Origin: Lebetimonas natsushimae
GTDB lineage: Bacteria > Campylobacterota > Campylobacteria > Campylobacterales > Nautiliaceae
Assembly (NCBI RefSeq): GCF_002335445.1
Contig: NZ_BDME01000002.1
Location: forward strand, 62,001-126,000
Direction: 5' to 3'
DNA length: 64,000 nucleotides
In this document: piece by piece, positions 1 to 64,000 of the stretch
How the letters are laid out: every line of letters begins with the position of its first letter
Numbering within the stretch: position 1 is the stretch's first letter
The notes under the pieces: model-generated
The model's input: only the letters and a program-made list of their open reading frames with translations
Database searches by the model: none
What the model was told of the DNA's origin: nothing
Made by a program: the position numbers and the translations under genes

Positions 1-136
1 TTGTGTAAGGATTTATAATTTCACCAAGCTCTCCATCTTCTTCATTTGAGCCTATCAGTTTTTTAGCCACTAAATCTTTTAATTCTTTTTTTTGATTTTC
101 TTTGAATATATCTATAAATTTTTTGAAAAATTCCAT
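1..136 (-). CDS. partial unknown protein (N-terminal 45 residues)
   Basis: Reading leftward from an ATG at 134-136 gives an open frame that runs off the window edge. Its start is MEFFKKFIDIFKENQKKELK and it is highly charged (Lys/Glu). An AAAGGAAAA ribosome binding site lies just upstream, and the sequence TTTGATATAATT (TATAAT at 157-162, minus strand) makes a good extended -10 promoter. The gene is divergent from ilvE. I do not recognise the family; too little is visible to assign a role. Confidence 0.65.
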   Translation of the reverse strand, partial: MEFFKKFIDIFKENQKKELKDLVAKKLIGSNEEDGELGEIINPYT

Positions 137-156
137 AAATTTTCCTTTTTTCATTA

Positions 157-180
157 ATTATATCAAATTTATGATAAAAT
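157..180. promoter_or_regulatory. divergent promoter pair (partial gene / ilvE)
   Basis: On the minus strand TATAAT (157-162) is preceded by TTTGA, giving the extended -10 form seen repeatedly in this window. On the plus strand GATAAAAT (173-180) is a plausible -10 for ilvE, about 22 bases before its ATG. No convincing -35 boxes are seen, which is normal for Campylobacterota sigma70 promoters. Confidence 0.45.
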
Positions 181-201
181 TGCTTTTAAAAAAGGCTAAG
201 A

Positions 202-1122
202 ATGAATGAGGCTAAATATATTTGGATGGATGGAAATTTTGTTCCTTGGCATGAGGCAAAAGTTCATATTTTAACTCATACACTTCATTACGGAAACGGT
301 GTGTTTGAAGGGACCAGGGCTTATCAGACTGAAGACGGGCTTGCAATTTTTAGACTTCAAGATCATACAAAAAGACTTTTAAATTCAGCAAAAATTGTAA
401 AAATTGATGTACCTTTTAACCAGGAGGAACTTGAAAGAGCCCAGGTTGAATTACTTAGAAAAAACGAATTTAAAGGAAATGTATACATCAGACCTTTAAT
501 TTTCTTGGGTTATGGGAAAATGGGTCTTTATCATATAGGAGCTCCTGTGCACGTGGCAATTGCGGCATGGGAGTGGGGTGCCTATCTTGGTGAAGAAGGA
601 TTGGAAAAAGGAATCAGGGTAAAAATTTCTTCTATTGTAAGAAATCCTGTAAAATCAACTTTTGGAAAAGCAAAAGCCGTTGCAAATTATCTGAATTCTC
701 AAATGGCAAAATATGAAGCGATTGAATGCGGATATGAAGAAGCTTTAATGCTTGATGAAGAAGGATTTGTGGCTGAGGGAAGCGGGGAGTGCTTTTTTAT
801 TGTAAGAGACGGGGTTTTAATTACTCCTCCAAATGATAATTCACTTGAAAGTATTACACAGTCAACCGTTATTGAAATTGCAAAAGAGAGGGATATTCCG
901 GTTGAGAGGAGAAGAATAACAAGAGATGAAGTTTATATTGCAGATGAAGCGTTTTTTACAGGTACCGCAGCCGAGGTTACACCTGTTAGGGAAGTTGACG
1001 GAAGAATTATAGGTGATGGTAAAAGAGGAGAAATTACAAAAGAATTGCAGGAAGCTTATTTTGACGTGGTTTATGGAAGAGACAAAGGCTATAAACACTA
1101 TTTAACGTACATTGAAGGATAA
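202..1122 (+). CDS. ilvE: branched-chain amino acid aminotransferase
   Basis: A fold-type IV PLP transaminase that exchanges the amino group between glutamate and the keto acids of valine, leucine and isoleucine, in the cytoplasm. The 306-residue length is standard. The N-terminal block HYGNGVFEGTRAY (about 29-41) and the PLP-lysine region FGKAKAVANYLNSQ (Lys about 158) are clear, followed by the EGSGE phosphate-binding segment and a FFTGTAAEVTPV C-terminal block. The ATG at 202 follows an AAAAAAGGCT ribosome binding site. The next gene starts two bases after the stop, so they are probably co-transcribed. Confidence 0.95.
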   Translation: MNEAKYIWMDGNFVPWHEAKVHILTHTLHYGNGVFEGTRAYQTEDGLAIFRLQDHTKRLLNSAKIVKIDVPFNQEELERAQVELLRKNEFKGNVYIRPLIFLGYGKMGLYHIGAPVHVAIAAWEWGAYLGEEGLEKGIRVKISSIVRNPVKSTFGKAKAVANYLNSQMAKYEAIECGYEEALMLDEEGFVAEGSGECFFIVRDGVLITPPNDNSLESITQSTVIEIAKERDIPVERRRITRDEVYIADEAFFTGTAAEVTPVREVDGRIIGDGKRGEITKELQEAYFDVVYGRDKGYKHYLTYIEG

Positions 1123-1124
1123 TT

Positions 1125-2195
1125 ATGCCAGCAGACTTAAACGAATGGATGAATAAAAACAGTAATAATGACAATAAACCGAAATTCGAACCTCCAAAGT
1201 TCGAACCTCCTAAATTTATAAAAGGCTCTAACGGATTTTTATTAGTAATAATTGCAATAATTTTTGTATTCGGGCTTTTATTTAAGCCTTGGGTGATAAT
1301 TAACGAAGGTGAAATCGGTATTTTAGCTACAACGGGAAAATTTGCAAAAGAACCTCTGTATCCGGGAATGCACTTTTATATACCTTTAATTCAAAAAGTT
1401 ATTATTGTTGATACCAAGGTTCATATGATAAGTTATAAAAGACTTCAGGAAGTAGGTTCCATGCCTGATAGATACGGAACGATTAAGGTTTATCCTGCAA
1501 TTAATGTACTTGATGCAAGAGGACTTCCTATCACGGTTGAATTGTCTGTCAGTTACAGGTTAAATCCAAATGAGGCCGCTTATACCATTAAAACATACGG
1601 ATTAAACTGGGAAGATAAAATAATTAATCCAATTGTCAGGGATGTTGTAAGAAATGTAATCGGAAAATACCCTGCTGAAGATTTACCTGTTAAAAGAAAT
1701 GAGATTGCTATGCAGATAGAAAATCAAATAAGAGATACTTTAAGTAAAATAGAGCATAAACCGGTAATGTTTGAGAGTTTTCAATTAAGGGATATCATTT
1801 TGCCGGAAAATATAAGAAGACAGATTGAAAGAGTCCAGATTGCAAAACAGGAAGCGGAAAGAGCAAAATATGAAGTTTTAAGAGCCAAACAAGAAGCTCA
1901 AAAAGAAGCGGCAATTGCTCAGGGTAAGGCAAATGCAGCTAAAATTGAAGCTCAGGGTAAAGCGGATGCAAAACTTATTGAAGCAAGCGCAGAAGCGAAA
2001 GCGAACAGTATTATTTCAAAATCTTTGACACAGAATTTATTAAAACTTAAAGAAATAGAGGTTCAGGGTAAATTCAATGAAGCGCTAAAAGCCAATCCTA
2101 ATGCAAAAATATTTTTAACACCTGGAGGGGCAGTGCCTAATATCTGGATGAATATTGATGATAAAAAAAAGGTTATAAGCAATGGTAACAATTGA
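1125..2195 (+). CDS. SPFH/band-7 (prohibitin-like) membrane protein
   Basis: The 356-residue protein has a proline-rich N-terminal stretch with a tandem KFEPP repeat (about 20-32), one hydrophobic segment (about 36-56, [16 protein letters not shown]) and a band-7 domain (about 60-235). An Ala/Glu/Lys-rich coiled coil follows (about 235-320, repeats of the type [20 protein letters not shown]). This is the layout of prohibitin/HflK-HflC/stomatin proteins, which form membrane rings and often modulate the FtsH protease. Whether it is HflK, HflC or a stand-alone prohibitin homologue cannot be decided; only one such gene is present. Its 3' end overlaps hisIE by 14 bases. Confidence 0.85.
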
Positions 2196-2847
2196 TTTTG
2201 AAAAAAACGGCGGGCTTGTACCGGTTGTTGTTCAAGATGCTGAAACCAATGAAGTTTTAATGCTGGCTTATATGAATAAAGAAGCACTGGAACTGACTAA
2301 AAAAACAGGCTATGCACATTATTTTTCCCGTTCCCGCAATAAAATTTGGAAAAAGGGTGAGAGCAGCGGAAATACCCAGGAAGTTAAAGATATTTTAGTA
2401 GACTGTGATAATGATACAATTTTGCTTAAAGTTAAACAAAACGGGGTTGCATGTCATACAGGCAGAAAGTCCTGTTTTTTTACAAAACTTGACAGTGGTG
2501 AGATTATACTGGACAAAGAGAAAGAAATAGAGTATAATTTCATAGATAAACTTTATCATACTTTACTTGATAGAAAAAATGCTTCTGCTGAAACTTCTTA
2601 TGTCGCCTCTTTATATAAAAAAGGTGAAAATTCAATTTTAAAAAAAGTAGTTGAAGAAGCAGGTGAATTTTGTTTTGCTATCAAAGATGATAAAAAAGAA
2701 GAAATAATTTATGAAGCGGCAGATCTTGCATTTCATACATTAGTGGCTTTGGCATACAAAAATATTCATCCTGAAGCTATTTTGGAAGAATTGAAAAGAA
2801 GAGAAGGCGTTAGCGGTATAGAAGAGAAAAGGAACAGAAAAAAATGA
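2182..2847 (+). CDS. hisIE: bifunctional phosphoribosyl-AMP cyclohydrolase / phosphoribosyl-ATP pyrophosphatase
   Basis: Catalyses steps 2 and 3 of histidine synthesis. Residues about 1-110 are the HisI domain, with zinc- and magnesium-binding signatures [11 protein letters not shown] and [13 protein letters not shown]. Residues about 120-210 are the HisE domain, an all-alpha NTP-PPase fold with [15 protein letters not shown] and [14 protein letters not shown]. The 221-residue length is usual for HisIE fusions. The start overlaps the band-7 gene by 14 bases, and the stop overlaps the next gene in an ATGA arrangement, so translation is likely coupled. Confidence 0.95.
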
Positions 2848-3395
2848 TTCCTTATTTTACTATTCTTCACTGGTTAACACTCAGTTTTTTTTTAATTTTA
2901 TTTATATTTTTAACTTTTTTATCTCTGAAAGCTGCAAATAATAATGTTAAGCTTTTAATAAGTATGATATTTGCTTCTTTTTTAGTTACATCTTTTGGGA
3001 CGGTACTTGGAATTATAGTTTTAGAAAAATATACCAAAAAAGCAGTACTTTTAGATGTAAAATCAAGAAGAGTTTTTCTGAATGAAACGTTAGTAGTAAA
3101 AGGTAGAGTAAAAAATATAGGTAAATTTAAAATAAATTACTGTAAGTTAGAAATAAAACTTGTAAATAACGGATGGGGTGGAAAAATTCAAAAAGGAACA
3201 TTTTTCAAACCAGGTGGACTTAGTATATTCGGTTCAAAAGAAGAGAAAAAACAGAAACCAAATACAATAAAAGTGACTAGGATAATTATCAGAGGCGGAT
3301 TATTCCCTGGAGAGATTAAAAATTTTTCTGCAATAGTGCCTTATCCTCCGTATTTTTCTAATACCTATATAAATTATAAGTTGTATTGTCATTAA
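2844..3395 (+). CDS. DUF2393-like membrane protein
   Basis: The 183-residue protein has two N-terminal hydrophobic segments (about 10-30 and 36-60), then a probably extracytoplasmic beta-rich domain with [30 protein letters not shown] (about 77-107). The layout resembles the DUF2393 family found in Helicobacter and Campylobacter, whose function I do not know. The family assignment is from memory of its shape, not from a search. It starts inside the hisIE stop codon (ATGA), so it is translated with that gene. Confidence 0.6.
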
Positions 3396-3413
3396 AAATA
3401 AAAAAGGAAATAA

Positions 3414-4808
3414 ATGAATTTTAGCGATTTTAATTTAAAAAAAGAAATATTAAAAAGATTGGAAGAAATCGGTTTTGAAAAACCGTCTCCAATTCAGGAA
3501 AAAGCAATTCCTCTAGTATTGGAAGGAAAAGATATTGTAGCGCAGGCTCAAACAGGTACCGGTAAAACAGCGGCTTTTGGACTTCCTATTTTGAATATGC
3601 TTGAAAATGGTGATAAAGCATTAATAGTAACTCCGACAAGAGAACTTGCCATTCAGGTTAGTGAAGAAATATACAGATTTGGAAAAAATTTGGGAATTCA
3701 CACTGCCACAGTTTATGGTGGAAGCAGTTATAACAGACAAATTTCACAAATTAAAACATCTCAGGTTATCGTGGCAACCCCCGGAAGACTTATTGATTTG
3801 CTTAACAGCGGGAAAATAGATATATCTCCTAAATTTGTAGTGCTTGACGAAGCTGATGAAATGCTTGATATGGGATTTTTGGATGACATAAAAGAGATTT
3901 TTAAATTCGTGCCAAATGATGCCCAAAAACTGCTTTTTTCAGCAACAATGCCAAAAGAGATTTTAAATCTTGCAAAAACTTTTCTTAAGAACCCTGAATT
4001 TGTAAAAATTACAAAGCAAAATGTAACTAATGAAAATATTAAAGAATTTTGTTATGTAATAGATGAATATGAAAGAAAAGATGCCTTAATCAGGCTTATT
4101 GATTATAAAGCACCAAATAAAGCAATAGTTTTTTGTAGAACTAAAAAAGACGTTGATGATATTGCCGAATATTTAAAAGGAATAGGATTTAATGCAAGCG
4201 GACTTCACGGTGATATGGAACAGAGAAAAAGAGAAACAATTATTAAAAATTTTAAATCCAATAGACTCGATATTTTAGTGGCTACCGATGTGGCTGCTAG
4301 GGGACTTGATGTAAATGATGTAACGCATGTATTTAACTATCACCTGCCGCTTGATCCTGAAAGTTATGTGCACAGAATCGGAAGAACAGGAAGGGCAGGA
4401 AAAGAAGGTATGGCAATTTCACTTGTAACGCCGCATGAATTTAAAGCACTTAGCAGAATTCAAAAAATTTCTAAAATTACACTTAAAGAAATACCTACAC
4501 TTGAAGATGTAAAAAATACAGAAATTAAAAAAATAATAGAAAAAATAAATTCAGTTGATTCAACGCCTAAATCTATTGAAATAGTGGAAGAGCTTCAAAA
4601 TGAATTTGATTTATTAACAATTGCCACTAAATTTGCTACATTGCTTTTTGAAAAAGAAAGCAGTGGTAAAGAAAAAATTGGAAAAAGTTTGAAAGAAGCA
4701 AAAAGATTGATTGAAAGGGAAAATTCTTATAATTCCAATTCAAGAAACAGAGGCAGAAATCAAAGAAACAGCAGATATAATAGAGGAAGCAGAGGCAGAA
4801 GAAGATAA
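3414..4808 (+). CDS. DEAD-box ATP-dependent RNA helicase
   Basis: A cytoplasmic RNA helicase of 464 residues that unwinds short duplexes in rRNA or mRNA. The Q motif (FEKPSPIQEKAI, about 21-32), motif I AQTGTGKT, Ia PTREL, II DEAD, III SAT and VI HRIGRTGRAG are all intact. The C-terminal tail (about 440-464) is an Arg/Asn/Ser-rich low-complexity strand typical of RNA-binding extensions in DeaD/RhlE/CshA-type helicases. It has its own AAAAAGGAAA ribosome binding site. Its stop (4806-4808) directly abuts the stop of the convergent thioesterase gene, with no terminator between. Confidence 0.93.
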   Translation: MNFSDFNLKKEILKRLEEIGFEKPSPIQEKAIPLVLEGKDIVAQAQTGTGKTAAFGLPILNMLENGDKALIVTPTRELAIQVSEEIYRFGKNLGIHTATVYGGSSYNRQISQIKTSQVIVATPGRLIDLLNSGKIDISPKFVVLDEADEMLDMGFLDDIKEIFKFVPNDAQKLLFSATMPKEILNLAKTFLKNPEFVKITKQNVTNENIKEFCYVIDEYERKDALIRLIDYKAPNKAIVFCRTKKDVDDIAEYLKGIGFNASGLHGDMEQRKRETIIKNFKSNRLDILVATDVAARGLDVNDVTHVFNYHLPLDPESYVHRIGRTGRAGKEGMAISLVTPHEFKALSRIQKISKITLKEIPTLEDVKNTEIKKIIEKINSVDSTPKSIEIVEELQNEFDLLTIATKFATLLFEKESSGKEKIGKSLKEAKRLIERENSYNSNSRNRGRNQRNSRYNRGSRGRRR

Positions 4809-5222
4809 TTATTTTTCTTTTTTAGCCTTTTTTAATACGTGTTTATCCAAAACAACGCATCCAAAAATTCCCTCATACACTTTAATATCATTAATTTTCC
4901 CTGTAACTTTTACTTCCCATTTTCTTTTTTCTTTCATTAAAACTTCACTTTCAAATATTACACTCTCACCTACTTTTACAGGTGCTAAAAATTCGCTTTG
5001 GCTTCTAACAAGTACCACATAGGGTTCATTAACAGTTGCCATTGCGCAAAAATCAGCTGCACCAAATGTAAATCCTCCGTGAATTAACCCATATTCATCC
5101 ACCGACATTTCTTCAGTTGTATCTAAAACAACTTTTGCGTAATCTTTTTTTAATTCTACTAATCTTCCGTATTTTGGTAAAAATTTTTTATGGGTTTTTA
5201 ATTCAATTTCTAAGTTATCCAT
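4809..5222 (-). CDS. hotdog-fold thioesterase-like protein
   Basis: The 137-residue single-domain protein has a PaaI/FapR-like hotdog core. The helix segment YGLIHGGFTFGAADFCAMATVN (about 44-65) is the typical active-site region, with His-Gly-Gly, and the strand SQSEFLAPVKVGESVIFESEVL follows. Such enzymes hydrolyse acyl-CoA or acyl-ACP thioesters; the substrate cannot be told. It starts directly after the bioD stop codon (bases 5222/5223 abut), so it is probably in an operon with bioD. The last residues are lysine-rich. Confidence 0.75.
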   Translation of the reverse strand: MDNLEIELKTHKKFLPKYGRLVELKKDYAKVVLDTTEEMSVDEYGLIHGGFTFGAADFCAMATVNEPYVVLVRSQSEFLAPVKVGESVIFESEVLMKEKRKWEVKVTGKINDIKVYEGIFGCVVLDKHVLKKAKKEK

Positions 5223-5840
5223 TTATTCTCCTATTAAGTTTTTTATTATTTTATCTAAATCTTTTTGAACGAACAATGGTTCATATTTTTTCATAAAAGG
5301 GTGCGAAATTTGAAAATAACTATCATCAAACAAATTAATAGCCCAATTGTAATTAATATTGTTTTGTTCTAGATAAAATTTATTGAGTAAAAAATCATTT
5401 ATCATTCCAAGACGACTTGAAATTACCAAAAAAAGTTTAGCATCAAAAAATTTTATAAAATCTATCATTTTAAAATTTTCACTAACAGGTACCAAGAGTC
5501 CTCCGGCTCCTTCTATTAATAATATATCACACAATGGTTTTATTTTTTTATAAGCGTTTTTTATTTTTTCAAAATCTACTTTTCCGGCAACAATGGGGGC
5601 TGCAGGCAGAGAAAATTGAATTGGAACTATATCGTTAATTGTTAAATTCTTTAAATTTTTATTATACTTTATAGCTTCTTTATATAATTTTGTCCCGTCA
5701 GCCGGAATATCTTTAACGCCCGTTTCGATAGGCTTCATAACCCCTATTTTGTATCCTTGTTGTGAGAGGGTTTTTATCAGTTTTAATGTGGTGTAAGTTT
5801 TTCCGGCATCCGTATTGTTTGCAGAAATAAATATATTCAT
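5223..5840 (-). CDS. bioD: dethiobiotin synthetase
   Basis: The ATP-dependent ring-closing enzyme that makes dethiobiotin from 7,8-diaminopelargonate, CO2 and ATP. The P-loop ANNTDAGKTYTTLKL sits at the very N-terminus, and LLIEGAGGLLVPVSE is the second signature. The frame is open upstream to 5912, but the ATG at 5838-5840 is preferred: it has an AAAAAGGAATAAA ribosome binding site, puts the P-loop at the normal position and avoids overlap with flhB. The product is 205 residues. No other biotin gene is in the window. Confidence 0.9.
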   Translation of the reverse strand: MNIFISANNTDAGKTYTTLKLIKTLSQQGYKIGVMKPIETGVKDIPADGTKLYKEAIKYNKNLKNLTINDIVPIQFSLPAAPIVAGKVDFEKIKNAYKKIKPLCDILLIEGAGGLLVPVSENFKMIDFIKFFDAKLFLVISSRLGMINDFLLNKFYLEQNNINYNWAINLFDDSYFQISHPFMKKYEPLFVQKDLDKIIKNLIGE

Positions 5841-5854
5841 TTTATTCCTTTTTG

Positions 5855-5866
5855 TATAATTATAAT
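5855..5866. promoter_or_regulatory. overlapping divergent -10 boxes (bioD / flhB)
   Basis: TATAATTATAAT occupies 5855-5866. TATAAT at 5855-5860 can serve flhB, and the reverse complement of 5859-5864 reads TATAAT and can serve bioD. The two genes are only 40 bases apart, so both promoters must be packed here. Confidence 0.5.
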
Positions 5867-5880
5867 AAAAAAGGCAATTT

Positions 5881-6930
5881 ATGGCTGATGAAGAAAAAAC
5901 CGAAGAGCCCACCTCCCGAAAAATTGAAAAAGCAAAAGAAGAGGGGAATGTTCCAAAATCAGTTGAGACTGCGGGATTTATTGTTTTATTTTTAGCGCTA
6001 TTGGTACTCTTTTTTTATGTTAAATATATACTTTTTTATTTTGAAGATTTTTTTAAATATTTTTATTCTTTTATCGGGGTTGAAATTACAAAAGAGGCAA
6101 TTTTTAATATTTTAATAAAAGGAACTTTTTATTTTTTTATTATAATGTTTCCTATATTTCTGGTTGTGGTAATTGCCGGAATAATAGGAAATGTAAGTCA
6201 GTTTGGATTTTTATTTACCACAAAAGTTTTGATTCCTAAATTTGAAAAATTAAATCCTGTTAAAGGTTTTAAAAATCTTTTTTCTATAAAAAAATTGGTT
6301 GAAGGTATTAAGACTACTCTTAAAGTATTTATAGCCTTTTTTGTAGGATTTGAAATTTTTCTGAGCTTTTTTCCTCAAATGCCAAAACTCGCATTAATGG
6401 ATTTTTTTAATCAGATAAAATGGCTTGAAGAAAAAGTAGTTTTAATAATATTATCAATGTTAGCAGTATTTTTTGTGTTTGCGGTAATTGATTTTATTTA
6501 TCAAAGATATACATATAAAAAATCCCTTAGAATGAGCAAACAGGAAATTAAAGACGAATTTAAACAGACTGAAGGTAATCCGGAAATTAAGGCAAAAATA
6601 AGACAGCTTCAAAGAGAAATGGCAAAAAAAAGGATGATAGCGGAAGTTCCAAAAGCTGATGTTGTAATTACCAATCCAACTCATTATGCAGTAGCTCTTA
6701 GATATGATAAAACAAAAGACGAAGCTCCAAGAGTTATAGCAAAAGGTGTTGATAATTTAGCAATTAAAATTAAGGAAGTGGCAAGGGAAGCAGGAGTTAT
6801 GATTGTTGAAAATCCTCCGCTTGCAAGGGAACTATATAAGTTAGTGGATATTGATGAAGTTATACCACCGAAACTTTATAAAGCAGTAGCGGAGATTTTA
6901 GCTTATGTATATAAAGCTAAATTAAAATGA
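5881..6930 (+). CDS. flhB: flagellar export apparatus protein FlhB
   Basis: An inner-membrane component of the flagellar type III export gate that switches substrate class from rod/hook to filament. It has the charged N-terminus EKTEEPTSRKIEKAKEEGNVPKS and four membrane segments (about 30-50, 85-108, 145-165, 185-207). The cytoplasmic domain carries the autocleavage motif NPTHYAVALRY (Asn265-Pro266-Thr-His). The length of 349 is standard. Its 3' end overlaps the convergent bamA gene by nine bases. Confidence 0.97.
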   Translation: MADEEKTEEPTSRKIEKAKEEGNVPKSVETAGFIVLFLALLVLFFYVKYILFYFEDFFKYFYSFIGVEITKEAIFNILIKGTFYFFIIMFPIFLVVVIAGIIGNVSQFGFLFTTKVLIPKFEKLNPVKGFKNLFSIKKLVEGIKTTLKVFIAFFVGFEIFLSFFPQMPKLALMDFFNQIKWLEEKVVLIILSMLAVFFVFAVIDFIYQRYTYKKSLRMSKQEIKDEFKQTEGNPEIKAKIRQLQREMAKKRMIAEVPKADVVITNPTHYAVALRYDKTKDEAPRVIAKGVDNLAIKIKEVAREAGVMIVENPPLARELYKLVDIDEVIPPKLYKAVAEILAYVYKAKLK

Positions 6931-9105
6931 TGCACCGATAGAGAAATCAAAAGTTCTTGTATCATCTCCGTCTTCTTTTTTAATTGGTTTAGCAAAAACT
7001 AAAGTCAGAGGTCCTACAGGAGTTATCCAGTTGATTGCAATACCTGCTGATGCCCTTGAAATATCTAGGCTTTTTTCCCCAACAGCACCGTAATCCACAA
7101 AAGCACTTGCCCATAACTTTATTTTTCTATTGATAGGAGTTGAAATTTCAGGACCGGTGACAAATTCATATTTACCACCTATATAGTTTCCGTTGTTATC
7201 TTTTGGTGAAATTGAATAAGAGCTAAATCCTCTAACACTCCCGATTCCCCCTAAATAAAATTTTTCATCAATTGGTAAATATCCGTTATCTTTGATGGCT
7301 CCTGCTTTTATTCTGTATTTTAATATTGCATATGTTTTATATGTTGAATTTTTTAAAGGATAGAAATATTTAAAACTGCCAATTGTTTTTGTGAATCTTT
7401 CGTCACCCCCAATTCCTGCGAATTCTATGCTTGCACTGGCTTTCATACCAAGAGTTGGAAAAAAATAATTATCTGTAGAGTTATATCCCAACGAACCTAT
7501 TATATAACTTTTAGTACTACTAGGTTTTAGATAGTCAAGTTCCGTTTCATCATAATTTGTTAATTTTATTTTGGTATATCCGTACGTAACATTGGCGCTT
7601 AAATTCCTACTTAACATTTTACCGATACCTAATGTGAAACCTCTCTTTTTAGAGGTATATGAGAGACCTTCAAATTCATCATTAAAAATAGATGTATTCA
7701 TGGAATATTTGCTGTCAAATACCCTTGGGTTATACAGTGATATTGAATATGTTTTATTTGTTGCCGATAAATCAGCACTTGCTGAAAGTTTTTGTCCGCT
7801 TCCAAAAATGTCTTTTTCAGTAATAGAAAAGCTTACCCCAAATTTAGAATAGCTTCCATAACTGATTCCGGCTTTAAGTGTTCCGCTTAATCCTTCTTTT
7901 ACTTTTACATTCAAATCGATTTGATTGTTTGAAACTTTTTTCTCTTCAATTTTTACATCTTCTAAATAACCAGTTCTTTGAAGGGCGTATTTTGAATCAG
8001 TTATATTTTGATAAGAATATTTGTCTCCAGGTGCTATAAAAATATTTCTTCTGACAACCCTGTCAAGTGTTTTATTGTTCCCTGAAATTGTCACATTTCT
8101 GATATATACGATTTCTCCGGGAATTACTTTATATATAATCGTGGCATAATTGCCTTCTTTTTTGATATTCGGATATACATTTACATAAGCATATCCTTCA
8201 TTTTGAAAAGCGTGTTTTATATTGTTTAAATCTTCTCTCATAGCTGAAATATTAAAATATTTATCCGGTTTTAATTCCAGTTTTGGAAGTTTTACTTTTA
8301 TATTTTTTGGATAATCAATGGATATTTTTTTTATTATGTATCTTTTCCCCTCATAAATTTTATAATCAATTGTTGAAGAATAATTATCCATATTTACTTT
8401 AGCAAGAGGCATTTGAACTTTTGAATCCATATATCCCAAATTAAAATAAAAGTTTTGAATGTTGTTTCTATCTTCGGGTAATTTAAATACATTGAGTTCA
8501 CCTGCGTTGAAAAATGGTAAAAAAGACCAAAAAGTTTTCGGCTGGTTTTCAATCAGGTCAATTAAATCACTTTTATCAATTTGTTTTACCCCGTAAAAAT
8601 TTACATCTTTTATATTTATTTTTTTACCCTTTACAATAATAACTTTAATAGCGAGTTTTGTTGGGGTTATATAATTTTTTTCAATATTTATATATGTATT
8701 AAAATATTTTTTAGCCAGATAATACTGTTCTATAAAATCTTTCAGTTTTTCAAAAATTTCTTTTTTGTAAATTTCACCTTTTTTAGGCATAATATTTTGT
8801 TCTTTAAGCAGTTTTTTAAGGTCTTCTGAGAGGTTTTCAAATTCTAATTTAGAAATAATTGGTTTTTCTTGACAAATAAATGTAAGTTTATTATTCGTAT
8901 AATCAGCTTTTATTGTTTTAAAATATCCTGTTTTATATAAATTTTTAATGCTTTCATCTATTTTTTTTAAATCTAATTCATCACCTTTATGAATTGTAAT
9001 AATTGTATTAGCGGTAATTGGGGAAATATGTATTAATCCTTTGTATTCTATTTGATTAATATTTGCTAATAATATGAATGGGATAAATGTAATTATCTTT
9101 TTCAT
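6922..9105 (-). CDS. bamA: outer-membrane protein assembly factor BamA (Omp85)
   Basis: The central subunit that folds beta-barrel proteins into the outer membrane. It has a signal peptide (about 1-17), a run of POTRA repeats (about 18-400; for example INIKDVNFYGVKQIDKSDLIDLI and VYIRNVTISGNNKTLDRVVRRN), and a C-terminal 16-strand barrel. The barrel contains the family loop-6 signature SVRGFSSYS and ends in an aromatic residue (FDFSIGASF). The 727-residue length fits. The gene is divergent from tyrA; a minus-strand TATAAT at 9133-9138 is its likely -10. Confidence 0.95.
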   Translation of the reverse strand: MKKIITFIPFILLANINQIEYKGLIHISPITANTIITIHKGDELDLKKIDESIKNLYKTGYFKTIKADYTNNKLTFICQEKPIISKLEFENLSEDLKKLLKEQNIMPKKGEIYKKEIFEKLKDFIEQYYLAKKYFNTYINIEKNYITPTKLAIKVIIVKGKKINIKDVNFYGVKQIDKSDLIDLIENQPKTFWSFLPFFNAGELNVFKLPEDRNNIQNFYFNLGYMDSKVQMPLAKVNMDNYSSTIDYKIYEGKRYIIKKISIDYPKNIKVKLPKLELKPDKYFNISAMREDLNNIKHAFQNEGYAYVNVYPNIKKEGNYATIIYKVIPGEIVYIRNVTISGNNKTLDRVVRRNIFIAPGDKYSYQNITDSKYALQRTGYLEDVKIEEKKVSNNQIDLNVKVKEGLSGTLKAGISYGSYSKFGVSFSITEKDIFGSGQKLSASADLSATNKTYSISLYNPRVFDSKYSMNTSIFNDEFEGLSYTSKKRGFTLGIGKMLSRNLSANVTYGYTKIKLTNYDETELDYLKPSSTKSYIIGSLGYNSTDNYFFPTLGMKASASIEFAGIGGDERFTKTIGSFKYFYPLKNSTYKTYAILKYRIKAGAIKDNGYLPIDEKFYLGGIGSVRGFSSYSISPKDNNGNYIGGKYEFVTGPEISTPINRKIKLWASAFVDYGAVGEKSLDISRASAGIAINWITPVGPLTLVFAKPIKKEDGDDTRTFDFSIGASF

Positions 9106-9132
9106 TAAAATCCTTTTTTCAAATTAAAAGCA

Positions 9133-9156
9133 ATTATACCAAATATGTGATATAAT
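9133..9156. promoter_or_regulatory. divergent promoters (bamA / tyrA)
   Basis: A minus-strand TATAAT (9133-9138) lies 28 bases before the bamA ATG. A plus-strand TATAAT (9151-9156), preceded by TGA, lies 16-19 bases before the possible tyrA start codons. The two boxes are separate here rather than overlapping. Confidence 0.5.
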
Positions 9157-9171
9157 TTTTAAAAAAGAGGT

Positions 9172-10002
9172 ATGATGACTTGTGGCATTATAGGTTTAGG
9201 ATTAATGGGAGGGAGTTTTGCCTTAGCTACAAAAAAATATTTTAAAAAAATTTTAGGCGTTGATCATAACCCGATCCATCAAAAAGAAGCTTTAAAATTA
9301 GGGCTGGTTGATGAAATAGCGGAACTTAAAGATTTAGAAAAAGTGGATGTGATTATTATTTCAATTCCAATTAGAGGGATTATAAGTGTTTTAAAAGGAC
9401 TTTCAAAATTAAATTTAAAAAAGAATGTTACTATTATTGATTTTGGTTCTACAAAAGAGAGTATTGTAAAAAATTGCCCGAAAAATATAAGAAAAAATTT
9501 GGTTGCGTCCCATCCTATGGCCGGGACTGAATATTCTGGACCTCAGGCGGCGATTGCAGATTTATATGAAAACAAAGTAATGGTAGTTTGTGATATTGAA
9601 GACAGTGGAGAAGTTCAGAAAAATACTGCAATTGATATTTTTAGATTTTTAAAAATGAATATAAAATTTATGAAATCAAGCGAACACGACAGACATGCAG
9701 CTTTTATTTCCCATATGCCTCATATTGTAAGCTTTTCACTTGCAAATGCCGTATTAAACCAGGAAGATAGGGAACACATTGTAACTCTCGCAGCCGGGGG
9801 ATTTAGAGATATGAGCCGCCTTGCAAAAAGCAATGCTAAAATGTGGGAAGATATATTCAGGGAAAATAAAAAAAATTTATTAGATGCTATTGAAGCTTTT
9901 AAAAGTGAGCTAAAAATAGCTAAAAATTTAATAGAAAATGACAAATGGGATGAACTTAAAAAATGGATGAAAAAAGGAAATGAACTGCATAAGATAATGT
10001 AA
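9172..10002 (+). CDS. tyrA: prephenate dehydrogenase
   Basis: NAD(P)-dependent oxidative decarboxylation of prephenate (or arogenate) in tyrosine synthesis. The Rossmann GxGxxG motif IIGLGLMGGSF is at the N-terminus. The catalytic His region ASHPMAGTEYSGPQAA (about 108-123) and the HDRHAAFISHMPH helix (about 168-180) are clear. There is no chorismate mutase or ACT domain; 276 residues is a minimal TyrA. Two adjacent ATGs exist (9172 and 9175); the GAGG at 9167-9170 is better spaced for 9175. Confidence 0.93.
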   Translation: MMTCGIIGLGLMGGSFALATKKYFKKILGVDHNPIHQKEALKLGLVDEIAELKDLEKVDVIIISIPIRGIISVLKGLSKLNLKKNVTIIDFGSTKESIVKNCPKNIRKNLVASHPMAGTEYSGPQAAIADLYENKVMVVCDIEDSGEVQKNTAIDIFRFLKMNIKFMKSSEHDRHAAFISHMPHIVSFSLANAVLNQEDREHIVTLAAGGFRDMSRLAKSNAKMWEDIFRENKKNLLDAIEAFKSELKIAKNLIENDKWDELKKWMKKGNELHKIM

Positions 10003-10011
10003 AACTTAGAA

Positions 10012-10293
10012 TTATTTAATTTTTTCTTTTAAATAATTTTCTACAATTTTTTTTAATTCAATTTGTGGAGTGTTTTTATATTTTTCACAAATTTCTTTAG
10101 ATTTTTGAGAGTAATTAGATAAACCTTTACCCTCTAGGAGATATTGAAAGTTACTTAATTTCATTTTCATACTATTAATTCACATTCCTAATTTTTCTAC
10201 AATAGTTTCAAATGAATAAGGAAGTTTTTTATCAGAATATTTATAAAGATAAAGAGCTACTATTTCATCTTTTTTATTCCATTTATGTTTCAT
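10012..10293 (-). pseudogene. small charged protein gene interrupted by in-frame TGA
   Basis: Reading from the ATG at 10291-10293, a 93-codon frame ends in TAA at 10012-10014 and is interrupted once, by TGA at 10180-10182 (codon 38). Both halves look like real protein of one family: MKHKWNKKDEIVALYLYKYS before the stop, and INSMKMKLSNFQYLLEGKGL after it. A sense codon such as GGA or TCA is one base away from TGA. The gene follows the 10303-11046 gene by nine bases, so the two form a unit. A broken gene or a sequencing error is the simplest reading. The function is unknown to me. Confidence 0.6.
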
Positions 10294-10302
10294 ATTTTCT
10301 CC

Positions 10303-11046
10303 TTAATAAGTTTTTATTTCTTCTAAAATTTCTCTATCTGCTATGTTAAATAATAACATTTCTGTAAAAAATGGATAATCTTTAACTTTAATTTTTTTAT
10401 TTAGTTCTTTTAAAATAATTATCTCTTTTGAAAAAAGCAGTGAATGTATTTTGTGAATAAATTTTTTATATTCTTCATAAGCTATTTGGTCTTTTTTATA
10501 AAATTTTGGTTTTGAAAAATGCTTTTTTAAAATATGTTTTATTGGATAATTATTTAATTTAGTATTTATCCCTTGAGGTTGAGGAAAAAATTTATCTCCT
10601 CCTGATTTAAAAATAAGATAATTTAAAGAATAAATAACTCTTGAGTCATAAATAATATTCGTTTTTATATTTTTAAATGAATTTATTTTACTCCAGCTAG
10701 CTATTCTTTTAAATGGATATTTTTTTAATTTTAAAGCTTGTATTATTTGGTAAATAGAGTTTGTTTTAATATTTCTAATTCCACCCCATTTTTTTACAAT
10801 CCATTCAGCGATTTTAAAAAAATCTTTTTCTTCATCATTTAAATCTTTGTTAACTATAAATTTTAATCCTACATCTTTTATAAAATTGCTATTATTGTAA
10901 TTAAAAAAGAAATTATTATATTCATTTTTGTAATATGGATAAGTTTTTATATCAACTCTTTTAAACCAATTAGAATTTTTTTCTAAATAATCAATTGGAT
11001 TTTGATTGCATAATTCTTTTAAATTTTTTACAAGTTTATTTTTCAT
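10303..11046 (-). CDS. unrecognised 247-residue protein of a two-gene accessory unit
   Basis: The protein is basic, Lys/Asn/Tyr/Phe-rich and has no signal peptide or membrane segment. Visible features are WIVKKWGGIRNI (about 88-99), a central block ASWSKINSF ... IYDSRVIYSLNYLIFKSGG (about 116-150), and FFPQPQGINTKLNNYPI. The block recalls helix-hairpin-helix-like DNA-binding cores, but this is a weak impression. The ATG overlaps the last 11 bases of the upstream ThiE-like gene, and the broken small gene follows nine bases after its stop. Composition and the lack of a recognisable family suggest an accessory acquisition. Confidence 0.7.
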   Translation of the reverse strand: MKNKLVKNLKELCNQNPIDYLEKNSNWFKRVDIKTYPYYKNEYNNFFFNYNNSNFIKDVGLKFIVNKDLNDEEKDFFKIAEWIVKKWGGIRNIKTNSIYQIIQALKLKKYPFKRIASWSKINSFKNIKTNIIYDSRVIYSLNYLIFKSGGDKFFPQPQGINTKLNNYPIKHILKKHFSKPKFYKKDQIAYEEYKKFIHKIHSLLFSKEIIILKELNKKIKVKDYPFFTEMLLFNIADREILEEIKTY

Positions 11047-11569
11047 TATTTATCCTTAAAAAATACCTAATGCTTCCAAATCCAATAGCTTTTGATTTTT
11101 CAATCTCTTTTATTTCTTTTTCACTTATTATTCCGCCAAGGGCTATAGTGTTTGGAAAAATTTCACAGATTTCATTTAGTTTCTCAATTCCTAATCCATC
11201 TCTTCCTTTTGAATTGAATACAGGAGAAAAGGTAATATAATCAAATCCTAAATTTTTAGCTTTTTTTACTTCTTTTATTGAATGTGTAGAGGCTATTTTT
11301 ATTTTACCATGATATTTTTTTGCTAAATCCATTTTTGATGTTGGAAAATGGATTCCGTCAAAATATTTGAGCAGTTTTTCATCTTTTAAATCATCATAAT
11401 TTATAAAAATTTTTGAATATTTTTTTGCAAATTTAGCAAATTCAATAATTTCATTTAAATTAAAATATTTTTTATTTCTGTAACATACAAAATCGGGTTT
11501 ATAAGTTTTTATTGCTTTAAATGTTTGTTGTATTGGGTAATCTGAAGAAGTTATAAAATAGGAAAGCAC
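11036..11569 (-). CDS. ThiE/TenI-like thiamine phosphate synthase family protein
   Basis: A 177-residue TIM-barrel fragment shorter than ThiE (about 210). Recognisable parts are DFVCYRNK near the N-terminus, GIHFPTSK, ASTHSIKEVKKAKNLGFDYITFSPVFNSKG (equivalent of the SvHs...A...gaDYi.fGPvf block) and the phosphate loop IALGGI...IGFGSIRYF. It may be a thiamine phosphate synthase or a TenI-type relative. The start is a GTG at 11567-11569, ten bases after the atpB stop and without a clear ribosome binding site, so translation probably depends on coupling to atpB. The last 11 bases overlap the next gene. Confidence 0.72.
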   Translation of the reverse strand: MLSYFITSSDYPIQQTFKAIKTYKPDFVCYRNKKYFNLNEIIEFAKFAKKYSKIFINYDDLKDEKLLKYFDGIHFPTSKMDLAKKYHGKIKIASTHSIKEVKKAKNLGFDYITFSPVFNSKGRDGLGIEKLNEICEIFPNTIALGGIISEKEIKEIEKSKAIGFGSIRYFLRINNEK

Positions 11570-11579
11570 AAGAAGAGTT

Positions 11580-12266
11580 TTATTCTAATGTTTCTTCTTG
11601 TCCTGTTACCGCTCCATAAATATATACATAAGTCAATACCATAAAAATAAATGCTTGTAAAAATGCTGAAAAGCTCATTAGCGCATATCCTGCAAGTGGG
11701 AATACCCAAGGAGCTAACATTAATAATACTAATAAGAATAAGTCGTCACCTTTAATGTTACCAAACAACCTGAATGAAAGTGAAATAATTCTTGAAAAAT
11801 GTGAAATAACCTCAACCGGAAACATAAGAGGAGAAAGCCATTTAACCGGTCCTGCGAAATGTGCGATATAATGCCCTAATCCCTGAGCTTTAATACCTTC
11901 ATAATGGTAATATAAAAATACGATTAATGCTAAAGTTAAAGTTAAGTTTACATTTCCTGTAGGCGGCTCAAATCCCGGTACTATTTCCATTAAATTGCCC
12001 ATAAAAATAAAGATTGCCAAACTTCCTGCAAGAGGTAAATATTTTCTTGCAACTTTTTCATTTGTAATATCACTTCCCACATATAGTATTCCGTTAATTA
12101 CAGCTTCCATTACATTTTGACATCCATTTGGAACAATTTGTAAATTTTTTGTAGCAAGTTTTGCAACTAAAATGGCTAAAAATGCCGCAAGTAATGTGTG
12201 TACAATTAATTGAACTTCTTGTGAATGGCCTAAAAATCCAAAAATGAGCCAGATTCTATCTTCCAT
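11580..12266 (-). CDS. atpB: F1F0 ATP synthase subunit a
   Basis: The membrane subunit of F0 that forms the proton half-channels next to the c-ring. The 228-residue protein has five to six hydrophobic segments. The essential arginine lies in SRIISLSFRLFGNIKGDDL (about 158-176), and the C-terminal helix contains FLQAFIFMVLTYVYI. As in Campylobacter and Helicobacter, atpB stands apart from the other ATP synthase genes; none is in this window. A minus-strand TACAAT (12288-12293) preceded by TTTGA is a good promoter. Confidence 0.95.
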   Translation of the reverse strand: MEDRIWLIFGFLGHSQEVQLIVHTLLAAFLAILVAKLATKNLQIVPNGCQNVMEAVINGILYVGSDITNEKVARKYLPLAGSLAIFIFMGNLMEIVPGFEPPTGNVNLTLTLALIVFLYYHYEGIKAQGLGHYIAHFAGPVKWLSPLMFPVEVISHFSRIISLSFRLFGNIKGDDLFLLVLLMLAPWVFPLAGYALMSFSAFLQAFIFMVLTYVYIYGAVTGQEETLE

Positions 12267-12287
12267 TAATAGTCCTTTTTTAGTGTA

Positions 12288-12293
12288 ATTGTA
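12288..12293 (-). promoter_or_regulatory. atpB -10 promoter element
   Basis: The minus strand reads TTTGATACAATTACAC here, about 21 bases before the atpB start. This is the same TTTGATAnAATT extended -10 layout found at several other genes in the window. Confidence 0.5.
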
Positions 12294-12332
12294 TCAAATT
12301 TAAGATTTAATTAAAACATTTTTTTATTATTT

Positions 12333-13064
12333 TTACAAATTTAATTTAAATTGTCCAATTCTGTAAAGTGCAAAGTCATATTTAAGTGGATCAGTAGGAT
12401 CAAATTTTTTTAAATTTTGAGTAAGTTCTATTGCGCTTTGCAAATCATAGCTTTTTCTTTTAAGGAGGCCTAATTTTAGAGAAACTTTGTGAGTGTGGGT
12501 ATCAAGCGGAATTATCAAATCACTTTTTTTGACCCCTCTCCATATTCCCAGATCCGGTTCAGTGTCTCTTACCATCCATCTTAAAAACATATTCCATCTT
12601 TTATAAGGGCTCACTCCTTTTGTTTTATGAGGGGGGATTTTGCCTATTATAAATTCATAACCTTTTGAATTATATGGATTTATTTTATAAATTGTTTTTA
12701 TTATTTCTCTTAATCCGTCAATTACATTGTTTTCTTTTTTATATCCTTTTAAAAACAGTTCATTTAAAGAAAACTCTTTTTTCATTAGATATAACGTTTT
12801 AAAAAATTCTTTAACATCTTCTTTTGTCTGGAATCTGTAATATAAATTTTTCGGAATTTTTCCTGTTTTAAAAAAACTATAATCAATTGAATTTAAAAAT
12901 TTTAAAATTGCTTTTACATTTCCGTAAGCAAAAAGGGCGGCAATCAATGCAATATATTCATCATTATATTTTTGGGCTATCATAACGGGATCTAATTTTT
13001 CTTCATTTATTTCGTATATATTGTTTTTAATTAATTTATCAAGTTTTCGTTTAATATTAATCAA
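12333..13064 (-). CDS. TIGR02757 family (DUF2400) protein
   Basis: A 243-residue cytoplasmic protein with the family block LDPVMIAQKYNDEYIALIAALFAYGNVKAILKFL (about 23-56) and RWMVRDTEPDLGIW...LIIPLDTHTHKVSLKLGL (about 166-200). The fold is thought to be related to helix-hairpin-helix DNA glycosylases; the biological role is not established. The start is a TTG at 13062-13064 with AAAAAGGGG upstream. It is divergent from the acidic orphan at 13108. Confidence 0.85.
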   Translation of the reverse strand: MINIKRKLDKLIKNNIYEINEEKLDPVMIAQKYNDEYIALIAALFAYGNVKAILKFLNSIDYSFFKTGKIPKNLYYRFQTKEDVKEFFKTLYLMKKEFSLNELFLKGYKKENNVIDGLREIIKTIYKINPYNSKGYEFIIGKIPPHKTKGVSPYKRWNMFLRWMVRDTEPDLGIWRGVKKSDLIIPLDTHTHKVSLKLGLLKRKSYDLQSAIELTQNLKKFDPTDPLKYDFALYRIGQFKLNL

Positions 13065-13079
13065 TTTACCCCTTTTTGG

Positions 13080-13089
13080 TATAATTATA
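13080..13089. promoter_or_regulatory. palindromic bidirectional -10 box
   Basis: TATAATTATA is a perfect palindrome that offers TATAAT to each strand. It sits 15 bases before the TTG start of the TIGR02757 gene and 18 bases before the ATG of the acidic orphan, so it probably fires both ways. Confidence 0.45.
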
Positions 13090-13107
13090 TAAAAAGTGGA
13101 GGTAATT

Positions 13108-13755
13108 ATGGTAATCAGAGGTAATACGAATATTGTTAAAGTTTATGATTATAGTTATTTAATAAATTTAAATGAATATGATTTGAGTGATTCCAAAGAT
13201 CTTGAAAGATTAAATGATGCGGTTGTTTCATTTTTGGATTCAGGTGAAGCGGAGGCTTTGAGTCTAAATGAAGAACTAGTCGGCGTTAATCCGGACGGGA
13301 CGGAAATTGAAATAGAAAATAATGTATATACAGCCGAAGAAGTTGATTATGACAATAAAAATGTAAATAATATAATAAACGAAAATTTTAAAGTGGGAGA
13401 TGTTGTTTTACTTCTCAGGGCGAACGGTGAGGGGTATTTTGAATATGAAGTTAATCCAAAAGTTGATGAATTGAAAATCGGATATACCGCCTGTGACATG
13501 GAAGCGCCAGATAACGAATTTTATAATAATTTCTGTGATTTACTTTTACCTTATTCAGTTACAGTAAATGGTGAAAAAATAGAAATAACTGCAAATAATT
13601 TTTATCCAAAATCTGAAATGACGGCGGAACTTTATGTGGTTAAAGAAGAAGAGGGGGTTAAATTTTTAGATAAAGTAAGTGAACTTGATGTAATGCACTT
13701 TGGCTGGGATTTGTTTGAAGATATTATTCAGGTAGATTACGACGAATCTAAGTGA
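13108..13755 (+). CDS. highly acidic hypothetical protein
   Basis: The 215-residue soluble protein is very rich in Asp, Glu and Asn and must have a very low isoelectric point. It has no signal peptide, membrane segment or motif that I recognise. It contains three Cys (YTACDMEAP and NNFCDLL regions). The frame is open from a GTG at 13096, but that GTG is part of the ribosome binding site GTGGAGG (13096-13102), so the ATG at 13108 is the start. It overlaps the end of the convergent flgK by eight bases. Its place next to flagellar genes does not prove a flagellar role. Confidence 0.75.
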   Translation: MVIRGNTNIVKVYDYSYLINLNEYDLSDSKDLERLNDAVVSFLDSGEAEALSLNEELVGVNPDGTEIEIENNVYTAEEVDYDNKNVNNIINENFKVGDVVLLLRANGEGYFEYEVNPKVDELKIGYTACDMEAPDNEFYNNFCDLLLPYSVTVNGEKIEITANNFYPKSEMTAELYVVKEEEGVKFLDKVSELDVMHFGWDLFEDIIQVDYDESK

Positions 13756-15946
13756 TATTAAACAGGGCATCAAGCATTTGATTAATAGTTGTTATCACTT
13801 TAGCATTTGCTTGATATCCCCTTTGGAATTTTTCAAGATTTATTAATTCTTCATCTATATTTACTCCGCTTACACTGTAATATTGGTTTGAAATATTTGT
13901 AAATAGTGTTTCGGCCACTTCTTTTTTAGAAGTTATATTTTGTGTATTATTTGCAAGTTTTCCTGTAATGTTTCTGTAATATTCAAAAATTGTTTCATTA
14001 GTGGTACTCTTATTTTCATAAAAATTAATTTTTTCAAATTGAAGCTGTAAAATAGAATTTGCAATTTTATTATCACCGGAACTAGGGGTTTTATTTGCCT
14101 GAATTTTACTCGGTGTTTCATATAGTTCTTGTTTTATATCGATGTTTTTAGCACTGTTTCCTTCAAAAAATTTATTAAATCCGACGGTCCCTCCAAATTT
14201 AGCGCTGTCGTTATCAATTCCCACATATGTGTTTTCATCAGTTTTTTTAGATAAAACAAATTTACCATTTAAATAGGTTGCATTGTAATAATCATCAACG
14301 TCGTTATTTTGATTGTTGTCTTTATTGTCATCAATGTTTGGTGTGTTTATTTGAGAAATAATCCCTTCAATAGTTGAAAATTTTGGGTCATTTGAATTCA
14401 TGTTTACAATAATTTTCCTGTTTGCAATAATTTCACCTTTTTCATTGTATATGACCAAATTAAAAGAACCGTTTTCAATAGAAAGAGGAAGCTTTTCGTT
14501 TATTTTTTTTAAGGGCATATATTCTATTTCGTTTAGTGAGCTAAAAAGAGTTGCCCCGTCATCTTTTACTAAAATTTTGGAAGATTCTTCATTTGAAACA
14601 CTTGCTGTAAAATTTCCATTACTATCATATGAACCTTTTACAAATTTTAATTGGCCATTTACCAGTTCCGCTCCATAATCTGCATTGTTATTGTTATTAT
14701 AAATTTTGTTATTGATATTTTTTATTACATCATTTATTGAATTGTTTTTATCTACAGATACGGTAATGTTTTTTACAAAATTTCCTTTCTCATCATATAT
14801 ATTTAAAATTATGTTTCCGTTTCTTACCGGATGGGTTAAAATGTTGTTTAACATACTTAAAGGTTTGTCTGCTAAATCAGGAGAAATTGTAATAGGTACA
14901 TTTATTTGGTCAGTTGATACTTGAGGTTGAGCTGCTTGAGAATAGAGAGAATTTACATTTTTAATCAGGCTGCTTGCAAATGTGTCCAGTTTGTTTAAAA
15001 TTTCGCCAATAATTCCATCAATCGGTTCTCCGTTTTTATTGATTTCTTTTCCTCTTATACTTAAAAGTCCGCCTATTTCTCCGCCTTTTATATCTTTTGT
15101 AACATTAACTAAAGTATGGTCTTCTTTTTGAATGTTTATATCAATGTTTCCTTGATTATCCGTTAATTTTATAGGATAATAGTTTGAATTATCAAGCAAA
15201 GAATATCCTCCAAGGGATATAGAATAACTTTTTTCATAATCTATATTTGAACTCCCGCCTGATTTAAATGATTTAAGACCATTTTTATATATTTTTACAT
15301 TTATTAATTCTTTTAATCTTTTTTCAAGTTTATCCCTTTCGTCCCTTAAGTCATTTGCGTGATTAATATTGTTTGCCTCATGCGCGGTTATACTTTTATT
15401 TAAGTCTGCTATCTTTTTAATAATATTATTAATTTCGTCAGCTTTTGTTTTTATTTCATCGTTTATACTTTTTTGAATGTCTGTTACTGAATTTCTGACT
15501 TCTTTTATAGAATCAACTAAAATTTTTGTTTTTGAAGCCAAATCGACTTTTACACTTGAATCATTCGGATTTGAAGCCAAGTTTTGCCATGCATCAAAAA
15601 AATCTTTTAAATTTTTATAAATTCCGTTATCTGTCGTATCAGGAAAATATGTTGAAATTTCCTGTAAATACTGCTCCTGTGTGGATAAATTTTGCAAATT
15701 TGAAGAAGCATCTGTATATCTGTTGAATAAAAATATATCTTTAATTCTTACAATGCTTTGAATTTTCACTCCAAGTCCTATATCACCTGGAGTGGTGCTG
15801 ACACTTCCTAAAGCTGATATCTGTGCCCTCTGTCGGGTATAAGATTTATTTGAGGCATTTGCAATATTGTTTGATGTTACATCAATTGCTTTTTGATGAA
15901 CATTAAGCCCTGTCTGGGCGATATTAAAAGCAGAAGATATTCCCAT
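13748..15946 (-). CDS. flgK: flagellar hook-associated protein 1
   Basis: The first hook-filament junction protein, exported by the flagellar type III system. The N-terminal rod/hook signature is SSAFNIAQTGLNVHQKAIDVTSNNIANASNKSYTRQRA (about 4-41), and the C-terminal D0 helix is LINLEKFQRGYQANAKVITTINQMLDALFNIT. The middle is a long variable region, making 732 residues, longer than the enteric protein (about 550) as is usual in this phylum. It follows flgN with one base between, as the last gene of flgIJMNK. Confidence 0.96.
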   Translation of the reverse strand: MGISSAFNIAQTGLNVHQKAIDVTSNNIANASNKSYTRQRAQISALGSVSTTPGDIGLGVKIQSIVRIKDIFLFNRYTDASSNLQNLSTQEQYLQEISTYFPDTTDNGIYKNLKDFFDAWQNLASNPNDSSVKVDLASKTKILVDSIKEVRNSVTDIQKSINDEIKTKADEINNIIKKIADLNKSITAHEANNINHANDLRDERDKLEKRLKELINVKIYKNGLKSFKSGGSSNIDYEKSYSISLGGYSLLDNSNYYPIKLTDNQGNIDINIQKEDHTLVNVTKDIKGGEIGGLLSIRGKEINKNGEPIDGIIGEILNKLDTFASSLIKNVNSLYSQAAQPQVSTDQINVPITISPDLADKPLSMLNNILTHPVRNGNIILNIYDEKGNFVKNITVSVDKNNSINDVIKNINNKIYNNNNNADYGAELVNGQLKFVKGSYDSNGNFTASVSNEESSKILVKDDGATLFSSLNEIEYMPLKKINEKLPLSIENGSFNLVIYNEKGEIIANRKIIVNMNSNDPKFSTIEGIISQINTPNIDDNKDNNQNNDVDDYYNATYLNGKFVLSKKTDENTYVGIDNDSAKFGGTVGFNKFFEGNSAKNIDIKQELYETPSKIQANKTPSSGDNKIANSILQLQFEKINFYENKSTTNETIFEYYRNITGKLANNTQNITSKKEVAETLFTNISNQYYSVSGVNIDEELINLEKFQRGYQANAKVITTINQMLDALFNIT

Positions 15947-15947
15947 A

Positions 15948-16358
15948 TTAACCCTTTAAACTTAAATTAGAATTGGAAAAATTTTCATTACTGTAAGTTA
16001 TAGGTTTTTCGTTTTTCAGCTCTTTTATTAAAGCATTATAAAAATTGGCAACACTGAGGGCTAATTTTGAAAATTTTTTATGAAGGGTATAAAATTCGTT
16101 TAGTTTTTCCCTGAAAGTGTCAAATAAAATCTCTTCATCGGCAGAAAAAATTTCTTCGACAGGTTTGTTTCTGCTAACCAGTATTGAATCGATTTCACTC
16201 TTTAAAGAAGAAAATTTTTTTGCTAATATCTCTTTTTCATCCGTATGGGAAAAAACAGTTTCATGGTCTGCACTTTTTATGGCATATATATCTTCAGTTG
16301 TTATTGATATTAATTTATCTAAAATATCGTTAATTTGATTTAATTTTTCTATAAGCAT
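15948..16358 (-). CDS. flgN: FlgN-like flagellar export chaperone
   Basis: The 136-residue mostly helical, charged protein has no signal peptide and lies directly upstream of flgK, as FlgN (Cj1465) does in Campylobacter. FlgN binds the C-termini of FlgK and FlgL and delivers them to the export gate. Sequence similarity is low in this family, so the call rests on size, helicity (about 1-115) and synteny. Its ribosome binding site is buried in a perfect hairpin at 16361-16381. Confidence 0.8.
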   Translation of the reverse strand: MLIEKLNQINDILDKLISITTEDIYAIKSADHETVFSHTDEKEILAKKFSSLKSEIDSILVSRNKPVEEIFSADEEILFDTFREKLNEFYTLHKKFSKLALSVANFYNALIKELKNEKPITYSNENFSNSNLSLKG

Positions 16359-16360
16359 AA

Positions 16361-16381
16361 CCCTTCCTTTTTTAGGAAGGG
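16361..16381 (-). promoter_or_regulatory. hairpin enclosing the flgN ribosome binding site
   Basis: On the minus strand CCCTTCCT, a five-base A loop and AGGAAGGG form a perfect 8-bp stem. The 3' arm is the only Shine-Dalgarno sequence for flgN and ends two bases before its ATG. The 5' arm begins about nine bases after the flgM stop codon. A ribosome finishing flgM would open the stem, so it likely couples flgN translation to flgM. A weak attenuator is the alternative, but no T-run follows. Confidence 0.6.
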
Positions 16382-16389
16382 AGAAGAGA

Positions 16390-16578
16390 TTAAAGAAGGG
16401 TTTTGGCTAAAGCTTTTGCAGTTTTATCTAAGTCTATTTTATATGTCCCAGATTCTATCTGTTTCTTAATCTCTTCTACCCTTCCAGATTTTTCAGTGTT
16501 TTGTGTTTTTTTAATATTTTTTTTATCCGGTTGGGTAGATACTAGATTTGTCTGGTTTAATCCAATTCTTGATATCAT
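16390..16578 (-). CDS. flgM: anti-sigma28 factor FlgM
   Basis: A 62-residue protein that holds FliA (sigma28) inactive until the hook is complete. The C-terminal sigma-binding part RVEEIKKQIESGTYKIDLDKTAKALAKTLL (about 33-62) is textbook FlgM, while the N-terminal half is short and disordered-looking. Short FlgM proteins are usual in Campylobacterota. It sits between flgJ and flgN as in Campylobacter. The start ATG at 16576-16578 follows AAAAAAGG; a sigma28-like box precedes it. Confidence 0.92.
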   Translation of the reverse strand: MISRIGLNQTNLVSTQPDKKNIKKTQNTEKSGRVEEIKKQIESGTYKIDLDKTAKALAKTLL

Positions 16579-16612
16579 TTATAAACCTTTTTTATTGATA
16601 TTCTACCCAACC

Positions 16613-16620
16613 ATATCGGC
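16613..16620 (-). promoter_or_regulatory. sigma28 (FliA)-type -10 element before flgM
   Basis: The minus strand reads GCCGATAT, one base off the classic sigma28 -10 GCCGATAA and containing the CGATAT core of Campylobacter sigma28 promoters. It lies 35 bases before the flgM ATG. The -35 region (TTTAG about 15 bases upstream) is a poor match to TAAA, so this is a candidate only. Confidence 0.4.
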
Positions 16621-16634
16621 AAATTTCAAATTTT

Positions 16635-16907
16635 CTAAATACTTTTTTTAAGATAATTAAATAAAAGTTCAGAATATCCGAAATTGCCGCTTATCTGTTT
16701 TGAAATTTGTTCTATCTGCATGGATTTATAAATTTTTTCTCCGGGAGTTTCTGGAAAAAGTTTTGATTCTTCCTTTAGAGCTTTTTTTAAGAAAAAATTT
16801 AATATTTCACTTTCGAATGCATCACAGTTTTGTTTTAATTTTTTTAGATTTTTTTCTTTTAAATTTATTTTATGATGAATTCCTATACTAATATCATAAT
16901 TGCTCAT
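16635..16907 (-). CDS. flgJ: rod-binding protein FlgJ (N-terminal domain type)
   Basis: The 90-residue protein matches the rod-capping half of FlgJ: a helical core CDAFESEILNFFLKKALKEESKLFPETPGEKIYKSMQIEQISKQIS (about 28-73). The muramidase domain of enteric FlgJ is absent, as is normal in Campylobacterota. It follows flgI by 11 bases on the same strand and precedes flgM, the Campylobacter gene order. Confidence 0.88.
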   Translation of the reverse strand: MSNYDISIGIHHKINLKEKNLKKLKQNCDAFESEILNFFLKKALKEESKLFPETPGEKIYKSMQIEQISKQISGNFGYSELLFNYLKKSI

Positions 16908-16918
16908 TTTCCTGCTCC

Positions 16919-17914
16919 TTAATTAATAATCAGTTTAGCATTTATGGCATTACTAGCTTTTAAATTTTCTAAAATAGCTATAATGTCCTGAGGTGAGGCA
17001 TTAAATTTTTGAAACATCTGTGTTAAATTTAAAATAGTTGTCTCTTTTTTAATTTTTATAACAAAATCGCCGTATGTTATTACTGTCGGTTTTACAGTTA
17101 TATCACTTCCAGCAACAACTGTTCCTGTTCTTTCATCTATCACTATCACATCTGGCATTTGTGTGGAAATTTTAGTATTTTCAACTTCTGCCAAAAATTC
17201 AGGCATAGATAAATTTTTCGGTTTTTTTAATTTTATGGTTCTAGGATCTACAGCGACCGCAACCTTTTCTTTAAATTTTTTATTTAAAGCATTTTGAATA
17301 TTTATTGCAAGATCAAAATCGCTTCTTTTAAGTGAAAGTGTTGCATAGTTTTGATGATATAAATCCCAAACAACAGCTCTCTCAACTGTAGCACCGTTTG
17401 GAATTTTTACGGTTGTAGTAAAGTGTTTTTGTTTAAGGCCCCCTTTTAAATTAAATCCGCCCATACTTACAGGCCCCTGGGCAAGGGCATAAATTTTTCC
17501 GTTTACACCTTTTAGTGGAGTTATAAGCAATACTCCGCCTTCCAGTGAGGTCGCATCACCGATTGATGAAATAGTTACATCAATTTTATCCCCTTCCCTT
17601 GCAAAGGGTGGAAGTGTGGCGGTTACCATTACAGCGGCTACATTTTTAGATTTTATGTCTTTTGGGTCAAGTTTTACATTTACGTTTTTAAGAAGGTTTG
17701 AGAGTGTCTGGTTTGTAAATTTTGATGATGTTGAATCCCCTGTGCCGTTAAGCCCCACTACTAATCCGTAACCGATTAACTGGTTGTCTCTTACACCTAT
17801 AATTGATGATACATTTTTTATTTTGTCGGCAAAAAGATTGGTTGAAATAAAAATATAAAATATTGCAAAAAAAGCTAAAGTCAAAGCTCTTTCAAAACCA
17901 TCAATTTTTGTCAT
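16919..17914 (-). CDS. flgI: flagellar P-ring protein
   Basis: The periplasmic protein that forms the P-ring bushing around the rod. An N-terminal hydrophobic export signal (about 8-29, ending LFADKIKN) is followed by the FlgI signature SIIGVRDNQLIGYGLVVGLNGTGD (about 37-60) and by PFAREGDKIDVTISSIGDATSLEGGVLLITPLKG. The 331-residue length is slightly short of the usual 350-370. A sigma54 promoter at 17938-17951 precedes it; it is the first gene of flgIJMNK. Confidence 0.96.
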   Translation of the reverse strand: MTKIDGFERALTLAFFAIFYIFISTNLFADKIKNVSSIIGVRDNQLIGYGLVVGLNGTGDSTSSKFTNQTLSNLLKNVNVKLDPKDIKSKNVAAVMVTATLPPFAREGDKIDVTISSIGDATSLEGGVLLITPLKGVNGKIYALAQGPVSMGGFNLKGGLKQKHFTTTVKIPNGATVERAVVWDLYHQNYATLSLKRSDFDLAINIQNALNKKFKEKVAVAVDPRTIKLKKPKNLSMPEFLAEVENTKISTQMPDVIVIDERTGTVVAGSDITVKPTVITYGDFVIKIKKETTILNLTQMFQKFNASPQDIIAILENLKASNAINAKLIIN

Positions 17915-17916
17915 TT

Positions 17917-17952
17917 ACTGCCTTTTTATAATAGGCAGCAAAAAGCATTCCA
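17917..17952 (-). promoter_or_regulatory. sigma54 promoter and structured leader of flgI
   Basis: On the minus strand TGGAATGCTTTTTGC places GG (17950-17951) and GC (17938-17939) exactly ten bases apart, the RpoN -24/-12 geometry. Downstream the leader contains CTGCC...GGCAG, a short inverted repeat ending in the ribosome binding site AAAAAGGC. The same arrangement occurs before flgD. Confidence 0.75.
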
Positions 17953-17956
17953 ATTT

Positions 17957-18052
17957 AATTGAAAAATGGATAATGAAAAATGTAAAATGGAAAATAAAAA
18001 ATATAGAAGAGATGATGTTTTAATTATCCGTTATCAATTATCCATTTTATAT
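17957..18052. repeat. AATGGA-type interspersed repeat, copy 1
   Basis: The gap between flgI and the MFS gene is filled by an A/T-rich repeat. AAAATGGATAAT (17963-17974) and its exact reverse complement (18037-18048) form a 12-bp inverted repeat. The 19-base stretch at 17977-17995 (AAAATGTAAAATGGAAAAT) recurs exactly at 40073-40091. The right end touches the MFS stop codon. Confidence 0.7.
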
Positions 18053-18055
18053 TAA

Positions 18056-19297
18056 TTATATGTATCTGACTATCAAAACGCCATCTTTTTCATAAAAATC
18101 ATATACATTTTTTTCTGTTTTAAGTTCTTCTATAAAATCTTTATCATAATTTTTATATTCCACAATTTTAAATTTTTTAACAGGTTTCATCTTAATTAGA
18201 GCAGCCACCCATAAAATTCCGATAATTCCGCTTATTATTAAAAATAAATTTAAGGCGTTGTGTTTCATAAAAATTCCAGCAAACGCTCCGCCAAGAAAAA
18301 TTCCAAGATATTGAATCGTATTTGAAGTTGAAAGCGCGGTGGCTTTTTGGTTTGCCCTTGCCACTTTGCTTACAAAGCTTTGAAGAACCGGTTCTAGCAT
18401 ATTAAACCCAAAGAAAAATATAATTACCGCTAAAAAGTCTGTTGTTACATTTTCTATTGAATATAAAAATAGTGACAATGTAATGAGTGTTGCACTTAAA
18501 ACAAAAACAAATTTTCCTTTTTCTTTTTTCTCAGCCAAAATCGCTCCAAGGGGAAGTGCAAAAATACCTATAATTAATGCCGGAATATAAACTTTCCACA
18601 GATCCATTTTATCCCAGCCCAGATTTTTTGTAAAAATTATCGGTGTTATCATAAAAAATACGGTCATCAAACCTTTTTGCATAAATCCTGAAAAGAAAAG
18701 TTTTAAAAGTTCTTTATGGGTTAAAATCTCTTTCAGACTTGCTTTTGGCTGATGATGCACTATATGTGGAGCCGCTGGAATTTTTGCAATAACAAGCCAG
18801 ATAGAAAAAAGTGCAAGTAAAGCTGTTAATAGAAAAAGTTTATCAACACCCCATTTTGCTCCTATTGTCGGTCCTAAAACCATAGAAAGTGCAAAGCTTA
18901 AAGCAATAAACTGACCCATTCTTGCAAATGCTTTGGCACGCGTTTTTTCATCCGTCAAATCTGCAATATAAGCTAAAATCACTCCGCCTATTGCCCCGGC
19001 TCCCTGAAGTAATCTTCCAAAAATCAGGGTATAAATATTATCACTGAATGCACACACCAAACTTCCTAAAAAAAGTAAGCTAAGTCCTATAATTAAAATT
19101 TTTTTCTTATCGTAATTATCAGCCCATTTTCCAAAAGGAATTTGTAAAAACACCTGGGAAAGGGCATATGCACCCATTGCAATACCTACATTAAAACTGT
19201 TGGCATCCTGCAGTGACAAGGCATATAAGGACAAAAGGGGCATTACAATAAAAAGTCCTAAAAATCTGATAGCCATTAGAAGTGATAAATAGACCAT
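18056..19297 (-). CDS. YajR-like MFS transporter
   Basis: A 413-residue major facilitator with 12 hydrophobic segments. The motif-A loop is GKWADNYDKKKILIIGLSLLFLGSLVCA (about 76-103), and GRLLQGAGAIGGVILAYIADLT (about 113-134) matches the YajR subgroup closely. A soluble C-terminal extension (about 375-413, EYKNYDKDFIEELKTEKNVYDFYEKDGVLIVRYI) recalls the small YAM domain of YajR. The substrate is unknown. It is transcribed alone. Confidence 0.82.
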   Translation of the reverse strand: MVYLSLLMAIRFLGLFIVMPLLSLYALSLQDANSFNVGIAMGAYALSQVFLQIPFGKWADNYDKKKILIIGLSLLFLGSLVCAFSDNIYTLIFGRLLQGAGAIGGVILAYIADLTDEKTRAKAFARMGQFIALSFALSMVLGPTIGAKWGVDKLFLLTALLALFSIWLVIAKIPAAPHIVHHQPKASLKEILTHKELLKLFFSGFMQKGLMTVFFMITPIIFTKNLGWDKMDLWKVYIPALIIGIFALPLGAILAEKKEKGKFVFVLSATLITLSLFLYSIENVTTDFLAVIIFFFGFNMLEPVLQSFVSKVARANQKATALSTSNTIQYLGIFLGGAFAGIFMKHNALNLFLIISGIIGILWVAALIKMKPVKKFKIVEYKNYDKDFIEELKTEKNVYDFYEKDGVLIVRYI

Positions 19298-19339
19298 TTA
19301 TATCCTTTTTTTTATTAGTTTAATACCATTTGTTTAAAT

Positions 19340-20116
19340 TTATGTTAATTTGATTTTTTGTTTTTTTCTGTTTTCAAAATAGACAGCTTCGCTAAATCCT
19401 AAATTTTTAGCCATCTTGATAACTTCATTTATTTTATATCCAACATCCTCTGGTTTGTGGGCATCGCTTGAGAATGTAATATCTATTCCTTCATCCCTTA
19501 TCATTTCAAGAAGTTTAGTTGAAGGATAAATCTCTTTTACGGGTTTTCTGAGCCCTGCTGTGTTTATTTCGACTGCCATACCCGCCTTTTTAATTTCTTT
19601 GATTGCATTTTTTGCAATGTCTTTTATATTTTTTTTAGGCTTAAATCCGAAAACTTTTACCAAATCAAGATGTCCTACTATGTCAAAGAGGCGTGATTTT
19701 GCCAAATCCTGAATTTTTGAAAAATATTCTTCATAAATATCATCTACATCTCTGTTGTGCCACTCTTTTATAAATTCGGGATTGTCGAATCCCCAGTTGT
19801 CTAGGAAATGAACGCTGCCAATCAAATAATCCACATTTCTTTCAAGCACTCTTTTATCCACATAAGGGGTAAAATCAACTTCATATCCCAAAAGTATTTT
19901 TATTTTGTCTTTGTATTTTTCTTTGAGTGATTTTATTTCTTTTTCATATTTTGGCATATCGGAAAAACTCATTCTGTATTGTTCATCAAACTCCATTGAG
20001 GCATGATCTGCAAATCCGTAAATTTTAATATTTTTTTCAATGGCTTTTTTTACATATTCCTCAGGATTTCCTGTTGCATGCTTGCAAAGCGGGGTGTGAT
20101 TGTGAATATCTATCAT
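19340..20116 (-). CDS. PHP-family histidinol-phosphatase (HisJ/HisK type)
   Basis: A metal-dependent phosphoesterase that probably dephosphorylates histidinol phosphate. PHP motifs are all present: MIDIHNHTPLCKHA, YGFADHA, LLGYEVDF, GSVHFL, IVGHLDLVK, EINTAG and SSDAHKPEDVG. It is about 258 residues. The frame is open one codon further to a TTG (20119), but the ATG at 20114-20116 is the better start. hisIE is elsewhere in the window, not linked. Divergent from cheZ. Confidence 0.85.
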   Translation of the reverse strand: MIDIHNHTPLCKHATGNPEEYVKKAIEKNIKIYGFADHASMEFDEQYRMSFSDMPKYEKEIKSLKEKYKDKIKILLGYEVDFTPYVDKRVLERNVDYLIGSVHFLDNWGFDNPEFIKEWHNRDVDDIYEEYFSKIQDLAKSRLFDIVGHLDLVKVFGFKPKKNIKDIAKNAIKEIKKAGMAVEINTAGLRKPVKEIYPSTKLLEMIRDEGIDITFSSDAHKPEDVGYKINEVIKMAKNLGFSEAVYFENRKKQKIKLT

Positions 20117-20138
20117 CAATTTTGCCTTTTTTATTGAA

Positions 20139-20150
20139 ATTATATATAAT
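20139..20150. promoter_or_regulatory. palindromic divergent -10 boxes (PHP gene / cheZ)
   Basis: ATTATATATAAT is a perfect 12-base palindrome: minus-strand TATAAT (20139-20144) for the PHP phosphatase and plus-strand TATAAT (20145-20150) for cheZ, placed back to back. Confidence 0.45.
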
Positions 20151-20173
20151 TAATCAAAAAAATGGGGTGTGTT

Positions 20174-20848
20174 ATGACACAGGAAGAATTAGACGCTTTA
20201 ATGGCGGGCGGTTTGGATGATATTGATGAAATAGAAGACGAAGTTAATGAAACTGAAGTAAATAATAAAAAAAATGAAAATAAAGATAGCGAATACACAG
20301 AAGACGAACCTATAACTCCTCCTCCTGCAGATGATAAACACAAAGTTGTAGCCCAGCTTGATGAGGTTACAAAAGAGAGTGAGGAAAAAGCAGTTGAAAT
20401 TTTAGAGAAAATGGATGAAATTTCTGCCACTATTACGGATACCAATGAAAAAATTCAAAAAATAATTGAATTTTTAAATGAACAAAAAGAGCTTTTTACA
20501 AAACTTCATAATGCATTTCCTCATATTAAAAAATTTGAAGAAGAACTGCAAAAAATAGATGAAATGATACAAATTGCAAATAAAATAAGCGAAGAAAATA
20601 TAAATGCGGAAAATGAAATATTCACCGTTATGGATATAATGCAGTATCAGGATATTCACAGACAGAAGATTGAAAGGGTTATTAATATAATGAGAGCTTT
20701 AATAAAATATATGAACAGACTTTTTGAAGGCAAAATTGAAGATGAAAAAAGAGTAAAAAGTGCTAAACATCTTCAAGGAGATGAAACAGAAGAGGTTGTG
20801 AGCGATGAAGATATTGAAAAATTACTTGCAGAATTTGGAGCAAAATAG
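20174..20848 (+). CDS. cheZ: CheY-phosphate phosphatase CheZ (chemotaxis)
   Basis: The central helices carry DIMQYQDIHRQKIERV (about 154-169), which keeps the catalytic Asp-x3-Gln of CheZ (Asp160, Gln164). The C-terminus SDEDIEKLLAEFGAK resembles the CheY-binding tail of E. coli CheZ. The N-terminus MTQEELDALMAGG resembles the CheY-binding motif of FliM. A long helical hairpin (about 55-185) dominates. The frame is open from an ATG at 20162, but only the ATG at 20174 has an upstream G-rich site. The stop overlaps the next gene's GTG start (TAGTG). Confidence 0.85.
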   Translation: MTQEELDALMAGGLDDIDEIEDEVNETEVNNKKNENKDSEYTEDEPITPPPADDKHKVVAQLDEVTKESEEKAVEILEKMDEISATITDTNEKIQKIIEFLNEQKELFTKLHNAFPHIKKFEEELQKIDEMIQIANKISEENINAENEIFTVMDIMQYQDIHRQKIERVINIMRALIKYMNRLFEGKIEDEKRVKSAKHLQGDETEEVVSDEDIEKLLAEFGAK

Positions 20849-22107
20849 TGATTGAATTACTCTCGCCCGCAGGGGATTTTGAAAAGTTAAAAATAGCCAT
20901 TGAATACGGGGCAGATGCCGTATATGCAGGTGTCAGCCATTTTTCCCTCAGATGTCACAGCGGAAAAGAGTTTGATTATGAAACATTTAATAAAGCCGTA
21001 AAATATGCCCATAATAAAGGAGTTAAAGTTTATGCCACTGTAAATGCTTTTCCTTTTGAAAATCAGCTGCCACTTATCGAATCCCATATTAAAAAACTGA
21101 AAGAAATAGGTGTTGATGCTTTTATTATTTCAACCCTTGGGGTTTTATATAAAGCAAAAGAAATAGCACCTGAGATTGACATCCACCTTTCAACCCAGGC
21201 AAATGCCTTGAGTTCTTGGGATTATATGGCTTATCGTGATTTGGGGGTTAAAAGAATAATAGCAGCGCGTGAAGCCACTTTAAAAGATTTAACTAAAATA
21301 AAAGAAAAAGTCCCTGAAATTGAAATAGAAATATTTGTACACGGGGCTATGTGTTTTGCATATTCCGGAAGATGTTTACTTAGTGCAGTGCAGTTTGGAA
21401 GAAATCCAAACAAGGGAAGCTGTGCCAATGACTGCAGGTATCCGTATGTACTTTATGCCGAAAATCCAGAGACAGGAAAATTATTTAAACTTGAAGAGTA
21501 TAAAGACGGCACTTATATAATGAATGCAAAAGATTTATGTTTAATTGAGCATATTCCAGAAATTATAAAAAGCGGCGTAATTGATTCTGTAAAAATTGAA
21601 GGAAGAACAAAAGCCCCTTATTATGTTGGAGTTGTTACAAAGGCATACAGAGATGCGATAGATGAATATATTAAAACAGGAAAATGTGAGTGTAAAAAAT
21701 ATTTAAATGAAATTTTAACCACTAAAAACAGAGGTTTAACAGAAGCCTATATTGTAAAAAGACCATACGAAAAGGATGATACGCAGAATCTTGAAACTTC
21801 ACTTACAACAGGGGATTGGCAGGTTAGCGGAATAGTTACGGAAGACGGCGGGCATTTTATGTGCAAATATAAAACATATCCTGGGGATGTTTTAGAAATA
21901 GTTTTGCCAAAAAATGTAAAAATTGAAAGTTGTGAAAACGAAATAGGGAAAATTTATCGGGAAAACGGTAAGTGGCTTTTAAAGCTAAATAAAATTGTAA
22001 CTCAGAGCGGAAAAGAATTAAGCTCTGTTCACAGCGGCAATTTAAATCCGATAAAACTGCCTTGTAAGCTGCCGTATTTAACATTTTTAAGAAAGGAAGA
22101 TAAATGA
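20848..22107 (+). CDS. U32-family (TrhP/YegQ-like) tRNA uridine hydroxylation protein
   Basis: The 419-residue protein is annotated historically as a collagenase-like peptidase. It begins with the family start ELLSPAGDFEKLKIAIEYGADAVYAGVSHFSLRC and has the FVHGAMCFAYSGRCLLS and GSCANDCRYPY cysteine motifs, then YIMNAKDLCLI and SVKIEGRTKAPYYVGVV. Family members TrhP/YegQ help form 5-hydroxyuridine at tRNA position 34; the cysteines may bind an iron-sulfur cluster. The start is GTG at 20848, sharing one base with the cheZ stop. Confidence 0.88.
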   Translation: MIELLSPAGDFEKLKIAIEYGADAVYAGVSHFSLRCHSGKEFDYETFNKAVKYAHNKGVKVYATVNAFPFENQLPLIESHIKKLKEIGVDAFIISTLGVLYKAKEIAPEIDIHLSTQANALSSWDYMAYRDLGVKRIIAAREATLKDLTKIKEKVPEIEIEIFVHGAMCFAYSGRCLLSAVQFGRNPNKGSCANDCRYPYVLYAENPETGKLFKLEEYKDGTYIMNAKDLCLIEHIPEIIKSGVIDSVKIEGRTKAPYYVGVVTKAYRDAIDEYIKTGKCECKKYLNEILTTKNRGLTEAYIVKRPYEKDDTQNLETSLTTGDWQVSGIVTEDGGHFMCKYKTYPGDVLEIVLPKNVKIESCENEIGKIYRENGKWLLKLNKIVTQSGKELSSVHSGNLNPIKLPCKLPYLTFLRKEDK

Positions 22108-22601
22108 AATTTATAAGTATTTTAATGGGAAGCAAAAGTGATTATGAAATAATGAAAGAGGCTGTAAAAGTAATTGAAAAGTTTCAGATTCCTTATGAAC
22201 TGATTATTACATCTGCCCACAGGACTCCTGCAAGAACACATTCGTATGTAAAAGATGCCGAGAGCAGAGGTGCTAAAGTTTTTATATGTGGTGCCGGTAT
22301 GGCGGCTCATTTGGCCGGGGTTGTGGCCTCCCTTACTACAAGGCCGGTAATTGGTGTACCGATGCCAAGCGGAATGATGGACGGACTTGATGCACTTCTT
22401 TCAACCGTTCAAATGCCAGGCGGCATGCCGGTTGCCACTCTTGCAGTTGGAAAAGCCGGGGCAAAAAATGCAGCTTACCTTGCACTTCAAATTTTAGCCT
22501 TAAACGATGAAGAACTTAATGCAAAACTTGAAGAGGACAGAATCGCACAGGCTAAAAAGGTTGAAATGGATTCATTAGAGGTTGAGGTGAAATTAGATTA
22601 A
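22104..22601 (+). CDS. purE: N5-carboxyaminoimidazole ribonucleotide mutase
   Basis: A step of purine synthesis that moves the carboxyl group of N5-CAIR to C4. The 165-residue class I PurE has the substrate loop MGSKSDYEIMKEA, SAHRTPARTHSYVKDAE, ICGAGMAAHLAGVVA and GVPMPSGMMDGLDALLSTVQMPGGMPVATLAVG, all conserved. Its ATG overlaps the previous stop (ATGA), and its stop overlaps the next ATG, so it is in the cheZ-U32-purE-DUF3972 operon. Confidence 0.97.
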   Translation: MKFISILMGSKSDYEIMKEAVKVIEKFQIPYELIITSAHRTPARTHSYVKDAESRGAKVFICGAGMAAHLAGVVASLTTRPVIGVPMPSGMMDGLDALLSTVQMPGGMPVATLAVGKAGAKNAAYLALQILALNDEELNAKLEEDRIAQAKKVEMDSLEVEVKLD

Positions 22602-23053
22602 TGAAAACACTTTTAACTATTGAAGAATTTGAAAAAATAAGCGGAAAAAATAAACAAGAAATACTCTCTTTGTGCAGGGAAAAAAAACTTAAATGTAAAA
22701 AAAGCGAAGGAATTATTTATATAGAAGTTGAAAACAATAATAAATTGATACCTTTAAATGAAGTCGAAATAGTAAAAAGCGATGATATTGCTAAAAAAAC
22801 ACTTGCAACTTTTCTTACAATGCATGAAAAAGTTTTAATGAGTAAAGATGAAACAATTGAAGCGCTTAAAGAAGAAAATAAATTTTTAAAAGAATCAATT
22901 TATTCCATTCAGGAAGTTTATGAAGATGCACAAGAAACTATAAAACGACTTCAAAAACAGCTTGAAATTACCCAAAATGAGCTTGAATTTTGCAGGAAAA
23001 AATATAAACTTATGTGGGGGAGAGTGCTTAAAAAAGAAGAGGAAAATAATTAA
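22601..23053 (+). CDS. DUF3972-like coiled-coil protein
   Basis: The 150-residue protein has an N-terminal MerR/excisionase-like small domain (LTIEEFEKISGKNKQEILSLCREKKLKCKKSEGIIYIEV, about 4-42) and a long coiled coil (about 70-145, DETIEALKEENKFLKESIYSIQEVYEDAQETIKRL). This matches my memory of the Campylobacterota-specific DUF3972 family, of unknown function. It overlaps the purE stop by one base. Confidence 0.65.
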   Translation: MKTLLTIEEFEKISGKNKQEILSLCREKKLKCKKSEGIIYIEVENNNKLIPLNEVEIVKSDDIAKKTLATFLTMHEKVLMSKDETIEALKEENKFLKESIYSIQEVYEDAQETIKRLQKQLEITQNELEFCRKKYKLMWGRVLKKEEENN

Positions 23054-23140
23054 AAATTAAAAATTGCTAATGGAGAATGGAGAATTGTTTGTATAATTTC
23101 AATTTAATTATTCATTTTACATTTTCAATTATACATTAAT
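23053..23140. repeat. AATGGA-type interspersed repeat, copy 2
   Basis: It starts at the DUF3972 stop codon and fills the gap to the glutaredoxin. TAATGGAGAATGGA (23068-23081) recurs exactly at 27718-27731. The plus-strand CATTTTACATTTT (23113-23125) is the reverse complement of the AAAATGTAAAATG core of copies 1 and 5. A TATAAT inside (about 23092-23097) could also act as promoter for the downstream gene. Confidence 0.65.
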
Positions 23141-23154
23141 AGGAAGGAGGGTGA

Positions 23155-23394
23155 ATGGCTCAAAAAAGGGTAGTACTTTTTACGGCGCCCGGATGTGTAT
23201 GGTGCGGCAGGGCAGAGCAGTTTTTCAGGAAAAATAAAATAAGATTTAATAAAATTGATATAAGCAGGGACGCAAAAGCCGCAAAAGACTGTGAAAGACA
23301 CGGATGCAGGGGAGTGCCTGTGATTTTAATTGGTAGTAAATGGATATGCGGATTTAATGAGCCAGCAATTAAAAAAGAATTAGGACTAAAATGA
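23155..23394 (+). CDS. glutaredoxin-like thiol-disulfide protein
   Basis: The 79-residue thioredoxin-fold protein has the redox motif CVWC (Cys14, Cys17) in VVLFTAPGCVWCGRAEQFF and the cis-proline segment GVPVILIGSKWICGFNEPAIKKEL, as in NrdH/glutaredoxin proteins. Three further Cys are present (AKDCERHGCRG, WICGF). The ribosome binding site AAGGAGGG (23144-23151) is the strongest in the window. It overlaps the start of the DUF89 gene. Confidence 0.85.
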   Translation: MAQKRVVLFTAPGCVWCGRAEQFFRKNKIRFNKIDISRDAKAAKDCERHGCRGVPVILIGSKWICGFNEPAIKKELGLK

Positions 23395-24254
23395 ATATAC
23401 AAAGAGATTGTTATGTCTGTATTTACACTCAGGCTCTTAATATTACAAAAAGACTGAATTTAGATGAATATATTTCAAGTGAAATTTTAAGAGGGACGGC
23501 TAAAATATTATCTAAATACGATCTTTCTTTTATGCCTCCTGAAATTGCAAAAGAAGTTTATGAATTTATAGAAAAAACCCTTAATATTGCAGATCCTTTT
23601 GAAAAGGAAAAAAAAGAGGCAATTAAAAAAGCCCTTGAGTTAAAACCTGTTTTAGAAGAAAAATTAAAAAATTCTAAAAATTTTCTTTTTAATGCAATAA
23701 AAATCGCAATTGCAGGAAATATAATAGATTTGGGCGTTAATCAGAGTTATGATTTGGATGAGGAAATCAGAGATATTTTTAATATGCAGTTTCGCCATAA
23801 TGATTTTGATAAATTAAAAGAAAAATTAAAAGAAGCAAGAATGTTATGTTATTTGGCAGATAACAGCGGAGAAAATGTTTTTGATGAAATTTTGGTAAAG
23901 AGTATTAAAAAACTGTATCCTGAAATTAAGATTTATTATGTTGTAAGAGGTAAACCGATTATCAATGATGTGACTCTTAAAGATTTAGAAGGGCTTGAAA
24001 TTAACAGTTTAGCGGAAGTTATTGACAGCGGAGTGCCAACTCCCGGGTTTCATTTAAAATTTGCAAATGAAAAATCAAAAGAGATTTTTTATAATTCTGA
24101 TTTGGTAATCAGTAAAGGTATGGGTAATTTTGAAGTACTTTTTGGTGAATGTGGAAGAGAAGTTTTTTATCTGTTTAAGGTAAAATGCGATGTGGTTGCA
24201 AATGCATGCGGATGCAAAAAAGGTGATAACGTTATATTGAAAGGTGAAAAATGA
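23391..24254 (+). CDS. DUF89 / ARMT1-like damage-control phosphatase family
   Basis: The 287-residue protein has an N-terminal [10 protein letters not shown] (paired Cys typical of the prokaryotic AF1104-like branch), a helical domain (about 20-145), then the metal-binding segment [20 protein letters not shown] (about 157-176) and the [19 protein letters not shown] segment (about 228-246). DUF89 proteins are metal-dependent phosphatases thought to hydrolyse harmful sugar phosphates. The true substrate here is unknown. ATGA overlaps couple it to both neighbours. Confidence 0.83.
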
Positions 24255-25099
24255 TATATTTTAGCGATTTACTTTTAAAACTTCAGGAATTTTGGAAAAA
24301 CAAAGGTTGTAATATTGTAATGCCTTATGATTTTCCAAGCGGGGCCGGGACGTTTCATCCGGCAACTTTACTTAGAAGCCTTGGAAAAGGCCCTTGGAAT
24401 GTGGCGTATGTGGCGCCAAGTAGAAGACCAACTGATGGAAGATATGGGGAAAACCCAAACAGGCTTGGGGCTTATTATCAGTTTCAGGTTATTATGAAGC
24501 CAAGTCCCGATAATATTCAGGAGATGTATCTTGAATCTCTTGAATATTTAGGGCTGAATTTAGCCGAGCATGATGTAAGGTTTGTAGAAGATAACTGGGA
24601 ATCTCCGACTCTTGGAGCGTGGGGACTTGGATGGGAAGTATGGCTTGATGGTATGGAAGTTACTCAATTTACCTATTTTCAGCAGGTCGGAGGACTTAAA
24701 ACATTTCCGGTGCCGGTTGAAATAACATACGGAACTGAAAGACTTGCTATGTATCTGCAGGGAGTTGATAACGTATTTGATATAAAATGGAATGAAACAA
24801 CAACATATGGAGATATGCATAAAAGAAGCGAATATGAATTTTCAAAATACAATTTTGAAGTGGCTAGCGTTGATATGCTTTTTAGATGGTTTGAAGACTG
24901 CAGAGCAGAAGCTAAAAAATGTATAGAAAATGATTTAGCACTTCCGGCATATGATTATACTATTTTAGCAAGTCATGTGTTCAATGTTTTGGATGCCAGA
25001 AAAGCAATATCTCAGACAGAAAGGCAAAATTATATCCTCAAAATCCGCGAACTTGCCAAGATGGTGGCAGAAAAATATGTGGAAATGGAAGGGCAATGA
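24251..25099 (+). CDS. glyQ: glycyl-tRNA synthetase alpha subunit
   Basis: The catalytic subunit of the bacterial alpha2beta2 glycyl-tRNA synthetase. Conserved blocks are [35 protein letters not shown] (class II motif region), [32 protein letters not shown] and [21 protein letters not shown]. The 282-residue length is normal. The beta subunit gene is not in the window, which is common in this phylum. Its ATG overlaps the DUF89 stop and its stop overlaps the NIF3 start (ATGA). Confidence 0.97.
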
Positions 25100-25812
25100 G
25101 ACTCAATGAAATTTATAGATTTTTAGATGAAATAAGCCCTTTTGATTTGCAGGAAGAGTGGGATAACAGCGGCATAAATGTAGGGATTAATGATGAGGTT
25201 GAGAGAATTTATTTATCACTTGATATTGATGAAAATGTAATTGAACAGTTAAAGCCAAATTCTCTTCTTATTACCCATCATCCCTTGATTTTCAAAGGTA
25301 TAAAAAAAGTAAATTACAATTCTTTTTCTACAAAATATTTAATTTCACTTATTCAAAAAAACTGCTCACATATAGCAATGCATACAAATTTTGACAAAAC
25401 TCATCTTAATAACTATTTTGCAAGAAAAGTTTTGGGGTTTGATGGTGAAAGCGCGGATTTTGTTTTTTATTCTGATGTTTTTATGGAATTTGATGAATTG
25501 GTTGATTTGGTAAAAGAAAAAATGAATTTAAAGCATATAAGAGTTGTAAAAGCAAAAGATTTTGTTAAAAGAGTTGCAATAACGACCGGTGCCGGTATGA
25601 GTTTACTCCCATATGTAAAAGCAGACTGTTTTTTGACAGGAGATATAAAATATCACGAAGCAATGGATGCTAAAGCCAGGGAAATTAATCTTATTGATAT
25701 TACTCATTACGGGAGTGAAAAATATTTTGTGGATGCTTTGTATGACGATATAAAAGATTTAGAGATTGAAATTATAAAAATAAATTCAGAAAATCCGTTC
25801 AGTTTAATTTGA
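25096..25812 (+). CDS. NIF3/YbgI-like (GTP cyclohydrolase I type 2-like) protein
   Basis: The 238-residue dinuclear-metal protein has the usual family segments: [31 protein letters not shown] (His pair), HIAMHTNFD, and [29 protein letters not shown]. The biochemical role of the family is unsettled. The order glyQ-NIF3-flgZ-waaA matches C. jejuni Cj0704-Cj0707 and, in part, H. pylori HP0957-HP0959, as I remember those maps. Confidence 0.88.
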
Positions 25813-25818
25813 TATAAT
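25808..25818 (+). promoter_or_regulatory. flgZ extended -10 promoter
   Basis: TTTGATATAATTCC overlaps the end of the NIF3 gene; TATAAT is at 25813-25818, 20 bases before the flgZ ATG. The TTTGATATAATT form recurs before csd6, the AAA+ gene and, on the minus strand, the gene at the left edge. Confidence 0.5.
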
Positions 25819-25838
25819 TCCAATAAAAAAGGCCTGCA

Positions 25839-26561
25839 ATGAATAAATTTTTAGAAGAATTAATTGAACTTAACAGACTTGAGAGAAAACTCAAAGAGCT
25901 TGAACCTGTTGAGGCTAATATTAAAGCACCTGTTACTAAACTTGAAAATCAAAAAAAAGCTCTTGAAGAGAGATTTGAAAAGCTTGAAGAAGAGATTAGA
26001 AATATAAAACTTAAAAAAAGCAAAAACGAATTGCTAATCAAAGAGCTTAAAGAAAAATTAAATTCAATTGAAGAAAAACAGGGTAAAGCTAAAACAGAAA
26101 AAGAATTTAAAGCCCTTCAAATTGAAGAAGAATTGGCCCGTGAACAAATAGAAGCTGCAAATGAAGAAATTGCCAAATTTGAAAAACAGCTTGAGCTTAA
26201 AAACGAAGAAAAAGAAAATTTGGCAAAAGAAATAGAAAAAATAGATGCAGAAATTACACTTTTAAGTGTTGATGTAGAAAAAAAACTTGATACTGTGAGG
26301 AAACAAAAAGAGGAAATTTATAAGAAAAAAGAAGAACTTATTAATAAAATGAATCCTCAAATTTACAGATTTTATGAAAAAATTAAAAGATGGGCTGAAA
26401 TTACAGCAGTAACCCCTGTTAGAAAACAGGCATGTACCGGCTGTAATATGAAAATAAGCGATAAAATTTATTCAGAAGTATTAAAAGGGGAAGAAATTGT
26501 AACCTGTCCACATTGCGGCAGGGTTTTATTTGTTGAAGATACAGAAGAAAGTGAAAAGTGA
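25839..26561 (+). CDS. flgZ: coiled-coil zinc-ribbon protein FlgZ (HP0958-like)
   Basis: The 240-residue protein forms a long helical hairpin (about 5-185, heptads of Glu/Lys/Leu) capped by a C4 zinc ribbon: CTGCNMKIS...EIVTCPHCGRVLF (Cys pairs about 203/206 and 224/227). The H. pylori homologue HP0958 stabilises RpoN (sigma54) and affects flagellin mRNA, so this gene fits the sigma54 promoters in the window. The gene order with NIF3 and waaA is conserved. The stop codon lies in a repeat (26551-26582). Confidence 0.88.
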   Translation: MNKFLEELIELNRLERKLKELEPVEANIKAPVTKLENQKKALEERFEKLEEEIRNIKLKKSKNELLIKELKEKLNSIEEKQGKAKTEKEFKALQIEEELAREQIEAANEEIAKFEKQLELKNEEKENLAKEIEKIDAEITLLSVDVEKKLDTVRKQKEEIYKKKEELINKMNPQIYRFYEKIKRWAEITAVTPVRKQACTGCNMKISDKIYSEVLKGEEIVTCPHCGRVLFVEDTEESEK

Positions 26562-26582
26562 TAAATGAAAAGTGAAAAATAA
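26551..26582. repeat. AAGTGAAA-type interspersed repeat, copy 3
   Basis: It spans the flgZ stop and the start of waaA. The 18-base stretch at 26563-26580 (AAATGAAAAGTGAAAAAT) is the exact reverse complement of 49803-49820, and 15 bases of it recur at 41594-41608. The GTG used as waaA start (26572) is inside this repeat. Confidence 0.65.
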
Positions 26583-27717
26583 ATTTTTTACTGCTTTTTA
26601 TCTTCTTTTTCTTTTTTTTATTTATTTAATTTCAATTCCTTTTTTAGTAATCCTTAGTTTTAAAGAAAAATATAAAAATTCAATTCCTGCAAGATTTTTT
26701 TTATTAAACAATCCTCCGTTTAATAAAAAACTTCATCATTTTCATTCCTGCAGTCTTGGAGAAACAAGAGCGCTGAAGCCTGTTATTGAAAGATTTGAAG
26801 AAGTTAATTTAAGTGTTATTACAAATACGGGCTTTAATGAAGCAAAGAAATATAAAAATGCAAATGTAAGGTTTTTGCCGTTTGAAATATTTTTGCCTTT
26901 TTGGCTGAAACCCTGTAAAAATTTGGTGGTAATGGAAGCGGAACTTTGGTATATGCTTTTTTATCTGGCAAGAAGGAGATGTAATAAGACTATTTTGCTA
27001 AATGCCAGAATTAGTGAAAAAAGTTATCCAAAGTATCTGAAATTTAAATGGTTTTATAAAAAAATTTTTGAAAATATAGATATTGTTTTGGCACAAAGTG
27101 AGGAAGATAAAAAAAGGCTTTTGAGCTTAGGGGCTAAAAATGTAGAAGTGGTTGGAAATATAAAAACATATTTTGAGCCGAAGATTACAAGAGAATATAT
27201 TAAAAAAAAGCCTTTGATAGTACTCGCTTCTACCCATAAGAATGAAGAAGAGATTATTTTACCAAAACTTGATTTAGATAAATTTCAGGTTGCGGTTGTA
27301 CCAAGACATCCTGAGAGATTTGATGAAGTTTATAATATTATAAAAAAATATGGAAAAGTGGAAAAATTAAGTGAAAAGTTAAAAATTAAAAGTGAAAAAA
27401 TAAATTTGGATAAAGATTTAATTTTGATTGATAAAATGGGAGAATTGGTCAATTTATATAAAACAGCTGATATTGTAATACTTGGGGGCAGTTTTGTAGA
27501 TAATGTGGGGGGACACAATCCAATTGAAGCTGCATATTTTAATAAGCCTATAATTAGCGGAAAATATTATTTTAATCAGATGGCTTTATATAAAGAGGTT
27601 GAAAATATTGAAGTTTGCGAGGTAGATGAAATAAATGAAGTGATAAAAAAAGCAAAACCTACTAAAATAAAAAACAGAATTGATTTGGATAAAATAATTA
27701 ATATAATTGAAAATTAA
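26572..27717 (+). CDS. waaA: 3-deoxy-D-manno-octulosonic acid (Kdo) transferase
   Basis: Transfers Kdo from CMP-Kdo to lipid A at the inner membrane (GT30 family). It has an N-terminal membrane anchor (about 4-27), the motif HHFHSCSLGETRALKPVIE (about 60-77; catalytic Glu region), NARISEKSYPKY, VAVVPRHPERFDEVYNI and the late motif GGSFVDNVGGHNPIEAAYF. The length is 381. The only usable start in frame is GTG at 26572, within a repeat and without a good Shine-Dalgarno sequence, so translation may be coupled to flgZ. Confidence 0.92.
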   Translation: MKNKFFTAFYLLFLFFIYLISIPFLVILSFKEKYKNSIPARFFLLNNPPFNKKLHHFHSCSLGETRALKPVIERFEEVNLSVITNTGFNEAKKYKNANVRFLPFEIFLPFWLKPCKNLVVMEAELWYMLFYLARRRCNKTILLNARISEKSYPKYLKFKWFYKKIFENIDIVLAQSEEDKKRLLSLGAKNVEVVGNIKTYFEPKITREYIKKKPLIVLASTHKNEEEIILPKLDLDKFQVAVVPRHPERFDEVYNIIKKYGKVEKLSEKLKIKSEKINLDKDLILIDKMGELVNLYKTADIVILGGSFVDNVGGHNPIEAAYFNKPIISGKYYFNQMALYKEVENIEVCEVDEINEVIKKAKPTKIKNRIDLDKIINIIEN

Positions 27718-27736
27718 TAATGGAGAATGGAAAATG
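27709..27736. repeat. AATGGA-type interspersed repeat, copy 4
   Basis: It begins at the waaA stop codon (27715-27717). TAATGGAGAATGGA (27718-27731) is identical to 23068-23081. Its GGAGAATGGA provides the ribosome binding site of the DUF167 gene, and its last ATG (27734) is that gene's likely start. Confidence 0.6.
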
Positions 27737-28024
27737 AGTAAATTTTATGAAATCAAAGATGAAAAAGTAATTTTTTATGTAAAAGCCCAGCCAAATTCTT
27801 CAAAAAACAAAATAGCGGGGCTTTACGGGGATAATTTAAAAATTAATATAAAAGCACCTGCGGTTGAGGGTGCTGCTAATAAAGAACTTATTAAATTCCT
27901 ATCTAAAACTTTTAAAGTGTCTAAAAGTGATATAATAATAAAAGGTGAAACAAGTAAAAGAAAACAGATTATAATGCCTTTAAATGAAAAAATAGAAAAT
28001 TTCCTAAAGGAATTTAATGACTAA
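27734..28024 (+). CDS. DUF167 (YggU) family protein
   Basis: The 96-residue protein with the family core FYVKAQPNSSKNKIAGLYGDNLKINIKAPAVEGAANKELIKFLSKTFKVSKSDIIIKGETSKRKQIIM. Structures of the family are known, but no function is. The frame is open from a TTG at 27707, but the extra residues come from repeat DNA; the ATG at 27734 puts the domain at the N-terminus. It overlaps polX by eight bases. Confidence 0.88.
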   Translation: MSKFYEIKDEKVIFYVKAQPNSSKNKIAGLYGDNLKINIKAPAVEGAANKELIKFLSKTFKVSKSDIIIKGETSKRKQIIMPLNEKIENFLKEFND

Positions 28025-29636
28025 TGCTGATATAGCAAAAATGCTCTCCCTTACAGCGGATTTACTTGATATAAAAGGGGAAAATCCTTTTAAAGTACGG
28101 GCTTACAGAAATGCGGCAAGACTTATAGAAAATTCAAGTAAAGATTTTGAAAAGCTGGTAAGAGAAGGCTTTGATTTAACACGTCTTCCAGGAATTGGAC
28201 ATGATTTGAGTGAATATATAAAAGAAATTGTAACAACGGGTAAATTTTCAAAACTTGAAGAACTAAAAAAAGAAGTACCTGAGGGATTGATTGATATGCT
28301 AAGCATTGAAGGGCTCGGCCCTAAAAGAATCAAGCAGATTTATGATGCGTTTGGAATAACAAGTTTGGATGAACTTAAAAAATATGCTGAAAACGGGGAA
28401 CTTGATAAACTTCCGGGATTTGGACCTACACTGATTCAGAAAATTTTAAAAGGAGTAAAACAGCTTAAAAAAGCAGGTATTAGGTTTTTATGGGCTGATG
28501 TGGAAGATGTGGCAGAGGATTTAAGAAAATATTTAATGGATTTTGAGGGGGTTGAAATTGTTGAAATTGCAGGAAGTTATAGAAGAAGAAAAGAAACAGT
28601 CGGAGATTTGGATATTTTGGTTATTGCCGATGATTATATGAAAGTTAGTGAATATTTTACAAAATACAAAAGAGTTAAAGAAGTTTATTCAAAAGGGCTT
28701 ACAAGAAGCACTGTTTTTTTGGATAACGGATTGCAGATTGACCTGAGAGCCGTTACAAAAGAGAGCTACGGAAGTGCACTTCATTATTTTACAGGAAGCA
28801 AAGACCATAATATTGCAATTAGAAAAATGGCAATAGAACTTGGTTTGAAGGTTAATGAATACGGTATTTATAAAGGAACTAAAAGAATAGCGGGGAAAAC
28901 AGAAGAAGAGGTTTATAAAGCAGTAGGCCTAACTTATATTGAGCCTGAACTCAGGGAAAACAGGGGCGAAATAGAAGCTGCTAGAAATGGGACTTTACCA
29001 AAACTTATAACTTTAAATGATATAAAAGGTGATTTAAAAGTATATTTTAATGAAAATATTAAAGAAATTATTAAAGCAGCTGAAAAAAGAGGATATGAAT
29101 TTATTGGAGTCTGTACAAGAAATGTGAAAGATTTAGAAAAAATTAAAAGTTTAAAATCCAAAATAAAAATTTACAGTGCAATTGAATGTGTAATTGATAA
29201 AGATGGAGAGTTAAATTATTCTGATGAAGAGATTAAAAATTTTGATATTGTTTATGGAAGTATTGAAGATAATTTTGATTTGGATAGAGATATCCAGACA
29301 GATAGAATTTTAAAAGCTTTAGAAAAAATAAATATATTATCCCATCCGTTCTGCAGGAAAATAAATGAATTTAACGGTATTGATATAGATTTTGAAAAAG
29401 TTTTAGAATATGCGAAAAAAAACAATAAAATCCTTGAAATTGACGCAAGAAGAAACAGACTTGATTTGGATGATTCAAAAATAAAGCTTACAAAAGAAGT
29501 AGGCGCTAAAATGGTTATAAATTCTTATGCTACTAATGAAGATGAACTTAATAACATAAAATACGGGTTAAATCAGGCCAGGAGAGGTTGGGCTGAAAGA
29601 AAAGATATTAAAAATTCAGTTAAAAATCCTTTCTAA
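28017..29636 (+). CDS. polX: family X DNA polymerase with degenerate PHP domain
   Basis: The 539-residue protein with an N-terminal 8-kDa-like domain and helix-hairpin-helix motifs (LPGIG 57-61, IEGLG 97-101, LPGFG 132-136), then the polymerase X core: GSYRRRKETVGDLDILV (Asp197, Asp199) and LQIDLRAV (Asp242), all intact. The C-terminal PHP domain (about 335-539) keeps overall similarity to the end (ARRGW), but most metal ligands are replaced. PolX enzymes fill small gaps in base excision repair; here the PHP 3'-5' exonuclease is probably dead. Confidence 0.9.
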   Translation: MTNADIAKMLSLTADLLDIKGENPFKVRAYRNAARLIENSSKDFEKLVREGFDLTRLPGIGHDLSEYIKEIVTTGKFSKLEELKKEVPEGLIDMLSIEGLGPKRIKQIYDAFGITSLDELKKYAENGELDKLPGFGPTLIQKILKGVKQLKKAGIRFLWADVEDVAEDLRKYLMDFEGVEIVEIAGSYRRRKETVGDLDILVIADDYMKVSEYFTKYKRVKEVYSKGLTRSTVFLDNGLQIDLRAVTKESYGSALHYFTGSKDHNIAIRKMAIELGLKVNEYGIYKGTKRIAGKTEEEVYKAVGLTYIEPELRENRGEIEAARNGTLPKLITLNDIKGDLKVYFNENIKEIIKAAEKRGYEFIGVCTRNVKDLEKIKSLKSKIKIYSAIECVIDKDGELNYSDEEIKNFDIVYGSIEDNFDLDRDIQTDRILKALEKINILSHPFCRKINEFNGIDIDFEKVLEYAKKNNKILEIDARRNRLDLDDSKIKLTKEVGAKMVINSYATNEDELNNIKYGLNQARRGWAERKDIKNSVKNPF

Positions 29637-31400
29637 ATATTCTTCAAATTTAAAAATTTCTTTTTTTACTATTTTTGCCAGTTTCGGATATTCTTTGAAA
29701 TCTATTTTAAAGGAAAGAATGTATAAATTATTTAAAATATGGAAAAGAGAACCTCTTAGAAGTAAAAAAGCCTCTTTATCAACCTGTTCGAATGTTTTAA
29801 TTAAATCTTCCAATCCTTCAATAAGTGAGGTTAATTTTTCTCTTGAAGTAATTTTTATATCCATGGCTCTGCTTATTGCCAAAAGCAGATTTTTAATTTC
29901 AGGTTTTTTGTCTTTATAATCGGTTTTATTAAAACATTTTAAAATTTCGCCTATATATTTTGTTTTGTCGATTTTTGGTAGGTTTTTATCTTTTAATGGA
30001 ATACTTCCTTCAATATAAACCCCGTCACTTAAATTATAAACTGTTAAATTTTTTTCTTTTATCAGTTTTTCAATATTTTTTTTACTGCTTAAAAGTAAAG
30101 GATTGCTGTAAATATCATTGCTGAAATTACCTTTTACCTTTATCCCGCTTTTTTCAATATCTTCTTTATCATCATAAAAACTGCCATTTGAATGTTTTCT
30201 CTCACCGAGTCTAAAACCTAAATCCATACCGCATAAATATATTGCATTGGTAAATTCTCCTGCAAAGGCCATTCCTGTATTTCCTACTATAGGTGAAGAA
30301 TATTTAAGAGTAAAATAATTGTCTTCTAAAGTAAAAGCTTCCCTTATATACATCAAAGGTTTTTTTGCCATTTGAAAAACAGACGGATTTACAACGCTTG
30401 CTCCAAGAAAATATCCATTATAATTTGGCAATATATCTTTTAGGGCTTCTTTTAAAATATCAATTCTTTCCTGTTCGATATGAAAATCACTTTCAATTCC
30501 GGCTTTAATCAGAGGTTTTAGGGCAGTCCCGACTGAAATTATTATCATAGAATCCCTGTTTTTTTTAATAAAGCCAATATTTTTTTCCAGACTTTTACCA
30601 TTTGCCACAATACAAATTGGAATATTTAATTTTTTTGATTTGGAAAACAGTGGATATTGATTAATATTTTGTAAATGATTTTTTATCCCTTTAACCTCAT
30701 CTTCAAAAGTTCCCCATCCCCTGTTTTTTAAAAGTGATGTTTCACTGAATTTATTTTTTGCATCATTTATGTAATTGTTTTCATAAACAGTTAAAGTAAA
30801 TCTTGCAAAAGATGAGGTTATCACTCTTTCAAAATAAAACTTCTCTATTGCAAAATAGTTTAGTTTATTTTTAATAAAAATAAAAAGTTTACCTTTTAAT
30901 TTTTTATAAAGTTTTTCATAATCTATAAAATAAAGACTTATAGCAAAAAATTCCGGTTCAGGTTCGTAAATAAAAAGGGATTGGAAATTGTATTTTTGAG
31001 CAAGTAATTCGATATGTTTTCCAGCTAGTATTCCTAAAATTACAGTTGCAGGTAAAAAATTTTTTTCGAAATAAAAGCTGTTTGTGTAATTTAAATCTTT
31101 TGCCTTATCTATTAGTTTATTTACTATTTTTGCAGTTATAAAAAATTCTTTTTCATCTAATCTAGGAGGATTTAAATAAAAAAATTCCTTTTCCCATAAA
31201 ATGTTTTGTATAGGGTTGTGAGCAAACACTAAAGAGTCTTCATCTATTGAATTTGGATAAATGTAAATATTTGTTTTAGTATCGTAAATATTATTATTTG
31301 TCAGTTTATATCTTCTTGTTTTTATTGAAGTTATTAAGTTGTAAAAAGAGGGAATATTTTGATAAAAAAATTTGATATTTTTTTCAAAAAGTTTTTGCAT
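29616..31400 (-). CDS. Maf/DUF115-type motility-associated glycosyltransferase
   Basis: The 594-residue soluble protein of the DUF115 (motility accessory factor) family. The core is IPICIVANGKSLEKNIGFIKKNRDSMIIISVGTALKPLIKAGIESDFHIEQE (about 263-314) and AIYLCGMDLGFRLGERKHSNGSFYDD (about 386-411). Maf proteins attach nonulosonic acids such as pseudaminic or legionaminic acid to flagellin. It follows flgE on the same strand, after a perfect hairpin. The stop is 21 bases inside the convergent polX. Confidence 0.85.
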   Translation of the reverse strand: MQKLFEKNIKFFYQNIPSFYNLITSIKTRRYKLTNNNIYDTKTNIYIYPNSIDEDSLVFAHNPIQNILWEKEFFYLNPPRLDEKEFFITAKIVNKLIDKAKDLNYTNSFYFEKNFLPATVILGILAGKHIELLAQKYNFQSLFIYEPEPEFFAISLYFIDYEKLYKKLKGKLFIFIKNKLNYFAIEKFYFERVITSSFARFTLTVYENNYINDAKNKFSETSLLKNRGWGTFEDEVKGIKNHLQNINQYPLFSKSKKLNIPICIVANGKSLEKNIGFIKKNRDSMIIISVGTALKPLIKAGIESDFHIEQERIDILKEALKDILPNYNGYFLGASVVNPSVFQMAKKPLMYIREAFTLEDNYFTLKYSSPIVGNTGMAFAGEFTNAIYLCGMDLGFRLGERKHSNGSFYDDKEDIEKSGIKVKGNFSNDIYSNPLLLSSKKNIEKLIKEKNLTVYNLSDGVYIEGSIPLKDKNLPKIDKTKYIGEILKCFNKTDYKDKKPEIKNLLLAISRAMDIKITSREKLTSLIEGLEDLIKTFEQVDKEAFLLLRGSLFHILNNLYILSFKIDFKEYPKLAKIVKKEIFKFEEYLERIFN

Positions 31401-31408
31401 TATTTCTC

Positions 31409-31430
31409 CGCTAAAACAAAAGTTTTAGCG
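31409..31430 (-). promoter_or_regulatory. intercistronic hairpin between flgE and maf
   Basis: A perfect 9-bp stem (CGCTAAAAC / GTTTTAGCG) with a 4-base loop fills most of the 40-base gap. On the minus strand the stem ends in GCG, followed by GAGAAATAATG, so the last base of the stem is the first base of the GGAG ribosome binding site of maf. No T-run follows, so a simple terminator is unlikely; RNA processing or partial control of maf translation is possible. Confidence 0.5.
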
Positions 31431-31440
31431 AATTATATCA

Positions 31441-34047
31441 TTATTGTTTTAATTGAAGCAGAGTATTTAACATTTGATCTGATGTTGTGATAGATTTTGA
31501 GTTTGCCTGGAAACCTCTTTGAATAACAATTAATTGAGTAAGACTTCTACTCAAATCCACATTACTCATTTCAAGGGAACTTGGCTGAATTGTTCCTCTT
31601 CCGCCTGTTCCCGCTGTTCCTATAATTGGCTCACCGGAATTTGGGGAAGCACTAAATAATGTGCCTCCTTCACTCATTAAACCTTCATTATTTACAAATT
31701 TTGCCAATGCCACCTGAGCCAAAGAATAACTTCTACCGTTTGTAAATACACCGATTACGGTACCTGTTTGGTCTACTACTAAGTTTTCCAAATCACCTCC
31801 AGGATATCCATCCTGTGTCTGTCCGCTTGTTGAACTTGGAGCTTCAAAAGATGTAATACCGTCAAATTTGCCCATACTTCCTAAATCTAGTTGTATTGCC
31901 TGTCCTGAATTGGCCCCGTTATTTGGATTAAATATTAAGCTAGGAGGATTATATGAATTGATACTTCCATCAGGGTTAAATTTTACATATCCAAATGCCG
32001 GTTGATCTAATGTAGACGGTGCTGGAACCTCGGCATACCATTTCCATACAGTTGGATCGTTTGGATTTTCTGATGTATGCGTTTTTCTGAAATGAAGGGT
32101 TAAAGTGTGTTTACTTCCAAGTGAATCAAATACATCTATACTTGTAGTATGGGTTGCAGCATTTATTGATTGTGATAGAGCCTCCCCTCCGGCTGCTAAA
32201 CTACCGTTTAAAGGTGAAAAAGCATCCGTAAACAGTTGATTGTCTTTTTCATCGTCAGGATAACCAGAGATATTAATATTAAATGAATTTGCAGATGTGT
32301 TTTTTATATCCAATTTCCCATCTTCATTAATAGATACGATACCTTGATTTCCTGATGTGGAATTTAACGGATCCCCGCTGTCATCAATTGCCAATTGCCA
32401 AATGTATGCCAAATCTTGAATATCATGGAAATAATATGTGTCGTTTTTATAAAAAGTATTTGTTTTGTCATTTGTTCCATTTATGCCGCTGAATATTTCT
32501 GAGAGTCTACCAAGAGGTTGACTTGTGTTTGATACGGTATTATCGTTAGAATCTTTTAATATTACTTTTCTGATAATCTTCCCGTCTGATTCAATCATTT
32601 GTCCATTTTGAAAACTTACAATATCGTTTACATTTTTATTAGTGAAATCAGAATTTAATAAACAGCATAAATCGCTAAATGTTTGGAAATCTTTTCCATA
32701 TGTATAGGTTAGGGTGTCATCGATGTTTCCGTCATTGTTTGTATCAATTTGGAAAGAAATTTTTTGATTTACATTCATAAATGCTCTGCTATTATCATCG
32801 TTTGTAGTTGAATTGTATAACCAGTGAAGGCCTTCATTTGAATCGGCAACTATATTTTCTTTTGGCTGATAAGCTCCTGATGCGCTTCCACATCCTTCTG
32901 TTTCATTTATCGGTGTTTTTGTATAAATGAATTTTCTGGTCTCACCCAGACCATTAATATTTACTTTTAATCCTTGCCCATCTTCTAAATGAAAAGCATC
33001 CCCGCTTGCATTAAAAAGTTCTCCAACATCGTCAGCTCCGATAAAACTGTTTTGTACAGCTTTTATAGATTCTGTGGTTGTTGAAGGCCCGTCAAGTGCT
33101 TTAAAAATATTTTCTAAAACCGGATTGGTAGATATAAGAGTGTTTTCAGTTTTTATTCTATTTGCCGGGTCAACTATTTGTCCGTTTCCGTTTAAATAAA
33201 CTTTATATTTAGAAGAAGGGGTAGTGCCTGTTGTGTCTTTTATTATTTCATTTATTTCATCAAGTAAATCTTTAATAGTTGTGAATTTTCTATCAGTTTT
33301 TGAAGTGCTTTTACCGTATGTAAATGTAAATACCTCAGAGTTTGTATCAATTGTACCGTTACCATCTTTATCTATTGCTATAGTGATTTTATCAGTATCA
33401 GGTATTAAAGAAATCTTTTCTCCGTTTGCATTATATAATCCGTTCATATCCGCCGTTTGGTCTACTGTAGGTTTTGTACCGCTCATTTCTTTAATATGAT
33501 CACCGCTGTTTAAATTGGCTTTTATCTGAATTTTACTTGTAGGGTTTGCAGGAGTTGTAAGACCAGGGGGAATGGAAATTGGCTGAACACCTTTTGCTGT
33601 ATCTATTGTATGTGTATCCGGGTCTGCAAGCCATCCCTGCACAATATATCCGTTTGGATCTACAAAATTACCGTTTGCATCGAATGTAAAATCACCGGCT
33701 CTGGTGTATCTGTATGTTTTTCCTCCGTCTGCACTCACCACAAAAAAACCGTCACCGTTAATTGCCATATCGGTATTTTTGTCTGTGTTTTGGATACTGC
33801 CCTGTTTAAACATTGTCTCGACCGCACTTACACTTGATCCAAGACCTATTTGAAGTGAATTTTTTCCACCTAAATTTCCTTGAGGTGCAGTGGCGCTTTT
33901 AACAGTTTGGCTTAGTAGATTTTGAAAATTGGTTCTTGAATATTTAAAACCTACAGTATTTACATTTGCGATATTGTTTGCTTCAACATCCATTGCTACC
34001 TGATGAGCGTTTAGACCACTAACCCCGCTCCAAAGACTTCTCATCAT
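31441..34047 (-). CDS. flgE: flagellar hook protein FlgE (large form)
   Basis: The main hook subunit, 868 residues, close to the about 865 of the Campylobacter hook protein Cj1729. The N-terminal D0 region RSLWSGVSGLNAHQVAMDVEANNIANVNTVGFKYSRTNF and the block DMAINGDGFFVVSADGGKTYRYTRAGDFTFDANG are classic. The C-terminal D0 helix LTQLIVIQRGFQANSKSITTSDQMLNTLLQLKQ ends the protein. The long middle forms the outer hook domains. A sigma54 promoter lies at 34082-34095. Confidence 0.95.
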   Translation of the reverse strand: MMRSLWSGVSGLNAHQVAMDVEANNIANVNTVGFKYSRTNFQNLLSQTVKSATAPQGNLGGKNSLQIGLGSSVSAVETMFKQGSIQNTDKNTDMAINGDGFFVVSADGGKTYRYTRAGDFTFDANGNFVDPNGYIVQGWLADPDTHTIDTAKGVQPISIPPGLTTPANPTSKIQIKANLNSGDHIKEMSGTKPTVDQTADMNGLYNANGEKISLIPDTDKITIAIDKDGNGTIDTNSEVFTFTYGKSTSKTDRKFTTIKDLLDEINEIIKDTTGTTPSSKYKVYLNGNGQIVDPANRIKTENTLISTNPVLENIFKALDGPSTTTESIKAVQNSFIGADDVGELFNASGDAFHLEDGQGLKVNINGLGETRKFIYTKTPINETEGCGSASGAYQPKENIVADSNEGLHWLYNSTTNDDNSRAFMNVNQKISFQIDTNNDGNIDDTLTYTYGKDFQTFSDLCCLLNSDFTNKNVNDIVSFQNGQMIESDGKIIRKVILKDSNDNTVSNTSQPLGRLSEIFSGINGTNDKTNTFYKNDTYYFHDIQDLAYIWQLAIDDSGDPLNSTSGNQGIVSINEDGKLDIKNTSANSFNINISGYPDDEKDNQLFTDAFSPLNGSLAAGGEALSQSINAATHTTSIDVFDSLGSKHTLTLHFRKTHTSENPNDPTVWKWYAEVPAPSTLDQPAFGYVKFNPDGSINSYNPPSLIFNPNNGANSGQAIQLDLGSMGKFDGITSFEAPSSTSGQTQDGYPGGDLENLVVDQTGTVIGVFTNGRSYSLAQVALAKFVNNEGLMSEGGTLFSASPNSGEPIIGTAGTGGRGTIQPSSLEMSNVDLSRSLTQLIVIQRGFQANSKSITTSDQMLNTLLQLKQ

Positions 34048-34080
34048 AATTTATTCCTTTAAATAAAGTTTTTAATTTCA

Positions 34081-34096
34081 AGCAAAAAGTGTTCCT
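34081..34096 (-). promoter_or_regulatory. sigma54 promoter of flgE
   Basis: The minus strand reads AGGAACACTTTTTGC; GG (34094-34095) and GC (34082-34083) are ten bases apart as RpoN requires. The -24 box overlaps the stop codon of the upstream flgE paralogue, about 35 bases before the flgE ATG. Confidence 0.72.
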
Positions 34097-36008
34097 AACT
34101 TCGTTTCAAATTAATTGCTTTTTGAATCATCTGATCACTTGTTGTAACCGTTTTGGCTGCCGCCGAAAAAGCTTTTTGAGTAATAATAAGTTCTGTCATG
34201 GCTTCTGCAAAATTTACATTTGAAGTTTCTAATTTACTTGGTAAAACTTTTGCATAAGGTATATACTCTCCATCTTTTTCATATAAAAACGCTTTATTTG
34301 AATTGGCAGTTTCCCTGAACAGATTTCCTCCTATACTTTCTAAACCTTGAGGGTTTTGAAAATGAAAAATAGGAATTTGTGCAACTGCAATGCTTTTTGA
34401 ATTTGAAAAATTTGCAAAAATAGTTCCGTTATCATTAATCTCATATCCCTGCAGATAACCCTTTGCTAATCCGTTTTGAGAAAATGAATAGCTGTTTTTA
34501 AGGTCTGTTTTGGCATATGATGTAAGATTAAAATCTACTTCCATAGTTTGAGGAGAATTTAATGTTATTGATTTTGGTGATAAAAGTTGTCCGTTTGCAT
34601 CAAATGTAAAAGTTTGATTTGTAGTATTTATAATGTTTCCGTTTTCATCTTTTATTGTTATTTCACCTTTCCATAAAATTTGATTATTAAGTATTTTTTG
34701 CTTGGTAAAAGAAAAAGTGATTAAATCTTTATTTCCGTCTTTATCAAAAATATTTCCACCAAAATTTTGTTTATTTACTTTAAACGAATAGCTTTTTGCA
34801 GCGGTTTGAGGGTATATTTCATTTCCGAGTCTTCCTAAATTGTTTATAAATAAATCATTGGAGGTTTCGGTTTTTAATATATAAGAATTAATTGTTTTTT
34901 CTGTCGGATTATTTGTTACTATTCTTCCTTCATTATCTAATGAAACTGATATATTGCTGTTTTCATTTTCAGCAAGAGTATTTAATTTATCTATTAAACT
35001 TTCCATTGTGTCAAATTCGTTATCCTGAGTTGGATTAGCATTATAAATTAGTTTTTCCGCTGCAATGTTTGGCAGATTGTTATTGTTTGAATGTAAAATT
35101 ATTTTAGCAGGATTTGAAATTATTATTCCATTATCTGAAATTTGGGCATCTATTCCATTTTGAGTTAGTTTATCTACTAAAGCATTTTGAATTTCTTCTT
35201 TTGTAGCTCCATCAGGCAAGGTTAAATTTATTTGTTTTCCATTGATTGTAAAATCATAAATTAAATCTTTTCCATCTTTTTCATCATTAGTTATACAAAT
35301 TTCGCTTGAAATTAGATTATTAGAATAAGTAGCGGGATTTCCGAATCCAAAAACAAAAGAATCTCCGTTTCTAACTTTTAAATCTTCCCCATCTTTTGAA
35401 TATAAGGCACTAAAATCGCTTTCAAGATTTGCAGGAGAGGTGGTATTAATCTTATTTGCATCATTTAAATTAGTAAAAAGTTCAATTTTAGATGTGGCAA
35501 TTGCAGGTAAAATCATTGAATTTGGCAAAGAAATTGGTGATAGTGGATTATTTATCAGATTATCAGTCGGTATGTTTTGGTCTATTTCATAATTTCCGTT
35601 ATTGTTTTTTATATTGTTTGCATTTGCTACTAGCAGATAATCTCCGTTATCATCTACCAAAAAGCCTTGGGCGTCTCTTTTAAAACTCCCGTTTCTTGTG
35701 TAATATGTATCTTCACCTTTTTTAACTGCAAGCCATCCTTTTCCTCCAAGGGCAATATCAAAAGGATTGTCAGAATCTATAAAACTGCCCTGTGATAAAT
35801 TTATAGCATTTGCGTTTAAATAACCTCCCAGACCCACATCTGAAATTATAGGAGATGATTTGAGCGTTTGTGAGAAAATAGAGGCAAACTCTGGCTGTGT
35901 TTCTTTATATCCTACTGTATTTATATTTGCAATATTATTGCTCCATATATCAATACCGTTTTGAAAACTTTTCATACCGCTTACGCCGTTAAAAAAAGAT
36001 CTTGTCAT
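34095..36008 (-). CDS. FlgE-like flagellar hook-family protein (second paralogue)
   Basis: The 637-residue protein has the same N-terminal D0 signature (TRSFFNGVSGMKSFQNGIDIWSNNIANINTVGYKETQPEF), the DIALGGKGWLAVKKGEDTYYTRNGSFKRDAQG block and the C-terminal helix MTELIITQKAFSAAAKTVTTSDQMIQKAINLK. It is unlike the 868-residue FlgE in the middle. Its place after fliK-flgD matches Cj0041-Cj0042-Cj0043, where Cj0043 is a hook-family protein. It may be a hook cap-region, minor or proximal hook protein. Confidence 0.88.
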   Translation of the reverse strand: MTRSFFNGVSGMKSFQNGIDIWSNNIANINTVGYKETQPEFASIFSQTLKSSPIISDVGLGGYLNANAINLSQGSFIDSDNPFDIALGGKGWLAVKKGEDTYYTRNGSFKRDAQGFLVDDNGDYLLVANANNIKNNNGNYEIDQNIPTDNLINNPLSPISLPNSMILPAIATSKIELFTNLNDANKINTTSPANLESDFSALYSKDGEDLKVRNGDSFVFGFGNPATYSNNLISSEICITNDEKDGKDLIYDFTINGKQINLTLPDGATKEEIQNALVDKLTQNGIDAQISDNGIIISNPAKIILHSNNNNLPNIAAEKLIYNANPTQDNEFDTMESLIDKLNTLAENENSNISVSLDNEGRIVTNNPTEKTINSYILKTETSNDLFINNLGRLGNEIYPQTAAKSYSFKVNKQNFGGNIFDKDGNKDLITFSFTKQKILNNQILWKGEITIKDENGNIINTTNQTFTFDANGQLLSPKSITLNSPQTMEVDFNLTSYAKTDLKNSYSFSQNGLAKGYLQGYEINDNGTIFANFSNSKSIAVAQIPIFHFQNPQGLESIGGNLFRETANSNKAFLYEKDGEYIPYAKVLPSKLETSNVNFAEAMTELIITQKAFSAAAKTVTTSDQMIQKAINLKRS

Positions 36009-36025
36009 TTATAAAACCTTTAATA

Positions 36026-36700
36026 TTAATTTTGCCACTGATAAATTTCTTTTATTTTTTCAAATGGGACATATTGGCTTGCGAGTTTTGCATAAGCTTT
36101 TCCGTTTTCAAATCTTATAGATTCTATAGGATATGCTCCTAGTGCGGTAGTTTTTTGTTTTCCATCTGGTGTTGTATAAACTGCACTTATTTCATAACTG
36201 TTGCTTTTTACCCTCATACCATTACTGTCTTTTAAATCCCATTCAAAACTTAAAATTCCTTTAGAATGTGGATTTAATTCAAATTCTTTTACAATGTTAC
36301 CCGCTTTATCTTTTATTTGAACTTTTCCGCTTTGTATGTTGTCTCCAAAATATAATTCAAAATCTTTTTTTGTATCATCATCTGTTATGTTTATGTATCT
36401 ATTGCCTGTATCCGCCATTTTTCCTATTGCTGAAACGGTGGAAAGCTGATTTGATGATGTGAGTGTTTTTGATAAAGTATCAATTGTTTTTTGCATATTT
36501 GTATTCATCTCCATTGTAGAAAGGTAAGCGGTCTGTTCAAGCATTTTGTCTGTATCCATCGGATTGGTGGGATCCTGCATTTCAAGTTGTTTTAAAAACA
36601 GTTTCATAAAAGCGTTTTTGTCAAGCTCGGAATTTGGATTATAAATTTTATCGTTTCCCGCTTTTGTTGCATTGTTTGTAATTGTTGCTACTGATGACAT
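36026..36700 (-). CDS. flgD: flagellar hook cap / scaffolding protein FlgD
   Basis: Caps the growing hook and helps FlgE subunits insert. The conserved N-terminal export/cap block DKNAFMKLFLKQLEMQDPTNPMDTDKMLEQTAYLSTMEMNTNM (about 27-70) is clear. A C-terminal FlgD Ig/tudor part follows (about 100-205, KEFELNPHSKGILSFEWDLKDSNGMRVKSNSYEI). The 224-residue length is normal. A sigma54 promoter at 36725-36738 gives it a transcript separate from fliK. Confidence 0.94.
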   Translation of the reverse strand: MSSVATITNNATKAGNDKIYNPNSELDKNAFMKLFLKQLEMQDPTNPMDTDKMLEQTAYLSTMEMNTNMQKTIDTLSKTLTSSNQLSTVSAIGKMADTGNRYINITDDDTKKDFELYFGDNIQSGKVQIKDKAGNIVKEFELNPHSKGILSFEWDLKDSNGMRVKSNSYEISAVYTTPDGKQKTTALGAYPIESIRFENGKAYAKLASQYVPFEKIKEIYQWQN

Positions 36701-36702
36701 TT

Positions 36703-36739
36703 GCCAGCCTTTTTTATAAGGGCAGCAAAAATTATTCCG
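36703..36739 (-). promoter_or_regulatory. sigma54 promoter and leader of flgD
   Basis: The minus strand reads CGGAATAATTTTTGCTGCCC; GG (36737-36738) and GC (36725-36726) are ten bases apart. The leader TGCTGCCCTTATAAAAAAGGCTGGC closely matches that of flgI and contains GCC...GGC complementarity that ends at the ribosome binding site. Confidence 0.72.
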
Positions 36740-38152
36740 TTAAGCATATGTATATGGAATTTCTATAATTAATTCGTCATAATTATCATCATTTTTGTTG
36801 GAAGAATAATGTTTATATGCTTTTTTATTCTGATTTTCCCTGTTTTGATTAGAGTTAAAATTCATATCAATTCCATTATATCCCATATTTACCAATACAT
36901 TTTTTAATTCAATTTGATGGGAATGGAAAAAATTAATGGCCTGGTTGTTTGAATTTATGTTAATTTGTAGATTATCGCCTCTGTGGATAATTGTTATATC
37001 TACTTTTCCGAGTTCTTTTGGATGCAGTTCTATTGATAATTTACTAATTGGAGGTTTATAATTTTTAATTGCTTCTTTTAAATTGTTTGAAAAATATTTA
37101 ATTGATTCTTTTGCTTTTATTATTTTATGTTTTATTTCAGTGTTTGGATTAAAATTATTAATTGTAATATCAGTGGTTTTATTTTCATTATTATTTTTGG
37201 TTGCATCTATTTTATTGTCAGAATTTGTTAAATTATCAATATTTAAATTTTTATTTTGTGTTATGTTTTCATTATTTATGTGCGGGTTTTTACTTGAAAT
37301 TAATGTTTGTAATATATTTTTATTATTATTTGCTTTGTGTTTTAATGTCAGGATTGAAGAATTTATTTTATTAATATTTTGAACGATTTTTAAATTAGGA
37401 ATTTTTATTTGTGGTAAATATTTAGGCTTTTGAGGCTCTGTTTTTATAATTTTTGTAATAATTTTTTTAATATTTAAGCCGTGTTTGTTTGCAACTGATA
37501 CTAATTCTTCAAAAGAATTCACATTTTTAATTTCAGTAATTATTTTTTTGGTCAATAATTTATTTTCAATTTTTGTATTTGCTTCAATTTCTTTTTTTAT
37601 TAATTGGGTTATATCTTGTTTTATTTTTTTTATTTCTTTTTTGATTTTTTGTGGAAAAGTTTGTGTGTTGTTTAATAATAACCTTAAAATGTTTTCTATA
37701 TTGTTTATATTATCATTATTTTTAATGTCTTTTGTTTTTTTTTCAGTTATATTTAATGGGGTGTCTTTTAATTTTAAATTATCATTTTTATTTATTAATT
37801 TCAAAAAATATTCAATATCGTTTTTCAAATCTGTTTTTGTATCGGTTTGTGTACTTTTAGTGTTAATGTTTTTTATTTCGATGTTTTGTGCTTTGTTATC
37901 CAAATTTAATTTGTTTTTTATTATTTCTTTATTTAATAATTCTAAATATATTTTTTTATCTTTCTCGGGCAATTTTGAAATTATTTCTTTTATTTCTTCT
38001 TTCGTTAAATTAAAGTTTTTCAATAATTCTATAGCTTTTTTAGGTTCTATGTTTTTTAACAGTTCTGAAATAAAATTTTGGGTAGGTTTTATTTTGGAAT
38101 TATTTTTTGTTTTAATGTTTATTGTTAGTAATTCTATTAATTGAGAAGACAT
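36740..38152 (-). CDS. fliK: flagellar hook-length control protein FliK
   Basis: The 470-residue protein has a long, very Asn/Lys/Ile-rich, low-complexity N-terminal ruler region and a compact C-terminal domain (about 370-440). That domain contains LSIELHPKELGKVDITIIHRGDNLQININSNNQAINFFHSHQIELKNVLVNMGY, the FliK switch domain that contacts FlhB. An internal amphipathic region near 1-70 is more conserved. It is the first gene of fliK-flgD-flgE2. The composition follows the strong AT bias. Confidence 0.9.
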   Translation of the reverse strand: MSSQLIELLTINIKTKNNSKIKPTQNFISELLKNIEPKKAIELLKNFNLTKEEIKEIISKLPEKDKKIYLELLNKEIIKNKLNLDNKAQNIEIKNINTKSTQTDTKTDLKNDIEYFLKLINKNDNLKLKDTPLNITEKKTKDIKNNDNINNIENILRLLLNNTQTFPQKIKKEIKKIKQDITQLIKKEIEANTKIENKLLTKKIITEIKNVNSFEELVSVANKHGLNIKKIITKIIKTEPQKPKYLPQIKIPNLKIVQNINKINSSILTLKHKANNNKNILQTLISSKNPHINNENITQNKNLNIDNLTNSDNKIDATKNNNENKTTDITINNFNPNTEIKHKIIKAKESIKYFSNNLKEAIKNYKPPISKLSIELHPKELGKVDITIIHRGDNLQININSNNQAINFFHSHQIELKNVLVNMGYNGIDMNFNSNQNRENQNKKAYKHYSSNKNDDNYDELIIEIPYTYA

Positions 38153-38175
38153 TAAAAACCTTTTTATTTAAAACA

Positions 38176-38191
38176 AGCAAATATTATTCCA
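38176..38191 (-). promoter_or_regulatory. sigma54 promoter of fliK
   Basis: The minus strand reads TGGAATAATATTTGC, nearly consensus. GG (38189-38190) and GC (38177-38178) are ten bases apart, about 25 bases before the fliK ATG. Confidence 0.72.
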
Positions 38192-38233
38192 TCTTTACAA
38201 AAATAAAAATTTTCTATTTTATATATATTGATG

Positions 38234-38239
38234 TATAAT
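38234..38239 (+). promoter_or_regulatory. typA -10 promoter element
   Basis: TATAAT preceded by TTGATG, about 24 bases before the typA ATG at 38264. No clear -35. Confidence 0.45.
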
Positions 38240-38263
38240 TTCAAAAATTTTTAAAGGTAATTG

Positions 38264-40069
38264 ATGAAAAATATTAGAAATATCGCAGTTATAGCTCACG
38301 TTGACCACGGTAAAACCACTCTGGTAGATGAGCTGCTTAAACAATCTCACACTCTTGATGCCAGAAAGGAATTTGGCGAGAGGGTAATGGACAGTAACGA
38401 TTTGGAAAGAGAAAGAGGTATTACTATTTTAAGCAAAAATACGGCTATCAGATGGGGCGACTTTAGAATTAATATTATTGACACCCCGGGGCACAGCGAT
38501 TTTGGCGGAGAAGTTGAGAGGGTGCTTAAAATGGTAGACGGTGTATTGCTTTTAGTTGATGCACAAGAAGGTGTTATGCCTCAGACTAAATTTGTTGTAA
38601 AAAAAGCACTTTCACTCGGACTTAAACCTATTTTGGTTGTAAATAAAATTGATAAACCCGCAGCTGAGCCTGACAGGGTTGTAGATGAGGTGTTTGATTT
38701 GTTTGTAAGCATGGGGGCAAATGAAGACCAATTAGATTTTCCTATTATTTATGCGGCTGCAAAAGAAGGGTATGCCAAATGGGAACTTGAAGATGATAAT
38801 AACGATATGACCCCTGTTTTTGAAGCTATTACAAAATATATCCCAGCTCCTGCCGGAGATGAAAACGCTCCTCTTCAAATGCAAGTTTTTACACTTGATT
38901 ATGACAATTATGTGGGAAGAATAGGAATTGCCAGAATTTTTAACGGAAAAGTAAAAAAAGGTGAAGAAGTAACTCTTGTAAAAGCCAACGGAGAAAAAAT
39001 AAACGGTAGAATTACTAAGCTGATGGGATTTTTGGGGCTTGAGAGGATGGAGATTGAAGAGGCAAAAGCCGGTGATATTGTAGCGGTTGCCGGATTTGAA
39101 GCATTAAATGTAGGAGATACCATTGCCGATAAAAACAATCCGATTCCTCTTGACGCACTGCATATTGAAGAACCGACCATCAGTGTTATTTTAAGTGTAA
39201 ATGACTCTCCGCTTGCCGGGACTGAGGGTAAAAATGTAACAGCTCCAAAACTTAGAGACAGACTTTTTAAAGAAATGCAAACAAACATTGCTATGAAAAT
39301 AGAAGAGCTAGGAGAAGGTAAATTTAAAGTTAGCGGAAGAGGAGAACTTCAAATTGCAATTTTGGCTGAAAATTTAAGACGTGAAGATTTCGAATTTTCA
39401 CTATCACGTCCGGAAGTTATTATTAAAGTGGAAAACGGTGTGAAACTTGAGCCGTATGAATATGTGGTAGTTGATGTGCCTGATGAATACAGCGGAGTGG
39501 TAATTGAAAAACTTGGAACCCGTGGTGGAGTTATGAAAAACATGATGCCTTTATCTGACGGTACTACAAGAATTGAATTTGAAATGCCTGCCCGCGGACT
39601 TATCGGTTACAGAGGTGAATTTATGACAGATACAAAAGGTGAGGGTGTGCTTAACAGCAGCTTTTTGGAATTCAGACCTGCTACTACTAAACCTTATAAA
39701 AGAAAAAACGGTGCGCTTATTTCCATGGAAAACGGGGTTGCCACCGGGTATGCAATATTTAACCTTCAAGAGAGGGGCAGAATGTTTATAAAACCGGGGG
39801 ATAAAGTATATAACGGTATGATTGTAGGAGAGCATTCAAGGGGCAATGATTTGGAAGTTAATCCAATCAGAGGTAAAAACCTAACAAACGTCAGGGCTAG
39901 TGGAAGTGATGAGGCTATAAAACTTGTACCTCCGGTTGAAATGACACTTGAAAAAGCGCTTGAGTGGATAGAAGATGACGAACTTGTAGAAGTTACCCCA
40001 AAATCAATCAGAGTCAGAAAAAAATATCTTGACCCAACTGAGAGAAAAAGAATGAGCCGCAGAAAATAA
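38264..40069 (+). CDS. typA: ribosome-associated translational GTPase TypA/BipA
   Basis: An EF-G-like GTPase involved in 50S assembly and stress adaptation. It has G1 [10 protein letters not shown], the switch region RGITI, G3 DTPGHSDF, G4 NKID and a C-terminal domain with [23 protein letters not shown]. The product is 601 residues. A TTG one codon earlier (38261) is in frame, but the ATG at 38264 is better spaced from TAAAGG. Its stop touches repeat copy 5. Confidence 0.96.
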
Positions 40070-40130
40070 TATAAAATGTAAAATGGAAAATGTAAAATTA
40101 ATTCTTCATTTTCCATTATCAATTCTTCAT
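40070..40130. repeat. AATGGA-type interspersed repeat, copy 5
   Basis: It starts right after the typA stop. AATGGAAAATG (40082-40092) and its exact reverse complement (40107-40117) make an 11-bp stem with a 14-base loop. The 19 bases at 40073-40091 are identical to 17977-17995. It could also act as a weak terminator for typA. Confidence 0.7.
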
Positions 40131-40178
40131 TAAAAATATAACTTTTTCTTATATCTTCGTTAATTTTTATAAATCTTT

Positions 40179-40186
40179 GTTACAAT
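40179..40186 (+). promoter_or_regulatory. RND efflux operon promoter
   Basis: TGTTACAAT (TACAAT at 40181-40186) is an extended -10 about 25 bases before the outer-membrane factor gene, which also has an AAAGGAGCGG ribosome binding site. Confidence 0.45.
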
Positions 40187-40210
40187 TCAAAAAAATTTTA
40201 AAGGAGCGGT

Positions 40211-41599
40211 ATGAAAAAATTTTTATTCACTGCCGCTTTGTCAAGTCTGCTTTTAGCTAAAGTAGTTACTTTTAATGAAATTTTAAAAGAAACAATGAAG
40301 AATAATTTAGAGCTAAAAGCAAAAAAACTTAATATTGACAAAGCAAAGAGCGATTTGGAAAAAGCCAAGGGAATGGAGTGGGGAAAGTTTATTTTTAGTG
40401 AAGAAATAAGCAGGACCAATAATGCTTTATATGTTTTTGGAATGAAACTTGGTGCGAGGGAAGCTACGTTCAGGGATTTTGGATTCAGTGATTTTCTTGC
40501 CAATATGCCTGGTTTGATGAGTGGAAGTGTGAGCGGAAATCAGGTATTGTCTATTCAGCCTCATGATTTAAATAATCCGGCACCAAGAAGTAATTTTGCT
40601 ACAAAATTTGTTTACGAAGTCCCTATTTTTACAGGTTTTAAATTAACTTATGCAAAAAAAATGGCAAAACTCCAAATCCTGGCAAATAAATTTAAATTCA
40701 ATAGAGATAAAAATCTTTTGGCTTTAGAAGTTTTAAAGGCATATAACGGGGCGGTAGCGGCTAAATATTTTATAAATGCCCTTAAAAAAGCCAAAGAGAC
40801 TACAAGTTCTTTTGTAAAAATGGTTGAAAATTTTAAGAAAGAAGGAATGGCCACCGATATTGATTTGCTTCAGGCTAAAAAAAGAGACAGCGAAGTTGAT
40901 GCATATCTTGAAGAAGCTAAAAACAAATATGCCTTGGCTCTTGCGTATTTAAGGTTTTTAAGTGATGATTATGAAATAACAGATGTAAGTGATTTTGCAG
41001 TTGTGATTTCTCCTGATAGTGATTTGAATAAACTTATAAAAACCGCACTTAAAAACAGAAACGATTTAAAATGGATGAAAAAAAATGTAGAGACTATGCA
41101 AAAAAAAGTTAAATTTGACTCTGCCGATAAATATCCGATGATAGGCGCCCATTTGGAATACGGCTGGAATGACAATACTATAGCAAATATAAGAAGTGAT
41201 AAAGATTACTGGCTTGCAGCGGTAGGGCTTAAATATAATATTTTTGATAAAAGCAAAGATGCCGATATTGAAAAAAGTAAACTTTCTGCCCTTCAGACAA
41301 GTTATTATTATAAATATATGAAAAAGGGGATAGCCCTTGATGTAAGACAAAAATATCTTAATTTAAAAACAAAAAGTAAAATAATAAAAAATAAAATTAT
41401 AAATAAAGATTTGGCAGAAGAAATTTTAAACAAATATACATATATGTATAAACAGGGAATGATTAATATGACAGTGCTTTTAATGAAAGAGGCTGATGCA
41501 AGAAAAGCAAGAGCAGAGCTTATTAAAGCAAAATATGACGAAGCGGTTGCTGCGGCTGAACTGAAAGCAAGTATAGGTGATTTTGTAAAGCAAAAATGA
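40211..41599 (+). CDS. TolC-family outer-membrane efflux protein
   Basis: The 462-residue exported protein (signal peptide about 1-16) has the paired-helix repeats of outer-membrane factors: LKETMKNNLELKAKKLNIDKAKSDLEKAKG (about 19-48), the FATKFVYEVPIFTGFKLTYAKKMAKLQ beta/helix boundary and GLKYNIFDKSKDADIEKSKLSALQ in the second half. It would form the trimeric channel joined to the adaptor and RND pump encoded next. The stop TGA lies in repeat copy 6. Confidence 0.88.
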   Translation: MKKFLFTAALSSLLLAKVVTFNEILKETMKNNLELKAKKLNIDKAKSDLEKAKGMEWGKFIFSEEISRTNNALYVFGMKLGAREATFRDFGFSDFLANMPGLMSGSVSGNQVLSIQPHDLNNPAPRSNFATKFVYEVPIFTGFKLTYAKKMAKLQILANKFKFNRDKNLLALEVLKAYNGAVAAKYFINALKKAKETTSSFVKMVENFKKEGMATDIDLLQAKKRDSEVDAYLEEAKNKYALALAYLRFLSDDYEITDVSDFAVVISPDSDLNKLIKTALKNRNDLKWMKKNVETMQKKVKFDSADKYPMIGAHLEYGWNDNTIANIRSDKDYWLAAVGLKYNIFDKSKDADIEKSKLSALQTSYYYKYMKKGIALDVRQKYLNLKTKSKIIKNKIINKDLAEEILNKYTYMYKQGMINMTVLLMKEADARKARAELIKAKYDEAVAAAELKASIGDFVKQK

Positions 41600-41615
41600 A
41601 AAGTGAAACAAAGGA
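41594..41615. repeat. AAGTGAAA-type interspersed repeat, copy 6
   Basis: AAATGAAAAGTGAAA (41594-41608) is shared exactly with 26563-26577 and, inverted, with 49806-49820. The TolC-family gene's TGA stop (41597-41599) lies within it, and the adaptor's ribosome binding site AAGGAG follows immediately. Confidence 0.5.
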
Positions 41616-41621
41616 GTTTAA

Positions 41622-42662
41622 ATGATTAAGAAAATAGCATTTATTTCAACATTGGCATTAAGTGTTTTTGCTTTTGAATATGCTAATGTTAAAAAAGAAG
41701 AAATTCCTTTAAAAAAGGAATATGTAGCGGATATTTACGCTAAAAAACAGGTAATGCTTGCAAGCAGGGTCATGGGATATGTTAAGCAGATAAATGTAGA
41801 AGAAGGTGAGAGAGTAAAAAAAGGTGAACTTTTATTTGTGGTTGACCCAAATGATATTTATTCTATGCTTAACCAGGCGAGAGGTGCTGTTTTACAGGCC
41901 CAGAGCGGGGTATTGATGGCTGAGATGGCTTATGCCGATGCAAAAAAAGATTATGAAAGATTTAAGAATTTATATGCCGAGGGTGCTGTCAGTAAAAGAG
42001 ATTTTGAAAAAATGAAACTAAATATGGATATCAGAAAAAAACAGGTTGATATGGCTAAAGGAATGCTAAAAAGAGCAAAAGCCGGGCTTGATATGGCAAG
42101 AAACCAGATTAAATATGCCAAGGTTAAATCCCCTATTGATGCAGTTGTTACAAGAAAAATGAAAAATGTCGGGGAAATGGCTCTTCCAGGGTATCCTGTT
42201 TTAATACTAAGTGATTTGAATTCTTTGAAAGCCAGAAGTTTTGTAAAAGAGGCTGATATTGATAAATTCAAACTGGGTATGAGTGTTCAGATTTTTGTAC
42301 CGGCAGTAAATAAAACTTACAAAGCAAAAGTTGATACAATAATTCCAAGCGCAGACCCTGCTACTCATTCATATATTGTTAAATTTGCTTTGGATAATTA
42401 CGATAACAAACTTCTTCCCGGAATGTATGCAAAAGCTAAAGTTGTTGTAGGTAAAAAAGAGGCTGTTTTGGTTCCGTTTGCGGCTGTTACAAGCAGGGAA
42501 GGGCTTGTCGGTGTATTTGTGAATGAGAATGGAACTGCAAAATTTGTACCTATTAAACAAATTGCTCAAGAGGGAGATTTTATAGCTGTTGAAGGTTTAA
42601 AAGGTGATGAAAAAGTAATTTTATATCCTCCTGCAAATTTAACTGACGGACAAAGATTATAG
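41622..42662 (+). CDS. RND efflux periplasmic adaptor (membrane fusion protein)
   Basis: The 346-residue exported protein (signal about 1-17, no lipobox). It has a lipoyl half-motif YVKQINVEEGERVKKGELLFVVDP (about 52-75), a coiled-coil hairpin (about 80-155), the second lipoyl half YAKVKSPIDAVVTRKMKNVGEMALPGYPVLIL (about 165-196) and the beta-barrel part. It links the TolC-like channel and the pump. The arrangement channel-adaptor-pump on one strand with gaps of 22 and 5 bases indicates one operon. Confidence 0.9.
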   Translation: MIKKIAFISTLALSVFAFEYANVKKEEIPLKKEYVADIYAKKQVMLASRVMGYVKQINVEEGERVKKGELLFVVDPNDIYSMLNQARGAVLQAQSGVLMAEMAYADAKKDYERFKNLYAEGAVSKRDFEKMKLNMDIRKKQVDMAKGMLKRAKAGLDMARNQIKYAKVKSPIDAVVTRKMKNVGEMALPGYPVLILSDLNSLKARSFVKEADIDKFKLGMSVQIFVPAVNKTYKAKVDTIIPSADPATHSYIVKFALDNYDNKLLPGMYAKAKVVVGKKEAVLVPFAAVTSREGLVGVFVNENGTAKFVPIKQIAQEGDFIAVEGLKGDEKVILYPPANLTDGQRL

Positions 42663-42667
42663 GAGCG

Positions 42668-45600
42668 ATGATGGATAAATTAAAAGAAATTAAAGCCCAG
42701 ATTGATGAAAAAAAGAAAAGATTGGAAGAATTAAAAGTTTCTTCATGCGATATAAATGAAATAAAAACTCTTGAAGATGAAATTAAGGAATTAGAAGAAG
42801 CAGCAAAAAAAAGAGAAGAAAAAATACATTCTCTTGAAGAAGAAGTTCAAAAAAAAGAAGAAGAATTAGCTCATATTGAAGAAGAACTTGAGTTAAATAT
42901 TGCAGGAAAACTGGCAAGAACATTTTTAAAAAATCCACTGACTCCTGTAATTGCCCTAACTCTTATATTAATGGGGTTAATTGCTGTGTTTTTAACACCA
43001 AGAGAGGAAAATCCACAGATAGATGTTCCCGCCGCCAATGTAATAGTGGTATATCCGGGAGCTAGCTCCAAAGAAGTCCAAAATGTGATAGTAGACCCTC
43101 TTGAAAGAACCCTAAAAGCCATGACCGGTGTAAAACATGTTTACGGTATGGCAATGAATAGTGTCGGAATTGTTACTGTCAGATTTAAAATCGGTCAGGA
43201 TAAAGTAAGAAGTATCAGTAAACTTTATGACAGAGTTATGCAAAATATGGATAAACTTCCAAAAGGTGTATGGACACCTCTTGTTAAACCAATTGATATT
43301 GACGAAGTGCCAATTGTAACTTTAGCGCTTTCAAGTGAAAAGTATAATGATGCTCAGCTTTACAGAATTGCCCAAAGACTGCTTTCTCCTCTTGCAGCAG
43401 TAAAAAATGTGAGTATTATCGGGATAAAAGGCGGTCATAAAAGACAGTTTAATATTTTAATCGACCCTCAAAAACTTGCAGCCTATCATTTATCACTTGG
43501 CCAGATAGCAATGGCGCTTAAAGGCGCTAATGTGGATTATCCGCTAGGTTCAATGGATAATAAAAAATACTCAATCCCTGTGGAATTTGACGGATTTATT
43601 GATTCAGTTAAAGATGTTGAAAATTTGGTAGTCGCAAACTATATGGGAAGACCGATTTACATTAAAGATATCGCAAAAGTTGAAGACGGAGTCGATTTTC
43701 AAAATAAACATAAAACTTATTATGAAGCAGGACTTGCTAATGAAGATAAAGATGTAATCGGCAAAAAATTAAATCAGGTTACCATTTTTATCGGTAAAAA
43801 AAGAGGAACAAATGCTGTTTTTGTGGCAAGGGATGTAATCGCCAAGGCAAAAGAGCTTGAAAAAACACTTCCAAAAGATGTAAAAATATTTGTTACAAGA
43901 AACGACGGGCACAAAGCAAATCATGCAGTTAATGAACTCATTGACCACTTGTTAATTTCACTTGGAGTTATTATTGTGCTTTTGATTTTAATGCTTGGAT
44001 GGAGAGAAGCATTAATTGTAGCGTTTACAGTGCCGCTTATTTTATCTGTGACACTGTTTATAGGTATGCTTGCAGGTCAGACAATTAACAGAATTACACT
44101 GTTTGCATTAATTCTTTCACTTGGATTATTGGTTGACAGTGCCATTATCGTTATTGAAAATATACACAGACATTTTGAAATTGGTGATAAAGAGAGAGAA
44201 TATGCAGCGGTTTATGCAACAAATGAGATAGGAAATCCAACTAATATTGCAACACTTGCGATTATTCTGGCATTTATTCCAATGCTTTTTGTTACGGGAA
44301 TGATGGGCCCATATATGAGACCGATTCCGTTTAACGTGCCAATTGCTATGATTGCCTCACTTGTAATTGCTTATATGTTTACACCGTGGGCTGCTGTTAA
44401 ATTCCTGCCAGAACACAAAAGTCATCATGAACCTTTTGATATAAGAAAAACCAAAACATATAAAATTTTTTATTCAATTTTAGAGCCGTTACTGAATTCA
44501 GGGTTTAAAAGAGTGGTGTTTTTCAGTGTAATTATGCTTTTATTTGTGGGATCTCTTATGCTTCCGGTTTGGAAAATCGTTTTGTTTAAAATGCTCCCGG
44601 GAGCGAATAAAAACACATTTAATATAACAATCGATTTGCCAAAAGGTGCAAGTATAGATTCTACTGCAAAAGTTAGCAACTGTGTAGCTAGTATTTTAAG
44701 CAGAGAAAAAGAAATAAAAGATTTTGAACAGTTTATAGGTATCAGCGGGGTTGTGGATTTTAACGGATTACTTAGAGGCTCTTCTATGAAACAGGGAGAA
44801 AATTACGGAGAAATAAGGGTCAACCTGTTCCCTAAAGAAGAGGGTAGAAAAGAAAGTTCAATTGATATGGTAAGCAGGCTTAGACCTATTATCCAAAAAC
44901 AGTGTAGTTTTGATGGTGCAAATATCAAACTTGTAGAAGACCCTCCAGGACCGCCTGTAATTGCCACACTTTTAATGCAGGTATTCGGAGGAGATGCTAA
45001 GGGAAGACTTAAACTTGCCAATTACATAGAAGATATCTATAAACACACAGACAGGGTTGTAGATATTGATATTATGAGAGACAGACAGATTGTAAAATAT
45101 AAAATTATTCCGGATAAAGAAAAAGCGGCTTTACTTGGCATCAGTGTGGACCAGATTGCAAAAATTCTTGGAATGGGCTTAAAAGGAGCAGTAATCAGTG
45201 TTGCACATATTCCAAACGAAAAAGATCAGGTCGGTATTTTTGTAAGATTTGAGAAAAAATACAGAAATAATTTAGAAAGCCTTGATAAAATAAAATTAAT
45301 GTCAATGACAACCCATAGATTAGTGCCGCTTAAAGAAGTGGTAAAAGTTGTGCCTGTGGGTTATGACGGAATGATTACAAGCAAAGATTTAAGACCTATG
45401 GTTATGGTTACTGGTGAAATGAATAAAAGAGGTAGTATTTACGCACTTTTGGATATTTTCTTTGAGCTTAAAGACAAAGGAATTCCTGGTTATAAAATCA
45501 TTTATGACGGAAATCCGAGATTAAACCTAAAAGCACTTGATTTAAAAACCGGTAAAAGTTATGATTTAATCTGGGGAGGTGAATGGGAGCTTACATTTGA

Positions 45601-46153
45601 TGTATTCAGAGATCTTGGAAGTGCATTTGGTGTTGCAGTTGTGTTAATTTATCTATTGATGGTTGCTTATTATAAAAACTTTAGAATTCCAAGAATTGTT
45701 CTCGCAGCCGTACCGCTTACATTTATCGGGGTTCTTCCGGGACATGCCATAATGAACTGGATAACTCTTGCATTTTTCCATTCGAAAACATATTTTACGG
45801 CAACCAGTATGATCGGGTTTATTGCACTAGCCGGAATTGTTGTTAGAAATTCGCTCCTTTTAATAGACTTTACCAATGACTTAATTAGACAGGGCAGAAG
45901 TATAAATGAAGCAGTGATTGAAGCTGCCGCTACAAGATTTAGACCGATTATTTTAACAGCCCTAGCAATAATCTTGGCATCATTTGTAATTGTTCTTGAC
46001 CCGGTTTGGCAGGGTCTTGCAGTTGCACTGATTTTCGGTGTACTTGCTTCTACATTATTATCAGTCATAGTAGTTCCGATTCTTTACTGGAGATATTTGA
46101 TTTCAAAACAGAAAAAAGAAAAACATATTAAATACGGATTAGAAGATATTTAA
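42668..46153 (+). CDS. RND-family efflux pump with N-terminal coiled-coil extension
   Basis: The 1161-residue inner-membrane proton-driven pump. A charged coiled coil (about 1-75, Lys/Glu heptads) comes before the usual start of RND pumps, which here is ARTFLKNPLTPVIALTLILMGLIAVFL (about 82-108). Two sets of membrane segments and periplasmic loops follow. TM4 has LGLLVDSAIIVIENIHRHFEIG with one Asp in the relay, and TM11-12 has ATRFRPIILTALAI. The substrate is not evident. An AGGAGCG site precedes ATGATG. Confidence 0.9.
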   Translation: MMDKLKEIKAQIDEKKKRLEELKVSSCDINEIKTLEDEIKELEEAAKKREEKIHSLEEEVQKKEEELAHIEEELELNIAGKLARTFLKNPLTPVIALTLILMGLIAVFLTPREENPQIDVPAANVIVVYPGASSKEVQNVIVDPLERTLKAMTGVKHVYGMAMNSVGIVTVRFKIGQDKVRSISKLYDRVMQNMDKLPKGVWTPLVKPIDIDEVPIVTLALSSEKYNDAQLYRIAQRLLSPLAAVKNVSIIGIKGGHKRQFNILIDPQKLAAYHLSLGQIAMALKGANVDYPLGSMDNKKYSIPVEFDGFIDSVKDVENLVVANYMGRPIYIKDIAKVEDGVDFQNKHKTYYEAGLANEDKDVIGKKLNQVTIFIGKKRGTNAVFVARDVIAKAKELEKTLPKDVKIFVTRNDGHKANHAVNELIDHLLISLGVIIVLLILMLGWREALIVAFTVPLILSVTLFIGMLAGQTINRITLFALILSLGLLVDSAIIVIENIHRHFEIGDKEREYAAVYATNEIGNPTNIATLAIILAFIPMLFVTGMMGPYMRPIPFNVPIAMIASLVIAYMFTPWAAVKFLPEHKSHHEPFDIRKTKTYKIFYSILEPLLNSGFKRVVFFSVIMLLFVGSLMLPVWKIVLFKMLPGANKNTFNITIDLPKGASIDSTAKVSNCVASILSREKEIKDFEQFIGISGVVDFNGLLRGSSMKQGENYGEIRVNLFPKEEGRKESSIDMVSRLRPIIQKQCSFDGANIKLVEDPPGPPVIATLLMQVFGGDAKGRLKLANYIEDIYKHTDRVVDIDIMRDRQIVKYKIIPDKEKAALLGISVDQIAKILGMGLKGAVISVAHIPNEKDQVGIFVRFEKKYRNNLESLDKIKLMSMTTHRLVPLKEVVKVVPVGYDGMITSKDLRPMVMVTGEMNKRGSIYALLDIFFELKDKGIPGYKIIYDGNPRLNLKALDLKTGKSYDLIWGGEWELTFDVFRDLGSAFGVAVVLIYLLMVAYYKNFRIPRIVLAAVPLTFIGVLPGHAIMNWITLAFFHSKTYFTATSMIGFIALAGIVVRNSLLLIDFTNDLIRQGRSINEAVIEAAATRFRPIILTALAIILASFVIVLDPVWQGLAVALIFGVLASTLLSVIVVPILYWRYLISKQKKEKHIKYGLEDI

Positions 46154-46183
46154 TTCCTTTTTTCCTTTTCTTTTATAAATTTA

Positions 46184-46192
46184 TGTTATAAT
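46184..46192 (+). promoter_or_regulatory. promoter of the EAL sensor gene
   Basis: TGTTATAAT is an extended -10 (TATAAT 46187-46192), 37 bases before the ATG at 46230. Confidence 0.45.
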
Positions 46193-46229
46193 TTTTAATA
46201 AAAGTAAATTTTGTGTAAAAAGAGTGAAT

Positions 46230-48194
46230 ATGGGTTCAATAACTTCTAAAATGCTTAAAATTATTATAATGTCGTTATTTGTAGCCACAATTATTATTGT
46301 AATTTTATATGTTATTTTATTAAATTTATTTATATATCAGGAAAAAGAAAAAGCCAAAATAGTAACCAATATTGCTTTTTCAACCAAATATTCACAAATG
46401 ATGCATCATTATATCTCTTTTAATGAAATAATTAAAATGTATAAAAAAAATTCCAACATTGATTTTAAAATATATTCTTTGTTAAAAAATAAAAATTTAA
46501 GCAAGGACAGCTTTTTTAAAAAATTAAAAAAAGAAAAAGAGACTTATAAGATTAATTTAAATTATCTTAAATATTATAAAGTAATAGAATTAAAAAAAAG
46601 CTGTTTGAAATGTCATGGAAAAGTCAGAAGAAATTTTATGAGTTGCGGCGGAATAACTAAAATGAAAAATAAACTGGTGGGATTTAAAAAAGGAGATATT
46701 ATTGGATTTGTTGAAACCAAAGTACCTGTAAAAAAATCTTTTATATATTTCAATTTTTCATTTATTGTTGCTATAATCTTTCTTCTTTTAGCTTTAATCG
46801 CCACTTTATACGCTTTTTCCGATTTTGCCAAACTGCTTAAAAAAAATATCAATATTTTATTGGAATTTTTTGATACCAGAGTTTCAAAAGGAATATATGA
46901 AACTTTAAAAATCAAAATGGATTTTATTGAATTTGAAAAATTGAAAGAATCAATCAATAAAGCTGTAAACGCAATAAAATATTACAGAGATGAAATGATT
47001 AAAAGATATTATTACAATCACATTACAAATCTACCAAACAGAATGAAATTATTTGATGATATGAAAACAACAGATAAAAATTCTTTGGCAATTTTGAATA
47101 TTAATAAGTTCAGAGAAGTTAATGATTATCTTTCTCAGGAGATGGGGGATTTAATTATTAAAGAAGTGGCCAAAAGATTGGTAAATATAGCAGACGGTGA
47201 TGTATATCATGTAAATATTGATGAATTTGCTATTTTACTCAATGATAATAGATGTGAAAAAAACTGCGGGTATATTAAAAAAATAATTAATAAACTAGAA
47301 CAACCATATATTATAAAAAACAATGAAATAAATTTATTTTTTAGGGCGGGAATTGGCTCTAGAAAAGAAAAAGATGTTTTTAAAGTAGCTGATATAGCTA
47401 TAGAATATGCAAAAAGAAAAAAAAGAAAATGTCTTTGTTTTTGTGAAATAAAAGATTTGGCGCAAAGTTTTGAAAGAAATCAAAAAATTTTAAATATGAT
47501 AGAAAAAGCTTTGAGAGAAGACAGGATAATTCCTTATTTTCAACCTATTATAGATAATAAAACGCAAAAAATTGTAAAATATGAGGCATTAATCAGGATG
47601 ATAGGAGAAGATGGAAAAGTTTATTCCCCAGAGTTTTTTTTAGATGTTGCAAAAAGCGTAAATATATATAAAAATTTAACACTAATAGTTTTTCAAAAAA
47701 CATTAAATATATTTAAAAACAGAGAAGAAGAAATTTCTTTGAATCTTTCCTTAGAGGATTTTGAGGATGAAAATATAAAAGAAAAAATTTATAATTTGAT
47801 TAAAGATTTTCCAAATCCCCAAAAAATTACAATTGAATTATTGGAAAATGAAGATATAGCTTCAGATGCCTCTATTTTAAATTATTTAACAAAACTTAAA
47901 AAGTTAGGGGTAAAAATTTTTATTGACGATTTTGGGAGCGGTTATTCCAATTTCAGTTATTTATTTAAATTTGAAATAGACGGATTAAAAATTGATGGAA
48001 GTTTGATAAAAAATATTTTAACTGATAAAAAATCTCAAATGATTGTAGAAACAATGGTGGAATTTGCAAAAAAAGGAAATATAGTAACTGTTGCAGAATT
48101 TGTTGAAAATAAAAAAATTTTTGAATATATAAAGAAATTGGGTATTGATTATTCCCAGGGATATTATTTTTCTCCTCCTAAACCTTTGATATAA
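46230..48194 (+). CDS. membrane c-di-GMP phosphodiesterase with heme-type CxxCH sensor domain
   Basis: The 654-residue protein has TM1 (about 10-34), a periplasmic domain with CLKCH (about 125-129; a c-type heme or DUF3365/Tll0287-like motif) and TM2 (about 172-197). A GGDEF domain follows (about 255-405) whose signature is degraded to VNIDEF, then an EAL domain (about 415-652) with YEALIR, IELLEN, DDFGSGYSNF and LKIDGS. The EAL residues look intact, so it should hydrolyse c-di-GMP in response to a redox or gas signal. GTG at 46224 is in frame, but ATG at 46230 is better placed. Confidence 0.87.
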   Translation: MGSITSKMLKIIIMSLFVATIIIVILYVILLNLFIYQEKEKAKIVTNIAFSTKYSQMMHHYISFNEIIKMYKKNSNIDFKIYSLLKNKNLSKDSFFKKLKKEKETYKINLNYLKYYKVIELKKSCLKCHGKVRRNFMSCGGITKMKNKLVGFKKGDIIGFVETKVPVKKSFIYFNFSFIVAIIFLLLALIATLYAFSDFAKLLKKNINILLEFFDTRVSKGIYETLKIKMDFIEFEKLKESINKAVNAIKYYRDEMIKRYYYNHITNLPNRMKLFDDMKTTDKNSLAILNINKFREVNDYLSQEMGDLIIKEVAKRLVNIADGDVYHVNIDEFAILLNDNRCEKNCGYIKKIINKLEQPYIIKNNEINLFFRAGIGSRKEKDVFKVADIAIEYAKRKKRKCLCFCEIKDLAQSFERNQKILNMIEKALREDRIIPYFQPIIDNKTQKIVKYEALIRMIGEDGKVYSPEFFLDVAKSVNIYKNLTLIVFQKTLNIFKNREEEISLNLSLEDFEDENIKEKIYNLIKDFPNPQKITIELLENEDIASDASILNYLTKLKKLGVKIFIDDFGSGYSNFSYLFKFEIDGLKIDGSLIKNILTDKKSQMIVETMVEFAKKGNIVTVAEFVENKKIFEYIKKLGIDYSQGYYFSPPKPLI

Positions 48195-48195
48195 T
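48187..48195 (+). promoter_or_regulatory. csd6/pgp2 extended -10 promoter
   Basis: TTTGATATAATTTCGC overlaps the stop of the EAL gene; TATAAT is at 48190-48195, 32 bases before the ATG. Confidence 0.45.
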
Positions 48196-48226
48196 TTCGC
48201 TTAAAAAACAGGAGAGAGATTATTTA

Positions 48227-49210
48227 ATGCAAATAGTAAAATTTAAAATAAAATTGTTATTTTTATTTATTTTAACATTATCTTTGTATTCTAAAGATCT
48301 ATATGATGTTTATAGATATAATGGCTGCGAGAGTGTAAAAAAAATATTGGAAAATTCTATCCAGTCTCCTGCTTTTTGGTTAAACAGGTTAAAAAATATA
48401 GATGTTAGTTTCGGTTATTTTGAATATAAAAAAAATATTCTTTTTTGTAATAAACTGCAGAGGACTTTGTCGGTTTATTATGTGGATAAAGGTAAATTCA
48501 AACATATAAAAACATTTAATGTAATTGTAGGTAAACTGGGGGATAAAGAAAAAGAGGGGGATTTGGTGACCCCTATAGGCGTATACAAATTAAATGCTGT
48601 TTTAAATAATATAGATTCTTTTTATGGACCTTTTGCTTTTGAAACAAGTTATCCCAATTTATATGATGAATTGCTGGGCAGAGACGGACATGGGATCTGG
48701 ATTCACGGTAAACCTCTTGATGGTGAAAAAAGACCCGATTTATCAAAAGGCTGTATAGTTTTGGATAATCCGGATTTAATTTATTTAAAAAAACTTATTA
48801 ATTACCAGAACACATATCTTTTGATTAATGATTCCAACCCTCTAAAAGCTACAAAACAGGAAATTGCAGATATATTGGCATTTCTTTATAAATGGAGAAA
48901 TGCTTGGGAACACAATAATTTTGAAAAATACAAGAATTTTTATGATAAAGGTTTTAAACGATATAACGGTGATAATTTGATAAAATTTTTGGATTATAAA
49001 AAAAGGGTTTTTTATAATAAAAAATATCAAAAAGTTGAAATTTATTTTAAAAAAATCAATATAATACCTTATCAGAATACAGAAAATGAAAAAATTTTCA
49101 GGATTGATATGTATGAGGATTATATATCAAAAAGTTATAAATATCACGGTCCCAAAGAACTTTTTATTAAAAAAACCCCTGAGGGATATAAAATAATTAT
49201 TGAAAAATAA
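48227..49210 (+). CDS. csd6: L,D-carboxypeptidase of the Csd6/Pgp2 type
   Basis: The 327-residue exported protein (signal about 1-22) with a YkuD (L,D-transpeptidase-fold) catalytic domain (about 78-200) and a C-terminal NTF2-like domain (about 210-327). Catalytic residues are visible: His160-Gly161 in [10 protein letters not shown] and Cys176 in [12 protein letters not shown]. pylori Csd6 and C. jejuni Pgp2 have the same two-domain layout and trim the tetrapeptide of peptidoglycan, giving helical cell shape. This is the likely role here, though cell shape cannot be read from DNA. Confidence 0.87.
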
Positions 49211-49218
49211 GGATTAAA

Positions 49219-49803
49219 ATGAAAATAGTGCTCGCATCATCAAATAAGGGAAAAGTTAGAGAAATAAAAGAAATTTTAAATAGTTATGAAATTATTCCTT
49301 ATACTGATTTGATTCCTTCTTTTGAAATTGAAGAAAACGGAAAAAATTTTAAAGAAAATGCAATTATTAAAGCTAAAGCTGTGGCCGAAAAGTTACCGGG
49401 ATTTATTGTAATGGCTGATGACAGCGGGATAAGTGTGCCGTTTCTTGGTGGAATTCCCGGAATTTATTCCGCCAGATTTGCGGGCGAGGGGGCAAATGAC
49501 AGGGATAATTTAAATAAATTGATAGAAGAACTAAAAAAAAGAAATATTAAAAAAACACCTGCGTTTTACACAGCGGCAATTGCCGTGTCTTCACCTTACG
49601 GAGTTTTTACAGCGCACGGGTTTATGCACGGCGATGTAATTGATGAGGCAAAAGGTGATAAGGGTTTTGGCTATGACCCGATGTTTATACCAAAAGGATT
49701 TGATAAAACATTGGGCGAGCTTGATGAGAAAATAAAACAGAAAATTTCTCACCGTTACAAAGCATTGAAATTAATAGAAAAGATATTAAAAGTAATTCAA
49801 TAA
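49219..49803 (+). CDS. rdgB: non-canonical purine NTP pyrophosphatase (RdgB/HAM1)
   Basis: Removes ITP, dITP and XTP from the nucleotide pool. The N-terminal [14 protein letters not shown], the [32 protein letters not shown] block (about 66-97) and [19 protein letters not shown] are conserved. The 194-residue length is normal. It follows csd6 by eight bases. Its stop is at repeat copy 7, and rsmE converges from the other side. Confidence 0.95.
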
Positions 49804-49832
49804 TTTTTCACTTTTCATTTTTAATTTTTAAC
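49800..49832. repeat. AAGTGAAA-type interspersed repeat, copy 7 (inverted)
   Basis: The 34-base gap between convergent rdgB and rsmE consists of this element. 49803-49820 is the exact reverse complement of 26563-26580. It overlaps the rdgB stop codon. Confidence 0.6.
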
Positions 49833-49836
49833 TATT

Positions 49837-50493
49837 TCAAAGCAATATTTTAGCGCTTATAGCACATGCCGCACTTTCACTTCTTAAAATAAAACCTTCA
49901 AGTTTATAAATTTCAGTGAATTTTTCTTCTTCACTCTCACTGAAACCGCCTTCCGGTCCTATTAAAACAGGCTGGGTTATATCGGCTGAGTCAATTTTTT
50001 TTCCGTTAAAATTAAGAACGCTGAAATTTTTATATTTTTCAAAAAATTCTTTGCTTGAATTTAATATTTCAATTTCCATTAAATCACTTCTTCCACACTG
50101 TTGGCATGAATTTATAAGTATTTTTTTGATTCTGTCGATTTTTAATTTAAAGTTTCTCTGAGAAAAATCGCAGTATACAAAAGTTATTTTCCCGACTCCG
50201 ATTTCATTTAATGAAGGCAAAATTTTTTCAATGTTTTTAGTATCTATTATACACCATGCAATATGAAAAAATTTTTCAGGTTTATTAGGCATATGTTTTT
50301 TTTCAACAAGGGTTAAAAATGCATTTTTTTTGTTTATTTCATCAATTTTATAGATATACAGATAATCATCTTTTAAATTTCTGATTTTAATGAGTTCGTT
50401 TTTTTTAATTCTTCTTACCTTAAAAAGATATTTATGTTCATCTCCTGTTAAAATCAGTTGATTTGCGGGATTTTCAATATATAAAAACTGCAT
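49837..50493 (-). CDS. rsmE: 16S rRNA m3U1498 methyltransferase
   Basis: A SPOUT-class methyltransferase of 218 residues. The N-terminal PUA-like part is LILTGDEHKYLFKVRRIKKNELIKIRN (about 14-40). The C-terminal knot contains QPVLIGPEGGFSESEEEKF and FILRSESAACAISAKI (family LRxETA becomes LRSESA). It acts on the small subunit rRNA. It is divergent from the AAA+ gene, with overlapping -10 boxes near 50509-50518. Confidence 0.92.
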   Translation of the reverse strand: MQFLYIENPANQLILTGDEHKYLFKVRRIKKNELIKIRNLKDDYLYIYKIDEINKKNAFLTLVEKKHMPNKPEKFFHIAWCIIDTKNIEKILPSLNEIGVGKITFVYCDFSQRNFKLKIDRIKKILINSCQQCGRSDLMEIEILNSSKEFFEKYKNFSVLNFNGKKIDSADITQPVLIGPEGGFSESEEEKFTEIYKLEGFILRSESAACAISAKILL

Positions 50494-50508
50494 TATCCGC
50501 CTTTTTGA

Positions 50509-50518
50509 TATAATTATA
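50509..50518. promoter_or_regulatory. palindromic bidirectional -10 box (rsmE / AAA+ gene)
   Basis: TATAATTATA, identical to the palindrome at 13080-13089. The plus-strand TATAAT (50509-50514), preceded by TTTTTGA, serves the AAA+ gene; the minus-strand TATAAT (50513-50518) serves rsmE. Confidence 0.5.
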
Positions 50519-50541
50519 ACAATTTATACAAAGGAGCGTGT

Positions 50542-52254
50542 TTGGTAAAAAATATAATTACCTTTTTAAAAAACCCTAAAAAAAGCCCGGTTTATAAAAT
50601 TTTAAATTTAAAAGACGAAGAAATTGAAATTTTAAGATTAATGCTGGAATATTATGTAGACGGTAAAGAAGATATAAATGTAAAGGAAATTTTATTTTCC
50701 GTTTATGGGAAAGATAAATTCAAAGCACTTGAAAATATTGATGTGATTAAAAATTTAATAGAGGAAGGTTGGATTGTAATAAGTTCCATCGGTCAGTTTA
50801 AAGTAAACGATATGACAAATCTGGAGCTTTTCAATTCAAATATTTCACTTTCCATTTCATTTTTAAAACTTATCGAACAGGGTTCCCTTGAGCTTGTAGT
50901 TCCTGAAAACAAACCTTATAATGACCATTTGGAGTTTTTACATGACGAGTTTTTAAGAATTGAAATATACGAACAGCTTGCAAATATAAAAAATTCTTTT
51001 TCTAAAACAAGTTCAAGTATAAAAAGACTTCAAAGCAAACTGATTTTAATTGAAAATACAATAAAAGAAAAAGTGAAAAAAACAAAAATTGATCTTCCGG
51101 TTCTTAATTTTATAAAAGAAAATGAATTAAACGAAAAAGAGGAAATAATATTTTTGGCTCTTTTAAAAGAAGAATATACCAATTCGAATGAAAATGCAAG
51201 GGAAATGAATTATCTTTTAAATTTAATAAGTTCCGATGAAATTGAAAGAATTAAAAACAGAAGCCTGCTTGATGAAAATTCAAAACTGGTAAGTGAAGGT
51301 ATTATTGATTATGATGAACTTATAGGAGCTTTTGGCGGATTTAACAGAATTTATTTTATAAATGAAGATATTTTAAAAGATTTAATTCATCCGAGAAAAA
51401 AACACAAAATCGAACATGTTGTAAAAGAGACTCTTTTTGATTTTATTGAACCGAAATATTCCCTAAAAGATATCATATTGGATGAAACAACACAAAAAAG
51501 ACTTAATACCCTTTTAAAACAGATTGATAAAAAAGTATTAAACAAGCTAAAAAAATGGGGAGTAAAAACTTCAAATGACATAGAAGCCAAAATAATTTTT
51601 TACGGCTATCCCGGAACGGGTAAAACCGTGACAGCTTTAGCTTTGGCAAAAGAGCTTAATAAACCGGTTTTAAGTCTTGATAGCAGTAAAATTTTGTCTA
51701 TGTATGTGGGGGAGAGTGAAAAGAATGTAAGAAAACTTTTTGATGAATATAACATGGTTGCTGAGAAATTAAAAACAAAACCGGTTTTATTGCTAAATGA
51801 AGCAGACCAGTTTTTAAGTACCCGTACAACCGCCTCATTTAGCAGTGCTGATAAAATGCACAATCAAATGCAAAATATATTCTTAGAACAGATTGAAAAA
51901 TTTGACGGGATATTAATTGCCACTACCAACCTGCTAGAAACTTTAGATAAGGCTTTTTCAAGAAGGTTTGACATAAAAATAGAATTTAAAAAGCCTGAAT
52001 TTAAAGAGAGGGTAAAACTTTGGAAATTAAAACTTCCTAAAAATGCGGATTATGAGGAAAATTTTGATATTAAAAAACTGGCTTCTTATGAACTGACCGG
52101 TGCCCAGATTGAAGTAATAATCAAAAATACAGCCCTTAAGGTTGCTATGAGGAAAAATTCGGTTTTTAAAACAGAAGATTTTATTGAAGAAATTAAAAAA
52201 GAAAAAATCAATTCATTTGACAGTGAAAAAGAAATAGGATTTTTAAATATATAA
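50542..52254 (+). CDS. AAA+ ATPase with winged-helix-like N-terminal region
   Basis: The 570-residue cytoplasmic protein. An N-terminal helical part (about 20-340) of unknown role precedes one AAA+ module: Walker A GYPGTGKT (355-362), a Walker B variant LLLNEAD (Asn instead of Asp before Glu), sensor-1 ATTN and arginine finger SRRFD. The module is nearest to the Vps4/spastin-like classic AAA group; the NEAD variant occurs in other AAA proteins of this kind. The target is unknown. The start is TTG at 50542, six bases after AAGGAG. It is transcribed alone. Confidence 0.8.
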   Translation: MVKNIITFLKNPKKSPVYKILNLKDEEIEILRLMLEYYVDGKEDINVKEILFSVYGKDKFKALENIDVIKNLIEEGWIVISSIGQFKVNDMTNLELFNSNISLSISFLKLIEQGSLELVVPENKPYNDHLEFLHDEFLRIEIYEQLANIKNSFSKTSSSIKRLQSKLILIENTIKEKVKKTKIDLPVLNFIKENELNEKEEIIFLALLKEEYTNSNENAREMNYLLNLISSDEIERIKNRSLLDENSKLVSEGIIDYDELIGAFGGFNRIYFINEDILKDLIHPRKKHKIEHVVKETLFDFIEPKYSLKDIILDETTQKRLNTLLKQIDKKVLNKLKKWGVKTSNDIEAKIIFYGYPGTGKTVTALALAKELNKPVLSLDSSKILSMYVGESEKNVRKLFDEYNMVAEKLKTKPVLLLNEADQFLSTRTTASFSSADKMHNQMQNIFLEQIEKFDGILIATTNLLETLDKAFSRRFDIKIEFKKPEFKERVKLWKLKLPKNADYEENFDIKKLASYELTGAQIEVIIKNTALKVAMRKNSVFKTEDFIEEIKKEKINSFDSEKEIGFLNI

Positions 52255-52401
52255 ATGAATGTTTATTTATTACATGATGTAACATCATTATTAAAAACAT
52301 TTAAATAAATGTTTTACAAAAATATAAATTTTCCTTATAATTACTAAATTAGAAACAGAATAGCTATTAATTTTGCTATACTAACCAAAAAAGGAGATAA
52401 A
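52255..52401 (+). promoter_or_regulatory. nuo operon leader: palindromes and promoter
   Basis: The longest gene-free stretch after 12 kb. It contains the palindrome TTACATGATGTAA (52270-52282) overlapping the stem ATGATG-TAA-CATCAT (52274-52288), and a 10-bp inverted repeat AAAACATTTA/TAAATGTTTT (52294-52315). Two -10 candidates follow: TATAAT (52336-52341) and TGCTATACT (TATACT 52377-52382). The last is an extended -10 that would give a leader of only about a dozen bases. The palindromes may be operator sites or a terminator for the AAA+ gene. Confidence 0.5.
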
Positions 52402-52740
52402 ATGGGTCTTATTTTAACAATAGCCTCCGGTTTAGTGGCAGGTATATTGCTTTTATATTTACTTGGGATAATAATAGCGCCTTTTAATCCGGGTGATATT
52501 AAAAACGACCATTTTGAATGCGGGCTCCCGCCAAGTTCTGAATCCCCGAGTAAAGCCAATTTTAATTATTTTATTTTTGCGATATCTTTTATTGTGTTTG
52601 ATATGGCAGGGCTTTTCTTTTCTTTATTTGTTTTTGCGGATGATAAAGATGCTCTAAACTGGGCTATGGTTTTTGGAATTTTACTGTTTGCAGCTATTAC
52701 AATAAGTATGAAGGAGTACAGAAATGCTAAAAGTTCTTGA
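52402..52740 (+). CDS. nuoA: complex I subunit NuoA
   Basis: A small membrane subunit (112 residues, three hydrophobic helices at about 5-27, 54-76 and 82-104) with the conserved loop KNDHFECGLPPSSESPSKANFNYFIFAISFIVFDMAGLFFSLFV, including the Cys of the switch loop. Presence of NuoA argues for a true complex I rather than a group 4 hydrogenase. The 3' end overlaps nuoB by 17 bases. Confidence 0.95.
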   Translation: MGLILTIASGLVAGILLLYLLGIIIAPFNPGDIKNDHFECGLPPSSESPSKANFNYFIFAISFIVFDMAGLFFSLFVFADDKDALNWAMVFGILLFAAITISMKEYRNAKSS

Positions 52741-53197
52741 TTTTTTTAATTATGCAAGGAGTAAATCTCCCTGGATAGTTCATTTTTGTAGTGGCTGTTG
52801 TTCACTTGAAATGTTAGCTTCTATGGGACCTAGATATGACTGGGAAAGATATGGGTATATTATGACTCCAACTCCAAGACAGGCTGATATTATTTTTATT
52901 ACAGGGCTTGTAAGTAAAAAAATTCTGCCGGCTCTTCTTAGAACTTATGAACAAATGCCAGAACCTAGATATGTCGTTGCAATTGGTGCATGTGCGTTTG
53001 ACGGCGGGCCTTATAACGATTCACCGTCAGTTATAAAAAACATGACAGAAATTTTACCGGCTGATGTATTTGTGGCAGGCTGTCCTCCAAAACCTGAAGC
53101 CATTATTGCCGGTCTTGAAGAGCTTAAAGAAAAAATCAAAAGAGGCGAGCCAAGCGCATCAAGCCAGGGCGGCCTTTGGAAACAAATGAAATTTTAA
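52724..53197 (+). CDS. nuoB: complex I subunit NuoB (N2 cluster)
   Basis: Holds the terminal 4Fe-4S cluster N2. The 157-residue protein has the tandem cysteine pair Cys25-Cys26 in HFCSGCCSLEMLAS, plus the later GACAFDGG and GCPPKPEAI cysteines. An extra Cys22 precedes the pair by three residues, replacing the usual Gly. RQADIIFITGLVSKKILPALLRTYEQMPEPRYVVAIG is typical NuoB. The protein lacks the longer N-terminus of many NuoB. SD AAGGAG at 52711. Confidence 0.94.
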   Translation: MLKVLDFFNYARSKSPWIVHFCSGCCSLEMLASMGPRYDWERYGYIMTPTPRQADIIFITGLVSKKILPALLRTYEQMPEPRYVVAIGACAFDGGPYNDSPSVIKNMTEILPADVFVAGCPPKPEAIIAGLEELKEKIKRGEPSASSQGGLWKQMKF

Positions 53198-53200
53198 GGG

Positions 53201-54856
53201 ATGGCGATGGAGAAAATTAAAGAAATTTTAAATAAATTTGATACAGAATATATAGAAGATTACAAAAAAACATGGGTAAAAGCAAAACTTAAAAATAAAG
53301 AAGATTTATTAAATGTGGTAAAAGATTTAAAACATGAGGGAGTTAAAACCTGCTCAACCGTTTCTCCTACCGATTTTATAGATGAAGACAAAATAGAAAT
53401 AAATTATTTTTTAGAAGATTTAAAAAACAAAAGAAATGTATGGTTAAAAGTTGATATTCCAAGAGATTTAGAACATTGTGAAATTGATTCAATAACTCCT
53501 CTTTTTCCAAGCGCTGATTATCATGAATTGGAAGCATATTCAACTTTTGGGGTAAAATTTAAAGGTCATCCGAATTTAAGATACTTTTTAATTTCTCAGG
53601 ATTATTACGGCAAATTTCCATTTAGAAAAGATTTTGACTGGAAAGAGCATGAAAAGCATTTAATAGAAAATGTAAATGCAATAAGTGAAGATTTTTTTGA
53701 AGATTATGAAGAAAATGAAAAAAAATTAGGTCATAATGGAAGTGAAACAGTATTAAACTGGGGTCCAACTCACCCAGCAAGCGGACCTATCAGACTTAAA
53801 GTTTTTACAAACGGAGAAATTATAGAAAAAATTGAACCGGATATTGGATATGTATGGAGGGCGTTAGAAAATTTAGTTGAGAGGAAAGATTTTATAGGCG
53901 CTATTACAGCAGTCGAGAGAATCTGCTTTATGGATAATCCAAATCCGATGATATGTTATTCTCAGGCTGTTGAAGAGATTGCAGGAAAAGAAATTACTCC
54001 GTTTGCAAAATATATGAGGGTGGTTTTGGGAGAAACAGGAAGAATTGCAAGTCACTTGATTTCCATTGGTGGATTTTTCGGAACAATGGGACTTCAGACA
54101 TTTTTGATGTGGACACTTGACGTCAGAGAATATTTTCTAGACGTTTTAGAAGATTATAGTGGAGCCAGAATTGCAACTGCCTGTGTAGAACCCGGAGGTG
54201 TTAGATACCCACTTAATGATTATAAAGCTTGGTTTGGAGAAATAAATAAAGCGATAGAAAAATGGGAGAGTGTTAAACCTGATATTGAAGATATTTTCTT
54301 AAAAAACCCTCTTATGACTACCAGGGCAAAAGGTCTTGGAATATTTACCAAAGAAGATGTGGAAACATATTATCTTGCAGGTCCTATTGCAAGAGCCAGC
54401 GGATATAAAACAGATGTAAGAATTGATGAACCGTATGCTGCTTACGGTGAACTTGAAATGGATTATGTGATCTGTGACAGCGGTGATACAAGAGACAGGC
54501 TTTATATTATTTATAAAGAAATAAATCAGTCAATTGATTTAATTAAACAGGCTATGAAAAAACTTCAAGAGGGTATTGAAGCTGGAGAGATGGATCCAAC
54601 AAAAGACCATTTAATCAGAATGCCAAAAAGACTTCCAAAAGGTGAAGCGGTTACAAGAGTTGAATGGGCCAGGGGAGAAATGCTTATGCATTTGGTAACA
54701 GAAGAAAAAGCAACAAGTCCATACAGACTTAAATTAAAAGCGCCAAGTGTTAACCATACAATGGTTCTTGATGTGTTACTCAGAGGAAAAACATTATCTG
54801 ACATACCGCTACTTTACGGAAGTATGCATATATGTCAGGGTGATTTAGACAGATAA
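53201..54856 (+). CDS. nuoC: fused complex I subunit NuoCD
   Basis: The 551-residue fusion: NuoC part (about 1-150, SADYHELEAYSTFGVKFKGHPNLRYFLISQDYYGKFPFRKDF) and NuoD part (about 183-551, NWGPTHPASGPIRLKVFTNGEIIEKIEPDIGYVWRALENLVERKDF). Cys242 in VERICFMD and Cys545 in SMHICQGDLDR sit at the first Cys of the two hydrogenase CxxC motifs. The usual quinone-site His and Tyr of NuoD appear changed. AAGGG directly before the ATG at 53201 suggests that the ATG at 53207 may be the true start. Confidence 0.92.
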   Translation: MAMEKIKEILNKFDTEYIEDYKKTWVKAKLKNKEDLLNVVKDLKHEGVKTCSTVSPTDFIDEDKIEINYFLEDLKNKRNVWLKVDIPRDLEHCEIDSITPLFPSADYHELEAYSTFGVKFKGHPNLRYFLISQDYYGKFPFRKDFDWKEHEKHLIENVNAISEDFFEDYEENEKKLGHNGSETVLNWGPTHPASGPIRLKVFTNGEIIEKIEPDIGYVWRALENLVERKDFIGAITAVERICFMDNPNPMICYSQAVEEIAGKEITPFAKYMRVVLGETGRIASHLISIGGFFGTMGLQTFLMWTLDVREYFLDVLEDYSGARIATACVEPGGVRYPLNDYKAWFGEINKAIEKWESVKPDIEDIFLKNPLMTTRAKGLGIFTKEDVETYYLAGPIARASGYKTDVRIDEPYAAYGELEMDYVICDSGDTRDRLYIIYKEINQSIDLIKQAMKKLQEGIEAGEMDPTKDHLIRMPKRLPKGEAVTRVEWARGEMLMHLVTEEKATSPYRLKLKAPSVNHTMVLDVLLRGKTLSDIPLLYGSMHICQGDLDR

Positions 54857-54865
54857 GGAGATAAA

Positions 54866-55837
54866 ATGGGTGTAGGTGAAATTTTATTTTATATTTTAGT
54901 TTTTCCGGGGCTTCTTTTTTTACTTGGTTGGACTTTTTTTGTGTTTTATTTTTCAAGAAAAACATTAGCATACCTTCATAAAAGAGTAGGGCCTCATTAT
55001 AATGGACCTGCAGGTAGTTTGCAGACAGTTTATGATATTTTTAAACTGCTTGTTAAAGAAAATGTAACGCCAAAAAGTGCTGATCCGTATTTATTTAATA
55101 TTATTCCTATTATTACACCTCTTGTGGCTGCACTTCCGGTATATTTGATACCTTGGAGCCCAATGATAAATAACGGTCATGGAATTATTGATACTCAGTA
55201 TGGACTTTTAGGGATTGTTGTATTAATTGGGGTTGAACCGTTTTTATTGTTTTTAACAGGTTTTGGAAGTAATAATAAATATTCATTTCTCGGGGGGATG
55301 AGAATTCTTGCTCAAATGATTTCAATGGAAGCACCGTTTTTTTTAGCGGCATTGTCTCCTGCTATTTTGTTTGGAACTATGAATTTATATGAAATTATGC
55401 AATCAAATACATGGCTTACAACTTTAATTTTATTACCAGGTGCAATTATTTATATAGTTGCGATGCTCGGAGTGCTTGAACAGCCTCCGTTTAATATTCC
55501 AGATGCAGAACAGGAAATTGTATATGGGTTTTATACGGAATATTCCGGCACAAATTATGTTTTGCTTAAATTTGCTGAATTTACAGAAATTTTGGTTGTG
55601 AGTGCAAGTGCGGTTGTGCTGTTTTTCGGCGGATATAAGGGGATCGGTTTTGATAGTTTTTGGTGGTTGTTTTTTAAAATAATTTTAATTGCTATTTTAG
55701 TTGTAGCAATCAGGGCTTCTAACCCGAGACTTAGACTTGATCAGATGCTTAAATTTTGCTGGAGCTGGCTGACACCTATGGCTATATTAAATTTAGTTTG
55801 GGTTACATTTGCAAGAATTTATATATTAGGAGCGTAA
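54866..55837 (+). CDS. nuoH: complex I subunit NuoH
   Basis: The 323-residue membrane subunit that forms the quinone entry site with NuoB and NuoD. It has eight hydrophobic segments, the N-terminal loop KRVGPHYNGPAGSLQTVYDIFKLLVKENVTPKSAD and the conserved acidic loop EQPPFNIPDAEQEIVYGFYTEYSG. The family sequence RTPFDLPEAESELV is here EQPPFNIPDAEQEIV, a little unusual. It follows nuoCD by nine bases; nuoE, F and G would normally lie between. Confidence 0.95.
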   Translation: MGVGEILFYILVFPGLLFLLGWTFFVFYFSRKTLAYLHKRVGPHYNGPAGSLQTVYDIFKLLVKENVTPKSADPYLFNIIPIITPLVAALPVYLIPWSPMINNGHGIIDTQYGLLGIVVLIGVEPFLLFLTGFGSNNKYSFLGGMRILAQMISMEAPFFLAALSPAILFGTMNLYEIMQSNTWLTTLILLPGAIIYIVAMLGVLEQPPFNIPDAEQEIVYGFYTEYSGTNYVLLKFAEFTEILVVSASAVVLFFGGYKGIGFDSFWWLFFKIILIAILVVAIRASNPRLRLDQMLKFCWSWLTPMAILNLVWVTFARIYILGA

Positions 55838-55838
55838 G

Positions 55839-56393
55839 ATGTTGTTTCAAATAAGTGAAAGAATCCTCAGAGTTTTAAAGGCTCTGAAAGAACCAAGGAT
55901 TGCAGTAAAAGACGTAGTAAAAGAACCAGCTCATAAATCTCCTATTTTTAGAGGAAGACACACAGTAAGATATGATATTTGTACAGGATGTGATGCATGT
56001 AATAAAATTTGTCCTGTTGATGCCATTAAAATGAAGCCTTTACCTATTAAAAGGCCAAATAAAGTACCGGAAGTAAATTTAGCTATTTGCATATTTTGCG
56101 GTCTTTGTGAAGATGTGTGTCCTACAAAACCCGAAAAAGCTATTAAACTTGCCGGTGGCGATATAGAAATGGTTACACATGACGGTACTCATGAAACGCT
56201 TGAAAATTTCTGGGTAAGAGTAAATATTCCTGAAGAATGGATAGAACAGAAGAAAAAAGAAGAAGAGGAAAAAGCCAGAAAAAAAGCTGAGATGATGGCT
56301 AAGAAAAAAGCGGAAGCAGAAGCTAAGAAAAAAGCAGAAGAGGAAGCTCAAAAAAAACAAGAGATTAAATCTCCTAAAGGGGAAGAAAAATGA
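55839..56393 (+). CDS. nuoI: complex I subunit NuoI with long Lys/Glu/Ala tail
   Basis: An 8Fe ferredoxin-like subunit carrying clusters N6a/N6b: CTGCDACNKICP (Cys48, 51, 54, 58) and CIFCGLCEDVCP (Cys84, 87, 90, 94). The final 48 residues (about 137-184) are an uninterrupted Lys/Glu/Ala helix (KKKAEAEAKKKAEEEAQKK), resembling a TolA-type helix and absent from standard NuoI. The stop overlaps the nuoJ ATG (ATGA). Confidence 0.94.
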   Translation: MLFQISERILRVLKALKEPRIAVKDVVKEPAHKSPIFRGRHTVRYDICTGCDACNKICPVDAIKMKPLPIKRPNKVPEVNLAICIFCGLCEDVCPTKPEKAIKLAGGDIEMVTHDGTHETLENFWVRVNIPEEWIEQKKKEEEEKARKKAEMMAKKKAEAEAKKKAEEEAQKKQEIKSPKGEEK

Positions 56394-56857
56394 GTATATT
56401 AATTTTGTTTATCGCATTGGTTTTGGCAATTATGAGTTTAACTCAAAAAAACACTGTCGGTGCAGTAATGGCTTTTGTTATGATGATGTTTTTACTGGGA
56501 ATTTATTACATAGGAATGGGTGAAAAACTTCTAGGGCTTTTTCAAATATTTGTCTATACAGGTGGGATTGTTGTATTGACACTTTTTGGTGTAACAGTAA
56601 TAGGTAATAAATTTCCTGATTTTAAAATCAGACCTTGGGCTGTCGCCGTTATTACTTTTGTTATGATAGGTTTAATTATTATTCCATTTTTAATGCCTGA
56701 AATTCCAAGTGCGGGTAAACCTATACCTCTTAAAGACCAAGTAAAAGTATTTACAGATTTTTATGCTGAAATTGCAATTTTTATGGGTGTGGTTGGAGCG
56801 AGTATATTATACGGAAGCATTAGAATGTTACACACTCTAAAACATGAAAAGGAATAA
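56390..56857 (+). CDS. nuoJ: complex I subunit NuoJ
   Basis: A membrane subunit of 155 residues with five hydrophobic helices. The family helix with the pi-bulge is ...LLGLFQIFVYTGGIVVLTLFGVTVIG (about 46-71), where IFVYTGGIVVL matches the conserved (Q)ILVYAGAIMVLFLFVIM of NuoJ. It is coupled to nuoI by ATGA. Confidence 0.93.
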   Translation: MSILILFIALVLAIMSLTQKNTVGAVMAFVMMMFLLGIYYIGMGEKLLGLFQIFVYTGGIVVLTLFGVTVIGNKFPDFKIRPWAVAVITFVMIGLIIIPFLMPEIPSAGKPIPLKDQVKVFTDFYAEIAIFMGVVGASILYGSIRMLHTLKHEKE

Positions 56858-56859
56858 CG

Positions 56860-57168
56860 ATGGTTGGGTTTTATATTGATGCATTTTTTGCTTTAATGCT
56901 TTTTGGTGTAGGTTTATACGGGGTTACCAGTAAAAGTGATTTTTTAAAAATATTTTTTTCACTGGAAATGCTTTTAAATGCTGTAATACTGCTTTTGGCT
57001 AGTGCGGCATTCCATTTCGGACTTACAAGAGGTTTGGCAGTTGCCTATGTAATTATTGTAATTGCAACGCTTGAAGCGGCGGCTGGAATATTGATATTTA
57101 TTCTAAGTTCTAGAATGACAGGTGAAATTATTCCAGATAATTTAGATAAGGCGGTGAAAGATGAATAA
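56860..57168 (+). CDS. nuoK: complex I subunit NuoK
   Basis: A 102-residue subunit with three helices. The conserved acidic residues of the proton path lie in FFSLEMLLNAVILLLASAAF (about 31-50) and VIIVIATLEAAAGILIFILSSR (about 64-85). It overlaps nuoL by eight bases. Confidence 0.95.
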   Translation: MVGFYIDAFFALMLFGVGLYGVTSKSDFLKIFFSLEMLLNAVILLLASAAFHFGLTRGLAVAYVIIVIATLEAAAGILIFILSSRMTGEIIPDNLDKAVKDE

Positions 57169-59011
57169 TGCAGTAAATATTTTATTATACGCTCCGTTTA
57201 TTGGTGCAGTTTTGGCATATATTTTAGGTAAATTAAAACAACCTTTAGCGTTTTGGGTTGCTGAAATTACCGGTGGACTTTTATTTTTGGCAAGTATTGT
57301 AATTTTTGTTACTCATTCGGGCGTTCCTATTGATATTGATTATACATGGATTAGTTATGGGGATTTGAAACTGCCTTTTGGTATTTATATAGACCATCTT
57401 TCAATTGTAATGCTTTTAATTGCAACAGGTCTAGGACTCGCTGATATTCATTTTGCCCACGATTATATGGGTAGTGATCCGGATCAGCCGAGATATTATG
57501 CAAAAGTCCTATTTTTTATTGGTGGTATGATTTTACTTGTTATTACAAAAGATTTAATCGGCGCTTTTGTCGGTTGGGAATTTATGGGGCTTGCAAGTTA
57601 TGCTTTAATCAGTTTCTGGTATTTTAAAAATTCTGCCGCAAATGCGGGTATGCAGGCATTTCTTTATACAAGATTCGGAGATATTTTTATATTGGCAGCT
57701 ATAGGGCTTTTATATTATTATGTCGGAACTGTTAATTTAGTAGAACTAAATCATTTAGCTGATGCAGGTCAGATTAATAAAATTGTTGCATTGGTTGCGG
57801 CTTTGTTTATATTTATGGGAGCTATTGGTAAATCAGGCCAGTTTCCGCTTTATCCTTGGCTTATGAATGCTATGGAGGGTCCTACAACTGTTTCTGCATT
57901 AATTCACGGTGCCACAATGGTTAACAGCGGTATTTATATTGTTGCAAGACTTTTTAATTTTTATGCTTATACAGATGCACTGTATGTAGTTGCAAATGTG
58001 GCAGCACTTTCTGCATTTATAGGTTCAACATCAGCACTTGTCCAAAAAGAGATTAAAAAAATCTTGGCTTATTCAACAATGTCTCACTTATCAATAGCTT
58101 TTGTTGGTCTAGGTGTCGGTAGTCTGGCTGCCGGAATGATTCATTTAGTCAATCATGCTATTTTTAAAGCACTGCTTTTCTTAAGTGCCGGTGCGGTTAT
58201 TTATATTGCACACCATACAAAAGATGCATGGAAACTCGGAGGACTTGTTAAAAAAGCGCCTTATGTTGCTTTGTTTATGGCAATGGGCTCACTTTCACTT
58301 TCAGGTGTTCCTCCATTTAGTGGATTTTTCTCAAAAGAAATGGTAGTTACTGAAGCGTGGCTGCACGGTAATGACTTTACTAAGATTTTTGTAACTATTG
58401 CGGCGTTATTATCAATTGCGTATATTACAAGGCTTTGGATTCTGATTTTCTTAGGAGAGCCGAGAAATGAAGAAATTGCGGGAAGTGTGCATAAACCGAG
58501 TAATTTATGGATAAGACTTCCTCTTGGAATTTTAGCTTTTGTTACTCTTTTGATTTCAATTTGGCAAACTGATATCATTCATTATATTACCGGTGAAGAA
58601 GCGGTAGAAGAACATATCGCCTGGCTTGGTGTATTTATGTTATCTACTATGTTTGTTATTTTCTTAATAGTTGTGGGACTTTATGTAAGAGGGCTTCAGT
58701 TATTGTATAAAATAGGGTCCCATCATTTTATCCAGATAATTCACCAGGTTTTATTTAACGGATATTATGTGGAAGCAATGATTACATGGATTAGTAAAAA
58801 CATAATTGTAAATGCTTTGGCAAAGTCCGCAAGGTGGTTTGATTCAAAAGTAATTGACTATATTGTGGATGCTACTGTACCTACAACTTATCAGGTTTAT
58901 AAATTATTCAGGGTAGGACACAGCGGTAAAATTGGAACATATATGGGACAAATGGTCCTTGGAGTTGCAATTATAGTATTAGCAATCTTAATAATTGTAA
59001 AGGGTCTATAA
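57161..59011 (+). CDS. nuoL: complex I subunit NuoL
   Basis: The distal antiporter-like subunit with the long lateral helix, 616 residues. The core has FVGWEFMGLASYALISFWY (TM5 Glu), KSGQFPLYPWLMNAMEGPTTVSALIHGATMVNSGIYIVARL and the STMSHLSIAFVGLG segment with the lysine path. The C-terminal region (about 480-616) includes the amphipathic helix and the anchoring TM. The last base is shared with the nuoM start (taATGg). Confidence 0.96.
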   Translation: MNNAVNILLYAPFIGAVLAYILGKLKQPLAFWVAEITGGLLFLASIVIFVTHSGVPIDIDYTWISYGDLKLPFGIYIDHLSIVMLLIATGLGLADIHFAHDYMGSDPDQPRYYAKVLFFIGGMILLVITKDLIGAFVGWEFMGLASYALISFWYFKNSAANAGMQAFLYTRFGDIFILAAIGLLYYYVGTVNLVELNHLADAGQINKIVALVAALFIFMGAIGKSGQFPLYPWLMNAMEGPTTVSALIHGATMVNSGIYIVARLFNFYAYTDALYVVANVAALSAFIGSTSALVQKEIKKILAYSTMSHLSIAFVGLGVGSLAAGMIHLVNHAIFKALLFLSAGAVIYIAHHTKDAWKLGGLVKKAPYVALFMAMGSLSLSGVPPFSGFFSKEMVVTEAWLHGNDFTKIFVTIAALLSIAYITRLWILIFLGEPRNEEIAGSVHKPSNLWIRLPLGILAFVTLLISIWQTDIIHYITGEEAVEEHIAWLGVFMLSTMFVIFLIVVGLYVRGLQLLYKIGSHHFIQIIHQVLFNGYYVEAMITWISKNIIVNALAKSARWFDSKVIDYIVDATVPTTYQVYKLFRVGHSGKIGTYMGQMVLGVAIIVLAILIIVKGL

Positions 59012-60441
59012 TGGTAGCAGTAGATATTATTTTCGCACCGATATTTTTATCGGTTCTGGTTTACTATTTGACAAAAAATGCACAGGAATATACAAAATAT
59101 ATCGCACTTGCATGGTTTGTTGTTGAATTTATTATTGCATTTAGCTGGTATAAAAGTCTGCCTCAGGTTGGGTTTTTAGAACTTGGTAATTATTTAAGTG
59201 TTCCTCAGTTTGGATTTGATTTAACTTTAAGAATTGATGCCTTGAGCGTTGCAATGCTTCTTTTGACATCAGCTCTTTTAATACTGGTTGTATTTACTTC
59301 CTGGGAAGAAAAAAATCAGGCTGCTTATTTTAGTTTGTTAATTGCATTTAGCGGACCTATTTTTGGTGTTTTTATGACAACCAACGTTTTATGGTTTTTT
59401 ATCTTTTGGGAATTGACTCTAGTTCCTATGTATTTTCTTGTAGGTATTTGGGGAAGTGAAAAAAGAATTTATGCAGCGGTTAAGTTTTTCCTATTTACCC
59501 ATGTTTTTGCAATGTTTATGTTTATAGGATTTTTCTTACTGTTTAAAGAAACAGGTTATTGGGATTTAACTTTAATTAAAGAAGCGGCTTTAACCACCCC
59601 TGCACTTATCTGGTGGCTGATGTTTTTGGGTTTTGCTGCAAAACTTCCTGTATTTCCATTTCATACATGGCTTCCTGTTGCACACGTAGAGGCGCCAAGT
59701 TCCATTTCTGTATTACTTGCAGGTGTACTTCTTAAAATGGGGGCTTACGGACTTATAAGATTTACAGTTGAACTTATGCCAGAAACTACTGCTCATTTTG
59801 CAATTTATATGGTAATTATCGGTTTGGCTACAACTCTTTTTGCCGGAATGCTTGCTATTTATGAAAGACATATAAAAAGAATGGTTGCATATTCTTCCAT
59901 TTCACATATGGGGCTTGTAGTGGTTGCAATTTCCACTATGACATATGACGGTCTGAGTGCGGCACTTTATGAAATGATAGGACACGCTCTTGTTATTTCA
60001 CCACTGTTTTTAATTGCGGGATGGCTGCATCATAAAACACATACATGGTATATGGATGAGATGGGCGGAATTATGAAATATGCACCATATGCAAGTGCTA
60101 TATTTATTTTAGCAGGTATGGCGGCTTTAGGCTTACCAGGAACTATGGGATTTGTGGGAGAACTTACAATTATAGTTTCATCAATTAAAGCATACGGCTG
60201 GTGGATAGCTGTTATTGCACTTGGTAGTTTAATCAGTGCCGGTTATATTATTTGGGCTGTCAGACGTGCAATTCACGGAGAGGCTAGTGAAATTGTCTTA
60301 AAATCTAATTTTAAAATGAGTTTTGCAGAAAAATTTGCTTTGGCTATTTTTGCTGTTTTAATTATATATTTTGGGGTTCAACCTCAAGCAATATTTGATT
60401 TAGCAAATCAAGCATTTGCAATGTTTGGAGGTATGCAATGA
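59011..60441 (+). CDS. nuoM: complex I subunit NuoM
   Basis: The 476-residue antiporter-like subunit with WFFIFWELTLVPMYFLVGIWG (TM5 Glu), KLPVFPFHTWLPVAHVEAPSSISVLLAGVLLKMGAYGLIRF and KRMVAYSSISHMGLVVVAIST. All match NuoM. The stop overlaps nuoN in an ATGA arrangement. Confidence 0.96.
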   Translation: MVAVDIIFAPIFLSVLVYYLTKNAQEYTKYIALAWFVVEFIIAFSWYKSLPQVGFLELGNYLSVPQFGFDLTLRIDALSVAMLLLTSALLILVVFTSWEEKNQAAYFSLLIAFSGPIFGVFMTTNVLWFFIFWELTLVPMYFLVGIWGSEKRIYAAVKFFLFTHVFAMFMFIGFFLLFKETGYWDLTLIKEAALTTPALIWWLMFLGFAAKLPVFPFHTWLPVAHVEAPSSISVLLAGVLLKMGAYGLIRFTVELMPETTAHFAIYMVIIGLATTLFAGMLAIYERHIKRMVAYSSISHMGLVVVAISTMTYDGLSAALYEMIGHALVISPLFLIAGWLHHKTHTWYMDEMGGIMKYAPYASAIFILAGMAALGLPGTMGFVGELTIIVSSIKAYGWWIAVIALGSLISAGYIIWAVRRAIHGEASEIVLKSNFKMSFAEKFALAIFAVLIIYFGVQPQAIFDLANQAFAMFGGMQ

Positions 60442-61769
60442 GTTTTATAACATTAATAGCGGCGGGATTATTAGTACCGGTTTTTTACAAAAACAACATT
60501 TTCATTGCTAAATTAATCGCAGTTGTGGCATTTATTTTATCTGCATATTTTGTATATACAAATCAGAGTTTAAGCAGTGTGTTTCCTTTATTTGTAAGTG
60601 ACGAGGCCACTAAACTTATGGAATATGTGTTACTTGCAACATTGGCTGCGGTCTCACTGTCTCTAACAGGATTTGAAAGACCTTTAATTGCTCAAATGCT
60701 TTTTATTGCAGGGCTTTCACTGGCAATTCTTGAGACAGATAATTTTTTTGTATTTATTGTGTTATTTGAATCTATAGCTATAGTTTCTTATATTTTGGTT
60801 GCTAATATCAGAAATTTTTATAATGCAGAAGGGGCTGTGAAGGCGTTTATTGCAGGGGCTGTGGCAAGCGGTATTATCTTGCTTGGATTTGCATTATTTT
60901 CTTTTGTAACAGACAGTTTTACATATAATGAAATGAGTGTAAATGGGAAATTTACATTAATTGCTGTTGCTATTATGCTTGCAGGTGTCTTCTATAAATT
61001 AACAATTGTGCCAATGCATGCTTGGGCTGCGGATACATATTCTCAGGTTAATCATGCTGCGGCAGCTATTTTGAGCGGTGTTATAAAAAGTGTAATGTTG
61101 TTAGCAATTTTTAAAGCGTTTTATAAATTTATGATTGCTTATCCAATTGCCACTGTTTTAATTTTCAGTTTCTTTGCGATAATCACTATGACACTTGCAA
61201 ACTTTATGGCTTTATGGCAAAAAAGAATTTCAAAAATTTTAGCTTATTCTTCAATTGCACACAGTGGTTATGCCCTAATACCTTTTGCCGCTGCAGCAAG
61301 TGTTTATTCTTATGCAGGGGTTCTTTATTATGCAATTGCATACATTTTTATGCAGACAAGTGTGTTTTTAATCTTAAATGATTTAAGAAGAGAGGCTGGT
61401 GTTAAGTTTCTTGAAGATATTAAAGGACTTGGAAAAAGAGCACCAATTCATTCATTTTTCTTTACTGTTCAGATTTTTTCACTTGCAGGTATTCCTCTTT
61501 TAGCAGGATTTTTGAGTAAAGCGGTTGCATTTTATTCGGGTGTAGATGCAGGCCTTTGGCCGATAGTGTTAATTGCGGCACTTAATTCTGCTTTAGCGGT
61601 TGGATATTATGCATGGATTGTAAAACATATTTATTTTGACAAGGCGAACAGTAACTCTACTATAGAAATTTCAACCGGTAGTTTTATAGGACAACTTATT
61701 CTTTTGACTGGAACTATTTATTTTGGTGTTTTTGCTGCAAGCGTATTTAATGCTACAATTTCAATGTAA
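60438..61769 (+). CDS. nuoN: complex I subunit NuoN
   Basis: The 443-residue antiporter-like subunit. It has VFIVLFESIAIVSYILVA (TM5 Glu), YKLTIVPMHAWAADTYSQVNHAAAAILSGVIKSVML (broken TM7 region) and KRISKILAYSSIAHSGYALIPFA. It is the last gene of the operon; 20 bases separate it from pflA, so read-through into pflA is likely. Confidence 0.95.
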   Translation: MSFITLIAAGLLVPVFYKNNIFIAKLIAVVAFILSAYFVYTNQSLSSVFPLFVSDEATKLMEYVLLATLAAVSLSLTGFERPLIAQMLFIAGLSLAILETDNFFVFIVLFESIAIVSYILVANIRNFYNAEGAVKAFIAGAVASGIILLGFALFSFVTDSFTYNEMSVNGKFTLIAVAIMLAGVFYKLTIVPMHAWAADTYSQVNHAAAAILSGVIKSVMLLAIFKAFYKFMIAYPIATVLIFSFFAIITMTLANFMALWQKRISKILAYSSIAHSGYALIPFAAAASVYSYAGVLYYAIAYIFMQTSVFLILNDLRREAGVKFLEDIKGLGKRAPIHSFFFTVQIFSLAGIPLLAGFLSKAVAFYSGVDAGLWPIVLIAALNSALAVGYYAWIVKHIYFDKANSNSTIEISTGSFIGQLILLTGTIYFGVFAASVFNATISM

Positions 61770-61789
61770 TATTTTTTTAAGGAAAATCA

Positions 61790-64000
61790 TTGAAATTTTT
61801 TCTTTTTTTGTTTTCTTTTTTATATTTATATGCTTTAGAATTAAATATTAATTATTTTAATGATAAGCAAAAATATGAAATATTAACACTTTATAATAAC
61901 AAGCCGTTTATTTGTTTAAATAAAAATAATCAGGTAATATGTAAATTTGATAAATTACCATCAACTCCTGTATTTAAAAGTAAGACTGTTTTTTTTAATA
62001 TCAATCCCGAATTTAAAAATAAAAAATTTTATTTAGTTATTGATGTTAAAGATTTTTATCAAATAAAAAGTTTCAACGAACATCTATATGAAAATGCGTT
62101 GATTAACCCTTTTAAAATAAAAAAAGCAAAAAAATGGGTTATTATCGCTTCTAATAAAAAAATAATCGCCCCTGGTGATAATAACGGACTCAAGTTTTAT
62201 TTTATACATTCCCCAAAACCGTATGTTGGTGCGATAGACGATAATGGAAATCCAATTGAGGAAAATAGTGAAAGTGAAGATGTAATAAAATATTTTGAAA
62301 TAATAAATGCCTATAAACATCACAGAGATGTTAGTATGGAAATAGAAAATTTTATACAAAATTATCCGAATTCGGTTTTTTTACCCGATATTTTATTTTT
62401 AAAATTACAGATTTTAGATAAAAAAAATGATTCAAGTGATGTTATAAGTCTGGCTAAAATCTGGATTAAAAAATTTGCGTATGATGAAAATTTGCCAAAA
62501 GTATTATTATTAATGGCTAAAAATTATTCAAAAATAGGATTTTTGAGTGATGCAGCCTATTTGTATCAAAGAATAATAAATGAATATCCTAAAAGTAAAG
62601 AGGCATATTTAGCCATGATATATTTGGCGGATCAGCTCTATACAACAGGTGATGATAAAAAAGCTTTTGAATTTTATAAAAAAGCTCTTTATTCCACAGA
62701 TGATATTGATATAGCTTCCCTTGCTGCAAGCAGACTGGCCCAGAGATATATGGACAAAGGAAATATTAAAAAAGCAATAAAATATTATATGAAAATATAT
62801 AATGCAAATAAAAAATATTTATTAAAAGACAAATATAAAGCTTACGAGCTGGCTAAAATGCTTGCAAGTCACAATGGATATGAACTGGCTGTAAAAATAG
62901 GTGAGGATTTGATAAAAAAATTAAAAAAACTTGATGATTTATATGAACCGCTAGAATACAGTTTGGCAAATTGGTATTATGAAATGCAAAACTATAAAAA
63001 GGCTCTTTATTGGATAGAGAGATATTTAAACGAATTTCCTTACGGGGATTATTCTGATGCGTTGATGGCGCTTAGGGATAAAGTTATTTTTGAAGTACCG
63101 GATCATAATGTAACAAAGCAGCTTCAGGTAATTGATGAAATATTGCAGAAATACAAAGGGACTATTGCATATAAAGCTTTGTATAAAAAAGTGATGTTAC
63201 TTTATAAATTAAAAAAATATGGAGAAATTTTAAAACTTGAAGATAAAATTCGGGAAATTCCGGATAAAATCTTTAAAAATAAAAAAGAGTTTTTAAATAA
63301 AATATATAAAGAATATGCAACTACGCTTTTAAAACAGAAAAAATGTTTTGATGCAATTAATTTGATAAAGTCCAAAAAATTGGTTTTAGATAAAAAATAT
63401 GATGAGGAAATTTATAATTGTGCAATTAAAGTAAAAGCGTATAATATAGCCTCTGTTGTTTGCAATAAATATCTGGATTCCCCGGATGAGAGGCTTTTTA
63501 TAAAATGGATGAAAAGAAAAATAAAGGCTCTTGAAGGACTTAGGGATTATAAAAATTTAATTTTGGCTGTAGATGATTTGTGCAGTGTAATGAAAAAAGG
63601 ATGTTATGAGTATAAATTAAAAAAATTTTTTGCTCTTTGGAAACTTAAAAGATATAAAGAGGCTTTGGCTTTGGCAAAAGAACTTGATAAAGTAAAAGAT
63701 ATCAGAAACACAGATGCTTTTATTAAAATAATTAATTATGCCCTTAAAAACAATAATAATCTTTTGGCTGCCACATATGCTAAAAAAATTATTAATCTGC
63801 AAAACAGATTCAGGGCATATCCTTACTCTCCTTTTGTGGAATTTACTTATGCTAAATTTACTCAAAATAAAAAAGACGCTGTAAAAGTTTTAAAGGATGT
63901 ATTAAACAGGGTAAAAGGTGAAAATAAGGCAAGGGCATATTTTATGCTTGCAAATCTTACAAAAAACAAAAAATATATTGAAAAATGCCTGCAAGTTAAA
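61790..64000 (+). CDS. pflA: flagellar motor scaffold protein PflA (partial, C-terminus missing)
   Basis: The frame is open for 737 codons to the window edge. It starts with TTG at 61790-61792, ten bases after AAGGAAAA; no in-frame ATG exists near it. The product has a signal peptide (KFFLFLFSFLYLYALE), a beta-rich N-terminal domain (about 20-155) and then TPR-like helical repeats to the end (for example SDAAYLYQRIINEYPKSKEAYLAMIYLADQLYTTGDDKKAFEFYKKAL). C. jejuni PflA (Cj1565), a periplasmic part of the flagellar motor disk, also lies next to nuoN and is about 788 residues. About 50 residues should be missing. Confidence 0.88.
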   Translation, partial: MKFFLFLFSFLYLYALELNINYFNDKQKYEILTLYNNKPFICLNKNNQVICKFDKLPSTPVFKSKTVFFNINPEFKNKKFYLVIDVKDFYQIKSFNEHLYENALINPFKIKKAKKWVIIASNKKIIAPGDNNGLKFYFIHSPKPYVGAIDDNGNPIEENSESEDVIKYFEIINAYKHHRDVSMEIENFIQNYPNSVFLPDILFLKLQILDKKNDSSDVISLAKIWIKKFAYDENLPKVLLLMAKNYSKIGFLSDAAYLYQRIINEYPKSKEAYLAMIYLADQLYTTGDDKKAFEFYKKALYSTDDIDIASLAASRLAQRYMDKGNIKKAIKYYMKIYNANKKYLLKDKYKAYELAKMLASHNGYELAVKIGEDLIKKLKKLDDLYEPLEYSLANWYYEMQNYKKALYWIERYLNEFPYGDYSDALMALRDKVIFEVPDHNVTKQLQVIDEILQKYKGTIAYKALYKKVMLLYKLKKYGEILKLEDKIREIPDKIFKNKKEFLNKIYKEYATTLLKQKKCFDAINLIKSKKLVLDKKYDEEIYNCAIKVKAYNIASVVCNKYLDSPDERLFIKWMKRKIKALEGLRDYKNLILAVDDLCSVMKKGCYEYKLKKFFALWKLKRYKEALALAKELDKVKDIRNTDAFIKIINYALKNNNNLLAATYAKKIINLQNRFRAYPYSPFVEFTYAKFTQNKKDAVKVLKDVLNRVKGENKARAYFMLANLTKNKKYIEKCLQVK

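Follow-up and report, generated by a model that had tools for sequence, protein, structure and literature searches.

A Nautiliaceae PolX with an intact polymerase site and a degenerate PHP site, probably retained as a polymerase scaffold

What does a bacterial DNA polymerase X keep its PHP domain for once most of the residues of the nuclease site have been replaced? The question is raised by a gene in the 64,000-nucleotide stretch of DNA analysed here (the window), which comes from a hydrothermal-vent bacterium. The ORF scan of the window gave a complete plus-strand reading frame of 539 aa at 28017-29636 (Table 1), whose start shares 8 bases with the end of a short DUF167 gene (27707-28024). 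At the other end, polX and a convergent gene (29616-31400), which weakly matches the flagellin modification protein PseD, have 21 bases in common at their 3' ends (29616-29636). Thermus thermophilus PolX (3au2) aligned to residues 2-533 of the protein (E 6.8e-114), and the extension of this alignment to residue 533 indicates that the gene is colinear and free of frameshifts. The NCBIfam PolX model (NF006375 / PRK08609) aligned over residues 1-535 with 388 bits, below its cut-off of 426. The domain order over the full length is that of bacterial PolX, namely 8-kDa HHH, palm, thumb and PHP. Pfam matched the HHH, palm and thumb parts, while its PHP model (PF02811) gave no match in the protein, which thus falls outside the PHP sequence family by this model; across the whole genome PF02811 matched in two places only, DnaE and a HisJ-type protein, neither of which is PolX.

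Table 1. Positions of polX, its domain and motif features, and the other PHP proteins considered. Coordinates are those of the window unless a contig is given.
Feature	Residues	Coordinates	Strand	Remarks
polX		28017..29636	+	8-kDa HHH domain, HHH, palm, thumb, linker, PHP-derived domain
Asp197-Leu-Asp199, polymerase active site	197-199	28605..28613	+	intact; alignment
Asp242, third polymerase carboxylate	242	28740..28742	+	intact; alignment
PHP-derived domain	336-539	29022..29633	+	predicted fold matches YcdX
Motif I, GDLKVYF	338-344	29028..29048	+	both His ligands replaced: Lys341, Tyr343
Motif II, CTRN for TDHS	366-369	29112..29123	+	alignment
Glu390, retained ligand	390	29184..29186	+	alignment
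Motif III, SIEDNF	415-420	29259..29276	+	His replaced by Glu417
His443, retained ligand	443	29343..29345	+	alignment
Arg447 (B. subtilis Arg469 position)	447	29355..29357	+	present in 13/13 dead Nautiliaceae proteins
Motif IV, INSYAT	501-506	29517..29534	+	Asp replaced by Tyr504, His by Thr506
QARRGW C-terminal motif	520-525	29574..29591	+	alignment
HisJ-type histidinol phosphatase, stand-alone PHP		19340-20119	-	about 8 kb upstream of polX
DnaE with ligand loss		G000:C2:186569-189634		outside the window; loci L199-L217

The original prediction was of an enzyme in which the polymerase residues are intact and the PHP nuclease site is degenerate. Asp197, Asp199 and Asp242 were indeed all found in the alignment and are invariant there, and the palm triad is intact in all 48 aligned Campylobacterota PolX rows as well as in the 80 best named loci. 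With an intact palm and an altered PHP domain, the protein does not have the noncanonical PolX arrangement of an altered palm triad and an intact PHP site. Eight PHP ligands were then scored against intact relatives (the two His of motif I, the His of motif II, a Glu, the His of motif III, a further His, and the Asp and His of motif IV), and only Glu390 and His443 were retained. The ORF translation and the alignments bore out the four degenerate motifs letter by letter; furthermore, the YSDG loop after GDLKVYF is deleted and the motif II loop is shortened, with most of it gone. The earlier statement that Glu390 and His443 alone are left holds among the eight scored ligands but would need qualifying when nine are counted: canonical PolX carries the nine-residue pattern HHHEHHEDH in 88% of cases according to a survey (PMC9226535), and the further Glu between its sixth and eighth residues would correspond to Glu474, which is retained, leaving three of nine. 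The window protein, with at most three of the nine residues, does not have this pattern, which is typical rather than universal.

Two simple ways in which these replacements might mislead were considered. Alignment with T. thermophilus PolX, which had been proposed as a check, was colinear, and no movement of ligands to adjacent columns was found in the alignments with relatives. The claim that fold-bearing sequence continues to the last residues also agrees with this comparison, since the alignment with 3au2 runs to residue 533 and the RRGW-type motif is retained. A sequencing or assembly artefact is almost certainly not behind the PHP changes: nothing supporting such an artefact was found, the reading frames of relatives are colinear, and a congeneric species known from a separate assembly (G001) shows identical replacements at every scored ligand column, making sequencing error very unlikely.

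We surveyed Campylobacterota for comparable proteins, and use f1 for the family Nautiliaceae, g1 for the genus of the window and g2, g3, g4 and g5 for other f1 genera. PolX was present in 20 of 21 Nautiliaceae genomes. Its PHP site was dead in 13 of these 20, comprising all proteins of g1 (2), g3 (8) and g5 (3), and intact in 7/7 PolX of the sister genus g2. In the only g4 genome (G004, 83% complete) no PolX was found, with Nfo, Xth and HisJ present. Among 397 Campylobacterota genomes there were 37 strong PolX matches, 29 with an intact and 8 with a dead PHP site (G000, G001, G003, G005, G008, G084, G259 and G367). Dead sites outside f1 among these 37 belong to the genus g10 of family f6, which is probably Sulfurovaceae given that other f6 proteins are identical to Sulfurovum proteins. 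PolX occurs in 9 of 13 g10 genomes and is dead in the PHP part in 9/9, G417 being readable in its C-terminal part only; G025, G154, G419 and G423 gave no PolX match. Of the best 80 named loci seven are dead, all from Campylobacterota (L111, L112, L113, L116, L122, L132 and L147) and at least partly from the same genomes as the G-numbered set, while eight further named-locus rows (L120, L126, L136, L145, L148, L153, L171 and L183) are incomplete and partly or wholly unscorable. The rarity of dead PHP sites beyond Campylobacterota is judged from these best 80 named loci and otherwise from published figures. The survey that had been called for thus shows recurrence in Nautiliaceae and g10, and the degenerate site, first noticed in one protein, extends to at least four genera.

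The replacements themselves differ from lineage to lineage. At motif I, g1 has Lys and Tyr; in g3 the first position is Asn and the second Asn, Ser, Ala or Asp; in g5 the first is Glu or Cys and the second Val. The His443 column holds His in g1 and in two of the eight g3 proteins, the remaining six having Phe, and it holds Arg in g5. This bears on the possibility that nuclease activity survives via a remodelled metal site built from Glu390, Glu417, His443, Glu474 and their neighbours. Glu390 and His443 are retained in the window protein, the motif III His has become an acidic residue in both g1 and g10, and Glu390, His443 and the new Glu417 could still hold one metal, with the new acidic pocket residues Glu417 and Asp418 as possible weak ligands. 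However, such a site is very unlikely given that motifs I and IV have each lost both of their ligands and motif II its His, that the replacements form no common set among g1, g3 and g5, and that replacing two of the nine residues (H332A/H334A) is reported to have abolished the exonuclease of Deinococcus radiodurans PolX (PMC9226535).

A different role for the altered pocket was weighed by comparing g10 with the Nautiliaceae genera. Over 110 comparable PHP columns g1 and g10 share 8 residues that are rare in intact relatives, and the shared residues Glu417 (replacing the His of motif III), Cys446, Asp476 (replacing Asn) and Arg478, which are at or beside pocket positions, occur in 0% of 68 intact proteins. 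Compared with g10 in the same way, g5 shared 6/115 rare residues, g3 shared 2/81 (omitting G013, whose PHP part is missing) and the intact control g2 shared 4/127, none of them at 0%. These shared residues would fit a PHP pocket rebuilt in parallel as a charge-bridged core that lacks metal and has taken on another function, such as keeping hold of a DNA end or of a partner nuclease, a reading that we consider decidedly unlikely; the sharing is suggestive only, and Asp476 is disfavoured as a mark of loss because T. thermophilus PolX carries Asp at that position.

If the site is dead, the domain could still be folded. AlphaFold2 gave a model of the window PolX with a pLDDT of 93.5 (89-98 in the PHP blocks), the PHP part of which matched YcdX (1m65) with Z 22.1 and an rmsd of 2.2 A over 194 residues, thereby placing the domain among PHP barrels on the predicted model. 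As a whole the model matched 3auo_A with Z 36.3 and an rmsd of 4.7 A over 525 residues, and that of L116, a 509-aa protein of g3 type (pLDDT 92.9), matched it with Z 34.0 and an rmsd of 5.7 A over 500 residues; these fold comparisons are of whole models, and intact relatives in the AlphaFold alignments may favour the ancestral fold and so help the models.

Residue retention and substitution rates speak to whether the PHP domain is a functionless remnant that is being lost. Among the dead Nautiliaceae proteins, 13 in number, the 8 ligand columns hold the ancestral residue in 14% of cells, and 74 other PHP columns, those at least 90% conserved in 32 intact proteins, retain it in 60%. The linker between the polymerase and PHP parts keeps Arg313, Glu314, Arg316, Gly317 and Glu318 throughout these proteins, Asp410 and Arg447 are retained in 13/13, and Gln520, Arg522, Arg523, Gly524 and Trp525 in 12/12 readable ones, with Ala in 10. 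Counting positions from the ligands, we take Arg447 and Arg523 to correspond to Arg469 and Lys545 of Bacillus subtilis PolX. The latter two are described as required for the nuclease and not for gap filling (PMC6616362), and so gap-filling data do not explain why Arg447 and Arg523 are retained; a structural role or a DNA contact may be the reason.

Rates were expressed as the ratio of Nei-Gojobori dN in the PHP part to dN in the polymerase part, with the divergent f18 rows G300 and G349 omitted beforehand. The ratio was 2.38 for the single g1 pair, 4.92 for g3 (median of 28 pairs, range 1.66-24.18), 5.18 for g5 (median of 3 pairs) and 3.52 for g10 (one pair used), and among intact proteins 2.22 for g2 (median of 21 pairs, 1.70-4.39), 1.08 for f6 (28 pairs), 1.24 for f18 (36 pairs) and 1.78 for f4 (3 pairs). 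Because the g1 value falls inside the g2 range, the faster PHP evolution in g1 is not specific to loss of the site, and the g2 median compared with the other intact families indicates that PHP constraint was already weaker in intact Nautiliaceae. In the g1 congeneric pair the PHP part had dN 0.173 and dS 0.96 and the polymerase part dN 0.073 and dS 1.16; the resulting PHP dN/dS of about 0.18 therefore indicates that the domain is still under purifying selection, as an approximate figure, since most pairs have a dS close to 1 or higher and some have no defined dS.

Neutral decay would account for the high ratios of g3 and g5, for the in-frame loop deletions and for the raised ratio of intact g2, where relaxation may precede loss, and the lost loops and very fast PHP evolution of g3 (up to 24.18) also fit ongoing decay. 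We nevertheless regard it as unlikely overall, because no stop codon interrupts the matched frames in any of the 20 PolX-bearing Nautiliaceae genomes, Asp410, Arg447 and both Arg of the RRGW motif persist as counted above, the congeneric dN/dS is low and the predicted barrel is confident.

How often the site was lost was addressed with two trees. On the polymerase-part tree (47 rows, G259 being too short and omitted) parsimony needs three changes and starred branches separate g10 from Nautiliaceae, and a DnaE+HisJ tree likewise gives three changes phylum-wide. Parsimony thus counts three losses, two of which the starred branches make unavoidable. One loss only in Nautiliaceae was tried as the count and set aside in view of the three changes that parsimony gives on both trees, although a grouping of the 12 dead Nautiliaceae genomes into one clade is not rejected on the DnaE+HisJ tree (p-AU 0.129); the 13th, G017, has no DnaE match and is absent there. 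When a tree was built from the PHP part only, every dead domain fell to the same side of one branch (SH-aLRT 88), which one origin with domain transfer would also fit; this tree was not used for counting because its branches are very long. In g3, two proteins (L147/G020 and L085/G017) have a different and less eroded PHP half than L013, L014 and L019, and one of the two is up to 96% identical to other g3 proteins in its polymerase half and 44% in its PHP half, which suggests within-gene exchange or a burst of change.

We therefore favour a reading in which the window protein is a true bacterial PolX whose PHP domain is probably a pseudo-enzyme, a folded and presumably metal-free barrel kept as a scaffold of the polymerase, with the cleaning of AP sites and 3' ends left to other enzymes. 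From the residues kept and lost we infer that metal binding and nuclease activity are absent and polymerase activity is present. Loss of the ligands would turn the C-terminal PHP domain into a pseudo-enzyme whose barrel, by packing on the palm, thumb and 8-kDa domains, would hold the polymerase in a competent shape. The scaffold role is proposed by analogy with PolX of B. subtilis and T. thermophilus, and because gap filling by B. subtilis PolX requires its PHP domain: deleting the domain is reported to impair gap filling greatly and shortening the linker to lower it about 10-fold, and the PHP domain of T. thermophilus PolX lies stacked against residues of the palm, thumb and 8-kDa domains (PMC6616362). 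The PHP domain of E. coli Pol III, which is metal-free (dead), is described as stabilising the enzyme (PMC3666897).

Under the scaffold reading AP-site and 3'-end cleaning would pass to Nfo, Xth and other nucleases, and the PHP nuclease would be dispensable where Nfo and Xth are present. Nfo was found in 28 of 30 genomes (missing from G015, 89% complete, and G019, 70%) and Xth in 29 of 30 (missing from G011, 57%), both in dead and in intact lineages. This redundancy alone does not explain the loss because sister genera with both enzymes kept the site. No gain of Nfo, Xth or DnaQ was seen in the dead lineages, all three being present in lineages of both kinds, and they may explain why the loss was tolerated rather than where it fell. 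A stand-alone PHP nuclease was also considered as compensation and rejected, since the candidate gene at 19340-20119 is of HisJ type with intact ligands and occurs in dead and intact lineages alike. It is an ordinary biosynthetic gene, and all readable PHP ligands were intact in 20/20 aligned HisJ family members. Finally, a dead PHP domain might, like that of E. coli Pol III, serve as a docking site for a proofreading exonuclease on another protein, for example DnaQ. DnaQ-type matches were present in 30/30 genomes searched and binding of DnaQ by the PolX PHP domain has been raised as an idea for vent Epsilonproteobacteria (PMC2628731), but the matches showed no clear difference between dead and intact lineages and we consider such docking highly improbable.

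The PHP domain of DnaE offers a parallel within the same genomes. In Nautiliaceae DnaE, ligands 4, 6, 7 and 9 (numbered after PMC3666897) are lost in 17/17 readable proteins, two further rows being too short to read, and the ligands are intact in 8/8 other Campylobacterota. The losses in DnaE and PolX are not coupled because g10 keeps the DnaE site and lost the PolX site, and a shortage of metal is an unlikely cause because HisJ keeps its PHP site throughout. The dnaE gene of G001 (C1:470136-473169; L217, L220) is divided between two reading frames, and one of its matches contains two in-frame TGA codons, possibly through a frameshift or an assembly error.

How unusual this PolX is depends on the systems with which it is compared. 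Two large surveys find the PHP nuclease better conserved than the polymerase in PolX (PMC9226535, PMC12926913), the second giving a conserved PHP site in 95% of PolX1. The dead-PHP lineages reverse this trend more than once and beside a sister genus with an intact site, and they provide pairs of natural enzymes with which the scaffold and nuclease roles of PHP could be told apart, an issue that the deletion data for B. subtilis bring up (PMC6616362). PolX of vent Epsilonproteobacteria has been noted before, and the available portion of that paper carries no remark on its PHP residues (PMC2628731). The original prediction treated a dead structural PHP domain as not known for PolX. This needs narrowing, since partial PHP variants are in print (PMC9226535, PMC12926913); a search of open-licence papers, supplements excluded, brought up none that describes near-complete and repeated loss of the PHP site in PolX of otherwise canonical type.

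Canonical PolX (T. thermophilus 3au2/3auo and B. subtilis) shares with the window protein the domain order, palm triad, linker, predicted fold and RRGW-type C-terminal motif; by contrast, the window protein has at least six of nine PHP active-site residues replaced, has lost its YSDG loop and has a shortened motif II loop. Noncanonical PolX of D. radiodurans type likewise has one dead site and keeps the other, but as described it is the mirror image, the polymerase being dead and the PHP nuclease alive (PMC9226535). The partial variants reported there (HHPERHEDQ 2.7%, HHRERHEDC 2.3%, HHRERHEDM 1%) resemble the window PolX in combining a canonical polymerase with some replaced PHP residues, but have about three of nine replaced, whereas the window protein has six or seven of nine, loop loss and an occurrence in more than one lineage. 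The parallel drawn earlier with a dead structural PHP domain in DnaE is apt, since PHP loss is documented in C-family polymerases, where His positions 4, 6 and 9 are most often lost (PMC3666897). E. coli Pol III alpha has a metal-free, structural PHP element, and these three positions are also lost in the window PolX; it differs in being a C-family enzyme with an N-terminal PHP domain and DnaQ as a known partner (PMC3666897). By this analogy, the window PolX may be read as the PolX counterpart of E. coli Pol III.

Follow-up and report, generated by a model that had tools for sequence, protein, structure and literature searches.

Gene content and organization of the locus

The window analyzed here, a stretch of 64,000 nucleotides from a Nautiliaceae genome, encodes ten genes on the + strand at positions 52402-61769, in the order nuoA-B-CD-H-I-J-K-L-M-N. 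The individual genes and the evidence for their assignment are as follows.

52402..52740, + strand: nuoA, start of the operon; NCBIfam NuoA models are weak (36 bits), and its position is constant in all complete loci
52724..53197, + strand: nuoB, carrier of the proximal [4Fe-4S] cluster; nuoB_fam model, 163.6 bits (cut-off 142.7)
53201..54856, + strand: nuoCD, a fused NuoC-NuoD of 551 amino acids; open reading frame and profile scores
54866..55837, + strand: nuoH, membrane anchor of the complex I type; 156 bits against Nqo8 vs 61 bits against MbsM
55839..56393, + strand: nuoI, whose product has two 4Fe-4S motifs and ends in a tail rich in Lys, Ala and Glu; sequence and models
56390..56857, + strand: nuoJ; NuoJ models are weak, and the gene is syntenic in relatives
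56860..57168, + strand: nuoK; NuoK model, 47.7 bits (cut-off 57), syntenic in relatives
57161..59011, + strand: nuoL; NDH_I_L model, 424.8 bits, above the cut-off of 407.5
59011..60441, + strand: nuoM; NDH_I_M model, 398.7 bits, above the cut-off of 263.8
60438..61769, + strand: nuoN, end of the operon; NDH_I_N model, 200.5 bits, below the cut-off, syntenic

With C and D fused, these ten genes provide the 11-subunit complex I-like set NuoABCDHIJKLMN within a single operon. Genes for NuoE, NuoF and NuoG are absent from the operon both here and in the loci of relatives, and neither FpoF nor FpoO is found among the operon genes here. The same gene order is present in every Nautiliales locus of sufficient length and in four loci from other families of Campylobacterota. 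A preliminary description of this DNA, which gave the nuoCD reading frame, its coordinates and its residue numbers correctly, regarded the C-D fusion as the architecture of HycE; the fusion is no hallmark of HycE, as NuoCD is fused in E. coli, Acinetobacter, Bacteroidales and haloarchaea too.

The C-terminal tail of NuoI (window 56200-56393) is long and rich in Lys, Ala and Glu; it is also present in Nautiliales relatives and is shorter in some other Campylobacterota. An acidic electron donor, for instance ferredoxin, could dock on this tail.

Active-site residues of NuoCD

The residues of interest in NuoCD are located as follows.

53771..53785, + strand: HPASG, residues 191-195, in the b1-b2 loop; complex I has one residue more here and MbsL the same number, and the quinone His is absent
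53924..53926, + strand: Cys242, the first Cys of L1; 28/28, on MbsL Cys85 with no gap
53927..53929, + strand: Phe243, at the position of the quinone-binding Tyr; Phe in 28/28, Tyr in 37/37 canonical NuoD
53933..53935, + strand: Asp245, in place of the second Cys of L1; 28/28
54833..54835, + strand: Cys545, the first Cys of L2; 28/28, on MbsL Cys385
54842..54844, + strand: Asp548, in place of the second Cys of L2; 28/28, Glu in 37/37 canonical NuoD

Conservation was assessed in 28 distinct homologues from this clade, with identity down to about 60%. In an alignment of 42 D-subunit rows, the L1 motif RxCGxC is matched by VERICFMD and the L2 motif DPCxxCxxR by GSMHICQGDLDR, which places Cys242 and Cys545 on the first cysteines of the two hydrogenase CxxC motifs, as had been proposed from the sequence. 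Both are invariant in the clade: they neither vary freely among homologues nor lie outside L1 and L2. Cysteines 51, 252, 328 and 425 are variable among the same 28 proteins. The 37 canonical NuoD proteins of Campylobacterota have D/N at position 242, Y at 243 and V/I at 545, and all of them carry the quinone His. The exact placement of the cysteine pair in L1 and L2, together with its invariance when set against these canonical columns, therefore argues that it did not arise by chance. The proposed alteration of the quinone site is likewise borne out, because every one of the 28 homologues has Phe in place of the Tyr and the shorter loop that lacks the His. NuoCD scores below the cut-offs of the canonical NuoD models (239.7 bits vs 459 for TIGR01962 and 306 vs 360 for NF004739). 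The AlphaFold2 model of NuoCD, for which the input was 15 close homologues, has pLDDT of only about 25-46 around Cys242 and Cys545.

Two further features of the protein were considered. The segment GYVWRALENLVERKDF had been likened to the hydrogenase form, and GYVWRALE was rejected as a hydrogenase-like segment on the alignment: the clade has WRA, not HRG, and HRG is usual in hydrogenases and complex I alike. Cys93, in the NuoC domain (window 53477-53479), is conserved in 28/28 clade members and has no obvious role.

NuoB and the proximal cluster

The adjacent NuoB carries a motif of hybrid appearance.

52787..52801, + strand: C22-S-G-C25-C26 of NuoB, an MbsJ-type CxxC overlapping the tandem Cys of complex I; present in all aligned clade NuoB proteins

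The clade sequence reads FCSGCC, compared with FCTGCG in MbsJ and FGLACC in complex I. The best match of NuoB in the PDB is MbsJ (6u8y_J, 145.6 bits, gapless), with the bovine homologue at 144.9 bits, and in a NuoB tree with 26 rows, none of them FpoB, the clade NuoB joins MbsJ with support of 96/92. Position 22 is scored neutrally by the broad NuoB model (C22G, +0.4 bits), and FCSGCC may therefore be found elsewhere as well. The tandem Cys25-Cys26 suggests that the proximal cluster is probably fully ligated; the sequence thus does not point to the three-cysteine ligation of the proximal cluster that characterizes MBS.

Comparison with known systems

The closest parallel to the NuoCD pocket is the MBS of Pyrococcus furiosus. 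Of the four nickel cysteines, MbsL is described as retaining the two at C85 and C385, with no equivalents of the quinone ligands H38 and Y87 (PMC7684303), and the same combination occurs in NuoCD. Its alignment with MbsL (6u8y_L) is gapless from the loop through L1 and places C242 on C85 and C545 on C385; in the alignment as displayed the last 75 residues of the query are those of MbsL, and the C-terminus of NuoCD itself was aligned separately. The two systems thus share both first cysteines, the missing quinone His and Tyr, the short loop and an FCxGC NuoB-type subunit. They differ in the membrane arm, which is Mrp-type in MBS, and in the proximal cluster, which has three Cys there; the enzyme described here has NuoH, NuoL and NuoM of the complex I type and a tandem-Cys NuoB. 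An MBS-style Mrp arm is not encoded here, as NuoL and NuoM exceed the complex I cut-offs and NuoH is Nqo8-like. Since the pocket resembles MBS and Fpo and these membrane subunits are of the complex I type, the complex unites both.

We used the NCBIfam models as a probe of the two cysteine positions by rescoring substituted copies of NuoCD. The substitutions C242D and C545V changed the score of the FpoD model (NF040602) by -6.5 and -4.6 bits, that of TIGR01962 by +4.7 and +3.1 bits, and that of NF004739 by +0.3 and +0.4 bits, respectively. The FpoD model thus favors Cys at both sites. A sequence that we take to be FpoD, which scores 732 bits on this model (cut-off 600), reads RICY and GCTSE. 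Fpo of methanogens also resembles the enzyme described here in having a core without NuoEFG, but NuoCD reaches only 233 bits against the FpoD cut-off of 600, and FpoD favors Tyr at position 243. The cysteine pair appears to be common to MbsL, FpoD and, judging from the neutral score of NF004739, probably part of the wider NuoD family. The earlier statement that NuoD of complex I has neither cysteine consequently holds for the 37 canonical Campylobacterota proteins and is too general beyond them, as FpoD and MbsL keep both. The pair by itself is already known from MBS (PMC7684303) and indicated for FpoD, and the pattern is not unique. Among solved structures, a pocket with half of the nickel cysteines and without the quinone residues has so far been described only for MBS, an archaeal sulfur reductase.

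Bacterial 11-subunit complex I-like enzymes, such as those of Desulfitobacterium and Bacteroidales, have an equal subunit set and no NADH module, and a Prevotella locus has the identical gene order with C and D fused. The two Bacteroidales proteins sampled differ in having D/N-Y and V at the sites in question and in retaining the quinone His. The Hfo of Bathyarchaeia, an Fpo-like 11-subunit hydrogenase with a complex I-type layout, has been proposed to connect hydrogenases with complex I, but differs in keeping all four [NiFe] cysteines (PMC7886697). The partial complex I reported in 2009 for Nautilia profundicola, a cluster lacking E, F, G and, according to its authors, K, is very probably the same enzyme; the authors proposed that it serves reverse electron transport to NAD(P)H, and active-site residues are not discussed in the part of that paper available to us (PMC2628731). 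A nuoK is present here and syntenic in relatives, and was probably overlooked in that report.

Phylogeny and distribution

The D-subunit tree was built without the columns of the loop, L1 and L2. The clade is placed between the group 4 hydrogenases on one side and FpoD, MbsL and NuoD together on the other (100/96 and 99/96), in a thinly sampled tree that lacks the 11-subunit NuoD of Firmicutes, Desulfobacterota and Aquificota. This position did not move when MbsL, the Ehr rows and FpoD were dropped. In AU tests, joining the clade to MbsL (p 0.18), to FpoD (p 0.097) or to the sampled NuoD (p 0.067) was not rejected, and joining it to the canonical Campylobacterota NuoD was rejected narrowly (p 0.043). 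The stem of the clade is long (about 1.2), and given this and the thin sampling the safe wording is that it lies outside the NuoD sampled here. We conclude that the clade stands outside the sampled NuoD, beside MBS and Fpo, with more than one branching order compatible with the AU tests. The suggestion that NuoCD is an intermediate or derived form between hydrogenase and complex I is partly supported. The place in the tree, the MbsJ-like NuoB, the cysteine pair and the absence of the quinone ligands agree with a stem-type form on the way from group 4 hydrogenases to complex I, but MBS already shows this residual state, FpoD is indicated to share it, and the AU tests do not reject joining the clade to MbsL, FpoD or the sampled NuoD.

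Proteins of the clade type were found in 14 of 397 Campylobacterota genomes. No canonical NuoD was found in the Nautiliaceae genomes, and each of the five non-Nautiliaceae genomes with the clade type has a canonical NuoD besides. The close homologues of NuoCD come from genomes of the same genus or family and from MAGs titled Nautiliaceae or Nautiliales; a search of viral contigs for more diverse homologues found none.

Proposed function and alternatives

We lean, with somewhat better than even confidence, towards a menaquinone-linked, ferredoxin-coupled, ion-pumping 11-subunit complex I-like enzyme with relic cysteines. The subunit make-up, the alignment, the conservation and the operon are seen directly in the sequences; the donor, the acceptor, the pumping and the part played by the cysteines are inferred. 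Low-potential electrons, most likely from ferredoxin, would enter at NuoI and pass through its two clusters and the proximal NuoB cluster to the hydrophobic NuoB/D/H pocket, and this flow would be coupled to ion pumping via NuoL, NuoM and NuoN. Ferredoxin is the presumed donor because the NADH module is missing and because the Desulfitobacterium 11-subunit enzyme has been proposed to accept ferredoxin electrons (PMC11238625). The complex may also run in reverse and supply CO2 fixation with reduced ferredoxin. Its pocket would be of the old type, in which the [NiFe] site is gone and both first cysteines lie beside the proximal cluster, as in MBS. The activity of the MBS C85A/C385A mutant is reported to be about that of the wild type (PMC7684303), and the equivalent cysteines here are therefore probably non-catalytic; rather than forming a nickel site, Cys242 and Cys545 most likely persist as relics with a structural or local redox-tuning role. 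Two aspects of this proposal are at odds with the data. The loss of both quinone ligands is unexpected for an ordinary menaquinone reductase; other Campylobacterota NuoD retain them, and the missing His/Tyr pair together with the affinity to MbsJ would favor an acceptor other than quinone. In addition, the strict invariance of C242, C545, D245 and D548 exceeds what a passive relic needs.

If the acceptor is not a quinone, the complex might be an MBS-like sulfur reductase with a complex I membrane arm, passing ferredoxin electrons on to polysulfide in the NuoB/NuoD pocket, where the proximal cluster would be the reaction site, with coupling to ion pumping. In favor of this reading, which we consider unlikely, NuoB groups with MbsJ in the tree mentioned above and has it as the top PDB match, the cysteine pair and the loss of quinone ligands are MbsL-like, and Nautilia respires elemental sulfur (PMC10092268). 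However, the proposed sulfur-reducing site of MBS is an open Fe site on the proximal cluster (PMC7684303), and the NuoB described here has the tandem Cys26, where MbsJ has Gly, so that its cluster is probably fully ligated. Moreover, NuoH is complex I-like, and PsrABC already serves sulfur in Nautilia sp. PV-1 (PMC10092268). The tandem Cys and the complex I-type NuoH make menaquinone at a modified site the more probable acceptor than polysulfide. A still smaller chance is given to a catalytic mononuclear metal (Fe, Zn or Ni) held by Cys242, Asp245, Cys545 and Asp548. All four residues are invariant (28/28) and occupy the four [NiFe] ligand positions, and the MbsL equivalents are Cys/Glu and Cys/Asp; yet the part of the MBS account available to us describes no metal there and reports the double cysteine mutant as active (PMC7684303), and the L2 carboxylate is present, as Glu, in all canonical NuoD as well. 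A broader proposal, which seems doubtful to us, sees in the clade the missing step, on the bacterial side, between MBS and complex I: an MBS-type peripheral arm would sit on a complex I membrane arm, and the quinone ligands would have given way to a non-standard acceptor site, either for polysulfide or with a 2Cys/2Asp metal center.

The remaining readings concern descent and hydrogenase activity. The complex could be a secondarily derived complex I, whose NuoD lost the quinone ligands and regained two cysteines by chance or convergence; the AU test leaves the clade joined to the sampled NuoD standing (p 0.067) and the stem is about 1.2. We regard such a history as quite improbable, because the free tree without the trait columns sets the clade outside NuoD, FpoD and MbsL (99/96), the join to canonical Campylobacterota NuoD is narrowly rejected, and two independent gains at these exact sites in addition to an MbsJ-like NuoB are unlikely. 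An active group 4 [NiFe] hydrogenase, which the homologous subunits and the retention of half of the ligands might suggest, is ruled out, since all 28 proteins carry Asp where a hydrogenase has the second Cys of L1 and of L2, which on the sequence excludes a [NiFe] center. Intact Ech-like and Coo-like large subunits are, moreover, encoded elsewhere in the same genome.

The clade bears on the route from hydrogenases to complex I, for which the stepwise loss of [NiFe] cysteines rests structurally mainly on archaeal MBS. As a bacterial group in which an MBS-type pocket and a hybrid NuoB motif go together with a complex I membrane arm, it adds an independent second system, and some of its members may be cultivable. 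These vent bacteria, the Nautiliales, have a stripped-down complex I that keeps half of the metal-binding cysteines of the ancestral hydrogenase in its pocket and has lost the usual quinone-holding residues. The clade also raises the question of how an acceptor is bound without the His/Tyr pair thought to be central to complex I coupling.

Other observations

The Coo-like and Ech-like [NiFe] large subunits of this genome (L048 and L049) have intact L1 and L2. A further group 4-related large subunit of the same genome (L050, G000:C1:561900-562949) has none of the four [NiFe] cysteines (IERISGNES, SFDLSYAGNDL) and groups with Ehr-like proteins of Rhizobium and Azospirillum. Elsewhere in the window, positions 42668-46153 encode an RND-type efflux protein of 1161 amino acids, whose charged N-terminal extension, about 80 residues long, is coiled-coil-like in appearance.
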